64,000 nucleotides of DNA from Agaricus subrufescens (taxonomy: Eukaryota > Basidiomycota > Agaricomycetes > Agaricales > Agaricaceae), in the NCBI GenBank assembly GCA_029945375.1, contig CM057066.1:2108001-2172000 (forward strand), written 5' to 3'. Below the pieces are notes generated by a model, which had not been told where the DNA came from, did no database searches, and saw only the letters and a list, made by a program, of their open reading frames with translations. The position numbers were made by a program, and so were the translations under genes. Positions 1 to 64,000 of this stretch are shown here, piece by piece (position 1 is the first letter of the stretch; each line of letters opens with the position of its first letter).

Positions 1-2355
1 TTTTCCAACCCACTATGGAGCAGCCAAATGCAGACACGTACGTTCTGATATAGAGCGTGATCAGCTGCGACCTAGAACTGAAGTGAGTTGGTCTATCTCC
101 CAAATGATTTGATGTACCGGTTTGCTTATCCTGTATGGGGGTTCGTTGCCGTTGGAGCCTGGATGGGCGAAGTCGAAGTCGAGATTACGGCTTATAGCAA
201 TACACTGTTTTGGTACAACAACCGAACCTACAGGCACATCGATCAATGCGCCACAGGATCCAAGCCTGTTACAACAAAGATGTCTGAGCCGCTCTGGAGA
301 GACATACAGAAGGATATAAGAAAGTACCTCACAACCACCATGTCACCTGTAAGGCATTCCCGTATCTCACGAACAAAGAAATCCATATTTGGAGCACCCA
401 TGCCAACACTGATGATGGAAATAGGAACACCCAAGTAGCGTCCAGTGATGGTTAAAAACCCTCTTTCGGAGAAATGTTCGAAAGGTAGAGGGTTTTTATC
501 CAGATACTCCGCGATTGTCCTGGCCCTGGAGGTCGATCCGACGGTAATCTATTCGAAAAATCTAAGTTTCATGCAAAATTGAACAAGAGAGGAGATAATA
601 CAATCCGATTGGCCACTTCACCGTGTCGTACTCCCAGGTGATAAACTCGCTGATCTGCGGTTCTAGGGAAGTCTATGTAGAAGATTCTAAGTTGCCCATC
701 TGACCTTCTCAAACATTGATCAGACTTACTCGCATCTGTGAGCGTGTCCTTCATAAAAACGATATGGTCTGGCTTGCTGACTGGACGCTGATAACCCGTT
801 GATGAGTCATGACACCTCTTCAGGGTGAGCAGGTCACGTTGTGAACTTTGTCGCAAGTTTTGTATCAGCACATTTCTTAGCACACCGACTGCAGATATTC
901 AACGCCGATCCGAGTTTATGATTTTGTACCTCTCAGTGGAAGATTGTCGCTAAGGCTCGACGCTAGGGTTACGCCTCGGTTACGCGCAGCTCGCCAGCCA
1001 AAGTCACTTAACAACAGGCTTAGTCCGACCGTGAGAAACACTCGCCCGTTGCTGCAGTTTCACATAGCATGGACGAACAGCCCCAATGTCTAGGCTACAC
1101 CGCTGCGGGATTGCTAAGTCGCAGTCCAAGCATACAGGCTTCCCCGTTTAGGACGTCTTTCATTCCCCTAACATGGAGGTCGATCAAAGGTCTTACTATT
1201 ACCAAGGTACCAGAGTTCTAACAATAGCCTTGTAGAAAGTTTTCGCGTTCCAATGCGTATAGGGCACCGGCAAGCCGGGACTCCTTCTCGACTCCTCATA
1301 TCGGATATGAAGCACGGAAAACTACGTTCATACGGTTTTCTTTGCTGAGCTTGTCAGTTGTCCACCACGATCTGCTGCGATCTGCTGCGATCTCGAGAAT
1401 GGTCCGCCAGATCTCGTGCCGCTCCTTTCGGGACCGTAAATCAAACACAACCCTGCAGCCCTGGCACCTCGAAGTACCTTGTTACAGTCCGACTTTCTAT
1501 TGTCTGGATTATCCGGAAACCAAGCACATCAAGTATGGAAAGGCCCTCGTGTGCAGAACACGGAACTGGTATCTACTGCACAGGCAAGTATCCTAAGTTT
1601 GATGCAGAATGGACCAGGGTCATTGCTTTGTCATCTGGTCAGGATCTCTACGATCTGAGTAGAAAACCGGATCGAGATGTTACCATGAACACTCGGTAAG
1701 GAAACTCTGCTCAGAAATCCGATCGCCTAAAAATTCTTGCCCCAGAATTTGTATTTTTTGAGAGGAATACCTGCCCAAAAAGTTGGCCGGCGTCTAGAGT
1801 GATGATGGAGAAGACACATGAACCAATCTGTCCGCGCCATCCAGCTGTGATGCTTTGGCACTGCTCTGAAACATCATGGGTGATCCTATACCATTTGGGG
1901 ATTATGAGCGCTCAGGTCAGTTTTCGGTTGTAGCCGAGCCTTGCAATCCCAAAGTTCCGGGACGTAGACGTTCTCGGAAGGAGATTGGAATCCGTAGACT
2001 GTGCCTTGCGAGCCGACCTGGAGAAGGTTGCGAACTGGATCGTCGATCGGCTGGGTTGTCTTCCCACTCCCTAGCCATCATACGTCAACATCTCGATTCT
2101 GAGGTTTGGCACACAAAAAGGGCATACGTACTCTTGGGGGTACAGCAAGGGCAGTTCTGACTATAAACTCTGGCTGTAAAAGTATCCGCGTTTCGTTCCG
2201 CCCCGTCACCATTGACCGATCCATCTGAGACCTCACGCTGTGCCGATCACCCCGCGACTGGATGGATTGCCATCCTCGCTTGACTCCTTTGCTTTAACTA
2301 TCAACATTCAAAAGCTGTCCCCCTTCTCAATTCTATTCTTGCCATCAACTCTGCC
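1..2355. other. Intergenic, no gene recognised
   Basis: Open frames here are short (the longest about 115 codons), start at non-ATG codons or overlap stops on the other strand, and show no family motif. There is a perfect 12-bp inverted repeat at 453-464/487-498 and a small direct repeat of CTGCTGCGAT near 1371-1392. The last 100 bases before the HMG gene are pyrimidine-rich, as is usual in fungal promoters. Confidence 0.5.
453..498. repeat. Perfect 12-bp inverted repeat (hairpin)
   Basis: The arm TAAAAACCCTCT at 453-464 is matched by its exact reverse complement at 487-498. The 22-base loop contains a further 5-bp pairing (TTTCG with CGAAA). It resembles a bacterial terminator, but in a fungal genome no such role is expected. 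It may be a remnant of a mobile element or chance. Confidence 0.55.
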
Positions 2356-3805
2356 ATGACCCAATACAGTCCAACATATACACCCTCAACAACACGATCA
2401 GCACTAGGCGATGGTGCTGACTCCATCTTACCACCCCCCACCATTGAGCGGCCGAATGACCGGGCGCAGTCATTGTCGGGTTCGGATGACGGTGGCTCAG
2501 GGATTCACAGGAGCGATATTGAAGTCGAAGGTTGGTCACTCACCATTTTTCGGCCGATTCTATCCTGCTCATTGTTCTCCCGACAGAGGATGTCTCCTTG
2601 ACCTCACAAACACTTAATGCCGATGGAACACCGAAACGCCCCATGAACGCGTTCATGATATTTGCTCGTCGTAGACGGCCTCAAGTATCAAGTGAGAACC
2701 AATCAATGCGAACTGGTGAAATCAGCAAGCTCCTTAGCAAGGAGTGGACCACAATGCCGATGGTGCGTGTATTGCAAACACCTACTGATCTCACATCAAC
2801 ATCATCATTGTCCAGTCGGAAAAGCAATTTTACCTCGACCAAGCCAAAATATTGAAGGAAAACTTTAATTCGAAGTATCCCGACTACGTCTATCGACGCA
2901 GGCCTAACAATACGAGGAAGAAGAACAGACGTGGTGATATCGGTGGTCTTCGCCAGCTCGACAACCCTCAACTAGACGATCTCGGGGGACATGAACTCGG
3001 AGAATCTTCGCATACCGACGACGAAGTGCTGGACCCCAGCAGCCATTATTCTCGTGTACCGCATGATGTGCCGCATGCATATGATAATCATGTCAGATAC
3101 GGTTCTGCTCCATCCCGCTACAGCATCCCCTCCGATGGCTTTCGACCCACTTCGACCCACGACGCTCGCGTTCAATATCAGCAACCCTCCGACCGCTTAC
3201 CACAAGACATCACAGCAGGGCGCCTTGGCCAACCCAATCATAACTCTTATAGTTATCCATATCAGGCTCCAGCGTCGACAGGACTCTATGAGTCGATTGG
3301 TTCTGCCGAAGGCTGGCAACAACACAAGGTCGACCGAGGATGCCCTTGGCCTCCCACAGGCGGCAACCCTGATCGCATAATTCCACTTGGGAACTCCAAA
3401 TCGGAATACCCCCCCTCATCCTCTCCTGGCTCGTGGCAATCTCTAGCCCCCCAAAATCCTGCCAGTAATGGTGCACCAGGCTCAAATTCCTACCATTTCC
3501 AGTCGCTCGCCACCTCTTTTACACCCAGCCAGAATCCCATACCGGGATACTCGTCCTCACCTTCGCCTGTCGGTACTAGTCACTATGAGGCATCATCGCA
3601 TGGTAGCCGGGAGTACGATAGTCGATATGCTCCGTCACCGTCTATCAGCCCTTCCAGTTACCCGGGTAGTCGTGATATACCCTATCCTCCGCGGCAGGCG
3701 AGCTTGTCGAGAAATGTCACATCTGTGCCTGGTATCTCTTCCTTCAACCATCCAGGTATGCAGCCAACTGAAACACACTCCTCGCATGCGTACTGGAGGG
3801 AGTGA
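2356..3805 (+). CDS. HMG-box (SOX/MATA-type) transcription factor
   Basis: Three exons fit: 2356-2530, 2587-2762 and 2816-3805, with consensus GT-AG introns of 56 and 53 bp and preserved phase. They give 446 aa. An HMG box covers about residues 74-145: it opens with PKRPMNAFMIF, contains SKLLSKEW, and ends in a basic stretch (YRRRPNNTRKKNRR). The PKRPMNAFM signature marks the sequence-specific HMG class (Ste11, Rox1, SOX, MATA) rather than the structural HMGB class. The remaining 300 residues are a Ser/Pro/Tyr/Gln-rich disordered region, probably a transactivation or interaction segment. In fungi such proteins control mating, morphogenesis or stress genes. No pheromone or receptor gene is nearby, so a mating-type locus is not supported. 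The first ATG of the open exon was taken as start. Confidence 0.88.
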
Positions 3806-5378
3806 ACCCTTACCTCTTGACTTCGTAATGAAGCTCCTTTCTTGATTTACGCGTATATATTAACCTTTTGTATAATTTCAACTTGGCTTTTCTTCGTACT
3901 ATGTCATTTTTCGTTTGTGTATCATATTTTATTATTCTTTGGGTCACTCTGAGTGGGCATGTTGTGTATCTTTCTTCCAATGCATCTCTATATTGCGCAC
4001 AATTTTGACTTTGCTTACATTGGTCTTCATGTATTACTGAATTACGCGGCGGAATCGAGGGAGTTTAAGCAGGGCCATTGAATTAGTCGCGATAAGGATG
4101 CTTACGATCCCGTTTCCGATCATGCTGCCTAGTGCCGCCGGAGTGTAATCGGAAATCGAAATTGTCCTCAGACCAAATGGATGTACCTAATGTATTGGCA
4201 TTAGATCTTTGATACAATATATCTGAATAGTATCTAAATAGTCATCTACTCACTCTAGATTTAATTGATTGTCAAAATAGAGCCAATCAGGCCATTCCAC
4301 AAAAAGACCTACGTACGGTCCATTCAAATACTAGAGTGCTAATTCATACGCTTATGCAATCAGCAATCTAATCCGACGATCATACGAATCAATGAAACTA
4401 GCTGGGACATTATGATAGGCGTACGCTGATTAAAGTGTACTGATGTTCTGTGTCTTCTGGTGTGTCTTCGGACACTACATGCGAAAGAGAAGAGGATGGT
4501 GTTTATTCGAGGAGGCAAGAAGCAAGATCCAATTAAGAGGGGACTCGATCCGCTTCCGTCTCCTACAGGAATAAAGTGAATTAACAGGAACTAACAGATC
4601 TTCAATAGTTTAATGAATCAAATCCTTCGAAGGGGTGAGCAAATAAATGATCAACTGTTTTCGGCTCCAGATTGTATTTCCACGCGACCCTTTCTCGGCT
4701 CAATACCAGCACATCAGCTCGGCAGCCCGGATCCCGAGACCGGCACTTACAGTGGACGACCTTCCGATGGTCTTTTTGCCAAATCCTAAATTTCTAAATC
4801 ACTCAAAAGGAAACTTTTTGTACGGCCGAATAATCCGTTGACCAAATCGGGCCTCGCCATCAGCTGATCTTGAAGTAAGTAGCTTGCTAAGCTTTTGAAT
4901 GGCCCCCCCTCTTTCTACATTTTTTACCTCCTGTATCTTTTGGCTAACTGTACTAATACATCGCACAGTGCACACTTAGGCCTCACGTGGAAGATCTATC
5001 TTGCACGGGCGTCGTGACTCGTGGGACAAGGATATATATAGTTTATATAATGTCGTCGACTGGAGATTAAGGCAGTACTGCAGCATCTGGTGCTCGTCGC
5101 CTCTGCTTTACTTAGCCTGAGTGAGAGGAACAAAATTACTCACTTGAACCACACACTACTGAAAATACCCATTCTTCTGCTTCGACCTGGTCCTTCGAGG
5201 TGTACAATAGCGTTAGAGTTGATTTATTTTTGGATTTAGAACAACGGCTACGGTTTGGCATAATTTAAGTGAATGAGCGGAGTCCCAAAATGATTAAGGT
5301 TTGTAGCATTGAATCTCACGGGCACGGTGCCGAAGAATTGCTTCGAAGTCGTCTCTTAACAGTTGATAAGTTTCTGTC
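3806..5378. other. Intergenic, no gene recognised
   Basis: This is the AT-rich 3' region of the HMG gene, then unassigned sequence. The longest ORF, at about 4647-4841, has no recognisable content. A run TATATATAGTTTATATAA lies near 5034-5050, about 340 bp before the SDR start. It could be a TATA element with a long 5' leader, but this is not demonstrable. Confidence 0.45.
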
Positions 5379-6546
5379 ATGGCACAAAATAGTCATGTGC
5401 AACCCACGGTTGATTCTACCTCTGTATTCCACTCCAGCTTGTTCAATGGCAAAGTCCTCTTCTGTACCGGTGGCGGGTCGGGTATATGTCGTGGGATGAC
5501 CGAGACCATGGTGCGCTTCTCCAGGTTCTTTTTGCCTCAGAGTCGGCAGACAAGTGTGTTCTAGATGCGTCATGGAGCCGATGCTGTTATTGTCGGGAGA
5601 CAGTGAGTTCTTTGATTACCTTTCAGGCAATTTGAGATTGAAACCACTGCTTCGTCCGGGTGCAGACTCGACCGTTTAACTCAGGCCGCAAAGGAGATGT
5701 CCGAGACGACGGGCCGTACTTGCATTCCTGTTCAAGCTGATGTCAGACAACCTCAGGCCCTTAAATCGGCGGTGGCGAAGACAATTGAACGGTTTGGCAG
5801 GATTGATTTTGTCATTTGTGGCAAGTAAATTTTCTTCTCCCCGCGCACCGCAGAGGTTGAAATCACATACGCGCTCCAATCGCACAGGTGCTGCTGGAAA
5901 TTTCCTTGCTCCAATCTCAGGACTATCCGAGAATGCTTTCCGCACCGTCATGGAAATTGATACGGTAGGCTTCTATCACACTCATACGTGGTCGGAAACC
6001 GAGTTCCCGGAAACTAGATCGGCACCTACAACACGGTGAAAGCCACATTACCGCATGTTCGTGCTTCGAAGGGTTCCTATATACATGTCAGTGCCACGTT
6101 GCATTACAGAGGTGCGTGGATCCGTGTCTTTATCCCTGGATTTAATAAAGCCGTGCTGCCACGTAGGTACACCATATCAAGCTCACGTCTCAGCTGCTAA
6201 GGCTGGTGTCGATGCACTGTCTGCTGCCTTGGCGGTCGAAGAAGGCCCGCACGGGGTACGCTCGAATGTTATCGCTCCTGGACCTATTGCAGGTACGGAG
6301 GGTGTTGACCGCCTTACGCCGAAGGGACAGAGCCTCGGTCGCGCCATCCCCGCCGGTCGGATGGGAGATTCGAAGGATATTGCGAATACCGCAGTCTTTC
6401 TTTTTAGTGATGCTGCTTCGTATATCACGGGTCAGATCATAGTCGTCGACGGAGGGGCAGAACATTTGCGTTCAGGACTCCTCCCTTACCCGCAGGCAGT
6501 TCTCGATCCTGCTAGCGTACGAGACGTTATCAAATCGAAGATCTGA
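5379..6546 (+). CDS. Peroxisomal 2,4-dienoyl-CoA reductase-type SDR
   Basis: Six exons: 5379-5510, 5565-5602, 5666-5820, 5888-5964, 6018-6111, 6167-6546, giving 291 aa. The product is a classical short-chain dehydrogenase. The Rossmann motif TGGGSGI is at residues 30-36, followed by [15 protein letters not shown] and [17 protein letters not shown]. The segment [11 protein letters not shown] carries the Lys of the active site, and [13 protein letters not shown] follows. This pattern matches SPS19/DECR2, which reduces 2,4-dienoyl-CoA with NADPH during beta-oxidation of unsaturated fatty acids. The protein ends in Ser-Lys-Ile, a plausible type-1 peroxisomal targeting signal (SKL variant), supporting a peroxisomal location. 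Intron 3 seems to use a GC-AG donor (GCAAGT at 5821): only that site restores the conserved CGAAGNF. Activity is inferred from the family. Confidence 0.88.
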
Positions 6547-9500
6547 TGACGCTATTAGTGAGGCTTTGATACTTCCGTCCGTATTTTCATTGTGCTTACT
6601 ACCTAGTGATCGAGGAGTTACGGTGGTAAAATCTGTAAGATACCCTACCTGGATTCGTCAAATGGGATTACCTTCGGATTACCTTCATACCAAGCGACTC
6701 ACCTGATTGCTTAAGTTTTCACACTCCATTCCTTACCTTACCGGTTTCCGGTGATATGTTGGAGATATATCCAGCCAACGTTGTGTAGAGGAAGTTAAGA
6801 ATTTCGAAGGTTGTCATGGGACATTACACGGGCGAAACCTGTTACGGTGATTTATTCTGGCATGTGCCATGTGAAACTTCCCGAACTGGGGACCTACTCC
6901 GTGCGCCTTTGGGGCTGATATTTGCAGCATGGTCGAGCGATATTGTACATGTGGGGGTGTAAACGCCGGTCTCCCAGTGCAATCGCCAGGAATGCTAAAC
7001 TGACGTATAGATATGGTCACCAGGCGACGAGTTCAATGTACTTAGATCCGTTTGCTGATCCTCTGAGTTTATGACATATCATCAACGGTGAACCACGTCT
7101 GAAAATAAGAAGGTTTATGAACCATACACATCAACGCTAATATGATCAGACCGCTTCTATTTTGGTTTGTCTCGGCGTGGTGGTCACTATAAGTTCTTGG
7201 CTACCGCATTTACTTGATACGAGGTGGTCTCCATCACAACGAAAACTCTTAGGAGTTCCCGTTCTTTGAGCTAACAGCCCACGGTCTCCCATCAAGCACC
7301 TGCATGACCTGGCCACAAGACTAATAAGTCAAGCGATTCTAATGATGACTTCCGGGATTACGAAGTTCCTCGGAAGAATGGAATGAGAAGAATTAGTAGT
7401 AATGGCATGGTTTGAGCTAATTGTAGCTCGCCATGCCTGAGAAATTCGGCGGTGGGAACATCTATACTTGTGGGTCCCATACACGGAATTACCAATTGAA
7501 TTGTTTCGAAATTAAGCACTATCAAGGATCTGCGCGTCCTCGATCGAAATGTATTGCGTCTCTTTAAATGCCAGGAACCCGATTTCTATTCAATGGACAT
7601 TCAATACAGACGAGTTCTATTATCGACTTCGATAGAGATTATGATAGACGTTTCTCTCGACAAATTAGTCAAATTTGTCTTGACGGTTGATCGCAAGTTA
7701 ACATATACCGATGGACATTCTCAGAATGTCTTCGCTGCGGACGACGACATCCGGGCCTATTGAATCCATCTAGGGCGTTAGGAGTAGTTTGAGGGGGAGC
7801 GGTAATTTGATGGACTTGGCTAGAATTGACCGCGGCGCCTTCTGGCCTCGGCGGGGCCAGTCGATACCTCAGTACCGGGATTCACAGCGGGCCACAACAG
7901 CCGCGTGCGGTAGATGGGGCTTTGCTGGGGCTCTTCGTTATGCCTGTTGGTGAAATCCCAATGGGGTTAGACTCCAGTATTTGATTCACTCGCTCAGGGT
8001 TAAAAGCTCGCGAACCCGCGGTTGGTTCACTATTGCTATGCCCATATGGATACCTGGGTTTGAACCCCAGATCTTTAAGGACCCTTGATATCAAAAGTTC
8101 GTATCTTGGGGCCGTGCAATTAAGGATTATTTCCTGCTCCGACGGTCGTGGCTAGCTCGTGTTTGTACCGACCCCGCTTTCCAAACAGCTCGATTTGTTC
8201 GCACAGTCAGCAGTTGCCTGTCCCAATCGAGCCCAGACTGGGGAACGTGAGCGGGCTTAATCTTCGTCATGAGTAACTCGTGGCCACCTGTGAGTTTCAC
8301 GTTGTTGGATGATGCCACGAGCCCGTTACAATTTGACCTCAGTTGAATCTCATTTGCAGGACCAAAAGTTTCGAGCCCTGAAGTACGCCACCATGATTTT
8401 AGTCCAGTACTATGGACAGATATGGGCGTCCATCTCGGGGAATGCGGCGACGCGCGATTATTAATATCGTGGTCGAGCAGAAACTTGAGCTCACGCTAAT
8501 AGATGCGCTAAGTATCGACGTCCATCTCGGAAAATACGCTGACAAACCATTGCTGTACTCATGGGCAAAAGTCATAGGAGGTAACAGAGGAGGCGACGGC
8601 GTTGCTGGCAGCTGGGACTGGAAGACAACAACAGCCATGAGGGCGGAGGGAGAATCCCAACAGCACTGCTGTTGAAGGCCGTGCTGATGTGTTCGTGATA
8701 AAGTAACGAACATCAGCTTCGGTTCCATGAATGCCCCATAAGGATCCCTGCCACGAATCTGCTCCGGAGCCAAATTTACCGGTTTGATGCTTTCTTATCA
8801 TCAGAAAATGACACACTGATGAAATTCCGGTTGAGAGCCGACACACAGCGGCATGATTGCACAGTCATTGGCTGCGAGGTTTCGCTCTGATTCCAGGCTG
8901 ACATCACGCCATGCAATTCGAGCGAGGCTGCAGGTGATATCTGACCCTGACACTGTCGTATCATGAAACATCATTTGAAATTCTGAAAGGCATCGTTATA
9001 TGAGCCAATCCTGGGAGAACTCAAGATGCCGAATCAGCCGGGAAGCGGCTCAATTAGATTTTCAAAGCAGAGTTATGATTGAATAGACCGGACCAGGCCA
9101 CCACTAGAGTATAATAAGTATTCAAATATAATGCCCGATGGCTGCGGTGGCTCATGCTACATTCTGCGCATTTGTACTTGAAGGTAAAATACGCAAAGAA
9201 CTTCCACGCGACGCGTACATCTATACTACTACGATTTAGTTTGAACGCGCGGAGAGCTGGTGTTGCAGATGTAGCTTACAGTCATAGAAACCAAACTATG
9301 CGGGGATCATTAGTTCACCCCATGTTCGGACGGCAGCAATGCCGCCAAAGAAAAGTGTGACTCCAGCGAGGATGTTGATGTTTCCCGGAAGCTTTTCCGG
9401 CGCCCAAATCTCAGTGCGGAGGAACCTTGGCTGGAGTGAGTTTACCGACAAAGGACAAGAACAAACGCGGACCTCGAGAAAGCAGACTCATTGGGATCGT

Positions 9501-9950
9501 TTAGGGTCCGCCTCGGAGCATTGAGGGGGTGAGGAAGGTACGACGGTTGTGCTGAGGGGGTCGACCGGCGAGCCATTGTGGTAGAGTGGAGGAGACTGAT
9601 GTTGAGAAAAAAAGTTCTGCGTCATCAAGGCGAACAACACCTTACGTCAGCAAACTATGTTTAACCATTTACTGGTCTCCGATGTTGCTCTGCTTCAAAT
9701 ATGTCTGGCTGCAGCGAAATATTAAAACGGACATCTTCTCAGGTGGTGACTGCATGTCTCAGTCTGGCTCAAAACTAGGTATAATCCCTATGATTTTAGG
9801 AGAAAACTGTCGCACCACCCGCCTAGGAGAAAATCCTCCTATCCTCACAACGCGTCAGCCACCTAGAATGCCATTTTTTTGTCTCATTACAATAATCGTG
9901 GTGACGACATTCAAATTCCAATTAACAGGAGAACTCCCTCTATATAAGTT
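6547..9950. other. 3.4 kb intergenic, no gene recognised
   Basis: No ORF here matches a known family, and none can be extended by splicing into a coherent protein. Several frames of 60-125 codons around 8127-8846 overlap on both strands, a sign of chance openness in a GC-richer patch rather than genes. No clear repeat or transposon end was seen. Confidence 0.45.
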
Positions 9951-9958
9951 GGTCGCTA
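9951..9958 (+). promoter_or_regulatory. TATA box of the fasciclin gene
   Basis: TATATAAG lies 45 bp before the predicted ATG, at normal distance for a fungal core promoter with a short leader. The leader has no upstream ATG. Confidence 0.6.
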
Positions 9959-9995
9959 TCAGTCTAGAATCGGTAGCATCGTTCGTCCTATCAAG

Positions 9996-11501
9996 ATGTT
10001 CTCTTCGGTTGCTTTCACCTTACTCGCCGTCGCCCTCCCCGTGGTGTTCACTCAAAGCTCTGACTCTGGCTACGTACAGGGTCTTGTCAATGAGCTGAAC
10101 GCCCTCGGCAACACCGAAGCTGCGAACGCGCTCACCCGTGCCAACAGTACCAGTAGCGGCCAGCAACTCTTGTCGCAGGTGCAAAACAGTAATTTTACTG
10201 TATTTGTGCCCGACAATGCGGCTTGTGAGTTGATGTTTCTTGTTTCGGTAGAATTCATTGTTTATTGGCCTCCTCGTCAGTCCAAGGCTTGCCGAGCAAC
10301 ATTACCAGCAACAACGATCTTGTTGCTCAATACTTGGCATACCATTTCGTCTACGGTAACTTCCAAAACACTTCTGCCACCAACTCATCTGGTGGCGGTG
10401 GTGGCGGCACGTCTTCTTCTGCTAGTGCTAGCGAGTCATCCTCCACTGCTTCATTCAAGCATGACTTTGCCTGGTATCAGCGTCGAGCTGATGTCTCAAA
10501 CTCCTCGGATGCTCTGCTCAGTGGTACCTATCCCAACATCACTCTTGGTCGTACCCTTCTCGATGCTCCCGACTTTGTCCAACTCGAGGCCAACAAGTCT
10601 CAAGTTCTCGCTTGGACAAGGATCGATGGTGGAAATGTGACTCTTCTCAACCAGCCGTAAGTTCCCGCCACAGGATCCCGAATAGTTGGTCTAACGTGTG
10701 TTTCAGGAACATTTCTGTTGCCAACTCGTCTACCTACGAGAACTTGTTCCTGAACTCAATTAATGGAGTCATCACCCCACCTGGCAATCTTTCCACGGAG
10801 CTCAACTCGACCAATGCAACCTCCTTCCTCACCTTTGCCCAGCAGGCAAATGCAACCAGCCCCGATGGAAGCAACACCTCGGCTCTCAATCTACTGGAAC
10901 AGGAACATGGTTTCACCCTCTTCGTTCCCAACAACGATGCATTCCAGGCGGCTCAGCAGAACATCAGTGGTTTCCAGAACAACGAGACCGCTCTAATGGC
11001 TCTTCTTGGGAATCACGTACGCCTTTCGTTTACTCGATAGTTCACAGGCTAACGACATGATAGATCATCAATGGCACTACTCTCTACTCGCCCGATCTCC
11101 AAAACGCCACTGCGTCAGGGAACGGTGCTAATTTCATCACGGCTGCTGGCGAGAACCTCTCCGTGTCGTCCAATTCTTCCGGTATCTTCCTTCAAAATCA
11201 GAACGGTAGTACCGCCCAGGTCACTCAGCCCGATGTTCTCGTTTCCAACGGCGTCTTCCACATTATTAACCATGTTCTTGTGGATACTGACTCCAACCCC
11301 GCCGCCGCCACCTCTGCGTAAGTCCCCGTGACACTTTCCCCTGAGCCACATTAATTTTGATGACTTAGGGCGCTATCTGCCTCATCCGCCGCAACCGCTC
11401 AGAGTTCGACAGACACACTCCCCATCGGTGGTGGCGCTACCCTCACCAGCGCAGGAGCTTCTTCTACCCCTGCTCTCCTCAGGTTCCGCCGAGCTCTATG
11501 A
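9996..11501 (+). CDS. Secreted fasciclin (FAS1) domain protein
   Basis: Five exons: 9996-10224, 10281-10656, 10707-11016, 11064-11317, 11369-11501, giving 433 aa with all phases kept. Residues 1-19 form a signal peptide (MFSSVAFTLLAVALPVVFT). Two FAS1 domains follow: the first contains NFTVFVPDNAAF and the second GFTLFVPNNDAFQAA and VSNGVFHIINHVLVD, which are the H1 and H2 boxes of the family. A Gly/Ser/Ala-rich linker is near residue 125. There are many N-glycosylation sequons, so the mature protein is probably heavily glycosylated. FAS1 proteins act in cell adhesion or the cell wall. The C-terminal tail is Ser/Ala/Thr-rich, but ends LLRFRRAL without a hydrophobic anchor, so GPI anchoring is not supported and secretion or wall retention is more likely. 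Confidence 0.9.
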
Positions 11502-14500
11502 TGAAAACTCCTAGGACTTGTATCTTTCCATGGATTTTTTCAGCTCTGCTATTGATCTCCTAGTTATCCCTGTAGCATCTCTCTCGCTGTAGCCTTATCT
11601 AAGTTTGTATCATAAATATAGCCTGTAATCACGGCTGTCGCCTGTTTCGGCCCTTAGAGCGAGGGGACGAGCTGTCAACCAACCTTTGGGACATGATCAA
11701 CCTCACTACCCGCGATAGTTCGGACATTCCAGTAACCAGGGTCCTAGAAACTCGGCATGTGATTAAATAATGCAGGTGGTTTCGCGAGCCTCGAGCGACC
11801 GTAAAATAATGACCTACTCATGACCAGTCTAACCCTGTTCAACTTCCCACAAGTCCCCCTGAGTATGAGATAAGTCAACCCAAACCACACTGATTGATAC
11901 ACATCTACTGTCGTGACTCTTGCCTAATTTCATGCAGTTATACCTTAAGAGTATTCCCGACGGGTTTGGATGGTTATCAGCGCCTCATACACCCTTCGTG
12001 CATGCTGCAACATGCATTTCGGTACATGAAGTTGAGGGTACAATACCGTCAGTATTTCCCAAGTGAAAGAATGCCAAGGAAGGGCCTTAATTCTTCACAC
12101 GTCGTGAGTGTCTGACAGCTTACCAGGACAGGAGGACTCGGTCCCGGCGACGCGTATTTAGAGATCAGCCTAAGAGATCGCTTGCTTAAACATTCCAGCT
12201 CACTTTCCTGCTCGATCCGTCCGACCCAGCTCGAGAAAGGACTTCGGTTCCATCCCGTTTCATGCGGTTATGTTTTCACGGAATGGAAAGGATCACTCCG
12301 GATTGAACGTCGGAAATCTTACGCCAGCTTCTTGTCCAGGTATTCCTCAACATCTGGCGATCCGGTGATATCAGTAACGAGACGAAATTTAGGGAATCTG
12401 CAACCATGCAAGAGGTAACTCTCAAGTATTTATGACTTTGTATCACTTGCTTACGGCTTCCTTCACTTTCAGTCCAATACTTCCGAAATAAATGATCCGA
12501 GCTCTCGCAATGTGCTTCTAGTCACGTACCGAGGGACACTGCAATCTACCCATGTCAGGCTAATACCAGGGTGAGGCATTCACATAATCATATTTCCGCC
12601 GAGCTGAACCAGCGATTACGATGCTTCCCAACTGTCAAAGTTTCCTCTGTCTCTCACCATCCACTTTTCCCTCTCCCATCCGCGGGCACGTTCTTTCGAA
12701 AATGATCTTGGTCCGTGGGATGCAGCATTATTTACCCTGTCATTCTTTGACTTTGGCACTGCCTTCCCTTCTTGCCTACCCTGCTGCGAAATCTCGCGAG
12801 CTCAGGCGCTTTCGGGTGAACCTGTCTGGCCACTGCATTCTGTTTCAGTACGGGTATCTTCCCTCTTCATTAAAACGAGAGAGACGGAGCCACAAACTTG
12901 GCCAAATTCCGTTGCAGCCAAATACTTCGTGTAGGAACCCTTACGCTTCTTTGTATTTTCAGACTTTCAGTACTGCTTATCGTCTAAGTACGGGGAGCCT
13001 CGGTCAGGAATTATACGAAGATGGTGCCACGACAGCCATGCCACCCTGTCTCCTCGGGAGAGCTCCACGGTCTCGCTCGTTTCATGACCCGGGACTTTTT
13101 CAGTTTGTGCTATCCCGAATTCCTGGCCTCCAGGCCCGAGGTCAATAGCCGCGTCTCGCCCATATCCAGCTGTTACCAACGTGTTTTGACCTATCTGCAA
13201 CTCACTGTCATTCATGACAATTCTCCAAATCGAATTAAGGAACCTACATGCCGTGCAGCATTCACGATTTTTCCACTCCATACCTTACATACAACCATAA
13301 CTGCTCGTCAATAATTGTTTTTCCTTATGCTTAACCAAAAAAGACATCATCAGGGACGCAGGTTAGAGTTCGCTGGCTCCTGTTGGATCCGCATGAGTTT
13401 ACAGGTTGCTCATCAAGGTACATACCAATCCATCAGCATGTTGTTTCTTTATGGGGATATTACTGTGTGCATTGTTATTTTTTTCAAAGTTCAGATCTAA
13501 CCTCATGAGGGTCACACACGACCCGAGTGGCGAGTATTTATGATGCCTTGGGGTGAGAAAATTTGTGGAGCATCAAGGAAGTTCTGTCTTTTTTTGTCGA
13601 AAACGAGTCGTTGCCTACAGAAGTACTTGACATTACACACGACTCTTTTAGCTCACCAGTATTGCGGACGTTGAGAATCCGAGTCGGTGACATAGAAGAT
13701 ACTGTAGAATGGACTTTTTCCATGTGCCCGACGAAAAAATCGGAAATCGAATTAAACACCGACCCGATGAAACTACCAGGAGTCGATCATCGGTCCTGCA
13801 AAGCAGTGACTTTGAAGGTCCAAATCGGAATAGAGTTTAGCCTGCGGTGCATAACGGTTCCTATATATGACATATTCCACGTTTTCGGTAGACGAGCAAA
13901 ACAGGAAATCTGACTGCGTTTCGTAACATCCTGGACTTGTCCTTAACGGTAATTGGATGTCCTCACGTCTGTCAAAAAAGCCCGCGAACCGACCAGTGAC
14001 TGACCCTTGTGGGAAAAAAGGGTGCATCAGACATATTACCAAAGGTTTTACGCTTTAGCGTCTACCTGAAGCTCGTATCTGGGGAAAGTATCAAACACAT
14101 AACTTTATGGCGCTCCTTCAGGGAAGCTATTCTAGCCAACTACGACGGGTAAAAACGGCTCCCAAACCTTGGAATGGTATCTGGGCAGTGCAGTTCCCCG
14201 TGATTTCCCGCTGCGCCCCGTTTTACTGGTTTTTGATTTGCACTAATTAGGCTCTACGTTCGTTAGTTCACATCGCTCCGTCATCAAGATAGATTGGTAC
14301 CCTAAAATACGTAGTGCTTGATGGCTCTTCACGGAATTCCAGCTGTGTGATAATTTCTGCCCTCTTCCTGCGTCTCTACAGAATCCGGTGGGGTGGCGTT
14401 TTTCAGAAACGACGGTAAAAATAGACTGACTACGATTCAACTCGAGATGGCGAACCTTAGCGAAGAAAGAAGTTCCGTTCGTCATCGCTTAGCCATATAA

Positions 14501-15908
14501 GCTTCGCCATTAATGAGAGGAGGCTCCTAATTGCGAGCCGGTTTCATTAATCTGGTCATGTCACAAAACTGGGGGTCTGGACTCCGGACCTCCAACGGCA
14601 ACAAATCATTCATTACACCTAGATTGGGCAATGTGGGCTCAATGAGGTCAACAATGACAAGAACATGGATTCTGCGGGTGCGCAGGTGCACCTGGTATTT
14701 CGGCTTAGCTCCGTTCTGAGTGTACAGGCATGCCTCACCCTGACAGGATGGCTACCGAAGACACGCCTTGATTGCTTCCTCCCCTCCCCTCCTCGATGCT
14801 TTCATTATTCATTTTTACACTTCCACCCTCGTTTCCTTATAGCTTATTAGGGTTCCAATTTCATATATTCCATACCACGCACACTACCTACTCTTAGTAC
14901 CATCTAATAGTATTAATATTGTGCTCATGGACGCGCGTTTCGCCTCCATATTCTTCTTCCCATGCCTCATGCACTACCCCTCACCCTTTCAAGCAGGATG
15001 AGATTGAGTCACTCGGGCCCATATTCCATTATTCACTTGCCTCTCATTTTTATCGTACGCTGTTGTACTCAAGGGTAGTGCTCAAGCAAGATACTCTGCT
15101 CTCCTTCGTGATATCGATCTCACCCAGTGTGACAGACGCCGGCACCTGTCAGTCCAACGGCCTGGTACGAGAGCACAACGGGTATGCCTCATAAGTGATG
15201 AAATAAATAAAGACAAATATACTTTTTCTCCCTTCGCTCTCACACAGGACTTCGTGGGATCACAGAAAAATGGTTAGATGTGCCCCCTTTGAAGTGAAGC
15301 ATCTATAAACGCGACAAAGTTTTGCGCTATGTCGAAATCACCTTGGTGAGTCCAAATTGGGCAGGTCCATTACTATATCGCATTTTCCATGATTATCTTT
15401 GATTGATTGATCAATCGATTTACTTCTACCTTGACAAAGCGCTTGATCTTGCAGCCGAAAAGTACAAATGTACAAATGGATTTAATAACGTGAGGAATCA
15501 TCATTGTATTAATGTGTAAAAGTCGGCAAGTAGTGAGCATGTGTCAAAGGAAAAGTAGTGACACAATGTAACATGAATTGAAACAATGGCATTTTGGCAT
15601 TGTTAAATTTTTGACCTATTAATTTTTATTTTACAAGATAAGTTGGTGAGAAACTGTAAAAACCCGGGTGGTGAGATATCAAAAGGTTCAGGCGAAGCTG
15701 GTAAGTGTGAGGAACAGCAATGGAGGCAAAGAACGGCGGTACCGAAATAGCAAGCACGCATATTAAACAATGACAAGTGCGTTAGAAAAGGTAGAGGGGA
15801 AAAGGGACAAGCAAGAATATAGAAAGGAAGGAAAACCAACAAGATGATATGAGAGACAATCCAATCGTACTCGACCACGACACGTAAATGATGCAAAAAG
15901 ACACTCCT
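11502..15908. other. 4.4 kb intergenic, no gene recognised
   Basis: This is the largest gene-free stretch on the left side. Open frames such as 12621-13148 (175 codons, plus) have no recognisable domain, signal or splice-supported extension and look like chance. The stretch 14750-14880 is strongly pyrimidine-rich (CTCCCCTCCCCTCCTC) and could be a promoter of an unrecognised transcript. Bases 15600-15908 are probably the 3' UTR of NAP1 on the minus strand. Confidence 0.4.
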
Positions 15909-17327
15909 TTACTGTTGTTTGCAGTCTTCAGGATTTACTTTCGGACCCTTCGACCCTTGACGACGCTTGTTCCCGTCCAATACCTAACATTCAGGACTAT
16001 CAGTTTTCATTATGTTCAAAATACCGCTAAAACAAATCTGACTCACCTCGTCGTCATCGTCATCGTCATCCTCGTCGCCTTCATCATCGTCATCTTCATC
16101 AGTATCAACAAAATCATCATCATCATCGTCCATCATATCATATTCTAGGGCTTTGCCGGTGAAGTAATCAACGGCACGGGGGATGATCTTGTCCTTGAAG
16201 TCTTCTCCAAGCTGGTAGTCAAGCTCCAGTTTTTCCTCGGCCTCATCAGCTTCGTCTTCCGAGAGCTCAGCAAGGATTTCCTCGGACAAGGGCTTAGGAG
16301 GCGAAAAGAAGTTGAAAAAAGATTCCGTTGGATGTGCCTTACGAATAAGGCGAGTGCGGTTGGTGGCTTGCATAACCGTTAGGTGTGGTTCGGATCGCAC
16401 GATTGCAATTTACGGCTCACTTTTATTACGCTGCTTTCTGATTTCAAATTCCCTCGTCAGGTCCTTGCCTTCTTTCCACTTGATTTCGGTACCAACGGCA
16501 CAGTCATAGATAAAGTCGCCGCTATAACCGACCTCTTGTTGGTAAATGTATGTTTTCGTAAGAGTCTCATTCGTAAAGTACTCGTTAGGCGAGAAGTCAA
16601 AGAAGAGTTTGTATCCTGGCTTTCCATCGTGTTCGGTGGGATCATTGAGGTACTCATATCTGATATCGATAAGATGTTTAAGGGCACCTTCGTCACGATC
16701 GGTTATCAAATCGGACAGTCCAACGTGATTCCGTAAGGCCGTAAGCCAAAATTCGGGAATTGCGGTGGCTGTTGGGGCCGGTTCAGTGGGGATTGGGGTA
16801 TAAGTCTCACTATCTTTGATAGAGTACTTGGTCCCCACTTCCACTTCTTCGACGGTCGGGGCTTCTTTGCCGAGGATGATAGCGCTACGGCGTTTGTACA
16901 AGGGCGTACTCAACTCGAGATACTGGAGCCGAAATGAGTACGCGTTGAACGGTAGATTGAGCGGACGAACCTTTTTTTCCAGCTCTGTGATTTCGCGTTT
17001 GAGTTTAGCCTGGAGTTCATCCTGTTTGGTCTGGATACCCTTGAGAGCCTCGAGGCTCTGCTTGACCTCAAGCGGGAGGCCCTCGATGTAGTTTGAGCTC
17101 TTTCCGATGAGGCCTGCGAGTTTTCCTTGAATCATGCCTAGCAAATGTGCACGGGTTGCGGAGAGATCTGGTTCAATGTTCTCACCATCTTCCTGCTCGT
17201 TGGCTTCGGCGATGTCTGGCACCGTCGGTCTCGAAAGGCCCAGCGAGATGGGTGCCTGGTTGAGGGGCGTGTTCTGCGGGGTGGGCGCGGCGATGTCCTG
17301 GTCAGCGATGGGGACGTTCGACGACAT
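15909..17327 (-). CDS. NAP1: Nucleosome assembly protein 1 (histone chaperone)
   Basis: Three exons on the minus strand: 17327-16421, 16366-16047 and 15983-15909, giving 433 aa. NAP1 shuttles H2A-H2B to chromatin and takes part in nucleosome assembly and mitotic control. Seen here: a long dimerisation helix (about residues 55-120), [35 protein letters not shown], the core [16 protein letters not shown], and [20 protein letters not shown]. After that come a very acidic tail (runs of Asp/Glu near residues 385-409) and the fungal C-terminus PEDCKQQ. Every family landmark is present and the length is typical. The start chosen is the MSSNVP methionine; another ATG five codons upstream (17342) is equally open. 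The final exon codes only 24 residues. Confidence 0.95.
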
Positions 17328-20200
17328 TCTGGGAGAAAGCAAAAAACGACAAAACGTGCAATCAGATCCCGCTTACTCAAATCCCGTCGGAGTTTCGGCC
17401 CCCTCCGGCCCTCTCCCGGCCCATTCCCCGGCCCCTCCGACCCATTTGTTGGAAAACCTTATCATGCACGCGGACGCCGTCCGTCAACCCTGATGCAAAT
17501 AATCGTCTTATTTACAGCGGATGGCCGGAACGGTCGAACCCAAACTCTATAGCTTGTGTTGAATCCGAGGCTCTCATAACATTGTCCGTGCTTTAGCAGT
17601 GCGGTATATAGTAGGTGTCCGTTGCAATTAAGACTGCTATTTTTTTCTTGCCGGCTTTCTGCCCCTACTCCTGAGCTAGAGCATCAACACATCTTATATA
17701 CTGTTCGTCCGTTCTTAGCGCTCAGAGATCAGATTTTCTCTACCCGCGAATCACTTTCGGATGTAACCACTGAAAAAAATTCCGGAGAAACAAACGGTGA
17801 CTCTGAGAGCTTCTCTTCGACTGACCGTCTCTAAATCAACATGAGACCCAACATCGCCGCTGAGGACCAAGAAAAATTCATATGCTTGTATGTACATCCA
17901 TCTTACAAAGTTACCCGAAATACTTACCAGCGATCAGTTAGGCGGATTACAGGCGAGCAAAAAAGGGTTCTATCTCCCGCCTGGCATACATATACGTTAG
18001 CTACCATTTCACTCAGAGCTTGATCTTTAATCTTACAAGTGAAAAAATTCCGATTTTGGCCTGCCTCACAGCCGCAACGTACCTATTTTAAAAATCCCAC
18101 TTACAGTTATGCATCCTAAAATGAGCAGCGGCCGAGCAGCACGGTTGGTGGACACTTGGGGAAAACCCACTGCACTGAAGGCTAACCCTAGATTCTAGCG
18201 AAGACGCTTTATAAGAGAAAGGCTTCTTTCCTGGAATTGCTGTTAATCACATTTCCTCCGATCAAATGTGTGTAACCAAGGCCGGCGCCTGGAGCGAGTG
18301 GTATGAATTCCTAGGCTTTTTATAAGCTGTTCCATTTATTCCATTTCGCGAAAAAGTCTCTCTGGCTCTAGAATGATGAACGCTAAATGCGTCTCATCGT
18401 CATGTGATAGTAATCCATAATTAGCTCGCCTAAGGTCAAGTACCCATAAATGCCCAGAATACCGGCGGATAAGTTATTTCTTTTTGTCATTTTGATCGTC
18501 ATAAGCGTTCTGTCAAAGAAGGTGTTCAGGAGAGTTCCCCTGTCCGATTCGATATGAGATAAAACTCGGGATCTCGATAAATGCTTCTTTTCCGCGGGCC
18601 TTTCGAGAAAGAATCCTAAAAAAAGACTTTCTGTCGAGGCCGTTCGCCACTCAGGCGCGTGGTTGATAGTATTACCAAGATATAACTTGGCGAAGCCGTG
18701 CTTTTAATGTATGGCTACGTGAACAAGGGTTGGCCAAGAAAGTAAACATTTGAACTGTTATAAGTGGGTTGCAAAGACAGTACTGATACTGTCCGCTATA
18801 AAGCAGCGTGAGAAGTTACCTCTTGCCCGTTTCTAAACCCGTGAGGTTCGTCACGCCTCTCCCGCGAATAGCGCAAGAATGAATATTTTCACGAGTTCTT
18901 AGCAAAGTCCCGGCTTCAAACATTGACATTCTTCGTTCTTAACGCAGCGGTTAACGCTTGCACTTTGCTTGGTAAGTATAGCATGAAGTCTTGCGGGCCA
19001 ACACATCTACAGTGCATCGAGACAGTTTTAGAGGCCTCAATAATTAAAACATAGCCCACGTGAATTTCGTCTATCGTAAACAGACCAAAGGTTGGGATCA
19101 CTCAGTAGTATATCGGACTCTCTGTGAGAGAAGAAGTATAGTGGAGGGACATGGTCTAGTTGCCGGTGACTTCGGTGCCTTTACAAAGATTACCATAATA
19201 CCCAGCGGCGAGGTCGACATTCCGGGTAATGCTTTTGCCTACAGGGGGAGGAAGGAATCCAAAAAACCCCCAAGCTTGAGTGACCTTAAACTTTTGTTCA
19301 GAGATGGGATCTGGGGACCGCTGAGATCCATTTTTGTGAAGGGTCTTACCCTTAAGTAAGCGTGTGATTCTTTTCTTCTTTGGCGATTAATACTTTTATT
19401 GGGAGACAAAGAAATTTAGGAAAATTCGAATGGGTGATTGGACGGCGTTTGAAATATCGACGACCCTTCGCGCAACCTAGGTGATTCTCTCTCTCTCCTT
19501 GCCAGGAGGTAGAGGATGCCGATTCGAAGTGTAATGAGTGAAAATGGCAAGTAAAGGGGACCGACCCTGTTTGTACATTAAACCTTGGCAATCCTATTTC
19601 CAAGACTCCGGCCGCTTAGTGATTTCTCGATCGAATGTAGAAAGAAAAATACGCGAGCGCCTGGCTGAATGCATGCATATCTTAGCGATTCGAGCCACCA
19701 ATGCACTGGGATCCCTGACCTAGTCAGACTGGTGGGGCCCAAATTTCCTGCGGCGGAGTCTACCTGATTTGGCGCCGAAGCAATCGATCACCCGAAACAG
19801 GAATTTCGTGAATCGCAGTTGAGGATAACAAATTCACACCGAAATTGTTGGTCAGCTGTCCGGGGAAGGTTTCCTAAGATGTTATACATCGGGGCATGAG
19901 GGGGGGTTGCTTGGACCAAATCGTGATTTTATCCCAAGAAATAATCCAGCTCCAATTTAATTTTTTTTAAAAATTGAAACGTCCGGGAGTCGATCGGGAG
20001 GAAAAAACCGGCCAACGGGCAACAACACACGACCACATACAAACGCAAGGTGGGCACGCTTTGGGACGAAGCGAGTAGCCTCTTCCAAAATTACATCACG
20101 CCTTTAATTCCATACCCTCTTTTCAACGCCGCCTTGGAGGTTTTGAGCCCTGCTGCCCCGTCTTCTCTGCTTGCTTCCTCGTTGTCTGTAGTTCAAGGCT
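17328..20200. other. 2.9 kb intergenic, no gene recognised
   Basis: The first 150 bp are the NAP1 promoter. Nothing beyond it has coding character: frames are under 100 codons and lack motifs. Bases 20040-20200 are the pyrimidine-rich leader of the Zn-cluster gene. Confidence 0.45.
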
Positions 20201-21918
20201 ATGCCATATACTCCATACGAAAACTCCTTTGATTCCGAAGAACCCACCCCGAACGCATTCATGTATGTTTCGCAGCAGCAGCAGCAGCAGCATTCTCCAC
20301 AATCGCTCTATCCGACCACGGTCAACGACTCTCCGCAGGGTTGGCCGCCATATGACCAGACCTTACTGCCACCTTTCCAATCCCAGCCACTTCCGTACCG
20401 TGCCTTTCCTGCTGCCGCTCCGTACCCCACCCCACGGCTTACTTCCCCACTCAACACCGGTGGCGGTATGTCCGCCGCCAGCATGTCTCGTCTCAGCCTC
20501 GCCGGCTCTCTTGACCCTGCCACTGGGATATTTTATCGGACACCCGAGCATCCTCGCCTACGGACGGCTCAGGCCTGTGAGAAATGCCGTACACGAAAGG
20601 CAAAGGTATGTCTATCCCAGGATTTAACCATGGCGGGATGGCTTGCTAACCTCTACAACGTGTTTACTCTCGATCTGATCTGACGGTCCTCTAGTGCAGC
20701 GGTGATCACCCCGCTTGCAAACGGTGTATCAATCGCGGCCTAGTCTGCGAGTACGCAAAAGAAGGAAGGGTTCGTGGACCGAATAAAGTCAAAACCTCCA
20801 CCGCCAGTACTTCATCGATGAAGACCGCTACCTCTTCCACGGCCTCCGACCCTGAACATAGTGGGAGGACTTCGAGTGTTGCCAGTAGCGTAGGATCTGC
20901 TGAACACAGCGAAACGTCCACATACACAGGCGATACAAGTGAGACACTCGAGTCCTCCGTCCACTCCAACGAAGGATCTCCCGTATCTCCCTCTCCAACC
21001 CGCTCAGAGGCTCTCAAATTACATTCTCCATCCGCCCTGGGCTTCTCCCCAATGTCTCAGCATCAGCAACACCAGACTTCACCGCATATAGGGACTTTAT
21101 CTCAAGAGTTCTACTCCCTGACGAATTCCTCGACTCAGTCAGAGCCTTGTTCAAGGCGCAGTTCCGTGTCTGCTGTTGCCATAGGCCTAGCAGATCATCG
21201 CGCCTCTCGCTCGCATACTACACACCCGGGACTCGATGTCGGCCAATGGCAGCAAGACCTCATGACTGGAGGACACCAAGCCGGGTGGGCGGATCAACAG
21301 CCAGCTACTGGCCTTAATATTAACGGAATCGGGCCGGAATTGGGGATAGACCTTCACGACCCGCGACGTCAATACGAACGACAGAGGATGATCCAGCAAC
21401 AACGATCGTATCTGCAGGAGCAAAGGAGGTTTGCTATGCAATTCCAACATCGTCAAATACACAATTCCTCCAACGGGTTTGATTATCCTCAGGCACAAGC
21501 TTTGCCGCCTCATCAGCACCTCTCTCTTTCTTTGTTACCTCACCAACAACCGCAAGGCATGGGCGGCGGAATGAACGTATATCAGCCACAACAGCATGCA
21601 CCCTTTTCACCAAACGGGGAATACGTGCCTCCAACACGGGGCGTAGAGTATTCCAATGGAACATATCCCGTACTATCCCAGGGTTTCCCAGGCCAAATTG
21701 ACGGAACGATAGGGCGTGAGGAAGGAGATCAAGGGCCTTTCATAGGTATGGAAGAAAGCGAACAAGATCTGCACCCCTCGTTATCTAGGGCTGGAAGAAG
21801 GATGGAATCTGTTTCTGATGAGAGATCTAGGAGTGAAGATATGATAGGAGATTATGCAGGAGATATGAGTCGAATGGGGGGGATGGAAGAGAGTAATGAT
21901 CGATCCGGTTGGGCATAA
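20201..21918 (+). CDS. Zn2Cys6 fungal-type transcription factor
   Basis: Two exons, 20201-20605 and 20695-21918, give 542 aa. The zinc cluster is at about residues 128-155: C-x2-C-x6-C-x6-C-x2-C-x6-C with the basic loop RTRKAK, read across the single intron (89 bp, GTATGT...CTAG). This is the Gal4-type binuclear zinc DNA-binding domain. The protein begins with a Gln tract encoded by repeated CAG near 20276, then a Pro/Tyr-rich segment. The C-terminal part is Ser/Thr-rich and later Gln/His-rich, consistent with low-complexity activation regions. No fungal-specific middle homology domain (Fungal_trans) is visible. The zinc cluster lies deep inside the protein rather than near the N-terminus, as in several basidiomycete regulators. 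Target genes cannot be inferred. Confidence 0.92.
20276..20293 (+). repeat. CAG microsatellite in coding sequence
   Basis: Six consecutive CAG codons encode a Gln tract near residue 26 of the Zn2Cys6 protein. Such tracts vary in length between strains. Confidence 0.8.
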
Positions 21919-24900
21919 AATTTTTTTGTTCTTTCTTTTGTTTCTTTCTCCTTTTCTTCTTCTTTGATCTCCTTTGATCAACGTACCTGTCCTCATTTTC
22001 GTTGGCTTGATTGCAGCAGTATGTTTCATGTTATTCCTGATCTTATGCTGGAGTTATGCTTTCTTTCGTCTTTCGTCCTTTTTTTCTTGTTTGGCACGCC
22101 CTACGCTTTAGATGAGTAGGTTTTAGAATGTATCAGTGTTTTGTCCCGCTACTGATGTATATCTTGTCTTTTACTGTTCATGTCAAACCAATTTCTAGAA
22201 CCGAATTATCAGTATTATGCCTTTAGTATGATAAGGGCCCGTACTCGCCTCGTTAATGTCGGTCCGACCACTCAATCTTACAGTCGGCGATCCTGTTAGT
22301 ATTGTCAAACCGAAAGATACATAGGGTGGATCAAATTCTTACCATTTTCCGTTGTATGCGGAGCGCGAGTTTCTAGTTCAGTGGGGCATCGCATCCGTGG
22401 GGTTTGGCAGGAGGTACACGGTTTCTAGAACGTGAAGGGACAATCACCGAATGCGGACTATTCGTTGTTGGGTAGAGTTTGTCCCGCTGGAGCACTTTTG
22501 AAGACTGACATGGAATACCGCTGAGTTGGTGCACTCTCCATGGAGGTAGATCTTTTCTTGAGCGTTTGAGGCCACTAGACGGATGTGTATGTGACGAAAG
22601 TTGTTCGAAAAGGTCCGTATATGCATTGTCACGGTCGCTGAAAACTTATCATTGATCTCCGATTGTGACTTGCTGACATGTCTAGCATCAGACCTCCGCT
22701 CATCTACTAAGAGCAAGCTAGAGGACCAACATTTCTGAAAGTATTCCACACACAAAATAGACTAAGATACTAACAGTGCGGAAATGATTCAGGCCGCTGT
22801 TCACGGCGGTAGGATGATGGATGCTTAAAATGCTTTGTGAGGTTGACTAAGACTGTAGTCGCAAAAAGAAGCATATATCTTCGTACCTGATTCTGGGACA
22901 ACGCTTTTGAGCAGAGTAACCTGCTCCCGAAATGACAGCGATTCACAAATCATGGTCAGGTGGAATAATTGCCTTTCCATAATTTCCAGCACTGACTAAT
23001 CTGGTATGTTTGCAAGTTTATGCTGCCGAAGACGGAAAACGATGAGATGTTCCTGAGTCCCTGGACTAAACCTCGGCCATCACTTAGCTCGACGACAGTA
23101 TTAGACGCAACGTAGCCTCGAGGATATGCGGGTGACGCACCATGGACATTTCCTCAAGTCACCAACGTGGAGAAGTGCCATCAGGCGCGTAGTTCTCCGT
23201 CGTATCGTCGAGAAGGCCTCAGTAGTTCTGCCGCGATTTAGTTGACTATCCAGCATGTTGGTCTCCATACGCCACTCTTGATATTATTTGAAGTTTGCTT
23301 CGTATTCGAAATTTGGGGCCACCTCTCCGCATTCCCAATCCTAGAGTGAAAGGTAAATAGACTCTGTATTGTACTCCTCATAGAAGCCGAGAGAGGAAAG
23401 AAAAATGCGCAAAGTAGAGAGTGATTTCCCGCGATGATTTAAGCCTCGTTTCGTAAACTCAATCCGGGCATGAGAGACCCCATGGTCCGGTATTCGGTGT
23501 GGAATGAGGGGTCGAACGTAATGATAACGGTGGGCAGTCGTCTTGCATCTGGGTACCCTTTACTTAACACTGTTCCCAATTGGGAACGGAGCTGCTTCTG
23601 ATGTGCAAAAATTGCCCTTGATTCACTGCTGAGTCGAATCCCCGATCAGATGGTTGGAATGCTTGAACAACGCAAACTGGAGTGAGTTTTCCATTGTGAG
23701 ACTGTTTGGAACAAAGAACGCCCAATTCATCGCAGGTAGGTATACTCAAATTTATGGAATCATAAATTGAGACGCCTGAATGAGTGGCGCCGTTAGGATG
23801 GCGATAGATTCTCTGAGGACTGGGACCTAGAGGGGGGGCTAAATCAGAAGCCCAATAAAGGGGAAATGCGTCGGGCGTATCGCGGTGTACAGGCCGCTGA
23901 GATGCAGGTCGCCACAGTCAACGGAGTAAGCAAGCGTGGTTTTGTTGATGACGAATCAAAGATCTCTGATGCCTAGTTCCATAGTTCCGGGTGGACGTTA
24001 AGTGGTGTCCTCCGTGGAGATGACAGCCACGGTCAAGCAAGGCAATGGCGAGATCTCAATCAAACTATGCACCAGAGTCAACGCCGAGAAAGAAGCAAAC
24101 GCATAGATGGGAGTCCGGAGTGCCAGTGGTTCTTCGGTGAAGCAGGTTGTGGGGTAAGTGACATTCATTGCCGAAATCCCCGCCGAGTTGTACGGGGAAA
24201 GCAGAGAAGCAGAAAACGACGGAGCGGTAGAAGCCCGCTACTCAGACCCTCTGCCCAAGAAGGAGCTGGAATGACAAACTGTCATGGATTTCAAAAGTCC
24301 GTTTTCTCGCTGCGCAGTTCAAGGCGAAACAAGACCTGCCTTGCACATTTCGTTGAATATTCGCACGTGTGATATTATTACCTAATATCCGTTGATGCCA
24401 TATGAGAGCATCTCCTGCAGATCCTGTATCACCAAAAAGTCCGCTTGATTCACGCAAAAATCGCGATGCTGAAGAGCCAGTAAGTGTGATTTCTTTATCA
24501 TATTGAAGTGTCTGATTAGGAAGCCCCAGTGTCCATTGTGGAAGTAGGTCAAGAGGCAGGAGCAGAGAGCAGAGGGGCGAGGAGGACGGGGACGAACCAC
24601 GAAGTGTCGAGATAGCGAATACAAAGGTAGGAGCGAGGCAAGAAGAACAAGGGAGATGAAGATATATAATTCCAACAATAGGGTGTTCATATATTTGAGG
24701 AAGAGGGTCCAAGCGTCGAGTGCGGATGTCACCCACGAGTGAAATATAGAGTTATGCGCCCGAGTCTTTAAGTAGTCGCGCCTTGCAATTTTTTTTAGGT
24801 GACCTGGTAGACGAAGAACAAGCGCATCGACCTGAAAATTATCTTGGAGGATAGCTGGCCACTGTCAGCTCGTAACTGTTGCAATAATGGAACAGTAGAG

Positions 24901-25848
24901 CAATATCCGGCGATACTCTGTCACAAACATACCTATGTGCTACAATCTTCAGGTTGGCGATGGTGATGGTCCATGTTCAAGAAACAAGTGTGGTTGCATG
25001 ATTTTCCGCGCCTATTCCGTTTTTTTTCGTGCAGATTGGTTCCTAGAGCTGATCACCCGACCATGCCGAGCGTCGCCGACGTGCCGTTCCTAAGATATCA
25101 ATACGAGTGAATTGCACAGCCCATCTGAGCCTCAATATTCTCAGCCTGGCCGAGATGATCTAAGTTATCCACTGCCATCTAGTTGCCTCCTCGACGGCAC
25201 TCCTGTCTTGTTATATTACTAAAAAGGCGTGATCGTCCTCCTTTGAAAGTTCTATGACTAAAAGTGGTCTCGCTCCATGAAATAATCCATGAATGTTGAC
25301 TGAATTACCTTTGCCGATCCAGATAAGACCACTAATTACACTCTTGAACGAAAAATCTTTCACCAAAAATCAACAAAGAGTGCAAGGATCCTTCATACGT
25401 GCAACATCGGGGGAAGAGGTGCTTGCCAAAGACTCCTTAACGCCGCTGAAGTTCTGGAGCATCAGTCATGGTGTTACGGGGCATCTCCTTACCATGATCA
25501 AGCGCTATAGGCTCCGATGTTACTTTTCCCGGCCTTCCCCGGCCGATAAAAATTTTATCCTTCCTGACTACTACACCTCAATACTTTCAAAGGCTCATTC
25601 TACAATCGAAATCAGCTTGGTTGACTTGTATCTCTTGCCCATATTCCCTTCACATACCGATGGACGGACGATATGCGACCTTCTCCCGGTGATCGGCGTC
25701 TTTTCTATTTATAGAGCTCCTCTCGCACAATGTGCGATTCTGAAATCTGAGCCACACGTCTATTTGGCAATGTCAATTCGGACAAACACCGCTCCTCTCT
25801 AGTCCACTGACAGTCAGAATTCTCACATCAACACCTTTATCGCGTACA
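21919..25848. other. 3.9 kb intergenic, no gene recognised
   Basis: Poly-pyrimidine 3' flank of the Zn-cluster gene, then sequence with no recognised gene. A 169-codon open frame at 25293-25802 (plus) and overlapping minus frames at 24242-24736 have no family signature. The minus frame from 24732 has one hydrophobic segment, but no supporting splice or promoter pattern. A perfect 16-bp palindrome is at 23572-23587. Confidence 0.4.
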
Positions 25849-26732
25849 ATGGACATTGACATCGATCAACCTATGGATGTGGATTCGGACCACGAAGTTA
25901 TTCGAGTCTTCTCTTAACCAAAGATTCTCATTGACATTGAGCACCGCAGGTCGTACAGCTCCCGGACTGGGTCATGCGTCCTGTACAGTCTGAGATGGAT
26001 GAGGGATTGTACAAGCTTCGCGAAGACGATGAGGGCATCTGGATCGTCTACAACTGGAAAGATGATAACCCAAATGCCCGGATCGAACCATTCTATCAAC
26101 GCTGGCCCCCCAGTAGAACAAGTTCCCGTCTTTGCTCTTGGATTGGTGTCAATCGCGGGTTACCTCCTACTCCACAACTCAACGAAGAAGCATATCACAA
26201 ACGGTTTCGTATGGACATAGAGGGATTGCAAGACGAATTCCTGGAGATAGAAAAGAAAGTCGATGCTCAGGAACTCAAATTAACACCAGAGATGATTGAC
26301 GAACTGGCAGCCAAATATGGGGTTTTGTCTGGAAAGTGGCTGGTATATGCATCACCAGAAGAAGTAGATCAACTCTGGAGAAAGGTCGTTCGGGTCGTAG
26401 CGTTCGATAGGGGGTACGGTTCTGTCAAAGTTTCCTCTCGAAAAATTCTGGATTCGTCATCCAAAACATCTTTTGTCGGGTCGGAAGCTGATAGCGATGT
26501 ACCAGACCCAGCTGAAGGACACGTTATATGTGTCTACGTCGATGATTATCTGGATAAGGAGAAGGTAGACGGGCTTAGGAAGGCTTTGAGGTTCCGTGCA
26601 GGGGTCTTGAAGAGGATCGGGTTCAAACCAGACGTGTATACTTGGTTGGGTATATATAAAGGCAATAAGTTTGGAATCAGACCCAGTAAATATCACGATT
26701 CAGATGCTTGGGCGAGTAGAAGTAGGAACTAG
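25849..26732 (+). CDS. C11orf68/UPF0696 (DUF1917)-like protein
   Basis: Two exons, 25849-25896 and 25950-26732, give 276 aa. Conserved features of the family seen here are IWIVYNWKDDNPNARIEPFYQRW near the N-terminus, LTPEMIDELAAKYGVLSGKWL in the centre, an AFDRGYGSVKVSS loop and HVICVYVDDYLDKEKV. The end is FKPDVYTWLGIYKGNKFGIRPSKY. The animal homologue (BLES03) has an eIF4E-like fold and unknown function, so only a cytosolic RNA-cap-like fold can be suggested. The first exon (MDIDIDQPMDVDSDHE) depends on a weak GTTATT donor. If that is wrong, translation would begin at the ATG at 25974. The gene converges with the transhydrogenase gene, with only 139 bp between the stop codons. Confidence 0.75.
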
Positions 26733-26871
26733 AGTAGTTGCATCTTGGTTAACCTTATCATTTATTTCATCTACTTGGAATCATTTACGTGGTTTGTGCA
26801 ATCAATATACATTTACAGAAGTTGTCCCACTCACGCGAGTCCGCCATCATGTAACTCACGAAATCTGCCCC

Positions 26872-29035
26872 CTAGTACTCCAGTGAATTCTCGATAATTC
26901 TTGTCAAATACCCTCTTCCCTCCAAAGCCAAAGGCGCATTATCAAACGTAGGTACCATATCCAACAAACGCCTTTGCGGGATCGTACCATCCACTAGTTT
27001 ATCAACATCACTTCGTGTATATCTACAAGCATGGTTAGTCAGTCAATCCCGTCTGCCATCAACAACGTAATCGCGTAAAATATTCAAGAACTCACCCTAC
27101 TGCTTTCAAACCTCTAGGAACATTTAACCCATCAAGGAATCGCACAATGGCTTCATACAAATGTTTTCCGATATCAGAATCATGAATCCGAGCGATAGAT
27201 GGGTCCAAGATGGTCGTAGAATTGAAAATGGCTAAGGCTTGGCGATGACGATCAGGAGATGATGGCGCGGTGAATTCGAATACTAAAAACGCCAGTCGGA
27301 TCAACCTTTTATATACATATTAGTTATGCACTGACCTGCGGGTCCCGTCAGCGCAACGCTGGGGAAAGGATGTGAGTATGAGTGTCGCAATTGAAGAGGG
27401 GTGTCTTCACCTTATCCCATGGGGAACGATAGGTTTATCAGTGACGTAACCAGGATGCTTGTACTTCGGGCCCTTCTTGTTCAACCCAGAGATCTACTCT
27501 CAAAGGTCAAGGCTGGGACCACACGTGCACATAAGCAGTCTCATACAGGATAGCTTATCGCATGACATATATGACAACCAGCATTACCCATACCAATCCC
27601 AGCAAAGGAGGCCGCTAAACTAAATCAAGATCACGAAAACGTTATATATTGCATTGATCGCAGATATTGATTGAACTCACAGCATCTGCTCTCTGGCTTC
27701 GCGATCACCGCTACCATACTTATGAATACGAGGTAAGTATTTGATAGTACTTCGTAGAGCCCAAAGGGCAAAAATGTCGGATAGCGGATTACTTCCTTGG
27801 TATTGAGGGCGAAGGAGAGGGTTTGTTGGCCGCGGGGTACGTTCAGTATAACTAACAACAATTAGAGATCATATCAGTCCATTACTCGATAACTTACGGA
27901 ATCGCAGTGTAGCTCTCCATGCTGTGAAATAAAACATCAAGTCCTGCACTTATCTGAACTTCGATCGGACAAGATTCTGTGTTTTGAGTATCCTGTAAAA
28001 TTAACACACAAGCTTTGAGCCAAAATCTTGACCATCACAAATAGAAATAAGAAACGCACCACAATACCAAGAACCGGTTTCATTCCTCGCTGTGATATGC
28101 CAGTTTTGAACGAACGTGATGGAATATCGAGGATTGCAGTTCCAGTCGTTTCTGACCCAGTTCCAGCAGTGGTAGGAATAGCGATCAAAGGACGTAATTC
28201 CCGGTCCACAGGTCTACCTTTACCGATAGGCACATTGACAAAATCCATCAAGTCAGCGTCCTGGTACACCGTGAACCTATGATTAAATTCCCCTTTCACT
28301 TCAAAGTTGTAAGTATACTAGTCGGAGCTTACAGGTTTGCCGCTTTCGCGGTATCCATAACGCTCCCTCCTCCGACACTTTCAAATAATACTTAATATAT
28401 TGTTAAAGAGAACAAAAATTCACTACTTACGCAAGGAGGTGGCTGAAATCGTGTTTTCGGGCCCAGTTAATTGCATCACGCCAACTCTCCTCTGTAGGCT
28501 CACACGCAACCTTATCGTAAACTTCGAATGGTAGGTCAGTCTGCGATTCCAGGGCAGCTATCGCCTAGATCCAAATGAGAAAGAAAAAAAACAACCGATG
28601 TCTTCAAGATAGATTCATACCGCTTTCATAGGTTTGAGCTTTGCGACGTTCGGATCCGTAAACACACCAACCTATCAGATAACTGCTATCAGAGTTCCTA
28701 ATAAAACATACAACCAGAACGTACTTTGCGAGCTCCCATATTCTTAAGATCCATTCCTACCTCAGCAGTCACTCCATCACCAAACCGCAGGTTCGAAGCA
28801 ACAACTTATAAACGAGACTAAGACGACGTTTAACCGTCATATTCAATAGACACACACATACCTCAAAAGCATATTCCTTCTCGACTTTTGGAACCGCAGC
28901 AGCAAAATTGCGAAATGAATTCACCGCTTGAGATTGCCTAATGGGGTGAACATAAGGGTGTCCAGCATGACATGGGCAAGTGGTGTGTTGGGAGGCATTG
29001 ATCAGGCGCAGGATAGCATTTCTTGGCGCAGACAT
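26872..29035 (-). CDS. Hydroxyacid-oxoacid transhydrogenase (iron ADH, ADHFE1 type)
   Basis: Thirteen exons on the minus strand fit together (29035-28858, 28804-28725, 28671-28621, 28564-28431, 28377-28333, 28276-28060, 27992-27898, 27851-27681, 27619-27547, 27493-27411, 27358-27336, 27282-27096, 27022-26872), giving 495 aa. Landmarks of family III iron-containing alcohol dehydrogenases are present: GGGSVMDTAKAANL (NAD binding), IPTTAGTGSET, SAGLDVLFHSMESY, GIGMGNAGCHICHAISYP and PIVPHGISVAL with metal-ligand His. The N-terminus (MSAPRNAILRLINAS) looks like a mitochondrial presequence. In animals the enzyme transfers hydride from 4-hydroxybutyrate to 2-oxoglutarate, giving succinic semialdehyde and D-2-hydroxyglutarate. 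The exon 1-2 junction is the least certain: only a GTGTGT donor restores the frame. It lies 0.7 kb downstream of an aldehyde dehydrogenase in the same orientation. Confidence 0.88.
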
Positions 29036-29748
29036 GAGTAATCGTAGGGATACTTATGAAGTCAGTGTGGGGGGTCACGAAACCAAGCGTGGGGTCTGGT
29101 GGGGTTAATATGGACAAGCTGAACGCTAGTTCCCAACAGAAACTTGATCGAGCCATTAAACTAACAACGGCATATCACGCGGAGAAGAATGAGCTCGAGT
29201 CTTCCTAGCCTATTGGATGCAGCCGATATGTCATAAGCTTCGACGAATGTCCATGATGCTGTAACACTGGGGCGTGGTCGAGAAGGTGATCGTGCATGTT
29301 GTTATCGAACATGCTTGTTTGCTTAACATGCACATCCATGCACACAAGTGATGCATTGAATATTCTTGTCCCAGAGGAGCATCGACGAGATAATAATATA
29401 ATATAAGACCGGATGGAGTGAATGCGAGAGGTTCCCGGCAAAAGAAAACATTGGCAAGGCGTCGAGCTTCTGGGGAAGCTGAGGGGGAGGGGAGAAGGTG
29501 CCACTTCGCGATGCGTGACACAGTGGTCAGGGTCGTTTTTAATTTCCCTGCCCCAGTGGCTCATTGTACCTCGCAACTATGCTCTAGCAATACCTCAGCT
29601 CTAACATCAACAACAAGAGCACTCTCCTCTCGAAACACCGAATATTTATTCGGTCGATCACACACACAAACTGTGTTCACGTTCAACAAAATAACGAATA
29701 AAGATTCATGCCTATTACTACACGTCGTAACGAACTTTCACTTTGTGT
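29036..29748. other. Intergenic between two minus-strand genes
   Basis: Contains the promoter of the transhydrogenase gene and the 3' flank of the aldehyde dehydrogenase gene. Open frames here lack recognisable content. Confidence 0.5.
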
Positions 29749-31925
29749 TTACAATTTCTGACCAAGATTGATATGAACAGCTTTTACTTGCGTGTACCTA
29801 TCATCCAAAACAGTTCAGCACACCTCGAGAAGCCAAAGGAAATGAAAGGACGCACGAATCCAAAGCATATTGTCCCAGGTCCCGTCCCATACCTGACGTT
29901 TTGTATCCACCAAACGGAACGTTCATTTCCGTCTGCTGGGCGCAGTTCACCTAAATAAAACTTAGCAACCGATGATGTTGCAGCCAAGGATATGAACGAA
30001 CCCAGACACTGCCCGCTTCCAAAGCGTGTGCCATCCTCATAGCACAGCCGGTGTTTTCAGTGAATACGTTCGCTCCAAGACCATAGGCCACATCATTCGC
30101 GATCTTCAGTACCTCTACAATCAAGAAAATCGTTGAATTCGAGTTCTTCGACAGAGTCGGCGGGAAAGAGGCGACTCACCTTCCTCCGTCTTGAACTTGA
30201 CGACCGAGCATACAGGGCCGAAAATCTCGTCTTGCATGATAGACATATCGGGAGTAGCGTTCGTGAAGATAGTAGGCTTGATGAAGTATCCCTCTGTTCC
30301 GTGTCTCTCTCCACCAATGTGTACAGTGGCACCCTGCTGTTTGCCAGAGTTGATGAATCCCATCACACGGTCGAATTGTGTTTGAGAAATTTGAGGCCCA
30401 TGTTGCGTGTTCAAGTTGAAAGGTGAACCAGTATTGTCGGCCATGATTTGAGCGATTTTAGTGAATTCTTGGAGGAATTTGTCGTAGATCCCTTCTTGAA
30501 CGAAGATACGGGATGCAGCGACACAGGATTGCCCCATGTTTATACTGGCCGCACGATGACAGTGGTTTCAGTATCTCGAAAACCCAAAAGACTCAGCCTG
30601 GTGCTTACAAAATTCCGGCTGAGGCCCATTTCAACGCCTGTTCCAAATCCACGTCGTCAAAGATAATCGTTGGGCTTTTCCCTCCTAGTTCGAGTGTGAC
30701 CTTCTTCAAGTTGGTTTCCGAAGAGGCCTTGAGAATTTTACGACCAGTGAGAGTGCTCCCCGTGAACGCGACCTTTGAGATATTCGCGTGTTCAGCGATG
30801 GCCTGACCAACGGAGTGTCCTAAAGAAGACGTTGGGCACTAGAGAAGAAGTGATTAAATAACAAAGTCATACCATAACCATTGATGATGTTAAAGACACC
30901 AGGAGGGAAACCAGCCTCAACAAACAAGTCTGCAAGTCGAAGAGCCGATAGAGGCGTCATCTCGGAGGGTTTAAGGATGACTACGTTTCCGGTGGATAGA
31001 GCAGGTCCCAGTTTCCAGACGGTCATCAACTACAGACATCTGAGCGGTGTGAAAGAGTTTAGGTGACTCGCAAGAACGCACCAATGGGAAGTTCCACGGA
31101 ACAATACAGCCCTTTCGGAGCGCATATGAGCATCAAGCAGAGGAATATGCGCATAACATATACGTACTACGACTCCGTATGGCTCGTGCCTCGTGTATGC
31201 CATCTTAGTGTCCCTCGTCTCGATGGTTTTTCCATGGATTTTATCTGCCCAACCAGCATAGTACCTGATAGTGTAAATGGATGAAGCTACATCGAATCCC
31301 TTGGCGGGACCGTACGTCTTGCCTGTATTGAAGGGCGTGTTCAATTGTGCATATATGCGGTTTTTGGATGACGTACCGACGTTCAACATCTCAAGTGCCA
31401 CAAGTTCTTCCATGTGCTTCTCCATCAGATCGGCGAGCTTGTTCATCAAGCGTGAGCGCTCCGAACCCGGGACTTTGAGGCCCCATGAGTTCTTGTATGC
31501 CTAGTAGCGGTCGATACTACTGAGTATGGGCAGGGAGATATCATGAAAAAAAGTACCTTGGCGGCAACCTCTACGGCGATATCGACATCCTTGGGCGACC
31601 CACCGGCGACGGTGGTGATAACCTTTCCGGTTGCTAGATAGCCATCATGTAAAGGAACCTGTTTTCGTGGCTGGGAACGACGTACTGGGATTGATGACAC
31701 TGAAAGCAAGATGAGGTCAATGCTAACGTCATACGGGACAAACAACGACATACTCGAGGGTGCCGCCTTCAACAGGGTCGACCCATTGATTGTTGATAAA
31801 CAATCTGGTCGTAATCTGAGTGATCAATGCTCACTTATGAGCGGGTGCACCACTCACCCGGTGTTGATGTGACTGACGCCCTTGAAAGTGGGCTCGTTGA
31901 AGGTGTGGGTGTAGGTCTTTGGCAT
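29749..31925 (-). CDS. Aldehyde dehydrogenase (NAD-dependent, ALDH1/2-like), copy A
   Basis: A many-exon minus-strand gene of about 500 aa, starting [16 protein letters not shown]. Family landmarks in order: [25 protein letters not shown], the oxyanion segment [33 protein letters not shown], the general-base Glu in LELGGKSP, and the catalytic Cys in [10 protein letters not shown]. Then [18 protein letters not shown] and the C-terminus [12 protein letters not shown]. The active-site Cys is kept although its neighbours differ from the usual CCC of ALDH2. Exon 3 (31699-31686) is a 14-base microexon. The enzyme oxidises an aldehyde to an acid. Adjacency to a transhydrogenase that yields succinic semialdehyde suggests one possible substrate, but the ALDH1/2 type makes a broader range likely. 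No targeting signal is evident, so it is probably cytosolic. Confidence 0.92.
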
Positions 31926-33205
31926 TGTCGGGTTGCCAGATAGCGGTCAGCCACTGGCTTTAAAAGCACTGATCCTGGGAATGCAATTTAGTAATGGGGG
32001 TGATCAGTGGGAGATAACGCCCCCCATGGGATCGATCTATCCTGAGTAGACCGCCTGGTGAGAGAATTGGTGAGAAAATGAATGACGAGAATCAGCATCA
32101 CACGGTGCCCGAATCCTATGATCAGTGCTCTTGAGCTTATTCTATATCCCATGTAAAATTCATTAGTAAGGGTATACGCGACGAGCAAAAAGATAATCAG
32201 CCCAATATCTTCCGCGACCGCCATCAAGTACCCCTCGTCTCGAGCGGAGAGGCCGCTACACCAACCACCATATCTCTTCCCCACTCTATAACCGTCTGAA
32301 CCATAATCATAATATTGTGGTGACAGTGTCCACACTTCTCAGGACTCCAACTCTTATTGCAGCACAATTTCCGTTGAGCACCACGGCATCGTGATCGGCC
32401 ACCGGCTCCATGAGCCATCGCCAATCAATGTTTAGATGCCAAGCACGATCGTCATGAGTGTCATCGAAGATTGCTCAGGCAAAAATCCATTTCTGTGAAC
32501 AGGCTTCTCTATGATTTTGGTTGAACAACGTCGAGCAGAGCTTCATGTCCCTCAACAACCAACCTCATTCTCAGCTTCGGTTGGCTCTCATTGGAGTATG
32601 AACATTTCCATCGAGCAAATGTAACCCCAGCTTGCGAAAAAGCGCCCTTTCTAGTCTGTGAGAATCCTCTTTTGCTTGTTCCAAACTCATCCTTGAGTCT
32701 TTTCAAAACAGTGGCCGTTTAAACTATTAGAGATCCAGACACCGAGCCGGGGAATACGTCCATTGTACTTCACAGTGTATTTTAAGGATAAGCGTACCAA
32801 CGGACATACAAAGGCACCGACATCAACCGCCAACCAGTAAGCCTTATGAGGCATTGCTTCTGATGAGTCATTCAAGAATTCTTGAATAATCCCATTTGAC
32901 AACACCTTATCACACTGCATTGTCTATCATCTGTGAGGTCCTCACACACTGTTAGCGACTTTCGCCGCGATGCTTCCTTCCTCTCGGATTTTTCCGGCCC
33001 CAGTCAGACGCGTGCCTCACTTACGATTCTTTCTCCCACCATTACACATATCATTGTCTCAACAATTTAAAAAGTCAGCCATTCACTCGTTATTGATTCT
33101 CCGCGCTCATCTTGTCTAGTGGTCACCCAAAATTTTCTTGACCAATGCATAAGCACTTGGCGTCGCCATCTCATTGGATCACCCTTTAGAGCATCCCCAG
33201 ACGAC
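31926..33205. other. Intergenic, divergent promoter region
   Basis: Lies between the divergently transcribed aldehyde dehydrogenase and the trypsin-like gene. No ORF of note. An open extension of the trypsin-like frame back to 33119 starts at GTG, not ATG. It is preceded by CTAG, so an additional upstream exon cannot be excluded. Confidence 0.45.
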
Positions 33206-34876
33206 ATGCAAGAAAATCTCCATTTATACCATGACCCACACTATTATGCGACTCACTATGACTATTATGGCGTTACCTCCTCACCCATCTCTATCTACCA
33301 CACGGGCGACCCGTGGCCCATGCCACGAGGTCCCGAAGCTTACGCTATCTCTAGGAAGGCTATGCCAATCTTCAATCATCCACTGTCTGCAGTATGGAGC
33401 GACCTAGGCCGACAGATCTATGAGGACTTTGATTCACATCATATCAAATGGACCAGCATCGACCCTGTCCGCTTCAGTGAAGAAGATCGGCCGGGAATAA
33501 ACGCCAGTCACTGTTCCGTTTTTCTCTGGGTGGGGGTCATGCCTGGTACCCTTTCTCGTGGTGAAGCTCAAAACGCAGCTAATCGCTGCAAGAAAATTCT
33601 TAAGGAGTTCCAGCTCGCTGATGTCGAGATTGCATTCCGAGAGTCAGTCTTCACTCGATCGGTTGGTCAAACGCTCTACAACCATGATACATTGCTTGAT
33701 GATATTGCCGATATACGCGGGCCTTTCACTCCTGCACTCGGTCTGCGACTTGCTCCTAAAGCGTTCCCTGGGTTGGAAGGTACTGGGGGCCTCTACATCT
33801 GTGAAGGTGGCGAAAGCGACCGAGTCTTCGTTCTTACTGCCCGCCATGTTATTCTACCGTTGAATGAGTGTGGCAACGACCTTTACATCTACAACGACGA
33901 TGGACGGTCTCGTCGTGATGTCATCCTTTTCGGCCGTTCGGCCTATGAAAAGATCATTGAATCCATCATGTTTGAAATCGGTACCGAGATGAGGAGCTTG
34001 GGGTTGTCGAGTGTAGACGACCTCGAAAAGGCAGCAACTTCTAAAGAAAGATACGCTAGAAGGAGAATCCAAGCTCTGATCGAGTTTCACTATCAGATCA
34101 CGACGTCCTGGGGTACATTGAATCAGCGGATCCTCGGACACGTCGTCTACGCTCCCCCTATCTCTATCAGCAAGGACGACAAAACCTATATGGAAGACTG
34201 GGCCCTAATCGAGCTCCACCGCGATTTAATTGACTGGGAAGAGTTCCAGGGCAACGTGCTTGATCTCGGGAAGTTCCACGTACATGGTCTCAGTCACAGT
34301 ATGTGTCTACACATAGAATTTTAGTGACGAATCTGATTGTCATTTCCGATACCTGTAGAACGCGGAATTTCCCCCACAGATTTAACTCGGGCATTATATC
34401 CAAATACCGATATCATGACTGGCATAGGGCGATTTCCGATCGATGACCTCTTCCGGCTTGGGAATGTTGTCAAGGAAGAAGGGCTTTGCCAACCAACCAC
34501 TGTTGACAAGAAAGGCCAAGATCTTACCACAGTCATTAAGAATAGCAATACTACTGGGGTAACATTTGGTCATGGTAGTGGAATCGAATCCTTTGTCCGG
34601 GAATATGATGATGAATATAGCATTAAATCAACGTTCACGGCAATCGCTATTCACCCGCAGGGTTATGCATACAAGTACAGGGGTGGTGCTTTTTCTGCTC
34701 CTGGTGATTCGGGGGCCGTCGTTGCTGATGGTGATGGACGTATTATTGGCGTTGTTATTGGTGGCGCTGGTGACAAAGAGTCGATCGATGTCACTTATCT
34801 GACGCCGTTTTATTGGATTGAGGAACGTATCAGGGGAGTCTTTCCGAAAGCTCATCTCTACCCGATAATATCATAA
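33206..34876 (+). CDS. Uncharacterised protein with trypsin-like catalytic triad
   Basis: Two exons, 33206-34298 and 34359-34876 (60-bp intron), give 536 aa. A trypsin/chymotrypsin-fold peptidase can be read from three motifs in the right order: TARHV (His214), DWALIEL (Asp331) and SAPGDSGAVV (Ser482). The spacing is longer than in classical trypsin because of inserted helical segments. The N-terminal 150 residues (PHYY, PMPRGPEAYAI, VFLWVGVMPGTL, the last resembling an adaptor-like alpha/beta segment) are conserved-looking but not assigned. There is no signal peptide, so it is probably cytosolic, unlike digestive proteases. I recognise this as a lineage-expanded family of basidiomycetes with no known function. 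It lies 3 kb before the NLR-like cluster, and some fungal NLRs carry trypsin-like effector domains; any functional link is inference. The first in-frame ATG was taken as start. Confidence 0.75.
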
Positions 34877-35230
34877 TGCCCTGAGTGTATAAAAGACGAA
34901 GGAAGTTTGTGGTATATCGTTTTTTCTCTTTCGGTGTATTCGTTTGGCCCGCGCAACTGTACTAATATGACATATACGTGTATTCCTGTATTCGTGTAGA
35001 TTGAACTGTTATGAGCATCCTTTGTGTTTATAGCGGGTTGCTTCTGAGTGAAAAACAAATCGCATTAAAGAACCTGCATTCTCCTCGCCTAGGTTGTTTT
35101 TGGCATAGTTTAATTGGAAAAGCAGTGACTGTACTCTAAAGTATAGGAATGAACGGAGCATCACACTCGAAACTGTCATATCGAGGCGTCAACATACAAA
35201 AGATGTGTCAAAACTCTACTATCTTGACTT
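34877..35230. other. Convergent intergenic (two 3' ends)
   Basis: Shared 3' flank of the trypsin-like gene (plus) and the MFS gene (minus). AT-rich, no ORF. Confidence 0.6.
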
Positions 35231-37348
35231 CTAAATACCGCGTACAACTACACTACCCTCTTCCTTCGTCCCATCTATACCTTTCTCCTTCTCGGGCATT
35301 TCCAAGTCCCTTTCCTTATCTTGAATAATCTTCTTCGTAGCCGGTATGTCATTATGCATGAATATAACGACGCATATAGTACTGATAGTAAGCAGCCCAA
35401 ACTGGAACCAAAGCCCAGCTCTGCGTCCAGTAAATCCTTCAGGTCCGCCGTGACTTGCATCAATACTCGTCTGGATAGAAGTTATTATAGCACTTCCAGC
35501 AGCGCATCCAACCTGTTGGAAACAGTTAAAGATGGATCCGACAACGCCTGCCTTTTCAGGTGGTGTAACAGCAAAAACGGCAACGCTAAGTTGGAAATGA
35601 TAAGCAATAGGACATGATTTTATAGTAAGTACCATACTTAACCCCGATGTACGCCGGTGAAATACCAGCGGTGCCAATGATAAGCCCAGGGAATACGAAT
35701 GACCAATATTTCTGTGGGGAATCTCCGAAGGTCAACAGTAGCGTCCCAATCATGGTTAGACACTGGGCGACAACAAGGATCCACTTAAGCGGAAAATGTC
35801 TTTGGATAGGGTCCACTACGAAGGGAAGTACAGAGGCCAATACTCCGATGGGAAGGCTGGGCAAAATTAGGGCATAAAGACGAGGAGCCATAATCAACGA
35901 TATTGGATGACTTACAAATGGACGGCAGTGGTAATCGGAGACCATCCATATACATTTTGCCAGATCCACGAGAACAAAAACTGCACGACTCCGAACCACA
36001 TATAAGGCATAGTAGCGGAGCCGACAACGAGGACAGTGAAGTTTTTCACCCGCCAGAGACTTGCCGGACTATATCATCTCAGTGAGTACCGCAAACTGGC
36101 TTTAGTGCAGAAGATATACATAGCAGCTATATCTTCAGGAAGTTGTGCTTCCCAAACGAAGAACCCAGCGAGCAGGAATACTGAGACGATCAGAGGGGCC
36201 AAACATCGGGCGGATCCCCACCCGTTGACAGAGCCGGCCGTGACGCCGAATATGAAAAGAATGAGGCCAGCTGAGGAATGCCGGTTGGAGCATTGAGTAG
36301 GCCGCAATGAGAAATGATTTCACCTGTCACTAAGAATACCCCAAAAAGATCGAGACGTTTGAAGCGCTCTACCTTCCGGAGAGTGGATGCATGCTTCGCA
36401 GAAGGCGATAACGCAGCAACTATGCCAAATACAATCGCTCCCAATATGGAAAAGGCGTAGAAAAGCCACGGCCACGTCCCCCATTGGACAATGAAAGCGC
36501 CGATCAGAAGCCCAATAACTGGTGATGGAGCCATGCAGAAGAATTTCGTTCATACCCATCGCTAAGCAGAAATGACTTACCACTACCGAGAGCCCCACAA
36601 CCTCCGAACAAGGCCACGGCTTTCGATTGTTCCGAGGGGTCTGGAAACATATGAATGATGAGATATAATGCGGAGGGCACAGTCAGGGCGGCTCCTGCTC
36701 TGTATCAGCTACACATTCCTAAGGGTTGTCAATCATGAGTTAGCACCTACCAGCACCCGAGAGAGCTCTTAAGATGAATAAAGATACTTGATCCCGAACA
36801 AAGCCAGCGCCCAAAGAGAAACAGGCGATAATTGCAGCACCCGACAAAAAAACATACTCTATTGCAACTTTAGGAGCCCGTTAACGCTGTCAGAGAGTCG
36901 GGCGTTACTTGGATCGTATAAATCGCTCATCCTTCCGCTCTGTGAGGGGTTTCCAGCTACAGATTAGAGCTTGTATGGAGAGTAGACTTACACCCAGGAG
37001 AAGTGCAGCAAAGGTGAGCTGATAGCCACTGATGAGCCAGACAGAGTCAGCATTCGATATACCAAGTTGTGCTGATATGAGCGGAATGGCGGCAAAGAGA
37101 GAAGAATTGGCAAAGGTGTCGAGGAATTGAGCCAGACAAAGAAAGAAAGCAAGGAGAATCTTTCGATTTGTAGACAATGTAGCTAGCGTTTCTCCTCCAT
37201 TTGTGGCAGCGAGTTCAGAGGGGTTCGAGGAAGATGCTCCTTCCGACATGGTGGCAGCAGTGCAAGAGGACTGCTTCCTCGTGGTGGCTTCAAAAGCATC
37301 GTTGTGATGGAGAGCAGTCTCAGGGTATTTGCGTCTGTGCTTTGTCAT
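35231..37348 (-). CDS. MFS transporter, DHA2-like drug/proton antiporter family
   Basis: A minus-strand gene of about nine exons; the first (37348-36992) and second (36939-36909) are well defined and the stop is at 35231. Sequence blocks match the 14-helix DHA2 group. Present are LLAFFLCLAQFLDTFANSSL in TM1, SVWLISGYQLTFAALLLG, the loop SGRMSDLYDP (motif A) and LFILRALSGAG. Further on are APSPVIGLLIGAFIVQWGTWPWLFY (motif C-like, P-x-x-G-x3-G), then LDLFGVFLVT, GWGSARCLAPLIVSVFLLAG and a late block with PPEKAGVVGSIFNCFQQVGCAAGSAI. The cytoplasmic tail is charged (ATKKIIQDKERDLEM). Such plasma-membrane proteins export drugs or secondary metabolites by proton antiport; the substrate cannot be told. 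Start may be at 37348 or at the in-frame ATG at 37249. Closely spaced divergently with the first NLR-like gene. Confidence 0.88.
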
Positions 37349-37870
37349 AGTGGGAGTTCAGCGAGTTAATACCTTGGAAGCCGATATTGCATGTAATCCT
37401 TTCAGGCGGCAGGCACAAGCTGGCAACGGGAAGGATGTAACGTTGGCTATTACGCCTTCTTTTATCCCTCTATCCGTCTTTTCTTCATCCTCCGATCAGT
37501 ACCTGGTTTAGAAAAATACTGAACATCTGGAGATAGATTTCGATAAGTAGGTAGTCTATACCAGTCGGTAATTCTACTGAAGAGGTTTCTCAGGCGGTTA
37601 GGATCATCCGCAGCGACGGCATGGAAGCTCGAAGGTCCCGGGGCCGTTGTAAAAGTCCTCGTGAATTCCGCGCCACGATGAGGGGGGGTTGGGAATAAGA
37701 AGCGTGATCAGCCTTTGTTAAGGTTGTGTCAAAAGTGAAGGAATGACATATGACTAATAAATGAGAGCTATTAGCTTTTATGTGCACAGCCTGTGCGACT
37801 GTCTGTCTGCCATATCGGATGGCCAACAGCCACTGGGACACCTCGAGGAAACTGTCCCTGCATCTCCAGC
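37349..37870. other. Divergent promoter of MFS and NLR copy 1
   Basis: About 520 bp between the two starts. No ORF belonging to either gene. No recognisable shared operator. Confidence 0.5.
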
Positions 37871-40741
37871 ATGCCCCTCGACCGCTCCTCTGGCCCGGAT
37901 CCCGACTCTTGCCACACAAATGAGATCCGTCTGTTCCAACCAACGCATATCCAGTCCTCTGGGGCCACGCCTACCGGAACTGTCTCTGCTCCTTCACAGG
38001 TCCGGGTCAATGGGCTAGCTCCAGCTCATGCCGTACCCCTATGGGAGCCTTCTACTGCAGTACACAAGCCCGTTCCCCTGCCATCACAAGCCAAACTTCC
38101 CGATACGTGGCGGCCAGTTTCGTCGTCAACTCCTCGATGCCGTGTGGAGGGTCAATCCGCTCACCATTTTGATCGCTCGTCACTATCACAAGCGGCCCAC
38201 CCTGATACTGACACATGCGATACAGTCGACCCACAATACCGTTCTCTTCACCACGGCTACTCCCGAGGCCCTCAAGCTGGCAGGGTTGCTGAAGCTGCGA
38301 CCCACTTTGCACAGCCTTCTCTAGTGTCTCAACGCCCAGTGCGTTTTTTCTTATCAGCAGATCGTAATCGCCCTGACATTCTCCGGACTGATATCTATCA
38401 CGCCCGCAGCACAGACAAGGCATGTTCAATCAAGCTAGCAATTTTTCTTTAGCGGGCAATGTGCTTATCGATAACAACGCAGACAATTGTGAGTATACCC
38501 ACTTACCACCTGTATAACGTACGCTCACTCGGTGTTATCTCGGCTAGTCACATTAAACAATATCCAGAACTCGGATAATCATTGTCAGTGATACTTCACA
38601 GTGTATTTAGCTTATACTGACCCCGCCGTATCTAGTCATGGCAATACTTCTGCGGAACACGATACCTGGAGCGGAATACAATTCATCCGATCGCGATCCG
38701 CCTCCGCGTTGTCACCCTGGAACCCGATTAAAGATTATAGAACGATGTCAACAGTTTATCCTTACCTGTGATGGCACCGAAAAAGTACAATGGGTAGTAG
38801 GTGCTGCCGGGGTTGGAAAATCAGCCATCATGCAATCTGTTGCTGAGGACGAATCTAATGTTCTCTCCGATATTGTTGTGGGCGCCACGATTTTTTTGTC
38901 CACTAACGGCCGCCAAGACGGAACGAAAGTCATCACGACCATTGCTTATCAACTGGCAGTAGAACTGGAGCCCTATCGCTTGTATCTGCAGAACGAGGTC
39001 ACCCGTGATCCGTCCCTGCTCCAGAAAGCTCTTTCAACGCAATTCAGTAAATTGATCATTGAACCATTCATCCGCCGCCGCCTTCTAGAGCCCTATTCTC
39101 GCGTCTTAATCATTATTGACGGCCTTGATGAATGCGACAACGCGTTCACACAGCAAGAGCTGCTCGAACTTATCTTGAACTTCTGTATAACATATCCTGC
39201 CTCGCCCATTGTTTGGATCATTGCGAGCCGTCCGGAACCTCATATTACAGCCGTCTTTGCTCGACCCAAAATTACGCCTGCATATGAAAGGGAGGAGATC
39301 CTGGTTGATTCCAATGAGGCCCGTGAAGATGTCGAGCACTACCTCCGCGATGAATTGAAGAAGGTTCAAATGGCATCAATCGCTCTCCAAGACCTGTCCC
39401 AATGGCCCTCCGAGTGCGATTTTCTCAAGATTGCTAAAACTTCGGATGGGCTATTCGCATATGCCTCGACTGTGGTCAGGTATATCAACAATGCCGCCTA
39501 TGGAGATCCAGCCTCTCGGCTCGATGATGTGCTGGTGATCATTGATACCGGTACGAAAAGTAATGTTCCCGGAAAAGATCATCCCATGGCTCGACTCGAC
39601 GCATTATACACTCATATCATGTCCAAGATTCCCGCCGATGTTATGGTCTATACTCGAAAACTATTCCTCCTATGCTTGGATGAAGATTGGGATCACTTTC
39701 CCTTTCAATTCCACTGCAATTTGTTAGGGATGACGCGAAATGCTGCTTATGGTGCCACTCATCATATCCGCTCCCTTGCTAGAGTCCCGGGACCCGCTGA
39801 AGCCGCCAACGATTCCCTTGAATTTTTCCACAAATCATTTCCTGACTTCCTCCGGGATTTTGATCGATCCGGATTCTCCATGGATGTTCGCGCTGAGATC
39901 GAGGAACTTAAAAATCAGATTACCCTCAGAATTATTAGAGAGGCTCCTGAGGGCATTGATATGGATTGTCTGGGTGACGATACCCTATTAATGTGCCGCG
40001 GTGCTTTGAAAAGGACCTTCAAGTCTAACAGCCACATCTCCCTCTCATGGCCTGCCCAGGGACGAATCGAGTGCACTGCGATGCGATGGACTATGTACCG
40101 CAAAGCCCTATGGGAGATTATGGATGGATTCGGTCGACGAAAACAAGTTTTCCAGAACCGGCTTTGTATTCGGGTTTTGACCAGTTGTTTCGTCGAGGTT
40201 CCGAGCATATTTCCCTTTAGAACTCTACGTAATATTGCGTTTGTAAGTTGTATCAAGCTTTATATCGCGCACATTCAGTTACTGATGTCTTACATAAGGA
40301 CCAATCTCGCCGTCGTGAACTCTTGAGATACGGTATTCTGAGGGAGGCCCCTTTGGAAACACTTAAAAACGAAAAGATCCCGAGTAGATTCGTACAATGG
40401 TATTTTAAGAATTCGACAACTGAAAACTCTATCACGCGATATAAAGTAAGTTTGATTGTTGTATCTTATCAGTGTTCGATATTCATCTACTTTGCCAGTG
40501 CGAAAGTGAAGAAGAGTGGAGAGATCAAAAGGAGCCAAAGGAATTTGACTTTTATTGCGATTACTGTATGCAACGACTAGAACAATATCTAGAGCCGCAA
40601 TTACCGGCTCTTCTGGCAACTGTTCTTGACGTTACGCCTACGTTGCGCTGGGTGGAACTTCGGATAGCTGATACGAATGATGGTGTGTCAGAATGGGTAT
40701 GTTACTTTGCTTGTTTGGAAGGGGATGAAGCGGACGATTGA
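37871..40741 (+). CDS. NLR-like NACHT protein, copy 1 (intact)
   Basis: Six exons: 37871-38338, 38410-38488, 38548-38583, 38636-40242, 40299-40445, 40499-40741, in frame throughout and giving 859 aa. Residues 1-156 are a Pro/Ser/His-rich disordered tail beginning MPLDR. Exon 2 encodes the short motif GMFNQASNFSLAG with IDNNA. The NACHT ATPase follows: entry block GAEYNSSDRDPPPRCHPGTR, Walker A GAAGVGKS (about residues 250-257) and Walker B LIIIDGLDEC (about 352-361). The region after it is helical (winged-helix/HD part, ending near HKSFPDFLRDFDRSGF). No WD40, TPR or ankyrin repeats follow. The last 130 residues are a compact module with YCDYC and DVTPTLRWVELRIADTNDGVSEW, shared by the other copies. 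STAND ATPases of this kind oligomerise on activation and mediate cell death or non-self recognition; that role is inferred from the family. Confidence 0.88.
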
Positions 40742-41888
40742 GTTGCTCTATATGCGTAGTGTGTTCAATGTTTCCCTCAAAATCATTCGATTGCATATCG
40801 CATATTATTATATCCATATGAATAGTGGTGACAATGATGCTTTTTCTGATTGCATTTGAAAGATAGGGATCTCTGCCTAATGGGCCAAAAGGCTGAAGTA
40901 CCTCAATTGCAACTAGATTAACTCGTTTGAAATATGGTTCTATCCACACAAATGCGGGATATAGGTTCTTCATGGGCTGTTAGGAGGTCTAGAAAGAGGA
41001 ACGTCCCGGGGAGGAGCTCAGGTGTTTCGGGATTCCGTAAGTTGGATTACTGCGGACTTTAAGTTTTGCTTTAGAGACGGACTAATCGTCGTTAGTGGGT
41101 TACTACATTCCATTCGCCATGTCGAGGTCGGTCATCTCAGGGTCAGGATTTTCGATGACTTTAGTGCTAGTTTAGTCTCGCTCTTATACTATTACACGTG
41201 TCACATGAGTTGGGGATTTGGTTATTTATTAGTCGTTCATTGGGTGGAGGAACACTAACAGATGAAGGGTGATTTATACCGTTATGCTCTCGAGCTCGGA
41301 TTCCCAACCGTTGCTCTGTTAAACGTTCGCGTCCGGTCTCGGGTGACGCAGACAGAATATTCTTCGCGCTTGCGCATTACGTACACAATGCGATAATCCT
41401 CGAGCGGTATCAACCGATGCTTTCCCCTTTGAACCAGATATGGGAGCGAACAAGTTGACAGGATACTGGGAAGTCAGGGGTCGGGCTATGCTCCTGCCAG
41501 GTGCCCATTGTATTACACGGGGGCTCAAACACGATTCGCGATGTGCAGCCTCACCTGATACTAATGAACTGTTGACGCATAGTATGAATGACAGCCTTTA
41601 TGAAAGTGGCGCCCCGAGGGTGCTGTGCTGGTAATGAATCAGGCCTTTTCTTTACGCAACATTGTTTTGAGGTTCAAGATCCCGACCGTTACATTGGCTT
41701 CCATTGTAGGAGAAAATCACGCAATTGTTCATTCAGGGACGTGGGTCTTTGATCCCGCCCTAGAATCTATATACTTTGCGCGCCATTAAAGGTGACGGAA
41801 TTCTGCCGCTTATTCAGTGGAACTAGTTCATAGCGTTCTGCCAAGTTTTGTTCTCGATTGCAAACCCGAACACACAGGAAAAAGATCG
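40742..41888. other. Intergenic, no gene recognised
   Basis: AT-rich 3' flank of NLR copy 1, then 0.9 kb without coding signs. Confidence 0.5.
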
Positions 41889-41896
41889 TATATAAG
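41889..41896 (+). promoter_or_regulatory. TATA box of the glutamine amidotransferase gene
   Basis: TATATAAG sits 58 bp before the ATG at 41947, with no ATG in between. Confidence 0.6.
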
Positions 41897-41946
41897 ACAG
41901 CCGGGGTTTACCTACTAATATCATCCCCCAACTCTCCCATTTAATC

Positions 41947-43088
41947 ATGCCTGCCTCTAGTGCTAGAACCGTCCGTTGTGCTCTGTTCGTTAATGACTAC
42001 TGGACCAAGTCACTTTTGTCCCACAATGGCGACTACCTCAACATGTATAGGCGATGGCTGAATGCTTCGTTGCCCAAGAACTCGGGCTACTCCCTCGTTA
42101 TGGATGCTTATGACACCCAGGATGGAGAGTATCCTCAGAAGGAGTACATCGACAATTATGATGTTATGTTGCTCTCTGGGTCATGTAAGTTGGATTATTT
42201 CTTGCCTCGAGTGCCATATAAAGACTGACCGATTGTTGCTCTCAGCTAATGATGCATGGTCTGATGCGCCATGGGTTTGCGAACTTGTGGATTTCATTGC
42301 GGATGTTATCAAAAATTATCAGACTATCAGACTTTACGGTGAGTCTAGTCATAGTCGTATGCTGCTGCTATGGTCGTTTTCTGATGCTTTTATACCAGGT
42401 GTGTGCTTCGGGCACCAGATCATCTGTCGTGCTTTGGGTGGCTCGGTCGGTAAGAACCCAGGAGGCTGGGAGATTGGGCCTACCGCTCTCCAAACTACCC
42501 CTATGGGTAGATTGGTCTATGACGCAGAAAAAATTGTAAGCATAACGATCTACGATTGTAAGAGCACTAAACGAATATCTGGTTGACGGATAGGCACTCC
42601 AACAATTCCATCAAGATGCTGTACCAGTAGAATCCTTGGCTGATAAGTTTGCTACGGGCGAACTTTACCTCTTGGCCAGTTCACCCAGAACGGTCAACCA
42701 GGGTATCGTCAAGTTCTACAAATTCGGCCCGCATTCAGAGGGTCCCAACTTCAAATACATCGAATTCGCTCATATCTTGACCAGTCAGGGTCATCCGGAA
42801 TTCGATGAGGCCACGATGACTGAGCTCATTCGTCAACGTGATGAGAAGAATCACCTTGATGAAGATGCGGTTGCTGGCTACTTTGGTCCCAAGGGCTCTG
42901 GTCGCGAGCACGAGCCCCATACTAGCAAGCGCCGACATGGGGCTAGGTATGGACCAGATTACGATGGTGTTCTTGTGATTGGAAAGGCGTTCTGGGAGAT
43001 GTTTGGTGTAGACTATAGTCAGGATACCCGGATTTCGTCGTTGGCAATGAAACCGAATGCTGGCCATCTCTTTTCGCTTGCTGACTAG
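41947..43088 (+). CDS. Class I glutamine amidotransferase-like protein
   Basis: Four exons, 41947-42184, 42246-42338, 42399-42535 and 42594-43088, give 320 aa. The triad is visible: nucleophile Cys113 in GVCFGHQII, His223 and Glu225 in SQGHPEF. YDVMLLSGS and DAWSDAPWVCELVDFI are the usual flanking elements, and RALGGSVGKNPGGWEIGP follows the nucleophile. This is the stand-alone GATase1 type (GuaA-like fold; the yeast relative is encoded near YLR126C, and plant GGP gamma-glutamyl peptidases belong here). It probably hydrolyses a gamma-glutamyl amide or glutathione conjugate in the cytosol. The C-terminal 90 residues (HTSKRRHGARYGPDYDGV) are an extension beyond the minimal domain. It lies between NLR copies 1 and 2, but there is no sequence sign of a functional tie. 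Confidence 0.9.
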
Positions 43089-43586
43089 TTTATGTGTCTC
43101 TGTATACTGGTAAATACCGATGTTATTTGTTATGTCTTGATGAGAATGCGGATTCATGTGTCGCACCACGCACTGAGTAAAATGGCAATCAGCAAAATAA
43201 TCCTGATGTACAAGCACTCTCTCTAACGCGATACGATTATGTTAGTACATTCAATGTGACAATAAGTACACAAGAATTGCACTATCATAAGGCAATGCTT
43301 GATCCAAAGTAAGGAGGGCTGTGTTCCCTCACTACAAGGCAGTGGCACCGGAGAAATCCGAGCTTTCCGTCTCGATGACGAGTGTCTGGAGTCCAAATTC
43401 ATACGCAGATTAACTAGCCAAGTTTGATCAAGTCCCTATGAGGACTGCGGACACCTGTCATCGAGGAGACAACGACGGATGAAATTTGAAAGGTCAGATT
43501 TTTCTGATGCCACCTCTTGCCTCACTACCGCCGCCAGACGAGATTCTGGCTGAGCACTACCAGGGCGACCCACCGCTACAAAGCCT
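43089..43586. other. Promoter region of NLR copy 2
   Basis: No ORF that can be supported. Contains the upstream flank of the NLR pseudogene. Confidence 0.45.
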
Positions 43587-46543
43587 ATGCCAGGTGACCG
43601 CGCTCCCAGGCCCCACCACCGGTCCTTGCCATATCCCGACGTGCCTTCGTGTCGGCCTCACCAGACTCGCCCCTCCATCGATGTCGCTTCTACCTCGTCA
43701 TCTGAGCAAGATAGACCACACCAACCTTCGCCCTGGGGACCTGTGGTAAACATCAGTTTTGCCGCCCGCGACACCCAGGACAATGGCTTGAATTCAGCTC
43801 CTGCCGTGCCGTCGCAGTGTTTGGCTACTGCAGGCATCGCCACCCCCCAGCCAACATTCCGCCCTCAGTCAGTCCGCGATACACCTTGGTCTGGGTCTGA
43901 CAACAAGGATTTTTTGGTTGTTCCGGTGTGTCATCCATCATACTATGATTCCATTTGAATATTCTTAAGTTGAATAGATCCCGGCACTGGCACCGGCAAT
44001 CCAATTGTTTCCTCCTCCGTCCTCATTAGTTGGGAATCCAATCCACGTGCCCCCGTCATCGTTGGTTCGAGACCAATACCCAGAGGAATATCATTCCTCG
44101 CCCGGGTCGCCCCTACAAACTCACCTTGACGAGCCCATTTCCTCCTCGGATATAATGTCACACCGCTCCAGCGCTCCAGTGACCCATGGTCGAGAACACA
44201 ACAATCCGATACAGTAAGCGTCACTCCCTGAAAACTGTTATACTATATGCTAACTCACATCGCGGATAAGTCACCCTGAACAATATTCATGTGTCGGACG
44301 ACAAGTGTAAGTAGGTTAATGTATGATTAGCATTCACTGATTATCGCGTACCTATGTCTAGTCATGAACTGGCTCTTGCAAAACACGCTAATTGGAGCAG
44401 AATTCGATTCTGCTTACCGATACCCGCCACCACGATGTCACCCTGGAACACGATTAGCAATTATAGAACGATGTCATGAGTTTATCCTGACCTGCTTTGG
44501 CCGTCAGAAGCTCCGATGGATAGTAGGCACAGCGGGAGTGGGAAAGTCGGCTATCGTGCAATCTATCGCTGAGGACAAGGCCAGCGTTCTCTCTGGCATT
44601 AAAGTGGGAACCACCATTTTTTTTTTCTATCAATGGACGTCAAGATTCCACAAAGACCATCATAACCATGGCCTACCAATTTGCCGCTAAACTTGAGCCC
44701 TATCGTCGGTTTGTACATGGTGAAGTCGCACGCGATCCATCTATCCTTCGAAAGTCTCTTTCGACTCAATTCAAGATATTCATTATCGAGCCCTTTATTC
44801 ATCTGCAAATGTTGGATCCCTCTTCTCGTGTATTGATTCTCATTGATGGTCTTGACGAGTGCGACGATCCTTTAGAGCTCCTTGACCTTATAGGAGACTT
44901 CTGCCTCGCATACCCTACGTCGCCTGTTGTGTGGGTTATTGCTAGTCGTCCCGAGCCTCATATTGTATCTTCCTTTACTCAACCAAGGATCGCCCCCACT
45001 TACGAGAAGGAGGAAATTGTGGTGGATTCAGATGCAGGCCCGTGAAGACGTCGAGCGCTACCTACGTGACGAGTTGAAGAAAATTCAAATGGCATCTATT
45101 TCACTCAAAGATTTGCCCCGCTGGCCCTCGGAGGACGATTTCCTACGGATTGTTTGCGAGGCAGATGGATTATTCGTCTATGCTTCGACAGTAGCCATGT
45201 ACATTAGTGACCCCACCTACGGAAACCCAGCTTCTCAGCTCGAGGACGTCCTGGAGCACATCAGAACTGGAAAGCAAGACACTATACCTGGCAAAAGGCA
45301 CCCGATGGCTCGACTCGATGCCTTATATGCGCATATAATGTCCAGGATTCCAGCGGATGTCATGGTTCATACCCGAAAGCTACTCCTCCTATGCTTAGAT
45401 GAGTATTGGGGTGACGCTTCTTTCCAATTCCACTGCAATATGTTGGGAATGGACCGACACACCGCCTATGGTGCCACTCACCACATCTATTCCATCGCTA
45501 CTATACCTGGGCCCGCTGAGGCTTCAAAGGGCCGCCTCGAAATCGTCCATAAGTCTTTCGAAGACTACCTGAAAGACCATCGGCGATCAGGATTTTCTGT
45601 TGATATCAATTTTGAACGTCAAAAGCTCAGGGCTCAGTGTGCGTTGAGAGTTGTCGAGGAGGTTCCTAATGGCATCAACTTTGGTAGTCTGTCCAGAAAT
45701 TTCTTTGATGGCGGTATCTTCAGAAACGGTCGTGGGGCTGGGGAAAGTATTTCTCTCTCGTGGCCCGCCGACGAGCGTTTTGGGGAATCACAAGGCCACC
45801 AGATGAGATTAGATATGTATCGTGAATCCGTCTGGGAGGTTATGTGTGGGTTTCGTCGGAGGGAAAAGGTTTTTCAGAGTCTGTCCTGCATACAATTATT
45901 GACTAGGTGTTTCGTTGAACCACCTATTGACTTTCCTAATCCGACATTGCGCGATACTGTTTTTGTAAGTTTTTTTCAATATTCTTTAACCATTATGTCG
46001 CTCAAGATACTTGTAGGATGAAACGCACCGAGATGAGCTTTTGGAACATGGTGTACTCAAGTTAGTGCCGTTGAAGACATTAGAATATGATAAGATCCCT
46101 ACTCCATCTTCTATTATACTTCACTTTCGGAGTTCGGCGGATGGACGTCCCAACTTGTGGATGACTTCGTGTGAAGTAAGTCAGATAGTTGAGATAGTAA
46201 GAAGTTTATCATTAATCATTTGTTTGTCTAGCATCAACGGAAGGGAAAGTGGGAAGGTTCAGACCAGGATTGGTCAACGGAATTTAAGAGACCAATGGAA
46301 CGCTTTTATAGGACTGGTTTGCGCTATTCAGCTTGGGAACTTGAACAATGTGGATATTGTTTCGAGCGCTTTACTCGACATTTTAAGAAGAGGTCACCTG
46401 GTCATCTCGTTACTGTGTTGGATGTTACCCCTGGATGGCGTTGGGTGGAACTTCGGTTTATTGATGAGGATGATGGTGTGTCGGAGTGGTCGTATCGTTT
46501 TGCCCATGGGGAAGGGGATATGAATGTATATTCGTCGTTGTGA
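43587..46543 (+). pseudogene. NLR-like NACHT gene, copy 2, with two +1 frameshifts
   Basis: Same layout as the intact copies. The N-terminal exon starts MPGDR at 43587 and ends at 43925; a second exon runs from 43978. NACHT sequence follows from 44364 with Walker A GTAGVGKS and Walker B LILIDGLDEC. The frame breaks twice. At 44617-44626 a run of ten T replaces the nine needed to read TIFFSINGRQD. Near 45030-45045 one extra base in GATGCAGGCCCGTGAAGA turns DSD-ARED into a stop. From there the third frame runs open to the C-terminal exons (QCGYC, DVTPGWRWVELRF, DDGVSEW) and stops at 46543. The short motif seen in the other copies is degenerate or lost (only MSHRSSAP remains), and the intron before exon 3 does not keep phase. 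The T-run break could be a sequencing or assembly error; the second is not in a homopolymer. Most likely a recently inactivated copy. Confidence 0.82.
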
Positions 46544-47177
46544 TTATCTTCGACGGGCGGTTGTTTCCTGCTTGTTTGTTTTTGCGCTATTAGGGGAATG
46601 AGATTAGCCGTTCGGGGTTTGGCATTCTCCTTTAGGTGAACGCTTATGCAATATATATTATTAGGCAACTTTTGTTATACGGTATGTGTGTTACATAAAC
46701 CGCTTTCTCCGTGTCCTCGTAGGTAGGCCAGATATCGATTATATCGGTAGATTCACCGGCCTTAACCCTTCTTCGCAAACTGATGAATCTAATCTATGCA
46801 TTCGAGCCTCCCTGAGAAAGGAAATATCACCTGAAAGATACAAATCGATGCCATAAAGTTCCAGCATACGTAGGACTTCAGTCGCTCCCGGGCCGGCGCC
46901 AATCAACTTTATGGTTCCTGGCAATTGCGATCATTCCCAGTAAGTACTTCATCAGGACTGATAAAGTGTACCGGGCCGAGTGGTACCCGGAGGTATAGTG
47001 TCACTGGGACCGTTTGAGTCATCAAGATAGCCTGATTTTACTCCTATTTAGCTCATTTAACAGCCCCTGTTGTTCTGCGTTCGGTCTTACTGTATTCAAA
47101 AATTGCTTGGGGTAATTTATAGGGCCCGAGTTTTATTTATTGCCCTCGATCACCTGGAAAGAATGAACAGACAGACG
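46544..47177. other. Intergenic, no gene recognised
   Basis: 3' flank of NLR copy 2 and upstream region of aldehyde dehydrogenase copy B. No supported ORF. Confidence 0.5.
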
Positions 47178-47185
47178 TATATAAA
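47178..47185 (+). promoter_or_regulatory. TATA box of aldehyde dehydrogenase copy B
   Basis: TATATAAA is 68 bp upstream of the ATG at 47246. Confidence 0.6.
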
Positions 47186-47245
47186 TGATCCTGGGACGTA
47201 CTGATCAGTTAACTAGTAACCCACTGCACCCAGATTTTTTCCCGC

Positions 47246-49668
47246 ATGCCACAGACGTATACGCACCATTTTGATACTCCCGTCTATAAGGGCTCTGTCA
47301 CTTTCAATACAGGGTAAGTGGTTTCGGGTTTTCGTGAGGACAGTTCTTTTGAGATATTATTATATACAGGTTGTTTATCAATGGTAAATGGGTGGACCCG
47401 GTTGATGGAGGACAACGTATTGAGTGAGTGATGATGTGTTTAAGGTGTGAAGGTTGCTTGTATGCTAACCTCTTCTCATCATTTCAGTGTTGTCGATCCG
47501 TGTATGCACATCCAATCTACCTGCTCGTCTGCGTTCTGATGACTAGCACAGCCACTGGCAAGCTCATCACCTCCGTTTCTGGAGGAACATCAAAAGATGT
47601 TGACGTTGCCGTCGAGGCCGCCGCAAAGGTTCGGATTTCTAACACCCTTTTCTCAAATGGTACAGCTAAATAATGGTTGAAAAACAGGCTTATAAGACCT
47701 CGTGGGGCTTCAAAATTCCTGGAGCACAACGTGGAAGGTTACTCTCCAAATTGGCAGATCTGGTTGAGCAACACACTGACGAACTAGCTGCGCTTGAGGC
47801 TTTGAATGTCGGTTAGTTGCAGTCGCAGGCTCTCGTCTTTCAACTTATGAATACTAATGTGTACTGATTCATAGGGAAGAGTTTTCATGTGGCGAAAATG
47901 ATTGATCTGCCTGCGACAATCAGGCTTTTGAGATATTATGCGGGTTGGGCTGATAAGATCCAAGGCAAGACGATCGAGGTCAGTGGATATCTTGAGCGTA
48001 GATTTTGCCTTTCAATCGTGTGTTGACTTCGATAACAGACAAACGAGAACAAAATGGCTTACACAAGGCATGAACCGTATGGTGTTTGTGTACGTACTGC
48101 CTACTGCCTGATTCTGCGAGCCGAAAGTCGCTGAGCTTGTTTTTCCTAGGGAGCAATTACCCCTTGGAATTTCCCTCTCGTGAGTGGTTCTGCTATAGAG
48201 ATTTTTTTTTTTTTTTCATGTGCTTGAGCTCTCACAGTCTGTCGTATCCATCAAGATTGGTCCTATGCTGGCTACTGGGAACGTTGTAGTCCTCAAGGTA
48301 GGCGCTCAAATGATAGTAGAAAACAAAAATATATGTGTTAATGACTACAAAGCCTTCAGAAGTCACTCCATTCACAGCACTCTTCATTGCCGATCTCATC
48401 AATGAGGCTGGCTTCCCTCCCGGTACGGTCAATATTATCAATGGCTATGGTAAAATTCTGCGTACAACGTTCATGACACTCTCTTGCTCAACGTAGAGGA
48501 AATATAGGTAATACTGTTGGAGATGCGATTGCAAGGCATCCATCGATCAGAGCGGTCGGGTTCACAGGAAGCACGTTAACGGGGCGTAAGCTACTTAAGG
48601 CATCTGCCGAGACGAACCTTAAAAAGATCTCTCTGGAGCTTGGCGGGAAGAGCCCTATCGTTATTTTCGATGATGCCGATGTCGAAGAGGCGATCAAATG
48701 GGCGAGCAGGGGAATTTTGTGAGTTATCTGTTATCGACACAGGGCATTATATGCTGACAGACTCGTTATCATCGATAGCTTTAATATGGGCATGTAACAT
48801 ATGTTTGTTTTTCTGAGAAAGGTTTTGACATTGAACAGGACAGGTCTGTGTCGCTTCGGCACGGATTTACGTGCAAGAAGGTATATATGACGCGGTTTTA
48901 GCGGGAATGACGAAGATGGCGGAGGCTCTTGTTGGCGCGACTGGAGGCCCTTTCGAACCAGGAGTTCAGCATGGACCCCAAGTGTCGAGTGTACACTTTG
49001 AGGTGAGGTATTATTGGAACATCCTGGCTACTGTTTACTTACCCGGATCATAGCGCGTTATGGCATATATCAACTCTGGAAAGAGCGAGGGAGCGAAAGT
49101 CCATATCGGAGGCGAGAGACACGGGAACACGGGTTACTTCATCAAGCCGACGATCTTTACTGGTGCCAGTGCGGACATGAAAATTATGCAGGAGGAAATT
49201 TTTGGTCCTGTCTGTTCGATCGTCAAGTTCAAGACCGAAGAAGGTAATTGCTCAATCTCTTGCAAAGGTGGCACTCTCAGTAACTTCGGAGTTTATCAGA
49301 GGTTACTGAATGGGCAAACAACACTTCATATGGGCTGGCTGCAGCCGTTTTGACTGAGAATGTATCTCGTGCAATCAGGATGGCGCATAACCTTGAAGCG
49401 GGATCTGTTTTTGTCAGTCTATCTTCTAATTATCTTATGATCGGGATCTCATACTGTTTAAATTCAGGTCAATTCTGGGCCGGGTGCGGATACGGCTCTT
49501 CCTTTCGGTGGTTATAAGCAGTCGGGGATCGGTAGGGAGAATGGCGAGGATGCTCTCTATGAGTGCGTAGTAGATATTCTCATTGATTGATATAGAACTG
49601 ACCAGATTTTTGCTTGTAGATATACCCAGGTCAAAGCCGTTCATGTGAACATTGGCCAAAAGTTGTGA
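47246..49668 (+). CDS. Aldehyde dehydrogenase (ALDH1/2-like), copy B
   Basis: A gene of about fifteen exons and about 500 aa, paralogous to the minus-strand copy at 29749-31925. The first exons are 47246-47313, 47370-47423, a 14-base microexon 47488-47501 and 47552-47628. Landmarks: [58 protein letters not shown], catalytic Glu in LELGGKSP and catalytic Cys in GQVCVAS. Then [21 protein letters not shown] and [12 protein letters not shown]. The intron just before the catalytic Cys (48790-48838) keeps the frame only if a GC donor (GCATGT) is used; otherwise the enzyme would be disrupted there. All other exons are intact, so I regard it as functional. It lies between NLR copies 2 and 3, as if tandem duplication occurred around it. 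Confidence 0.9.
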
Positions 49669-50091
49669 AATTATCCGTTTTCGCAGTTCAGTGTTTTGTT
49701 GACGAATGATATTACGTTGATTATTCTCCGATTAATGTTTTGTTGTTAGTAAAAGCGTGGCGACTGCTTGGGACAAATATTATTGGAGCAAAGTCAGGGA
49801 TTGGCCTCCTTGAAGTTACTGAAGTGGCACGGGAAATAAGTTGAAGAATTCATGCAATAGCACACTAGAAGAGACTCAGGATAGTGTACGAGGAAAGTGT
49901 AGCAAAAAAGAGCGGATTGATATAGATACGGGACAGTGGACATCAATGATTCCCAACGCCGGTCTCCGTGACATCTTTCATAAACATAGCCTGGACACGA
50001 GGCAGGAGAGGGCTGTGGGCACTGCATTTTTGACGCCCATGAGCCGTACTATTATTGGCAGAAGCATTGTGCTCCGTTTCCCTCTATCCAC
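49669..50091. other. Promoter region of NLR copy 3 (duplicated with copy 4)
   Basis: From about 49881 this stretch is similar to the upstream region of copy 4 from about 53670 (shared ATAGTG..., GTGGACATCAAT, CATAGCCTGGACA and GAGAGGGCTGTG blocks). The promoter was therefore part of the duplicated unit. Confidence 0.65.
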
Positions 50092-53000
50092 ATGCCCTGC
50101 GACCGCTCTCTTCGCTGCGCTTCCCATTCATCCATACCCTACTCTAGTCGTCCCTCTTCTCGTATATGCACATCTCAGTCCCCTCGTCCTTCTTCCCGAA
50201 ACAATGCACAAAGTCAACGTAACCAATATAATCTCTGCGGGTTACCGCGTCCGTACCCCACTATCCCTGCAGGAAACGTTTTTACCCCTCCTCATATCCC
50301 AATCAATGGCCAACCTCTATCTCATTCAGCTCCACATCAACCTTTTGTTGGTCCTCCATCTTCCAGCGTTGACAATGACTACTTGGGTCCCCAAGTCTCT
50401 TCTTCCCCGCCTTGCCCGTCTTTCACTTTCACTTCGCCTGCTCCTTCGTGTCGACACGGTCCCTCCACTCCTAATGGCATGTTCGGCGAAATTCCAGTCA
50501 CTGATGTTGTTGGTCACATGTTACCCAGCGTCCATCACTATATATCACCGCGTCCGTTACTTGCCAACGAAAGCCCTCAGCCTCCTGACCATCGCCAGGA
50601 TCACCGTTCCTCTGACGAGTCATGTCGGACCAACACCTCTCCGTCGCCAGATGCCACTCAACTGCCGCATTCCAGCGTGTCCCTCCCCCCTCAGTCATCA
50701 CTTCTTTATCCAGCACCATCTCAGCTTGTAAACTACGACCATTCAACGAGCATGCAACGTCATCAATCGGACAATGCCTATCACGCTGCCCCTCGACATC
50801 CCCATTTTGAACAAGTCTCGCATTCCCGCAGCCAATCCATGCAGTCGTCTTTCATGCTGCAACAAATGCCTGTGAGTAATCAATTGACATTAATGCATAT
50901 CTTTTCTAAACCGTTCGTAGCACCCGTCCGACCAGCGTCTACAATGCGCTCAGAACCATGGTCAGGGCATGTTCTACCAAGCTAGTAATTTCTCGTTACC
51001 GGGTGCTGTGTTCATCGATTATAATGCTCCCAATTGTGAGGACCATTATCCCATACCAGATATACGACAGCTGACTCTCGTTATTACTAGTGAATTTTTC
51101 AATGCCAGAGAACAATTGTAAGAAAGTTATCGTCGTATTTGATTGAAGTATCGTGATTCTCATGTCCCTGTTCCTAGTCATGTCTTCTTTCCTCAAAGAA
51201 ACAATAATAGGAGCCGAATTTGATTCTTCGGATCCTAACATGCCTTTACGGTGTCATCGCGGGACACGACTAAAGATCATAAAGCGCTGTCAAGACTTCG
51301 CCCTTAGTTGTCGCGGCTCTCAGAAGCTGCGATGGGTGGTGGGTGCGGCAGGAGTTGGAAAATCAGCAATCATGCAGTCCGTTGCTCGAGAATCAAGTAA
51401 TCTCCCAGATGTTGTTGTGGGTGCTACTGTTTTCTTCTCTATCAACGGTCGCCAAGATGCAGCAAAAGCAGTGAACACCATAGCTTACCAGCTAGCTGCC
51501 AAATTTGCTCCATATCGTCTCTTTGTACAACGTGAAATCGCACGCGATCCTTCCCTTTTCCGTAGATCTCTACCAACTCAGTTCAACAAATTCATTATCG
51601 AGCCATTCATTTACCATCCATTTCTACCCCCTTCTTCTCGCCTTTTGGTCATCCTCGATGGTCTGGATGAGTGCTCCAATATTTCGACGCAGCAAGAGCT
51701 TATTGGGCTCATTTCATTCTTTTCCATCAGATACCCTTCCTCGCCTATCGTTTGGTTCGTTGCTAGCCGCCCCGAACCTCATATCAGGACCTTCTTTTTT
51801 CGAACTCAAGTCGTAGGCTCATATGAGGAAGAGGAAATCAGGGTGGACTCCAATGATGCGTCTGAAGATGTTAAACTCTACCTTCGCGATAAGTTTAGAG
51901 AGGTCCAGCTGTCATCAGCTGCTCTGCGGCACTTGTCTCAGTGGCCCTCTGATGGTGATTTCTTCAAAATTACGAATGCTTCTGGTGGATTATTCGCGTA
52001 CGCTTCGGCGGTAGTCCGGTACATCAATAATCCTACCTACGGGGATCCTGCCAGCCAGCTTGATGATGTATTGAAGTTGATCAGTGGTGTGACAAATTCT
52101 AATGTATCTGGAGAAGATCATCCGATGGCTCAACTCGATGCATTGTATTCACATATAATGTCCAAGATTCCGGCCAAAGCTATGGTTAATACCAAAAAAT
52201 TACTACTCGTATATGCGGGGGGATCCGTCTTAGAAAAACTGCCCTTACGTCTCATTTGTAATTTGTTGCAAATGACCGGAAATGCAGCCTACGGCGCTAC
52301 TCACCATATCCACGCTGTTGCTGTTGTCCCTGAACATGCCCAAGCTGCAGCAAAACCCCTTCAATTCTTCCACAAATCGTTCCGTGACTATATACAAGAC
52401 TTTGAACGATCTGGATTCTTCCCCGATATCCACTCTGAAGCTGCGCAACTCGGGGATCGGCTGGCCCTGAACATTTTTCGTCAAGCTCCCGATGGTGTTC
52501 ATGATGATAGGGGAAGGAAGGGCGACCTCGTCGTAGGCCAGTCGGGTAGTATGTTCAAGAATCTTCCCGGGACTCAGGACACCATCTCCCTTTCATGGAG
52601 TAGTGCTAGCGAGGATGACGATTACACAATACGCTTCAACATGTTTGATGTAGCTATAAGCTTGCTGCAGGATGGGCTTAGGAGGAGAGTACAGGAGTTC
52701 CGGAGTTTGTTATGCATGCATGTGTTGACCACATGCGTTGAGAAGGTGCCGGTGCTTTTCCCCGTATATGCTGTGCGAGACTTTCCGTTTGTACGTTGTG
52801 TTTAATTCTATCCCGGTTATGTTACTGAAATCTTGTTTAAGCAAGAACCTTGGCGCAGTGAGTTCCTGGAGCATGGCATTCTCAAGCAGGTTCCGCTGCA
52901 GACAATCCCTTTTCATGCGACCACGGCTAGTCGTTACATACGATTGCGGGTTAGGGGTCCTTTGGCAAACACGTGGAATGAATCCTGTCTGGTAGGTCAA

Positions 53001-53347
53001 ACAGCTATCGTTGGCGGAACCTTGATAATCATTTGTTTGCCTAGCATCGAAGGAAAGGACATAGTCAAGACTGGTCAACGAAATTTGAAGCAAACTCACT
53101 CTTCCCGACCAGCCCTTGCAGTTATTGCTCTCGACGGTTCAATGACCATATTGAAATGCTGTCACCGGACTATCTTGTCACGGTCCTTGAGCTCACCTCT
53201 GAATATCCCATGGTCGAGCTTCGATTCATGGATCCGGGAGACGGTGTGTCGGAGTGGATATATAACTTTTGCTTCGGCTGCTCGGACCCTGGTTTGACTG
53301 ATGACCTGCTCTCGGATGGTGAATACCAAAGTGACGGTGGCATATGA
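50092..53347 (+). CDS. NLR-like NACHT protein, copy 3 (intact)
   Basis: Six exons, 50092-50871, 50921-51035, 51091-51117, 51178-52790, 52842-52991 and 53045-53347, give 995 aa with all phases kept. The first 260 residues form a long Pro/Ser/Gln/His-rich tail beginning MPCDRS. Exon 2 holds GMFYQASNFSLPG with FIDYNAPN; exon 3 is only 27 bases. The NACHT part starts GAEFDSSDPNMP, has Walker A GAAGVGKS and Walker B LVILDGLDEC, and ends near HKSFRDYIQDFERSGF. The C-terminal module has CSYC followed by LVTVLELTSEYPMVELRFMDPGDGVSEW. Closest to copy 4 in sequence (both read MSSFLKETI before the NACHT entry). Probable cytosolic STAND switch; ligand and effector action unknown. Confidence 0.88.
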
Positions 53348-53916
53348 CCCTAATATATGCTTGCTGTTCCGAGCAGTTCACGGGGCAGAACTGTGATCTG
53401 GAGGATGGTATGTCGGAGTGGGTGCATTACTTTTCACTGTATCAAATTCGAAGATGGTTGGAAAGAAGGGTTGGATGATGAAAGGCTGAGGTGACGATGC
53501 TTACGACTAGCAGTCTTGAATCTAATAGCACTTCCGGTGTTAGCTTAATGCAGGATCCATGAATATATCGCCATGATCGCATTTTGAAATTGACACTAGA
53601 TATTGTTGAAATTGGAGGTGGTAATGGTGTAGCACTTTTTGGGGCGACGTACAGGGAGATATGTTCAGGATAGTGCATGAGGAAAATGTGACAAAGATGA
53701 GCCGGCCGATATCGATATTAGACAGACGACGAGAAGCCTGATTAGGTGGACATCAATCATTTTGAACGTCTGGTCTATCACGGAGGTCACTCTGTGACAA
53801 CTTTCATGAACATAGCCTGGACATGGGACGGGCGAAGCCCCGAGAGGGCTGTGAGCACTGCCTGTCCGACGCTCGTGCTCAAATAGCTTACTATCGTGTC
53901 TGTTTCGCTCAGCCCC
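53348..53916. other. Intergenic between NLR copies 3 and 4
   Basis: Contains the 3' flank of copy 3, then from about 53670 the duplicated promoter block shared with copy 3. No separate gene. Confidence 0.6.
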
Positions 53917-56900
53917 ATGCCCTGCGATCGCTTTCCTCCCCGCCCTCCCCGTTCATCCATACCTTACTCTAGTCGTCCCTCTTCTCGTGTATGCACACCT
54001 CAGTCCCCTCGCCATTCTTCCCAACATGATGCACGGAGTCAAACTAACCAATATAACCTCCGCGCGTCACTGCATCCGTACCCCGCGATCCCTACAGCAA
54101 ATATTCATACTCCGCCTCATATCCAGGTCGACGGCCAGCCTCTACCTCAATCAGCTCCACAACAACGTCTAGTTGTTCCTGGTGTTACGGTTCCCGGTAC
54201 TTCATCTTCTACCCTTCGCGATAACTGGTCCACTCCCCAGACTTTGTCTTTACCGCCTTACCCCGCTTTCTCGTCACCTTCTCACCCTCCCTCCTATGGA
54301 AATATTTTCCCTACGTTCGATCTCTCGTTGTTCAGCGGCACTCCAGTCACTAGTGTCGCTCCCCATGCGTCGCCTTACGTCCATCATAATCAATCAGTAT
54401 ATCACGACGGTTATACAACGGGCGTTGAACACCATCCATCATATGGTGGATATCATGCTGCGTCTCAACGTCCTCAACCTGAACAAGTGCTGCATACGCG
54501 GAGCCAATTTGAGCACCAATCTTCCATTCTGCAACAATCGTCTGTGAGTAACTACTCGACATTGATCCACACCTACTCTCAACTATTCCTAGCAGCGTCT
54601 ACAGCGTCAAGAAAACCCTGGTCAGGGCATGTTCCACAAAGCTAGTAATTTTTCACTGCAGGGAGCCGTCCTCATCGATAACAATGCTCCCAATTGTGAG
54701 GACTCCTCTCCTTTATTGAATATACGACAACTGACGTTTGTTATGGCTAGTAACTTTAAACATGTCGGACAACAACTGTAAGAAAATTCTCACCTTATAG
54801 TATAATCGAAGAGACCTGATCTCGTATACCCTAGTTATGTCTTCCTTCCTCAAAGAAACAATAATGGGAGCCGAATTTGATTCTTCGGATCCCAACATGC
54901 CACAACAGTGCCATCCCGGAACGCGAGTGGAGATCATAAAACGCTGCCGAGACTTCATCCTCACCTGCCATGGGCCTCGGAAATTGCGATGGGTAGTAGG
55001 TTCAGCCGGGGTCGGAAAATCGGCGATCATGCAGTCTACTGCTCGAGGATTAGACGATCTCCCAAATGTTGCTGTCGGCGCCACCGTTTTCTTTTCTATC
55101 AATGGTCGTCATGATGGAACGAAAACAGTCAACACTATAGCTTACCAACTAGCTGCCAAATTCGACTCATATCGCCTCTTCGTCCAACGCGAAATCACGC
55201 GCAATCCTTCCCATTTCCGTAAATCACTACCAACTCAATTCGACAAATTCATAATTGATCCATTCATTCGTCATCCATTCCTTCCCCCTTTTTCTCGGGT
55301 CTTGATCATCCTCGATGGTCTTGATGAGTGCGCCAATGTCTCGACGCAGAAGGAGCTTCTCGGACTCATTTCATCCTTTTGCGTCACCTACCCTTCTTCG
55401 CCTATTGTGTGGATGGTTGCTAGCCGCCCTGAGCCTCATATCACATATTTCTTCTCTCGATCTGAAAGCGCACTGTCATATGAAAAAGAGGAGATTCTGG
55501 TGGATTCAGATCAGGCACACGAAGATGTCAAACACTATCTCCGTGATAAGTTCGAGGAGATCAAACTGTCATCGATCGCACTCCACCGTTTGCCACATTG
55601 GCCTGTGGAGGATGATTTCTTGAAAATTGCCAATGCTGCGGGTGGCCTATTCGCGTATGCCTCGACGGTTGTCCTGTATATTGGTGATCCTAACAGCGGA
55701 GACCCTGCTGAAAAACTTGAAAATGTGCTAGACGTTATCGAGGCGGGTGTGAAACCGAATTTATCTGGAGAGGACCATCCAATGGCTCAGCTCGACGCAT
55801 TGTATGCGCATATAATGTCCAAGATCCCAACTTGTGTCATGGCCAATACAAGAAAATTACTACTCCTTCATGCGGAATGCAAAGTGAATATTCGTGGCTT
55901 CCGTGGCATTTGTAATTATCTGGGACTGACAGAAAATGCTGCATATGGTGCCACTCACCAAATCCGCTCCATTTCTATGACCTCTGGCCCTGGTGACGCC
56001 CATAAATGCCATTTTGAATTCTTCCATAAATCGTTCCCCGACTACCTACGAGATTTCAGACGATCTCAATTCTCGCCAGACATCAAATCTGAAGCTGAGC
56101 AGTTCATAGAACAATATGTATCAAGAATTTTTGAAGATCTCCTTAATCGCGTTTGCTCGGATGGTGCGGGTGAGGAGGGCTTGGCGCTTTCCTTCGGCGT
56201 TTTGGAGTATTGTCCTGGGCGTCGGGATGATATAACTCTTTCATGGCCAGCTGCTGACGATGATTCCAATCGAAAAATACGCAGGGACATATTTGAATGC
56301 GCTCTCCTTGCAACCCCACTCAACCGGCCCCCGGATGGCGGAGTCAGGAAAGTCTTGACACTCTACATGCGAGTGTTGACTACATGTTTCACTGAGCTTT
56401 CAAAAGATTTTCCGTTGGATAAAGTACGAGACTTTCCATTCGTACGTAATATCAAGTGTTACGCTATCCGTGTTACTGAATTCATGCTCAAGGATGAACC
56501 TCACCGTTGTGCGTTCTTGGGACATGGCATCCTCAAACAAGTTCCACTGGAGACAATTGATTATGACGCAATTATGAGCGACCGTTATATACAATCACGC
56601 TTCAAGGGCCCAGGAGCTAACGTATGGAATAATGCCTGTCAGGTGGGTTTAACGCTTGTTAATGGTTAGAATTCAGCATTTATTCATCTGCCTAGCATCC
56701 AAAGGAAGGTCATGTCGATGACTGGTCAACGAGATTTGGAAGTTTTTGCGCCTACTGTTGCGACCGACTCATGCGTCATATGCAGAAGCAGTTGGAGGGC
56801 TATCTTGTCACAGTCCTTGAATTTACTGCTGAACATCGTGTGGTAGAGTTTCGATTTGTTGATCCTGAGGATGGAGTCTCGGAATGGACGTATCGGTTTG

Positions 56901-57013
56901 TTATGGGGAAATATATCTTTGGTTCCGAATCTGACAGCTGTGACGACGCGCAAGACGAGAATGTTGGGAATACGAATAGAGACTCAGGCGGCGAGCGTGA
57001 CAAAGATTCATAA
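53917..57013 (+). CDS. NLR-like NACHT protein, copy 4 (intact)
   Basis: Six exons, 53917-54543, 54593-54695, 54751-54777, 54835-56441, 56493-56642 and 56696-57013, give 943 aa. Starts MPCDRFPP; a 209-residue Pro/Ser/Gln/Tyr-rich tail follows. The short motif reads GMFHKASNFSLQG with LIDNNAPN. NACHT: GAEFDSSDPNMP, Walker A GSAGVGKS, Walker B LIILDGLDEC, ending near HKSFPDYLRDFRRSQF. C-terminal module: FCAYCCDRL, then LVTVLEFTAEHRVVEFRFVDPEDGVSEW and an acidic end. Intron 4 (56442-56492) is 51 bases without an in-frame stop, so a retained-intron protein of 17 extra residues is possible. As with the other copies, no sensor repeats are present after the NACHT region. Confidence 0.88.
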
Positions 57014-57260
57014 TGACGAGCTGATGGATAACCCTCACCCGTGTTTCATATATAACGAAAGCCGAGAGAGTGGAGTCCCCTGATTGGCGTGGCATCGCAC
57101 ATGTTCACGACAATACGACAATGTTGAAGAGAAAAGGAGAATTAGCCCTGCGATTGATTATATTGTGTTGCAATGAATATGTATAACTCGGTAGGCTGTT
57201 GGAGAAACGTTGGCGTCTCATCAAAGATCTTAACCTGACATTGGAGAACATTAATAATAA

Positions 57261-57286
57261 CACGGCGGACATTTAGCTGTCAAGTC
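57261..57286 (+). repeat. Left terminal inverted repeat of the MITE
   Basis: First of the two 26-bp perfect arms; next to the TAA at 57258-57260. Confidence 0.9.
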
Positions 57287-57966
57287 GTCTCCCAAATTGG
57301 GATGTCAAGTAATTTGTCACCTCGCTGTCATGTGGACTGTCAAGTCATGCCCGACGTGCCGGTCGGTCACTTGTCACGCAAAGGTGATCACCATATTCCT
57401 GCTGATTGTTGAACGTGAAATAGCACCTCCCTTTTGCTGTCTTTGTTAAGATGCCTTCGTCATGCTGAGTACTATGCACTTGTTCAAGGTGTCGCCTATA
57501 CCATTTCATTGCAGAGGATGGTCGACAATCCTTTGGAAATTTTGTTTCTCCTAACACACATACTACACACATGCAAAAGGAGTATCAGCAACCTGAGCCT
57601 CATAATAGTGCACAGGTGAGCCTATAACCGTTCTGAACTTAGGATTATTTTAGTTGAGTGATACAGGAGAAAAGTTCATGATCATATACTACCATAGGAG
57701 ATTTTGAGAGTGGATATTTGAAGAAATGGAATGATAGTGATCTTGGAATTCAATCAAAATTGCCACCGAGGCAACGTGTAGTATGATATAGCACCAAATC
57801 AAAGGAGATTCAGGATGAGAAATGGAGACGGATGGGATGACGGTCGAGGCACTGCAGGACGATAGAGGAATTACACAACAAGTGCGTGACACTGTGACAT
57901 GATCGTAAGGCACCGGCCAACTTGACAATAAGGAGTCAAATCACTTGACATCCCAGGCCGGAGGCT

Positions 57967-57992
57967 GACTTGACAGCTAAATGTCCGCCGTG
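57967..57992 (-). repeat. Right terminal inverted repeat of the MITE
   Basis: Second arm, an exact reverse complement of the left; followed by TAA at 57993-57995. Confidence 0.9.
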
Positions 57993-58122
57993 TAACAAGA
58001 ACATCAGCTCTGGGAAAAGTTTGTGCAAGGTTTGCGTCATTGGTAATAACGTGATCAGGCGCTGCCCCGTGCTCACGCTCCAATATCACAGCTCTTGCAC
58101 TGTGCCAACTCAGCATCCACCC

Positions 58123-58800
58123 ATGCCTGGTGACCGCTCTCTCAAGTCTTCTCATTTATTCCTCCCCTACCCCAGTCATGCCAATCACTTGTCGTTCCCC
58201 TCGCACCAGTCTCGCATCGTCGGTAGTATCTCGGCGCCGTACATCCGGCTCAGTCCACTTCAACCTCAAGAACCCTCTCTCGAAGACCATACACCAAACA
58301 ATTTTGGCGCTTCTCGGATCCCAATCAACCATGTGCCTATAGCAAATGCGGCGCAACAGCAACATTCAGCTCTTGTTGACGCTGCCATGCAACAGCAATC
58401 ACTGTCTATCCCTGATTCGGCACCTTTTTATCCAGTAGCATCCCAATTTGTCAGCTACAACAGTTTCACCGGCGCACAATATCACCAACCATACACTGTC
58501 CATGCCCCTACAACTCAGCAGTTCCAATGTGAGCATGTCACGCAAACTGGAACCCAGTTTACACAGCCATATTCTACCTTGCACGCAGTATCAGTGAGTT
58601 ACCTCTCGAGTTGAAGATGGCTGCTAAAGCATTTCTGTTAGCTTCCAAGTCAACGTCCACTACAACAGCGGGGCGACATTTTTCATCAAGCCCATGATTT
58701 TGTCATCAACGATTCCGTTTTCATCAACAACAATACACTGGCCCGGAGAAACCATAAGACAGGTGTCTTATTAAATCAATATTTAATAATAATTAAATGA
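58123..58800 (+). CDS. NLR-like copy 5: N-terminal region only
   Basis: Two exons, 58123-58593 and 58642-58800, give 209 aa. The start MPGDRS and the Pro/Gln/Ser-rich tail match the N-terminal exon of the intact NLR-like copies. Exon 2 matches their exon 2: QRPLQQRG, then DIFHQAHDFVIND with FINNN, a divergent version of the short motif. After LARRNHK the similarity stops and the frame ends at TGA 58798-58800 in AT-rich sequence. NACHT and C-terminal modules are absent downstream. It may be a gene truncated by an insertion or deletion, or a stand-alone carrier of the motif, comparable to small partner proteins beside fungal NLRs in amyloid-signalling pairs. I cannot tell which. The MITE sits just upstream and may affect its expression. 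Confidence 0.5.
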
Positions 58801-59250
58801 CAGATTCAAATAAGGCAGTTGTACTATTGTGACTATATTGTGACTCATGTCACAGATTGCACACAATTGTACACTTGTATTATCAAGAATGTTTTTAGGA
58901 CTTATCAAGTGACGGAGTAAACAAATAGTTTCACAAAATATTATTAATATTACACGTGACTTATTTAAGCCTTATCTTGATTGTTTACTCAAAAATATTT
59001 CAATAAGTCCACTGGCTTATTAAATATGTATTGAATATTTTTCTTACATATTTTATTCAAATAGTGCTTCAATAACGAAACTGGTTTATTGAATACCAAA
59101 GACATATCTAAGAAAAAACAAGCGTCACATCCTGACTCTATTAAATAGCAGATTCCCCAAGCTTTGTGATGGTGACGATGGCGCGGGAGCTGAGGCTGCT
59201 CGCCAAAATCTCTGTAACTGCACAGGCAAAGATACTTACATAAGCAATCA
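58801..59250. other. AT-rich tract after NLR copy 5
   Basis: About 400 bases of strongly AT-rich sequence with repeated CTTATTAAATA/CTTATTTAA-like words and no ORF. It begins where similarity to the NLR family ends, so it probably marks an insertion or deletion junction. The element type could not be recognised. Confidence 0.45.
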
Positions 59251-59289
59251 TAACGGCTACTTACAGCAGTCGGTCTGACTGAGAGTCAA

Positions 59290-60750
59290 GCAGACTGGAA
59301 TAGGGACGGCGCCAATGCAACAGAAGCTTGGAAGCCTGCCGATTCTATAGTCAAATTGCAGCATTTCAGCATTTGAAACAAATGGGGAGAAAATACTTGC
59401 ATGATGGTCTGATCGCAGAAATCGTGATAGTCGTATATAGAAACCAGTCTCACTATCTTTGGATTGAGGGCTTGCAAGCAGACTGGGATGGGGATAGTAC
59501 CGGGGTAATAGAGGCTTGAATTAGGCCTGCCGATTCTATAGTCAAATCGCAACATTTGAAAAGAAGTGAGGGATGCTCAGTGCTCACATAGGCTTGGTAT
59601 AATCTTGACAGTCACATGCAGAAACCGGTCACGCGATTTTGGATAGGTGGACTGGAATGGGGACAGCGCCAGTGCAACAGGGACCTGAATTCAGCCTGCC
59701 AATTCTACAGCTAAATCTCAGCATTTGAAGCAAATCGCACATAAGCTAGTCATAGTGGCAGGGATCATACTAGTCACAGGCGGAAGCCAGTCTTGCTGAG
59801 TTTAGGTTGAGGGCTTGGAAGTAGCTGTAATAATCACTTTGCGCGCAACTGGTTGGGACAGCGCCGGTGTAGCAGGTGCTTGAATCGTCAGTGTAGCAGG
59901 AGTGTGAATCCTGCCTGTCTATTTCATAGTCAAATCTCCAGATTTGAAACAAATCGGGCAAGGGACGCTTACATGAGTGTATGTAGAAATCTGAGTTGCA
60001 CGAAAAATAGAACTGCTACTGGTGGGGCCGGCACCAGCGTAACGGGAGCTTGAATCGTGCCTGTCGATTCTACAGTCAAATGTCGGGGTGTGAACGAAAT
60101 CAAGGATACTTATATAAGCACCTCGTAGCCGTAATAATCGCTTTGCGCGCAACTGGTCGGGACAGCGCCGGTGTAGCAGGTGCTTGAATCGTCAGTGTAG
60201 CAGGAGTGTGAATCCTGCCTGTCTATTTCATAGTCAAATCTCCAGATTTGAAACAAATCGGGCAAGGGACACTTACATAAGTGTATGTAGAAATCTGAGT
60301 TGCGTGCAAAACAAAACGGCTACTGGTGGGGACGGCACCAGCGTAACGGGAGCCTGAATCATGCCTGTCGATTCTACAGTCAAATGTCGCGGTGTGAACG
60401 AAATCAAGGGTACTTATATAAGCACCTCATAGCTGTAATAATCGCTTTGCGGGCAAAACGGAATTGTGACTGGTCGGGACAGTGCCGGTGTAGCAGGTGC
60501 GTGAATCTGCGTGAATCTGCGTGAATCTTGCCTGTCGATTTCATAGTCAAATCTCCTGATTTGGAACAAATCGGGCAAGGACACTTACATAAGCGCCTCA
60601 AATCGCATGTAGAAACCGATCCTGCTGACTCTGAGTTGTGCGCAAAACAGAACTGCTACTGGTGGGGACAGCGCCAGTGTAATGGGAGCTTGAATTATAC
60701 CTGCCAATTTATTAGTGAAATCGCATCATAGCAGTCATGGGGTAGAAATC
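59290..60750. repeat. Satellite-like tandem array (about 150-bp monomers, 304-bp dimers)
   Basis: The word GCCTGYCNATTYTANAGTCAAAT or close variants occurs nine times, near 59335, 59527, 59695, 59913, 60059, 60217, 60363, 60530 and 60700. In the central part the repeat is regular: TAATAATCRCTTTGCG recurs at an exact spacing of 304 bp (units beginning 59821, 60125 and 60429), each containing two diverged half-units of about 146 and 158 bp. The outer units are more diverged. A local triplication of GTGAATCTGC is at about 60502-60532. Open frames inside are short and repeat-derived, not genes. Confidence 0.85.
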
Positions 60751-62209
60751 TTAATAGTCGCATGGCAGAGATCAGTCTAGCTGACTCTAAACCTGCTCCA
60801 CGTCAGATGAAGGTAGAACGCAGAGCCGAGGGTGAGGGTACAGACTTGCACTGGAAGGGTGGCAAAATTGATGTAGAGTGCTGTTGACGGAGCGCGCTGC
60901 CATTCGGGTCCTGTTTGACAAGGCTGAAGGGTGATGGCGGTGATTCAGAAGAAGTGGGGTGGCTCTGTGACAGGTGAAAAAACAGGTGAGTCGCCACCAA
61001 GATAGGACAGGTAAAGGTGCAGACTCACACTGCAGCTCCGTAGAATCTCGGGCATCTGTTTGTGAGGACCGCAGCAGTCTTTGAAAGGCGGCGACATGCA
61101 AGCCAGAAGAGGAAACTGGGAGAGGAACTGTTAGCTCGTAGCTCGTAGCATGCTCATAGGTGACCCATATTTACGGATAATATCATAGAGGCAAGAGCTA
61201 CTCATCTACAGTGAGATGGGCAGCCTCCAATCCATATCCGGCTGACGGAGAGGGCCGCACTGGCCATTCCTAGGCCACTGAGAGACGCAGTGAAGACAAA
61301 GGACTTGTGAGAATACCAGTCAGCAGGTTGTAAGCCAGATAATAGGTATTAGACATACTGTGTGAGAAAGAAACGGCTTTGAGGACCTTTTTTTCATGAG
61401 AAATCACTATAAGTCAGGCTGGGGAGGGTACATTAGCGTGTAGCTGTAAGCATGCTCACAGGTGACCCATATTTGCGGAGAATACTGTAGGGGCATGAGT
61501 TGCTCATCTACAGCGAGATGGGCGGCCAAAGTGGCCAGTCCATGTCCGGCTAACATAGAAGGCCATATTGGCCATTCCTGGGCCACTGAGAGACGTGGTG
61601 AAGACAAAGCACTGGCGAAGTCATGCTAACGGTTGGCGTGACGTAAGTTTAGGAATGGCGGCTGTTCACAGCGTCATGGGTATGAGCGTTATGATAGAAT
61701 CCTTCAGTAATACCTTCCGCATCTTGAAAAAAAAACCTGCCAATCATGAGGAAAGGTCATCAGATCAATAGGGTCTTATCACTAGAACACAGACCTTCAT
61801 GACACGCGTCCTTAGCAGTAAAGAAACTTGAGAACCACTAGTTGATTTTGACCTGTTTCTTCCTGGGTGGCAGGTGGTAGGGGCAGGGAAGTAGGAGCGG
61901 TTGTAGGAAGAAAAAAGGAACTTGAAGCCATCTATGATCTCGGGGGTCGGGATGGAAAGGCAACCTTGGGCACGTGACTCAAGCTAATCAGATATGGTGG
62001 TAGGTGGAGTTCGTCGTCCACAGTTCCTTGGTATGGGTACTGTTTTCCAATCAATGAAGTATGCCCTCAATGGGCGCTCCTTACTTTAAAACAAGAGGAC
62101 TGTAGATTGGAGAAAGACAGGATCTGGATAGGATCGCGAGACTGTCCTCGGTGCGTCAAGTTGTCGGGTATAGCCGAAAGATTGATCTCGAGGACTGTGA
62201 TCTTCGACT
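60751..62209. other. Non-coding, contains a direct duplication
   Basis: No gene was recognised. It includes the two diverged copies of a roughly 190-bp sequence listed separately and a polypurine stretch near 61870-61930. Confidence 0.45.
61122..61620. repeat. Two direct copies of a ~190-bp sequence
   Basis: Copy one (about 61122-61310) and copy two (about 61430-61620) share GTGACCCATATTT, GCTCATCTACAG, GGCCATTCC and CCACTGAGAGACG-type blocks in the same order, about 305 bp apart. No transposase or LTR features are visible. Confidence 0.75.
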
Positions 62210-62217
62210 TATATATA
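62210..62217 (+). promoter_or_regulatory. TATA box before the Ala/Pro-rich ORF
   Basis: TATATATA 61 bp before the ATG at 62271, followed by a CT-rich leader. This layout supports a transcribed gene. Confidence 0.5.
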
Positions 62218-62270
62218 GATCTTAAAGCCTGGAGAGCATTCTCCTTCCTCCTTTATCGCCTCACCCTCCC

Positions 62271-62948
62271 ATGCCGAAGAATAGCAATCGCAAACCTGGT
62301 CCAGGACGAAACTCGCCCGGCTTCAACCCTACGCAGGTCAGGCGTACAAGGTCGATCACCGAGCATTTCCAAGGGAGGGGCGACTCTGGCGGTGGGGACC
62401 ACATTCCACGTACACGCGCGCCAGCAGCTGCAACTATACCTGCTATCACCACCGGTAGCCCAACGCATGCCCTTGCGTGTGTACGCCGCCATCACAGCCG
62501 CAAAAATTCCGGTGGTGCCATAGCCTCCCGCCCCACCCGGTGTATTCTGTCACCTGCGCCTCCACCGGCGTTCGCAGCCCCACCTACAGTCGCACCGACA
62601 CCTGCACCGGCACTCGCACTCGCACTTGGACCGGCACTCGGACACGCATACGGACTGGCACTCGCATCTGCATGTGCGCTCGCACTGGCGCGCATACCGG
62701 GATCAGGACCAGGACCTACCGCCCCGGCCACTATCCCACCAACCTCCACTGTCCCTGTGCGCCGCCATCACCCCCGAAAAATCGCTGAGGTGGTCATAAC
62801 CTCCCGCCCCCCCCGGTACATACTCGCAGCCGCGCCCGCACCTGCCACTAGCACACCTGCTGCTGCCGGGATCGGTGAGTTCCAGCAACATCAACCTCTG
62901 CAGAAGACTCACCCCTTTCCCCATAGATCAACAAATTCAATAGAATAG
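62271..62948 (+). CDS. Hypothetical low-complexity Ala/Pro-rich protein
   Basis: A 225-codon open frame starting MPKNSNRKPGPG. It contains an internal duplication: VRRHHSRKNSG...SRPTRCILSPAP (about residues 76-100) and VRRHHPRKIAE...SRPPRYILAAAP (about 167-192). Between them is an Ala/Leu/Pro tract built from ACTCGC/GCACCG-like hexamers. A donor site (GGTGAGT) near 62873 could add an exon downstream. No domain is recognised and no signal peptide is present. The TATA box and CT-rich leader argue for expression, but the GC-rich repeats alone could keep this frame open, so it may not be a gene. Confidence 0.35.
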   Translation: MPKNSNRKPGPGRNSPGFNPTQVRRTRSITEHFQGRGDSGGGDHIPRTRAPAAATIPAITTGSPTHALACVRRHHSRKNSGGAIASRPTRCILSPAPPPAFAAPPTVAPTPAPALALALGPALGHAYGLALASACALALARIPGSGPGPTAPATIPPTSTVPVRRHHPRKIAEVVITSRPPRYILAAAPAPATSTPAAAGIGEFQQHQPLQKTHPFPHRSTNSIE

Positions 62949-64000
62949 TATAGTCATGACCGTCTAAATAATAAATCCAATTGTTTGGCCACCACTATGC
63001 ATATGAGAGATTTGATTAAGGAATATGGAAGTGCATAGGAAGGTATAATCCACCGCACTGCCCCCCAACTTCTTAGGTAGCTGTCAGCATGTGCTCTCAG
63101 TCCAAGTACGCTGTAGGAGAGCAATGCACCTACCCCGATATCCATACGGTGATAGCGTTGGGCCACCTGGGATGGAAGTACTAGCACTTACATAAAGTAC
63201 TGCAATCGCAATGGTGATTTCAGCAGCAATTCAGAGCACCCAAAATTCGGAATATGAACTACCACACACAACGGAAATGAAAAATCGGTTGCGACTCACC
63301 GTGATATTTTGGGCCGCCCAGATGGGGTAGAGGGATGGAAATACTAGCACCCGCATAAAATACCGTAATCACAATTGCTATCTCGGCAGCGTTTCAGAGT
63401 ACCAAAATGTGGGCATATGAATTACTGTGTATAGCCGAAATGAAAAATCGGTTGCGACTCGCTCTGCAAATATTTCAGGTGGCCGTCGATCCTGAATCAC
63501 TCTATAAAAATAGGAATGAATTTGTGGTAAAGATCTTTGACTTACTCCACAAATCAATCTATTACGACGCCGCCAAACCTGACTCACCCTACAAATCGCA
63601 AATATCGCCGCCGATTTGACGTAGAACATGCTGGCGATATGTAAAGTGAGTGGTAAAAATAGTTCCGCCAATCATGCTTGAAAATGTTGGATGCCTGACT
63701 TGGCAAGGTCTCCGCCGATCCTGACTCCTGCGAGCTGGGAGTCATTCAAGATGCTTGGCCCCGGCGCAGGGTGCGAGCCCCGGTTCATGGCCGGAAAAAA
63801 CGGGGGATATACTGGAGCTGCATTGGTAACATGAGCGGACAAGAAGAGAACTAATTAGATCAATACTACCGGATCTTGATACTTGCCGGACCAGAGGCTG
63901 GAATCATTTTGAAATCAGTGTATTATGGGCATAATGTGGTAAATTCAATGTACTAGGGGGCGTCCTCAGGTGGAATTGCAGAGAGGGGCAGCGGCGTAGC
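62949..64000. other. Non-coding right end with tandem repeat
   Basis: No gene was recognised. It contains the 163-bp duplication listed separately; bases 63700-64000 show nothing notable. Confidence 0.45.
63169..63490. repeat. Tandem duplication, 163-bp period
   Basis: GGGATGGAARTACTAGCAC at 63169 and again at 63332, and GAAATGAAAAATCGGTTGCG near 63277 and 63438, show two adjacent diverged copies of a unit of about 163 bp. Confidence 0.8.

Follow-up and report, generated by a model that had tools for sequence, protein, structure and literature searches.

Little is known about how mushrooms discriminate self from non-self when hyphae fuse, and the known fungal models diversify via the shuffling of repeats. 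We were interested in a tandem group of NLR-like genes in Agaricus subrufescens for which a preliminary description had proposed a NACHT ATPase without any sensor repeats. Which part of such a protein could serve as the sensor, and which as the output? The window analyzed here is the 64,000-nucleotide stretch from 2,108,001 to 2,172,000 of the forward strand of contig CM057066.1 (GCA_029945375.1). A large family of repeat-free receptors with a candidate sensor domain, candidate sites, and a candidate output motif would offer a concrete alternative to repeat shuffling.

Gene structure and ATPase core of the tandem copies

Our gene models confirmed that the plus-strand tandem copies are real: three are intact (A, C, and D), one is frameshifted (B), and one retains only the N-terminal part (E). 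The six-exon models, supported by Pfam matches, define copy A (37871-40741, 859 residues; exons 37871-38338, 38410-38488, 38548-38583, 38636-40242, 40299-40445, and 40499-40741), copy C (50092-53347, 995 residues; exons 50092-50871, 50921-51035, 51091-51117, 51178-52790, 52842-52991, and 53045-53347), and copy D (53917-57013, 943 residues; exons 53917-54543, 54593-54695, 54751-54777, 54835-56441, 56493-56642, and 56696-57013). Splicing of these models yields open proteins with identical intron phases (0,1,1,0,0) and introns of 49-71 bases, all with GT-AG borders, which upholds the common descent proposed from the conserved splice sites. All five copies start with MPxDR. In copy B (43587-46543, plus strand), the reading frame is broken twice within the NACHT exon, while the C-terminal exons are still readable; a pattern search between the start of this copy and its NACHT exon did not find the short motif present in the small exons of the intact copies. 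Copy E (58123-58800, plus strand) is an N-terminal remnant that comprises an MPGDR tail and the motif IFHQAHDFVINDSVFINNN and ends there, and a tblastn search of the window with A, C, and D found no NACHT downstream of it. The view that the tail and the NACHT part belong to one gene rather than to separate genes is supported by the single annotated model P0009 of Agaricus bisporus.

The assignment of the central part as a NACHT ATPase was borne out by Pfam, with NPHP3_N far above the cut-off in each of A, C, and D, and NACHT above it in A and D and slightly below it in C (25.7 vs. 26.7 bits). The P-loop and the DGLDEC sequence are present in all three intact copies; in copy D, the core comprises residues 1-225 of exon 4 (54837-55511, plus strand), with the P-loop GSAGVGKS. 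The predicted folds, of modest confidence (mean pLDDT 67-68), match AAA+/STAND ATPases at TM-scores of 0.2-0.3 normalized by the query, with ORC/Cdc6 as the best matches; CED-4, a wheat resistosome, and Avs4 are also among the fold matches listed. By its ATPase core, the family belongs to the NACHT (NPHP3_N-type) STAND proteins, i.e., the fungal NLRs.

A repeat-free family and its C-terminal domain

Genome-wide, at least 220 places match the last exon, with duplicated blocks counted. The absence of sensor repeats was substantiated: no WD40, ANK, or TPR label was given by Pfam in the copies of the window or in 120 relatives among the matches listed, and none of the 168 NACHT places listed lies within 10 kb of any of the 108 WD40 matches listed. 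Inspection of the Ank_2 and TPR_12 matches by eye revealed a single sub-threshold Ank match, which follows a NACHT place on C7 at a distance of 2.3 kb. The preliminary description had considered such repeats the normal end of fungal NLRs, which is too strict, as C-terminal WD40, ANK, or TPR repeats are typical but not required (PMC4986451). Many fungal NLRs are without an annotated C-terminus, and the present family therefore belongs to a known kind.

What takes the place of the repeats is a module described previously as 130 C-terminal residues with a Cys-x2-Cys pair. The pair was confirmed in each of the four copies extending to the C-terminus, as well as in 28 of 29 distinct models, and exons 5 and 6 could be modeled in 27 of 30 fetched paralogues; searches of Pfam and of PDB sequences gave neither a label nor a match for the module. 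The zf-C2HC_2 profile (PF13913) scored below its cut-off (14.6 vs. 27 bits), covering 12 of 25 positions in exon 6 of copy C only, and was rejected. The stated length did not hold: the 130 residues form only the end of a conserved unit that spans about 250 residues and begins inside the NACHT exon. In copy D, this candidate sensor domain (56097-57013, plus strand) consists of residues 421-535 of exon 4 together with exons 5 and 6. The domain is common to Agaricus, Macrolepiota, and Leucoagaricus/Leucocoprinus, and its core (DGVSEW and CxxC) is kept throughout the family. In Agaricus, we observed a CxH...CxxC set, whose residues are candidate metal ligands; in copy D, it extends from CxH at the junction of exons 5 and 6 to CxxC (56637-56758, plus strand) and is split by intron 5.

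Tests of selection on the C-terminal domain and the disordered tail

We estimated omega by counting in seven regions and applied codon site models to gap-free columns. The counted values were 0.17 for the motif, the lowest of the seven, 0.27 for NACHT, 0.44 for the middle part, 0.53 for exon 5, 0.72 for exon 6, 0.75 (0.64-0.89) for the tail, and 0.82 for residues 421-535 of exon 4. The site models gave the strongest signal for residues 421-535 (2dlnL 57), followed by the middle part (25), the core of exon 6 (17), and the tail (15.7); nearly neutral change was not rejected in exon 5 (2dlnL 1.2) or in the NACHT control (3.4). Of 25 replicates simulated under the null for residues 421-535, 23 could be fitted, and their 2dlnL did not exceed 8.1. 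The site-model signal could be inflated if paralogues undergo gene conversion. The region-wise dN/dS comparison proposed earlier revealed diversifying signal at the level of sites in the C-terminal domain, although every counted region has an omega below 1. For allorecognition-like diversification, suggested initially for the tails, the site-level evidence is strongest within residues 421-535 of the NACHT exon and weaker in the middle part, the last exon, and the tail, whereas none of the 18 pairwise tests for dN exceeding dS was significant.

The same data bear on an unlikely alternative, namely neutral birth-and-death of a large family whose C-terminus and tail are weakly constrained and have no recognition role. 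The degraded members (B, E, and two at locus L072), the counted omega below 1 in all seven regions, and the pairwise tests would fit such a history. However, for residues 421-535, the exon 6 core, the middle part, and the tail, the site models reject nearly neutral change, which they do not for exon 5 and the NACHT control, and the C-terminal core is conserved family-wide.

The preliminary description had left the sensor to either the C-terminal module or the tail. The tail, 156-260 residues long before the motif, is rich in P, S, Q, H, T, N, and G (53-62% vs. 31-36% in the remainder of the protein), and no known effector domain was found in five tails. It evolves near-neutrally, with codon model M0 giving an omega of 1.01-1.02, and its site-level signal is weaker than that of the C-terminal domain. 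It is quite unlikely, in our judgment, that contact with the ligand falls to the long disordered tail, with the C-terminal domain acting as a structural or autoinhibitory lid. The composition, high omega, and site signal of the tail would suit that arrangement, but residues 421-535 give a much stronger signal and the counted omega of the tail stays below 1. In addition, P0040, P0091, and P0095 of A. bisporus carry the C-terminal module yet are annotated without a tail, although their starts may be mis-annotated. We read the C-terminal domain as the sensor and the small-exon motif as an amyloid-type output.

The small-exon motif, its proposed working, and known systems

The motif lies in exons 2 and 3 of copies A (38410-38583), C (50921-51117), and D (54593-54777, containing GMFHKASNFSLQGAVLIDNNAPNLTLNMSDNN), all on the plus strand. 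Of the 30 paralogues fetched, 26 have its pattern ahead of the NACHT exon, which is beyond chance, as 100 dinucleotide-preserving shuffles gave a mean of 0.61 and a maximum of 3. Agaricomycete NLRs are described as carrying short amyloid-like motifs N-terminal of NACHT, with three hydrophobic residues and G[DN] as the closing pair (PMC9815663); here the hydrophobic pattern is recognizable by eye, while the closing pair is DN or NN. This likeness, together with the lowest omega, suggests that the motif is probably the signaling output.

In the window, two motif queries gave no matches outside copies A, C, D, and E, and no adjacent effector gene sharing the motif, as in a HET-S/NWD2-type pair, was found. 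Among 68 motif places, 34 have a NACHT within 800 bp (among the matches listed) and seven more have the module behind; no effector carrying the motif was found among them, most of the remaining 27 being unreadable. The HeLo-like family PF17111 gave no match, but it gave none in the controls either.

We favor, with a probability of about 0.58, the reading that these copies are a local tandem group within a large family of NACHT STAND receptors of the Agaricaceae, working as sensor, switch, and amyloid output. The C-terminal domain would recognize a non-self or altered-self cue and free the NACHT module, which would bind ATP and oligomerize, thereby clustering the short motif at the end of its disordered tether. 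The clustered motif may then adopt a beta-arch, amyloid-type fold that is passed to a partner protein bearing this motif as well; the partner would probably be a HeLo/MLKL-like effector of death or defence, encoded elsewhere, and cell death may ensue. Improbable to our mind are STAND ATPases with a non-immune role, e.g., in secretion or development, in which the motif is only an oligomerization scaffold. A fungal NACHT protein has been reported to be required for unconventional secretion (PMC13311144), and internal amyloid-like motifs have been discussed as scaffolds (PMC9815663), but a large tandem duplicated family with a fast-changing C-terminus would be unusual for housekeeping. Extending the sensor-switch-output reading, we tentatively suggest, with the odds somewhat against it, that most of the NLRs of Agaricus and relatives, numbering hundreds, have lost their repeat arrays, sensing by one conserved, single-copy C-terminal domain with few diversifying sites, metal-stapled by CxH/CxxC in Agaricus, and signaling by an almost invariant amyloid motif held on a disordered tether.

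The NLR05/08/22/29/44 meta-family, with dozens per genome, likewise has a short hydrophobic motif N-terminal of NACHT, and A. bisporus has the 'NLR_PRDR' plus NLR05 architecture in 10 sequences (PMC9815663 for both). By its description, we liken the present motif to those of the NLR05/22 group; in that group, the motif is mostly at the very terminus (PMC9815663), whereas here it follows 156-260 tail residues in its own exons.

The closest single protein compared is P0009 (Agabi119p4_11254) of A. bisporus var. burnettii, annotated as hypothetical/NACHT domain-containing, with an MPCDR start, a disordered-type tail, the motif GMFDFAHDFVINNPVFVEN, NACHT, and the C-terminal domain with CxH and CxxC. 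Its identity is 51% to copy A, 43% to C and D, and 69% to a piece of B, of which it is an intact close relative; here we find a tandem group in another species. The C-terminal end module occurs in 34 of 41 A. bisporus homologues. NWD2 of Podospora anserina ends in WD repeats. The HET-S/NWD2 system shares the proposed logic, in which a receptor carrying an amyloid motif at its N-terminus activates a separate effector, but NWD2 sits beside its effector gene (PMC9815663 for both), whereas here neither a neighboring motif-bearing effector nor WD repeats were found. The HET-E type NACHT-WD40 receptors have the NACHT core and proposed non-self recognition in common with the present family (PMC9815663); in place of their exchangeable WD40 repeats, of which no array was found here, the sensor would be one conserved domain.

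Architecture and duplication of the tandem copies

The preliminary description of five plus-strand copies, three intact, one frameshifted and one N-terminal only, agrees with our gene models. Copies A (37871-40741), C (50092-53347) and D (53917-57013) each give a single open spliced protein (859, 995 and 943 residues). Six exons make up each gene, separated by introns of 49-71 bases in phases 0,1,1,0,0. The exons lead from an MPxDR tail of 156-260 residues, with few order-promoting residues, through two small motif exons (consensus GMFxxASNFSLxGxVxIDxNAxN) into the large NACHT exon, and close with two short exons bearing ...CxYC...DGVSEW.... Copy B (43587-46543) has two frame breaks in its NACHT exon, upstream of which a pattern search detected no motif. 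A readable stretch of this exon shares 69% identity with P0009 (Agabi119p4_11254, 941 residues) from Agaricus bisporus var. burnettii, so an intact relative of copy B exists. Copy E (58123-58800) comprises tail and motif only, with no NACHT-like sequence downstream within the window, and its residues 1-45 align with the start of P0009 (45%, E 2e-6). Because P0009 holds the complete layout within one annotated protein, tail and NACHT form one gene, as proposed, not separate genes.

Genes unrelated to the family are interspersed among the copies: 47247-49660, which we take from its LELGGKSP stretch to be aldehyde-dehydrogenase-like, and 41912-43090, presumably glutamine-amidotransferase-like, of which the single piece tested had no Pfam match. 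A nucleosome assembly protein (PF00956, 16413-17372, minus strand, E 9e-56) and a Bles03-like protein (PF08939, 25941-26729, plus strand, E 2e-15) were also identified by Pfam.

The region 38641-57013 has counterparts on the opposite strand of the same contig (C10:2425000-2444000 in the source genome, G000), and the near-constant coordinate sum marks a large inverted duplication with the copies in one of its arms, either a biological palindrome or an assembly/haplotype artefact. Exon 4 of copy D is 96% identical to its inverted counterpart. Equal-score module and NACHT matches also recur at near-constant offset on contigs C6 (0.87-1.23 Mb), C9 (0.59-0.95 Mb) and C2 (1.10-1.27 Mb), each set on two or three contigs, which suggests very recent large NLR-cluster duplications or a duplicated assembly.

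Relatives and the search for sensor repeats

A protein search with the NACHT part of copy D returned 703 proteins at E<=1e-10; none of the best 120 listed, headed by metagenome fragments and A. bisporus, bore a WD40, ANK or TPR Pfam label. The source genome (44.65 Mb, 44 contigs) contains at least 168 NACHT places (two listings of 88 and 81, one common) and at least 220 distinct exon-6 places (two module searches), both counts inflated by near-identical duplicated blocks. None of the 168 listed NACHT places had a WD40 within 10 kb among the 108 matches listed at E<=1e-5 (best 150 of 380 candidates scored). Both searches support the claimed lack of sensor repeats, the second with respect to WD40. 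Ankyrin and TPR repeats, covered by the Ank_2 and TPR_12 models, gave 25 and three matches genome-wide. By eye, one sub-threshold Ank match falls 2.3 kb downstream of a NACHT place on C7; on C5 an Ank match is about 1 kb from a NACHT place, on the opposite strand. Counted with the first module list only (137 exon-6 places), 40 of the 81 window-like and 6 of the 88 Pfam-found NACHT exons have a module no more than 3 kb downstream.

Sixty of the 120 relatives had named organisms. An HMM (E<1e-3 in a database of 60) recognised the end module in 34 of the 41 from A. bisporus and 2 of the 19 from the genera Macrolepiota, Leucocoprinus and Leucoagaricus; a rough motif regex, which misses some visible motifs and matches others by chance, hit 17 and 13, respectively. 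Three Leucocoprinus relatives of 1423-1543 residues (P0097, P0105, P0109) carry a PF01057 label, presumably Parvo_NS1, beside NACHT and probably hold two P-loop parts.

The C-terminal domain and selection by region

The 130-residue C-terminal module described earlier is real, but the domain is larger and older. Using the sequence behind the conserved HKSF...DF..RSGF stretch, profiles of 21 chosen A. bisporus proteins matched 8 of 10 Macrolepiota proteins (98.8% probability, 205 columns) and 3 of 9 Leucoagaricus/Leucocoprinus proteins (95.2%, 197 columns). On these matches the domain spans about 250 residues, beginning near residue 421 of exon 4 and reaching the C-terminus. The reported Cys-x2-Cys pair recurs in 28 of 29 distinct models of this genome, and CxH in 23, copy A being among those without the His; all 26 A. 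bisporus proteins with a recognised end (of 41 examined) have CxxC and an upstream W..CxH. By eye, none of eight Macrolepiota tails has CxxC at the equivalent place (P0098 has one elsewhere), and three Leucoagaricus/Leucocoprinus tails have CRC, CGCTC and CRH there. The pair is therefore dispensable for the fold, and metal binding by CxH/CxxC would be a guess from these residues. For the exon 6 part by itself, structure prediction gives a helix and three strands, with low confidence. At two other loci, L023 (1489-2054) and L049 (4068-4310), exon-6-type modules stand in tandem or adjoin another gene's end, an arrangement in which some loci may have two C-terminal modules.

Substitution counts along region trees, drawn from 9 sequences for the tail and the motif and from 12 for every other region, yielded omega values of 0.17 (0.09-0.27) for the motif, 0.27 (0.22-0.33) for NACHT, 0.44 (0.36-0.53) for the middle, 0.53 (0.39-0.71) for exon 5, 0.72 (0.58-0.84) for exon 6, 0.75 (0.64-0.89) for the tail and 0.82 (0.64-1.04) for residues 421-535. 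Pairwise medians again placed motif (0.09) and NACHT (0.24) as most constrained but, unlike counting, exon 5 highest (0.79); a one-ratio codon model gave 1.01-1.02 for the tail. Site models on gap-free columns reached a 2dlnL of 57 for residues 421-535 (simulated null <=8.1 in all 23 usable replicates of 25), 24.8 for the middle, 17.4 for the exon 6 core, 15.7 for the tail and 1.2 for exon 5; NACHT, with gaps allowed, gave 3.4. Since gene conversion can inflate such values, they support, but do not prove, diversifying selection. The diversifying change first ascribed to the tails is partly borne out: the site-model signal is present, stronger in residues 421-535 than in the tail, but dN>dS was not significant in any pairwise test (six pairs, three regions).

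The N-terminal motif and a proposed working

Of 30 fetched paralogues, 26 have the motif pattern ahead of NACHT (23 of the 27 that are distinct), versus a mean of 0.61 in shuffles. It takes two forms, SNFSL in the window group and AHDFVI in the group on contig C12, copy E and P0009; the Macrolepiota protein P0100 has AHDFVM. Two motif searches located 68 places in the genome. A listed NACHT stands no more than 800 bp away from 34 of them, and another 7 are followed only by a module; the remaining 27 include copy E and two places that were read, both at locus L072. This locus holds two successive degraded NLR copies, one with a shortened motif (GMFNSNLSLTGHMLIDNNAVN). According to PMC9815663, a basidiomycete motif group is known from 689 NLR N-termini, with virtually no co-localisation with effector-side instances.

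The family would combine NLR logic with an unusual sensor. On its output side would stand the near-invariant short motif, tethered by a long flexible segment in the manner of receptors templating an effector; NACHT would serve as the switch, and a conserved scaffold domain with few hot sites as the input side. In such a working the family would resemble the amyloid-signalling NLRs, of which it is a putative member.
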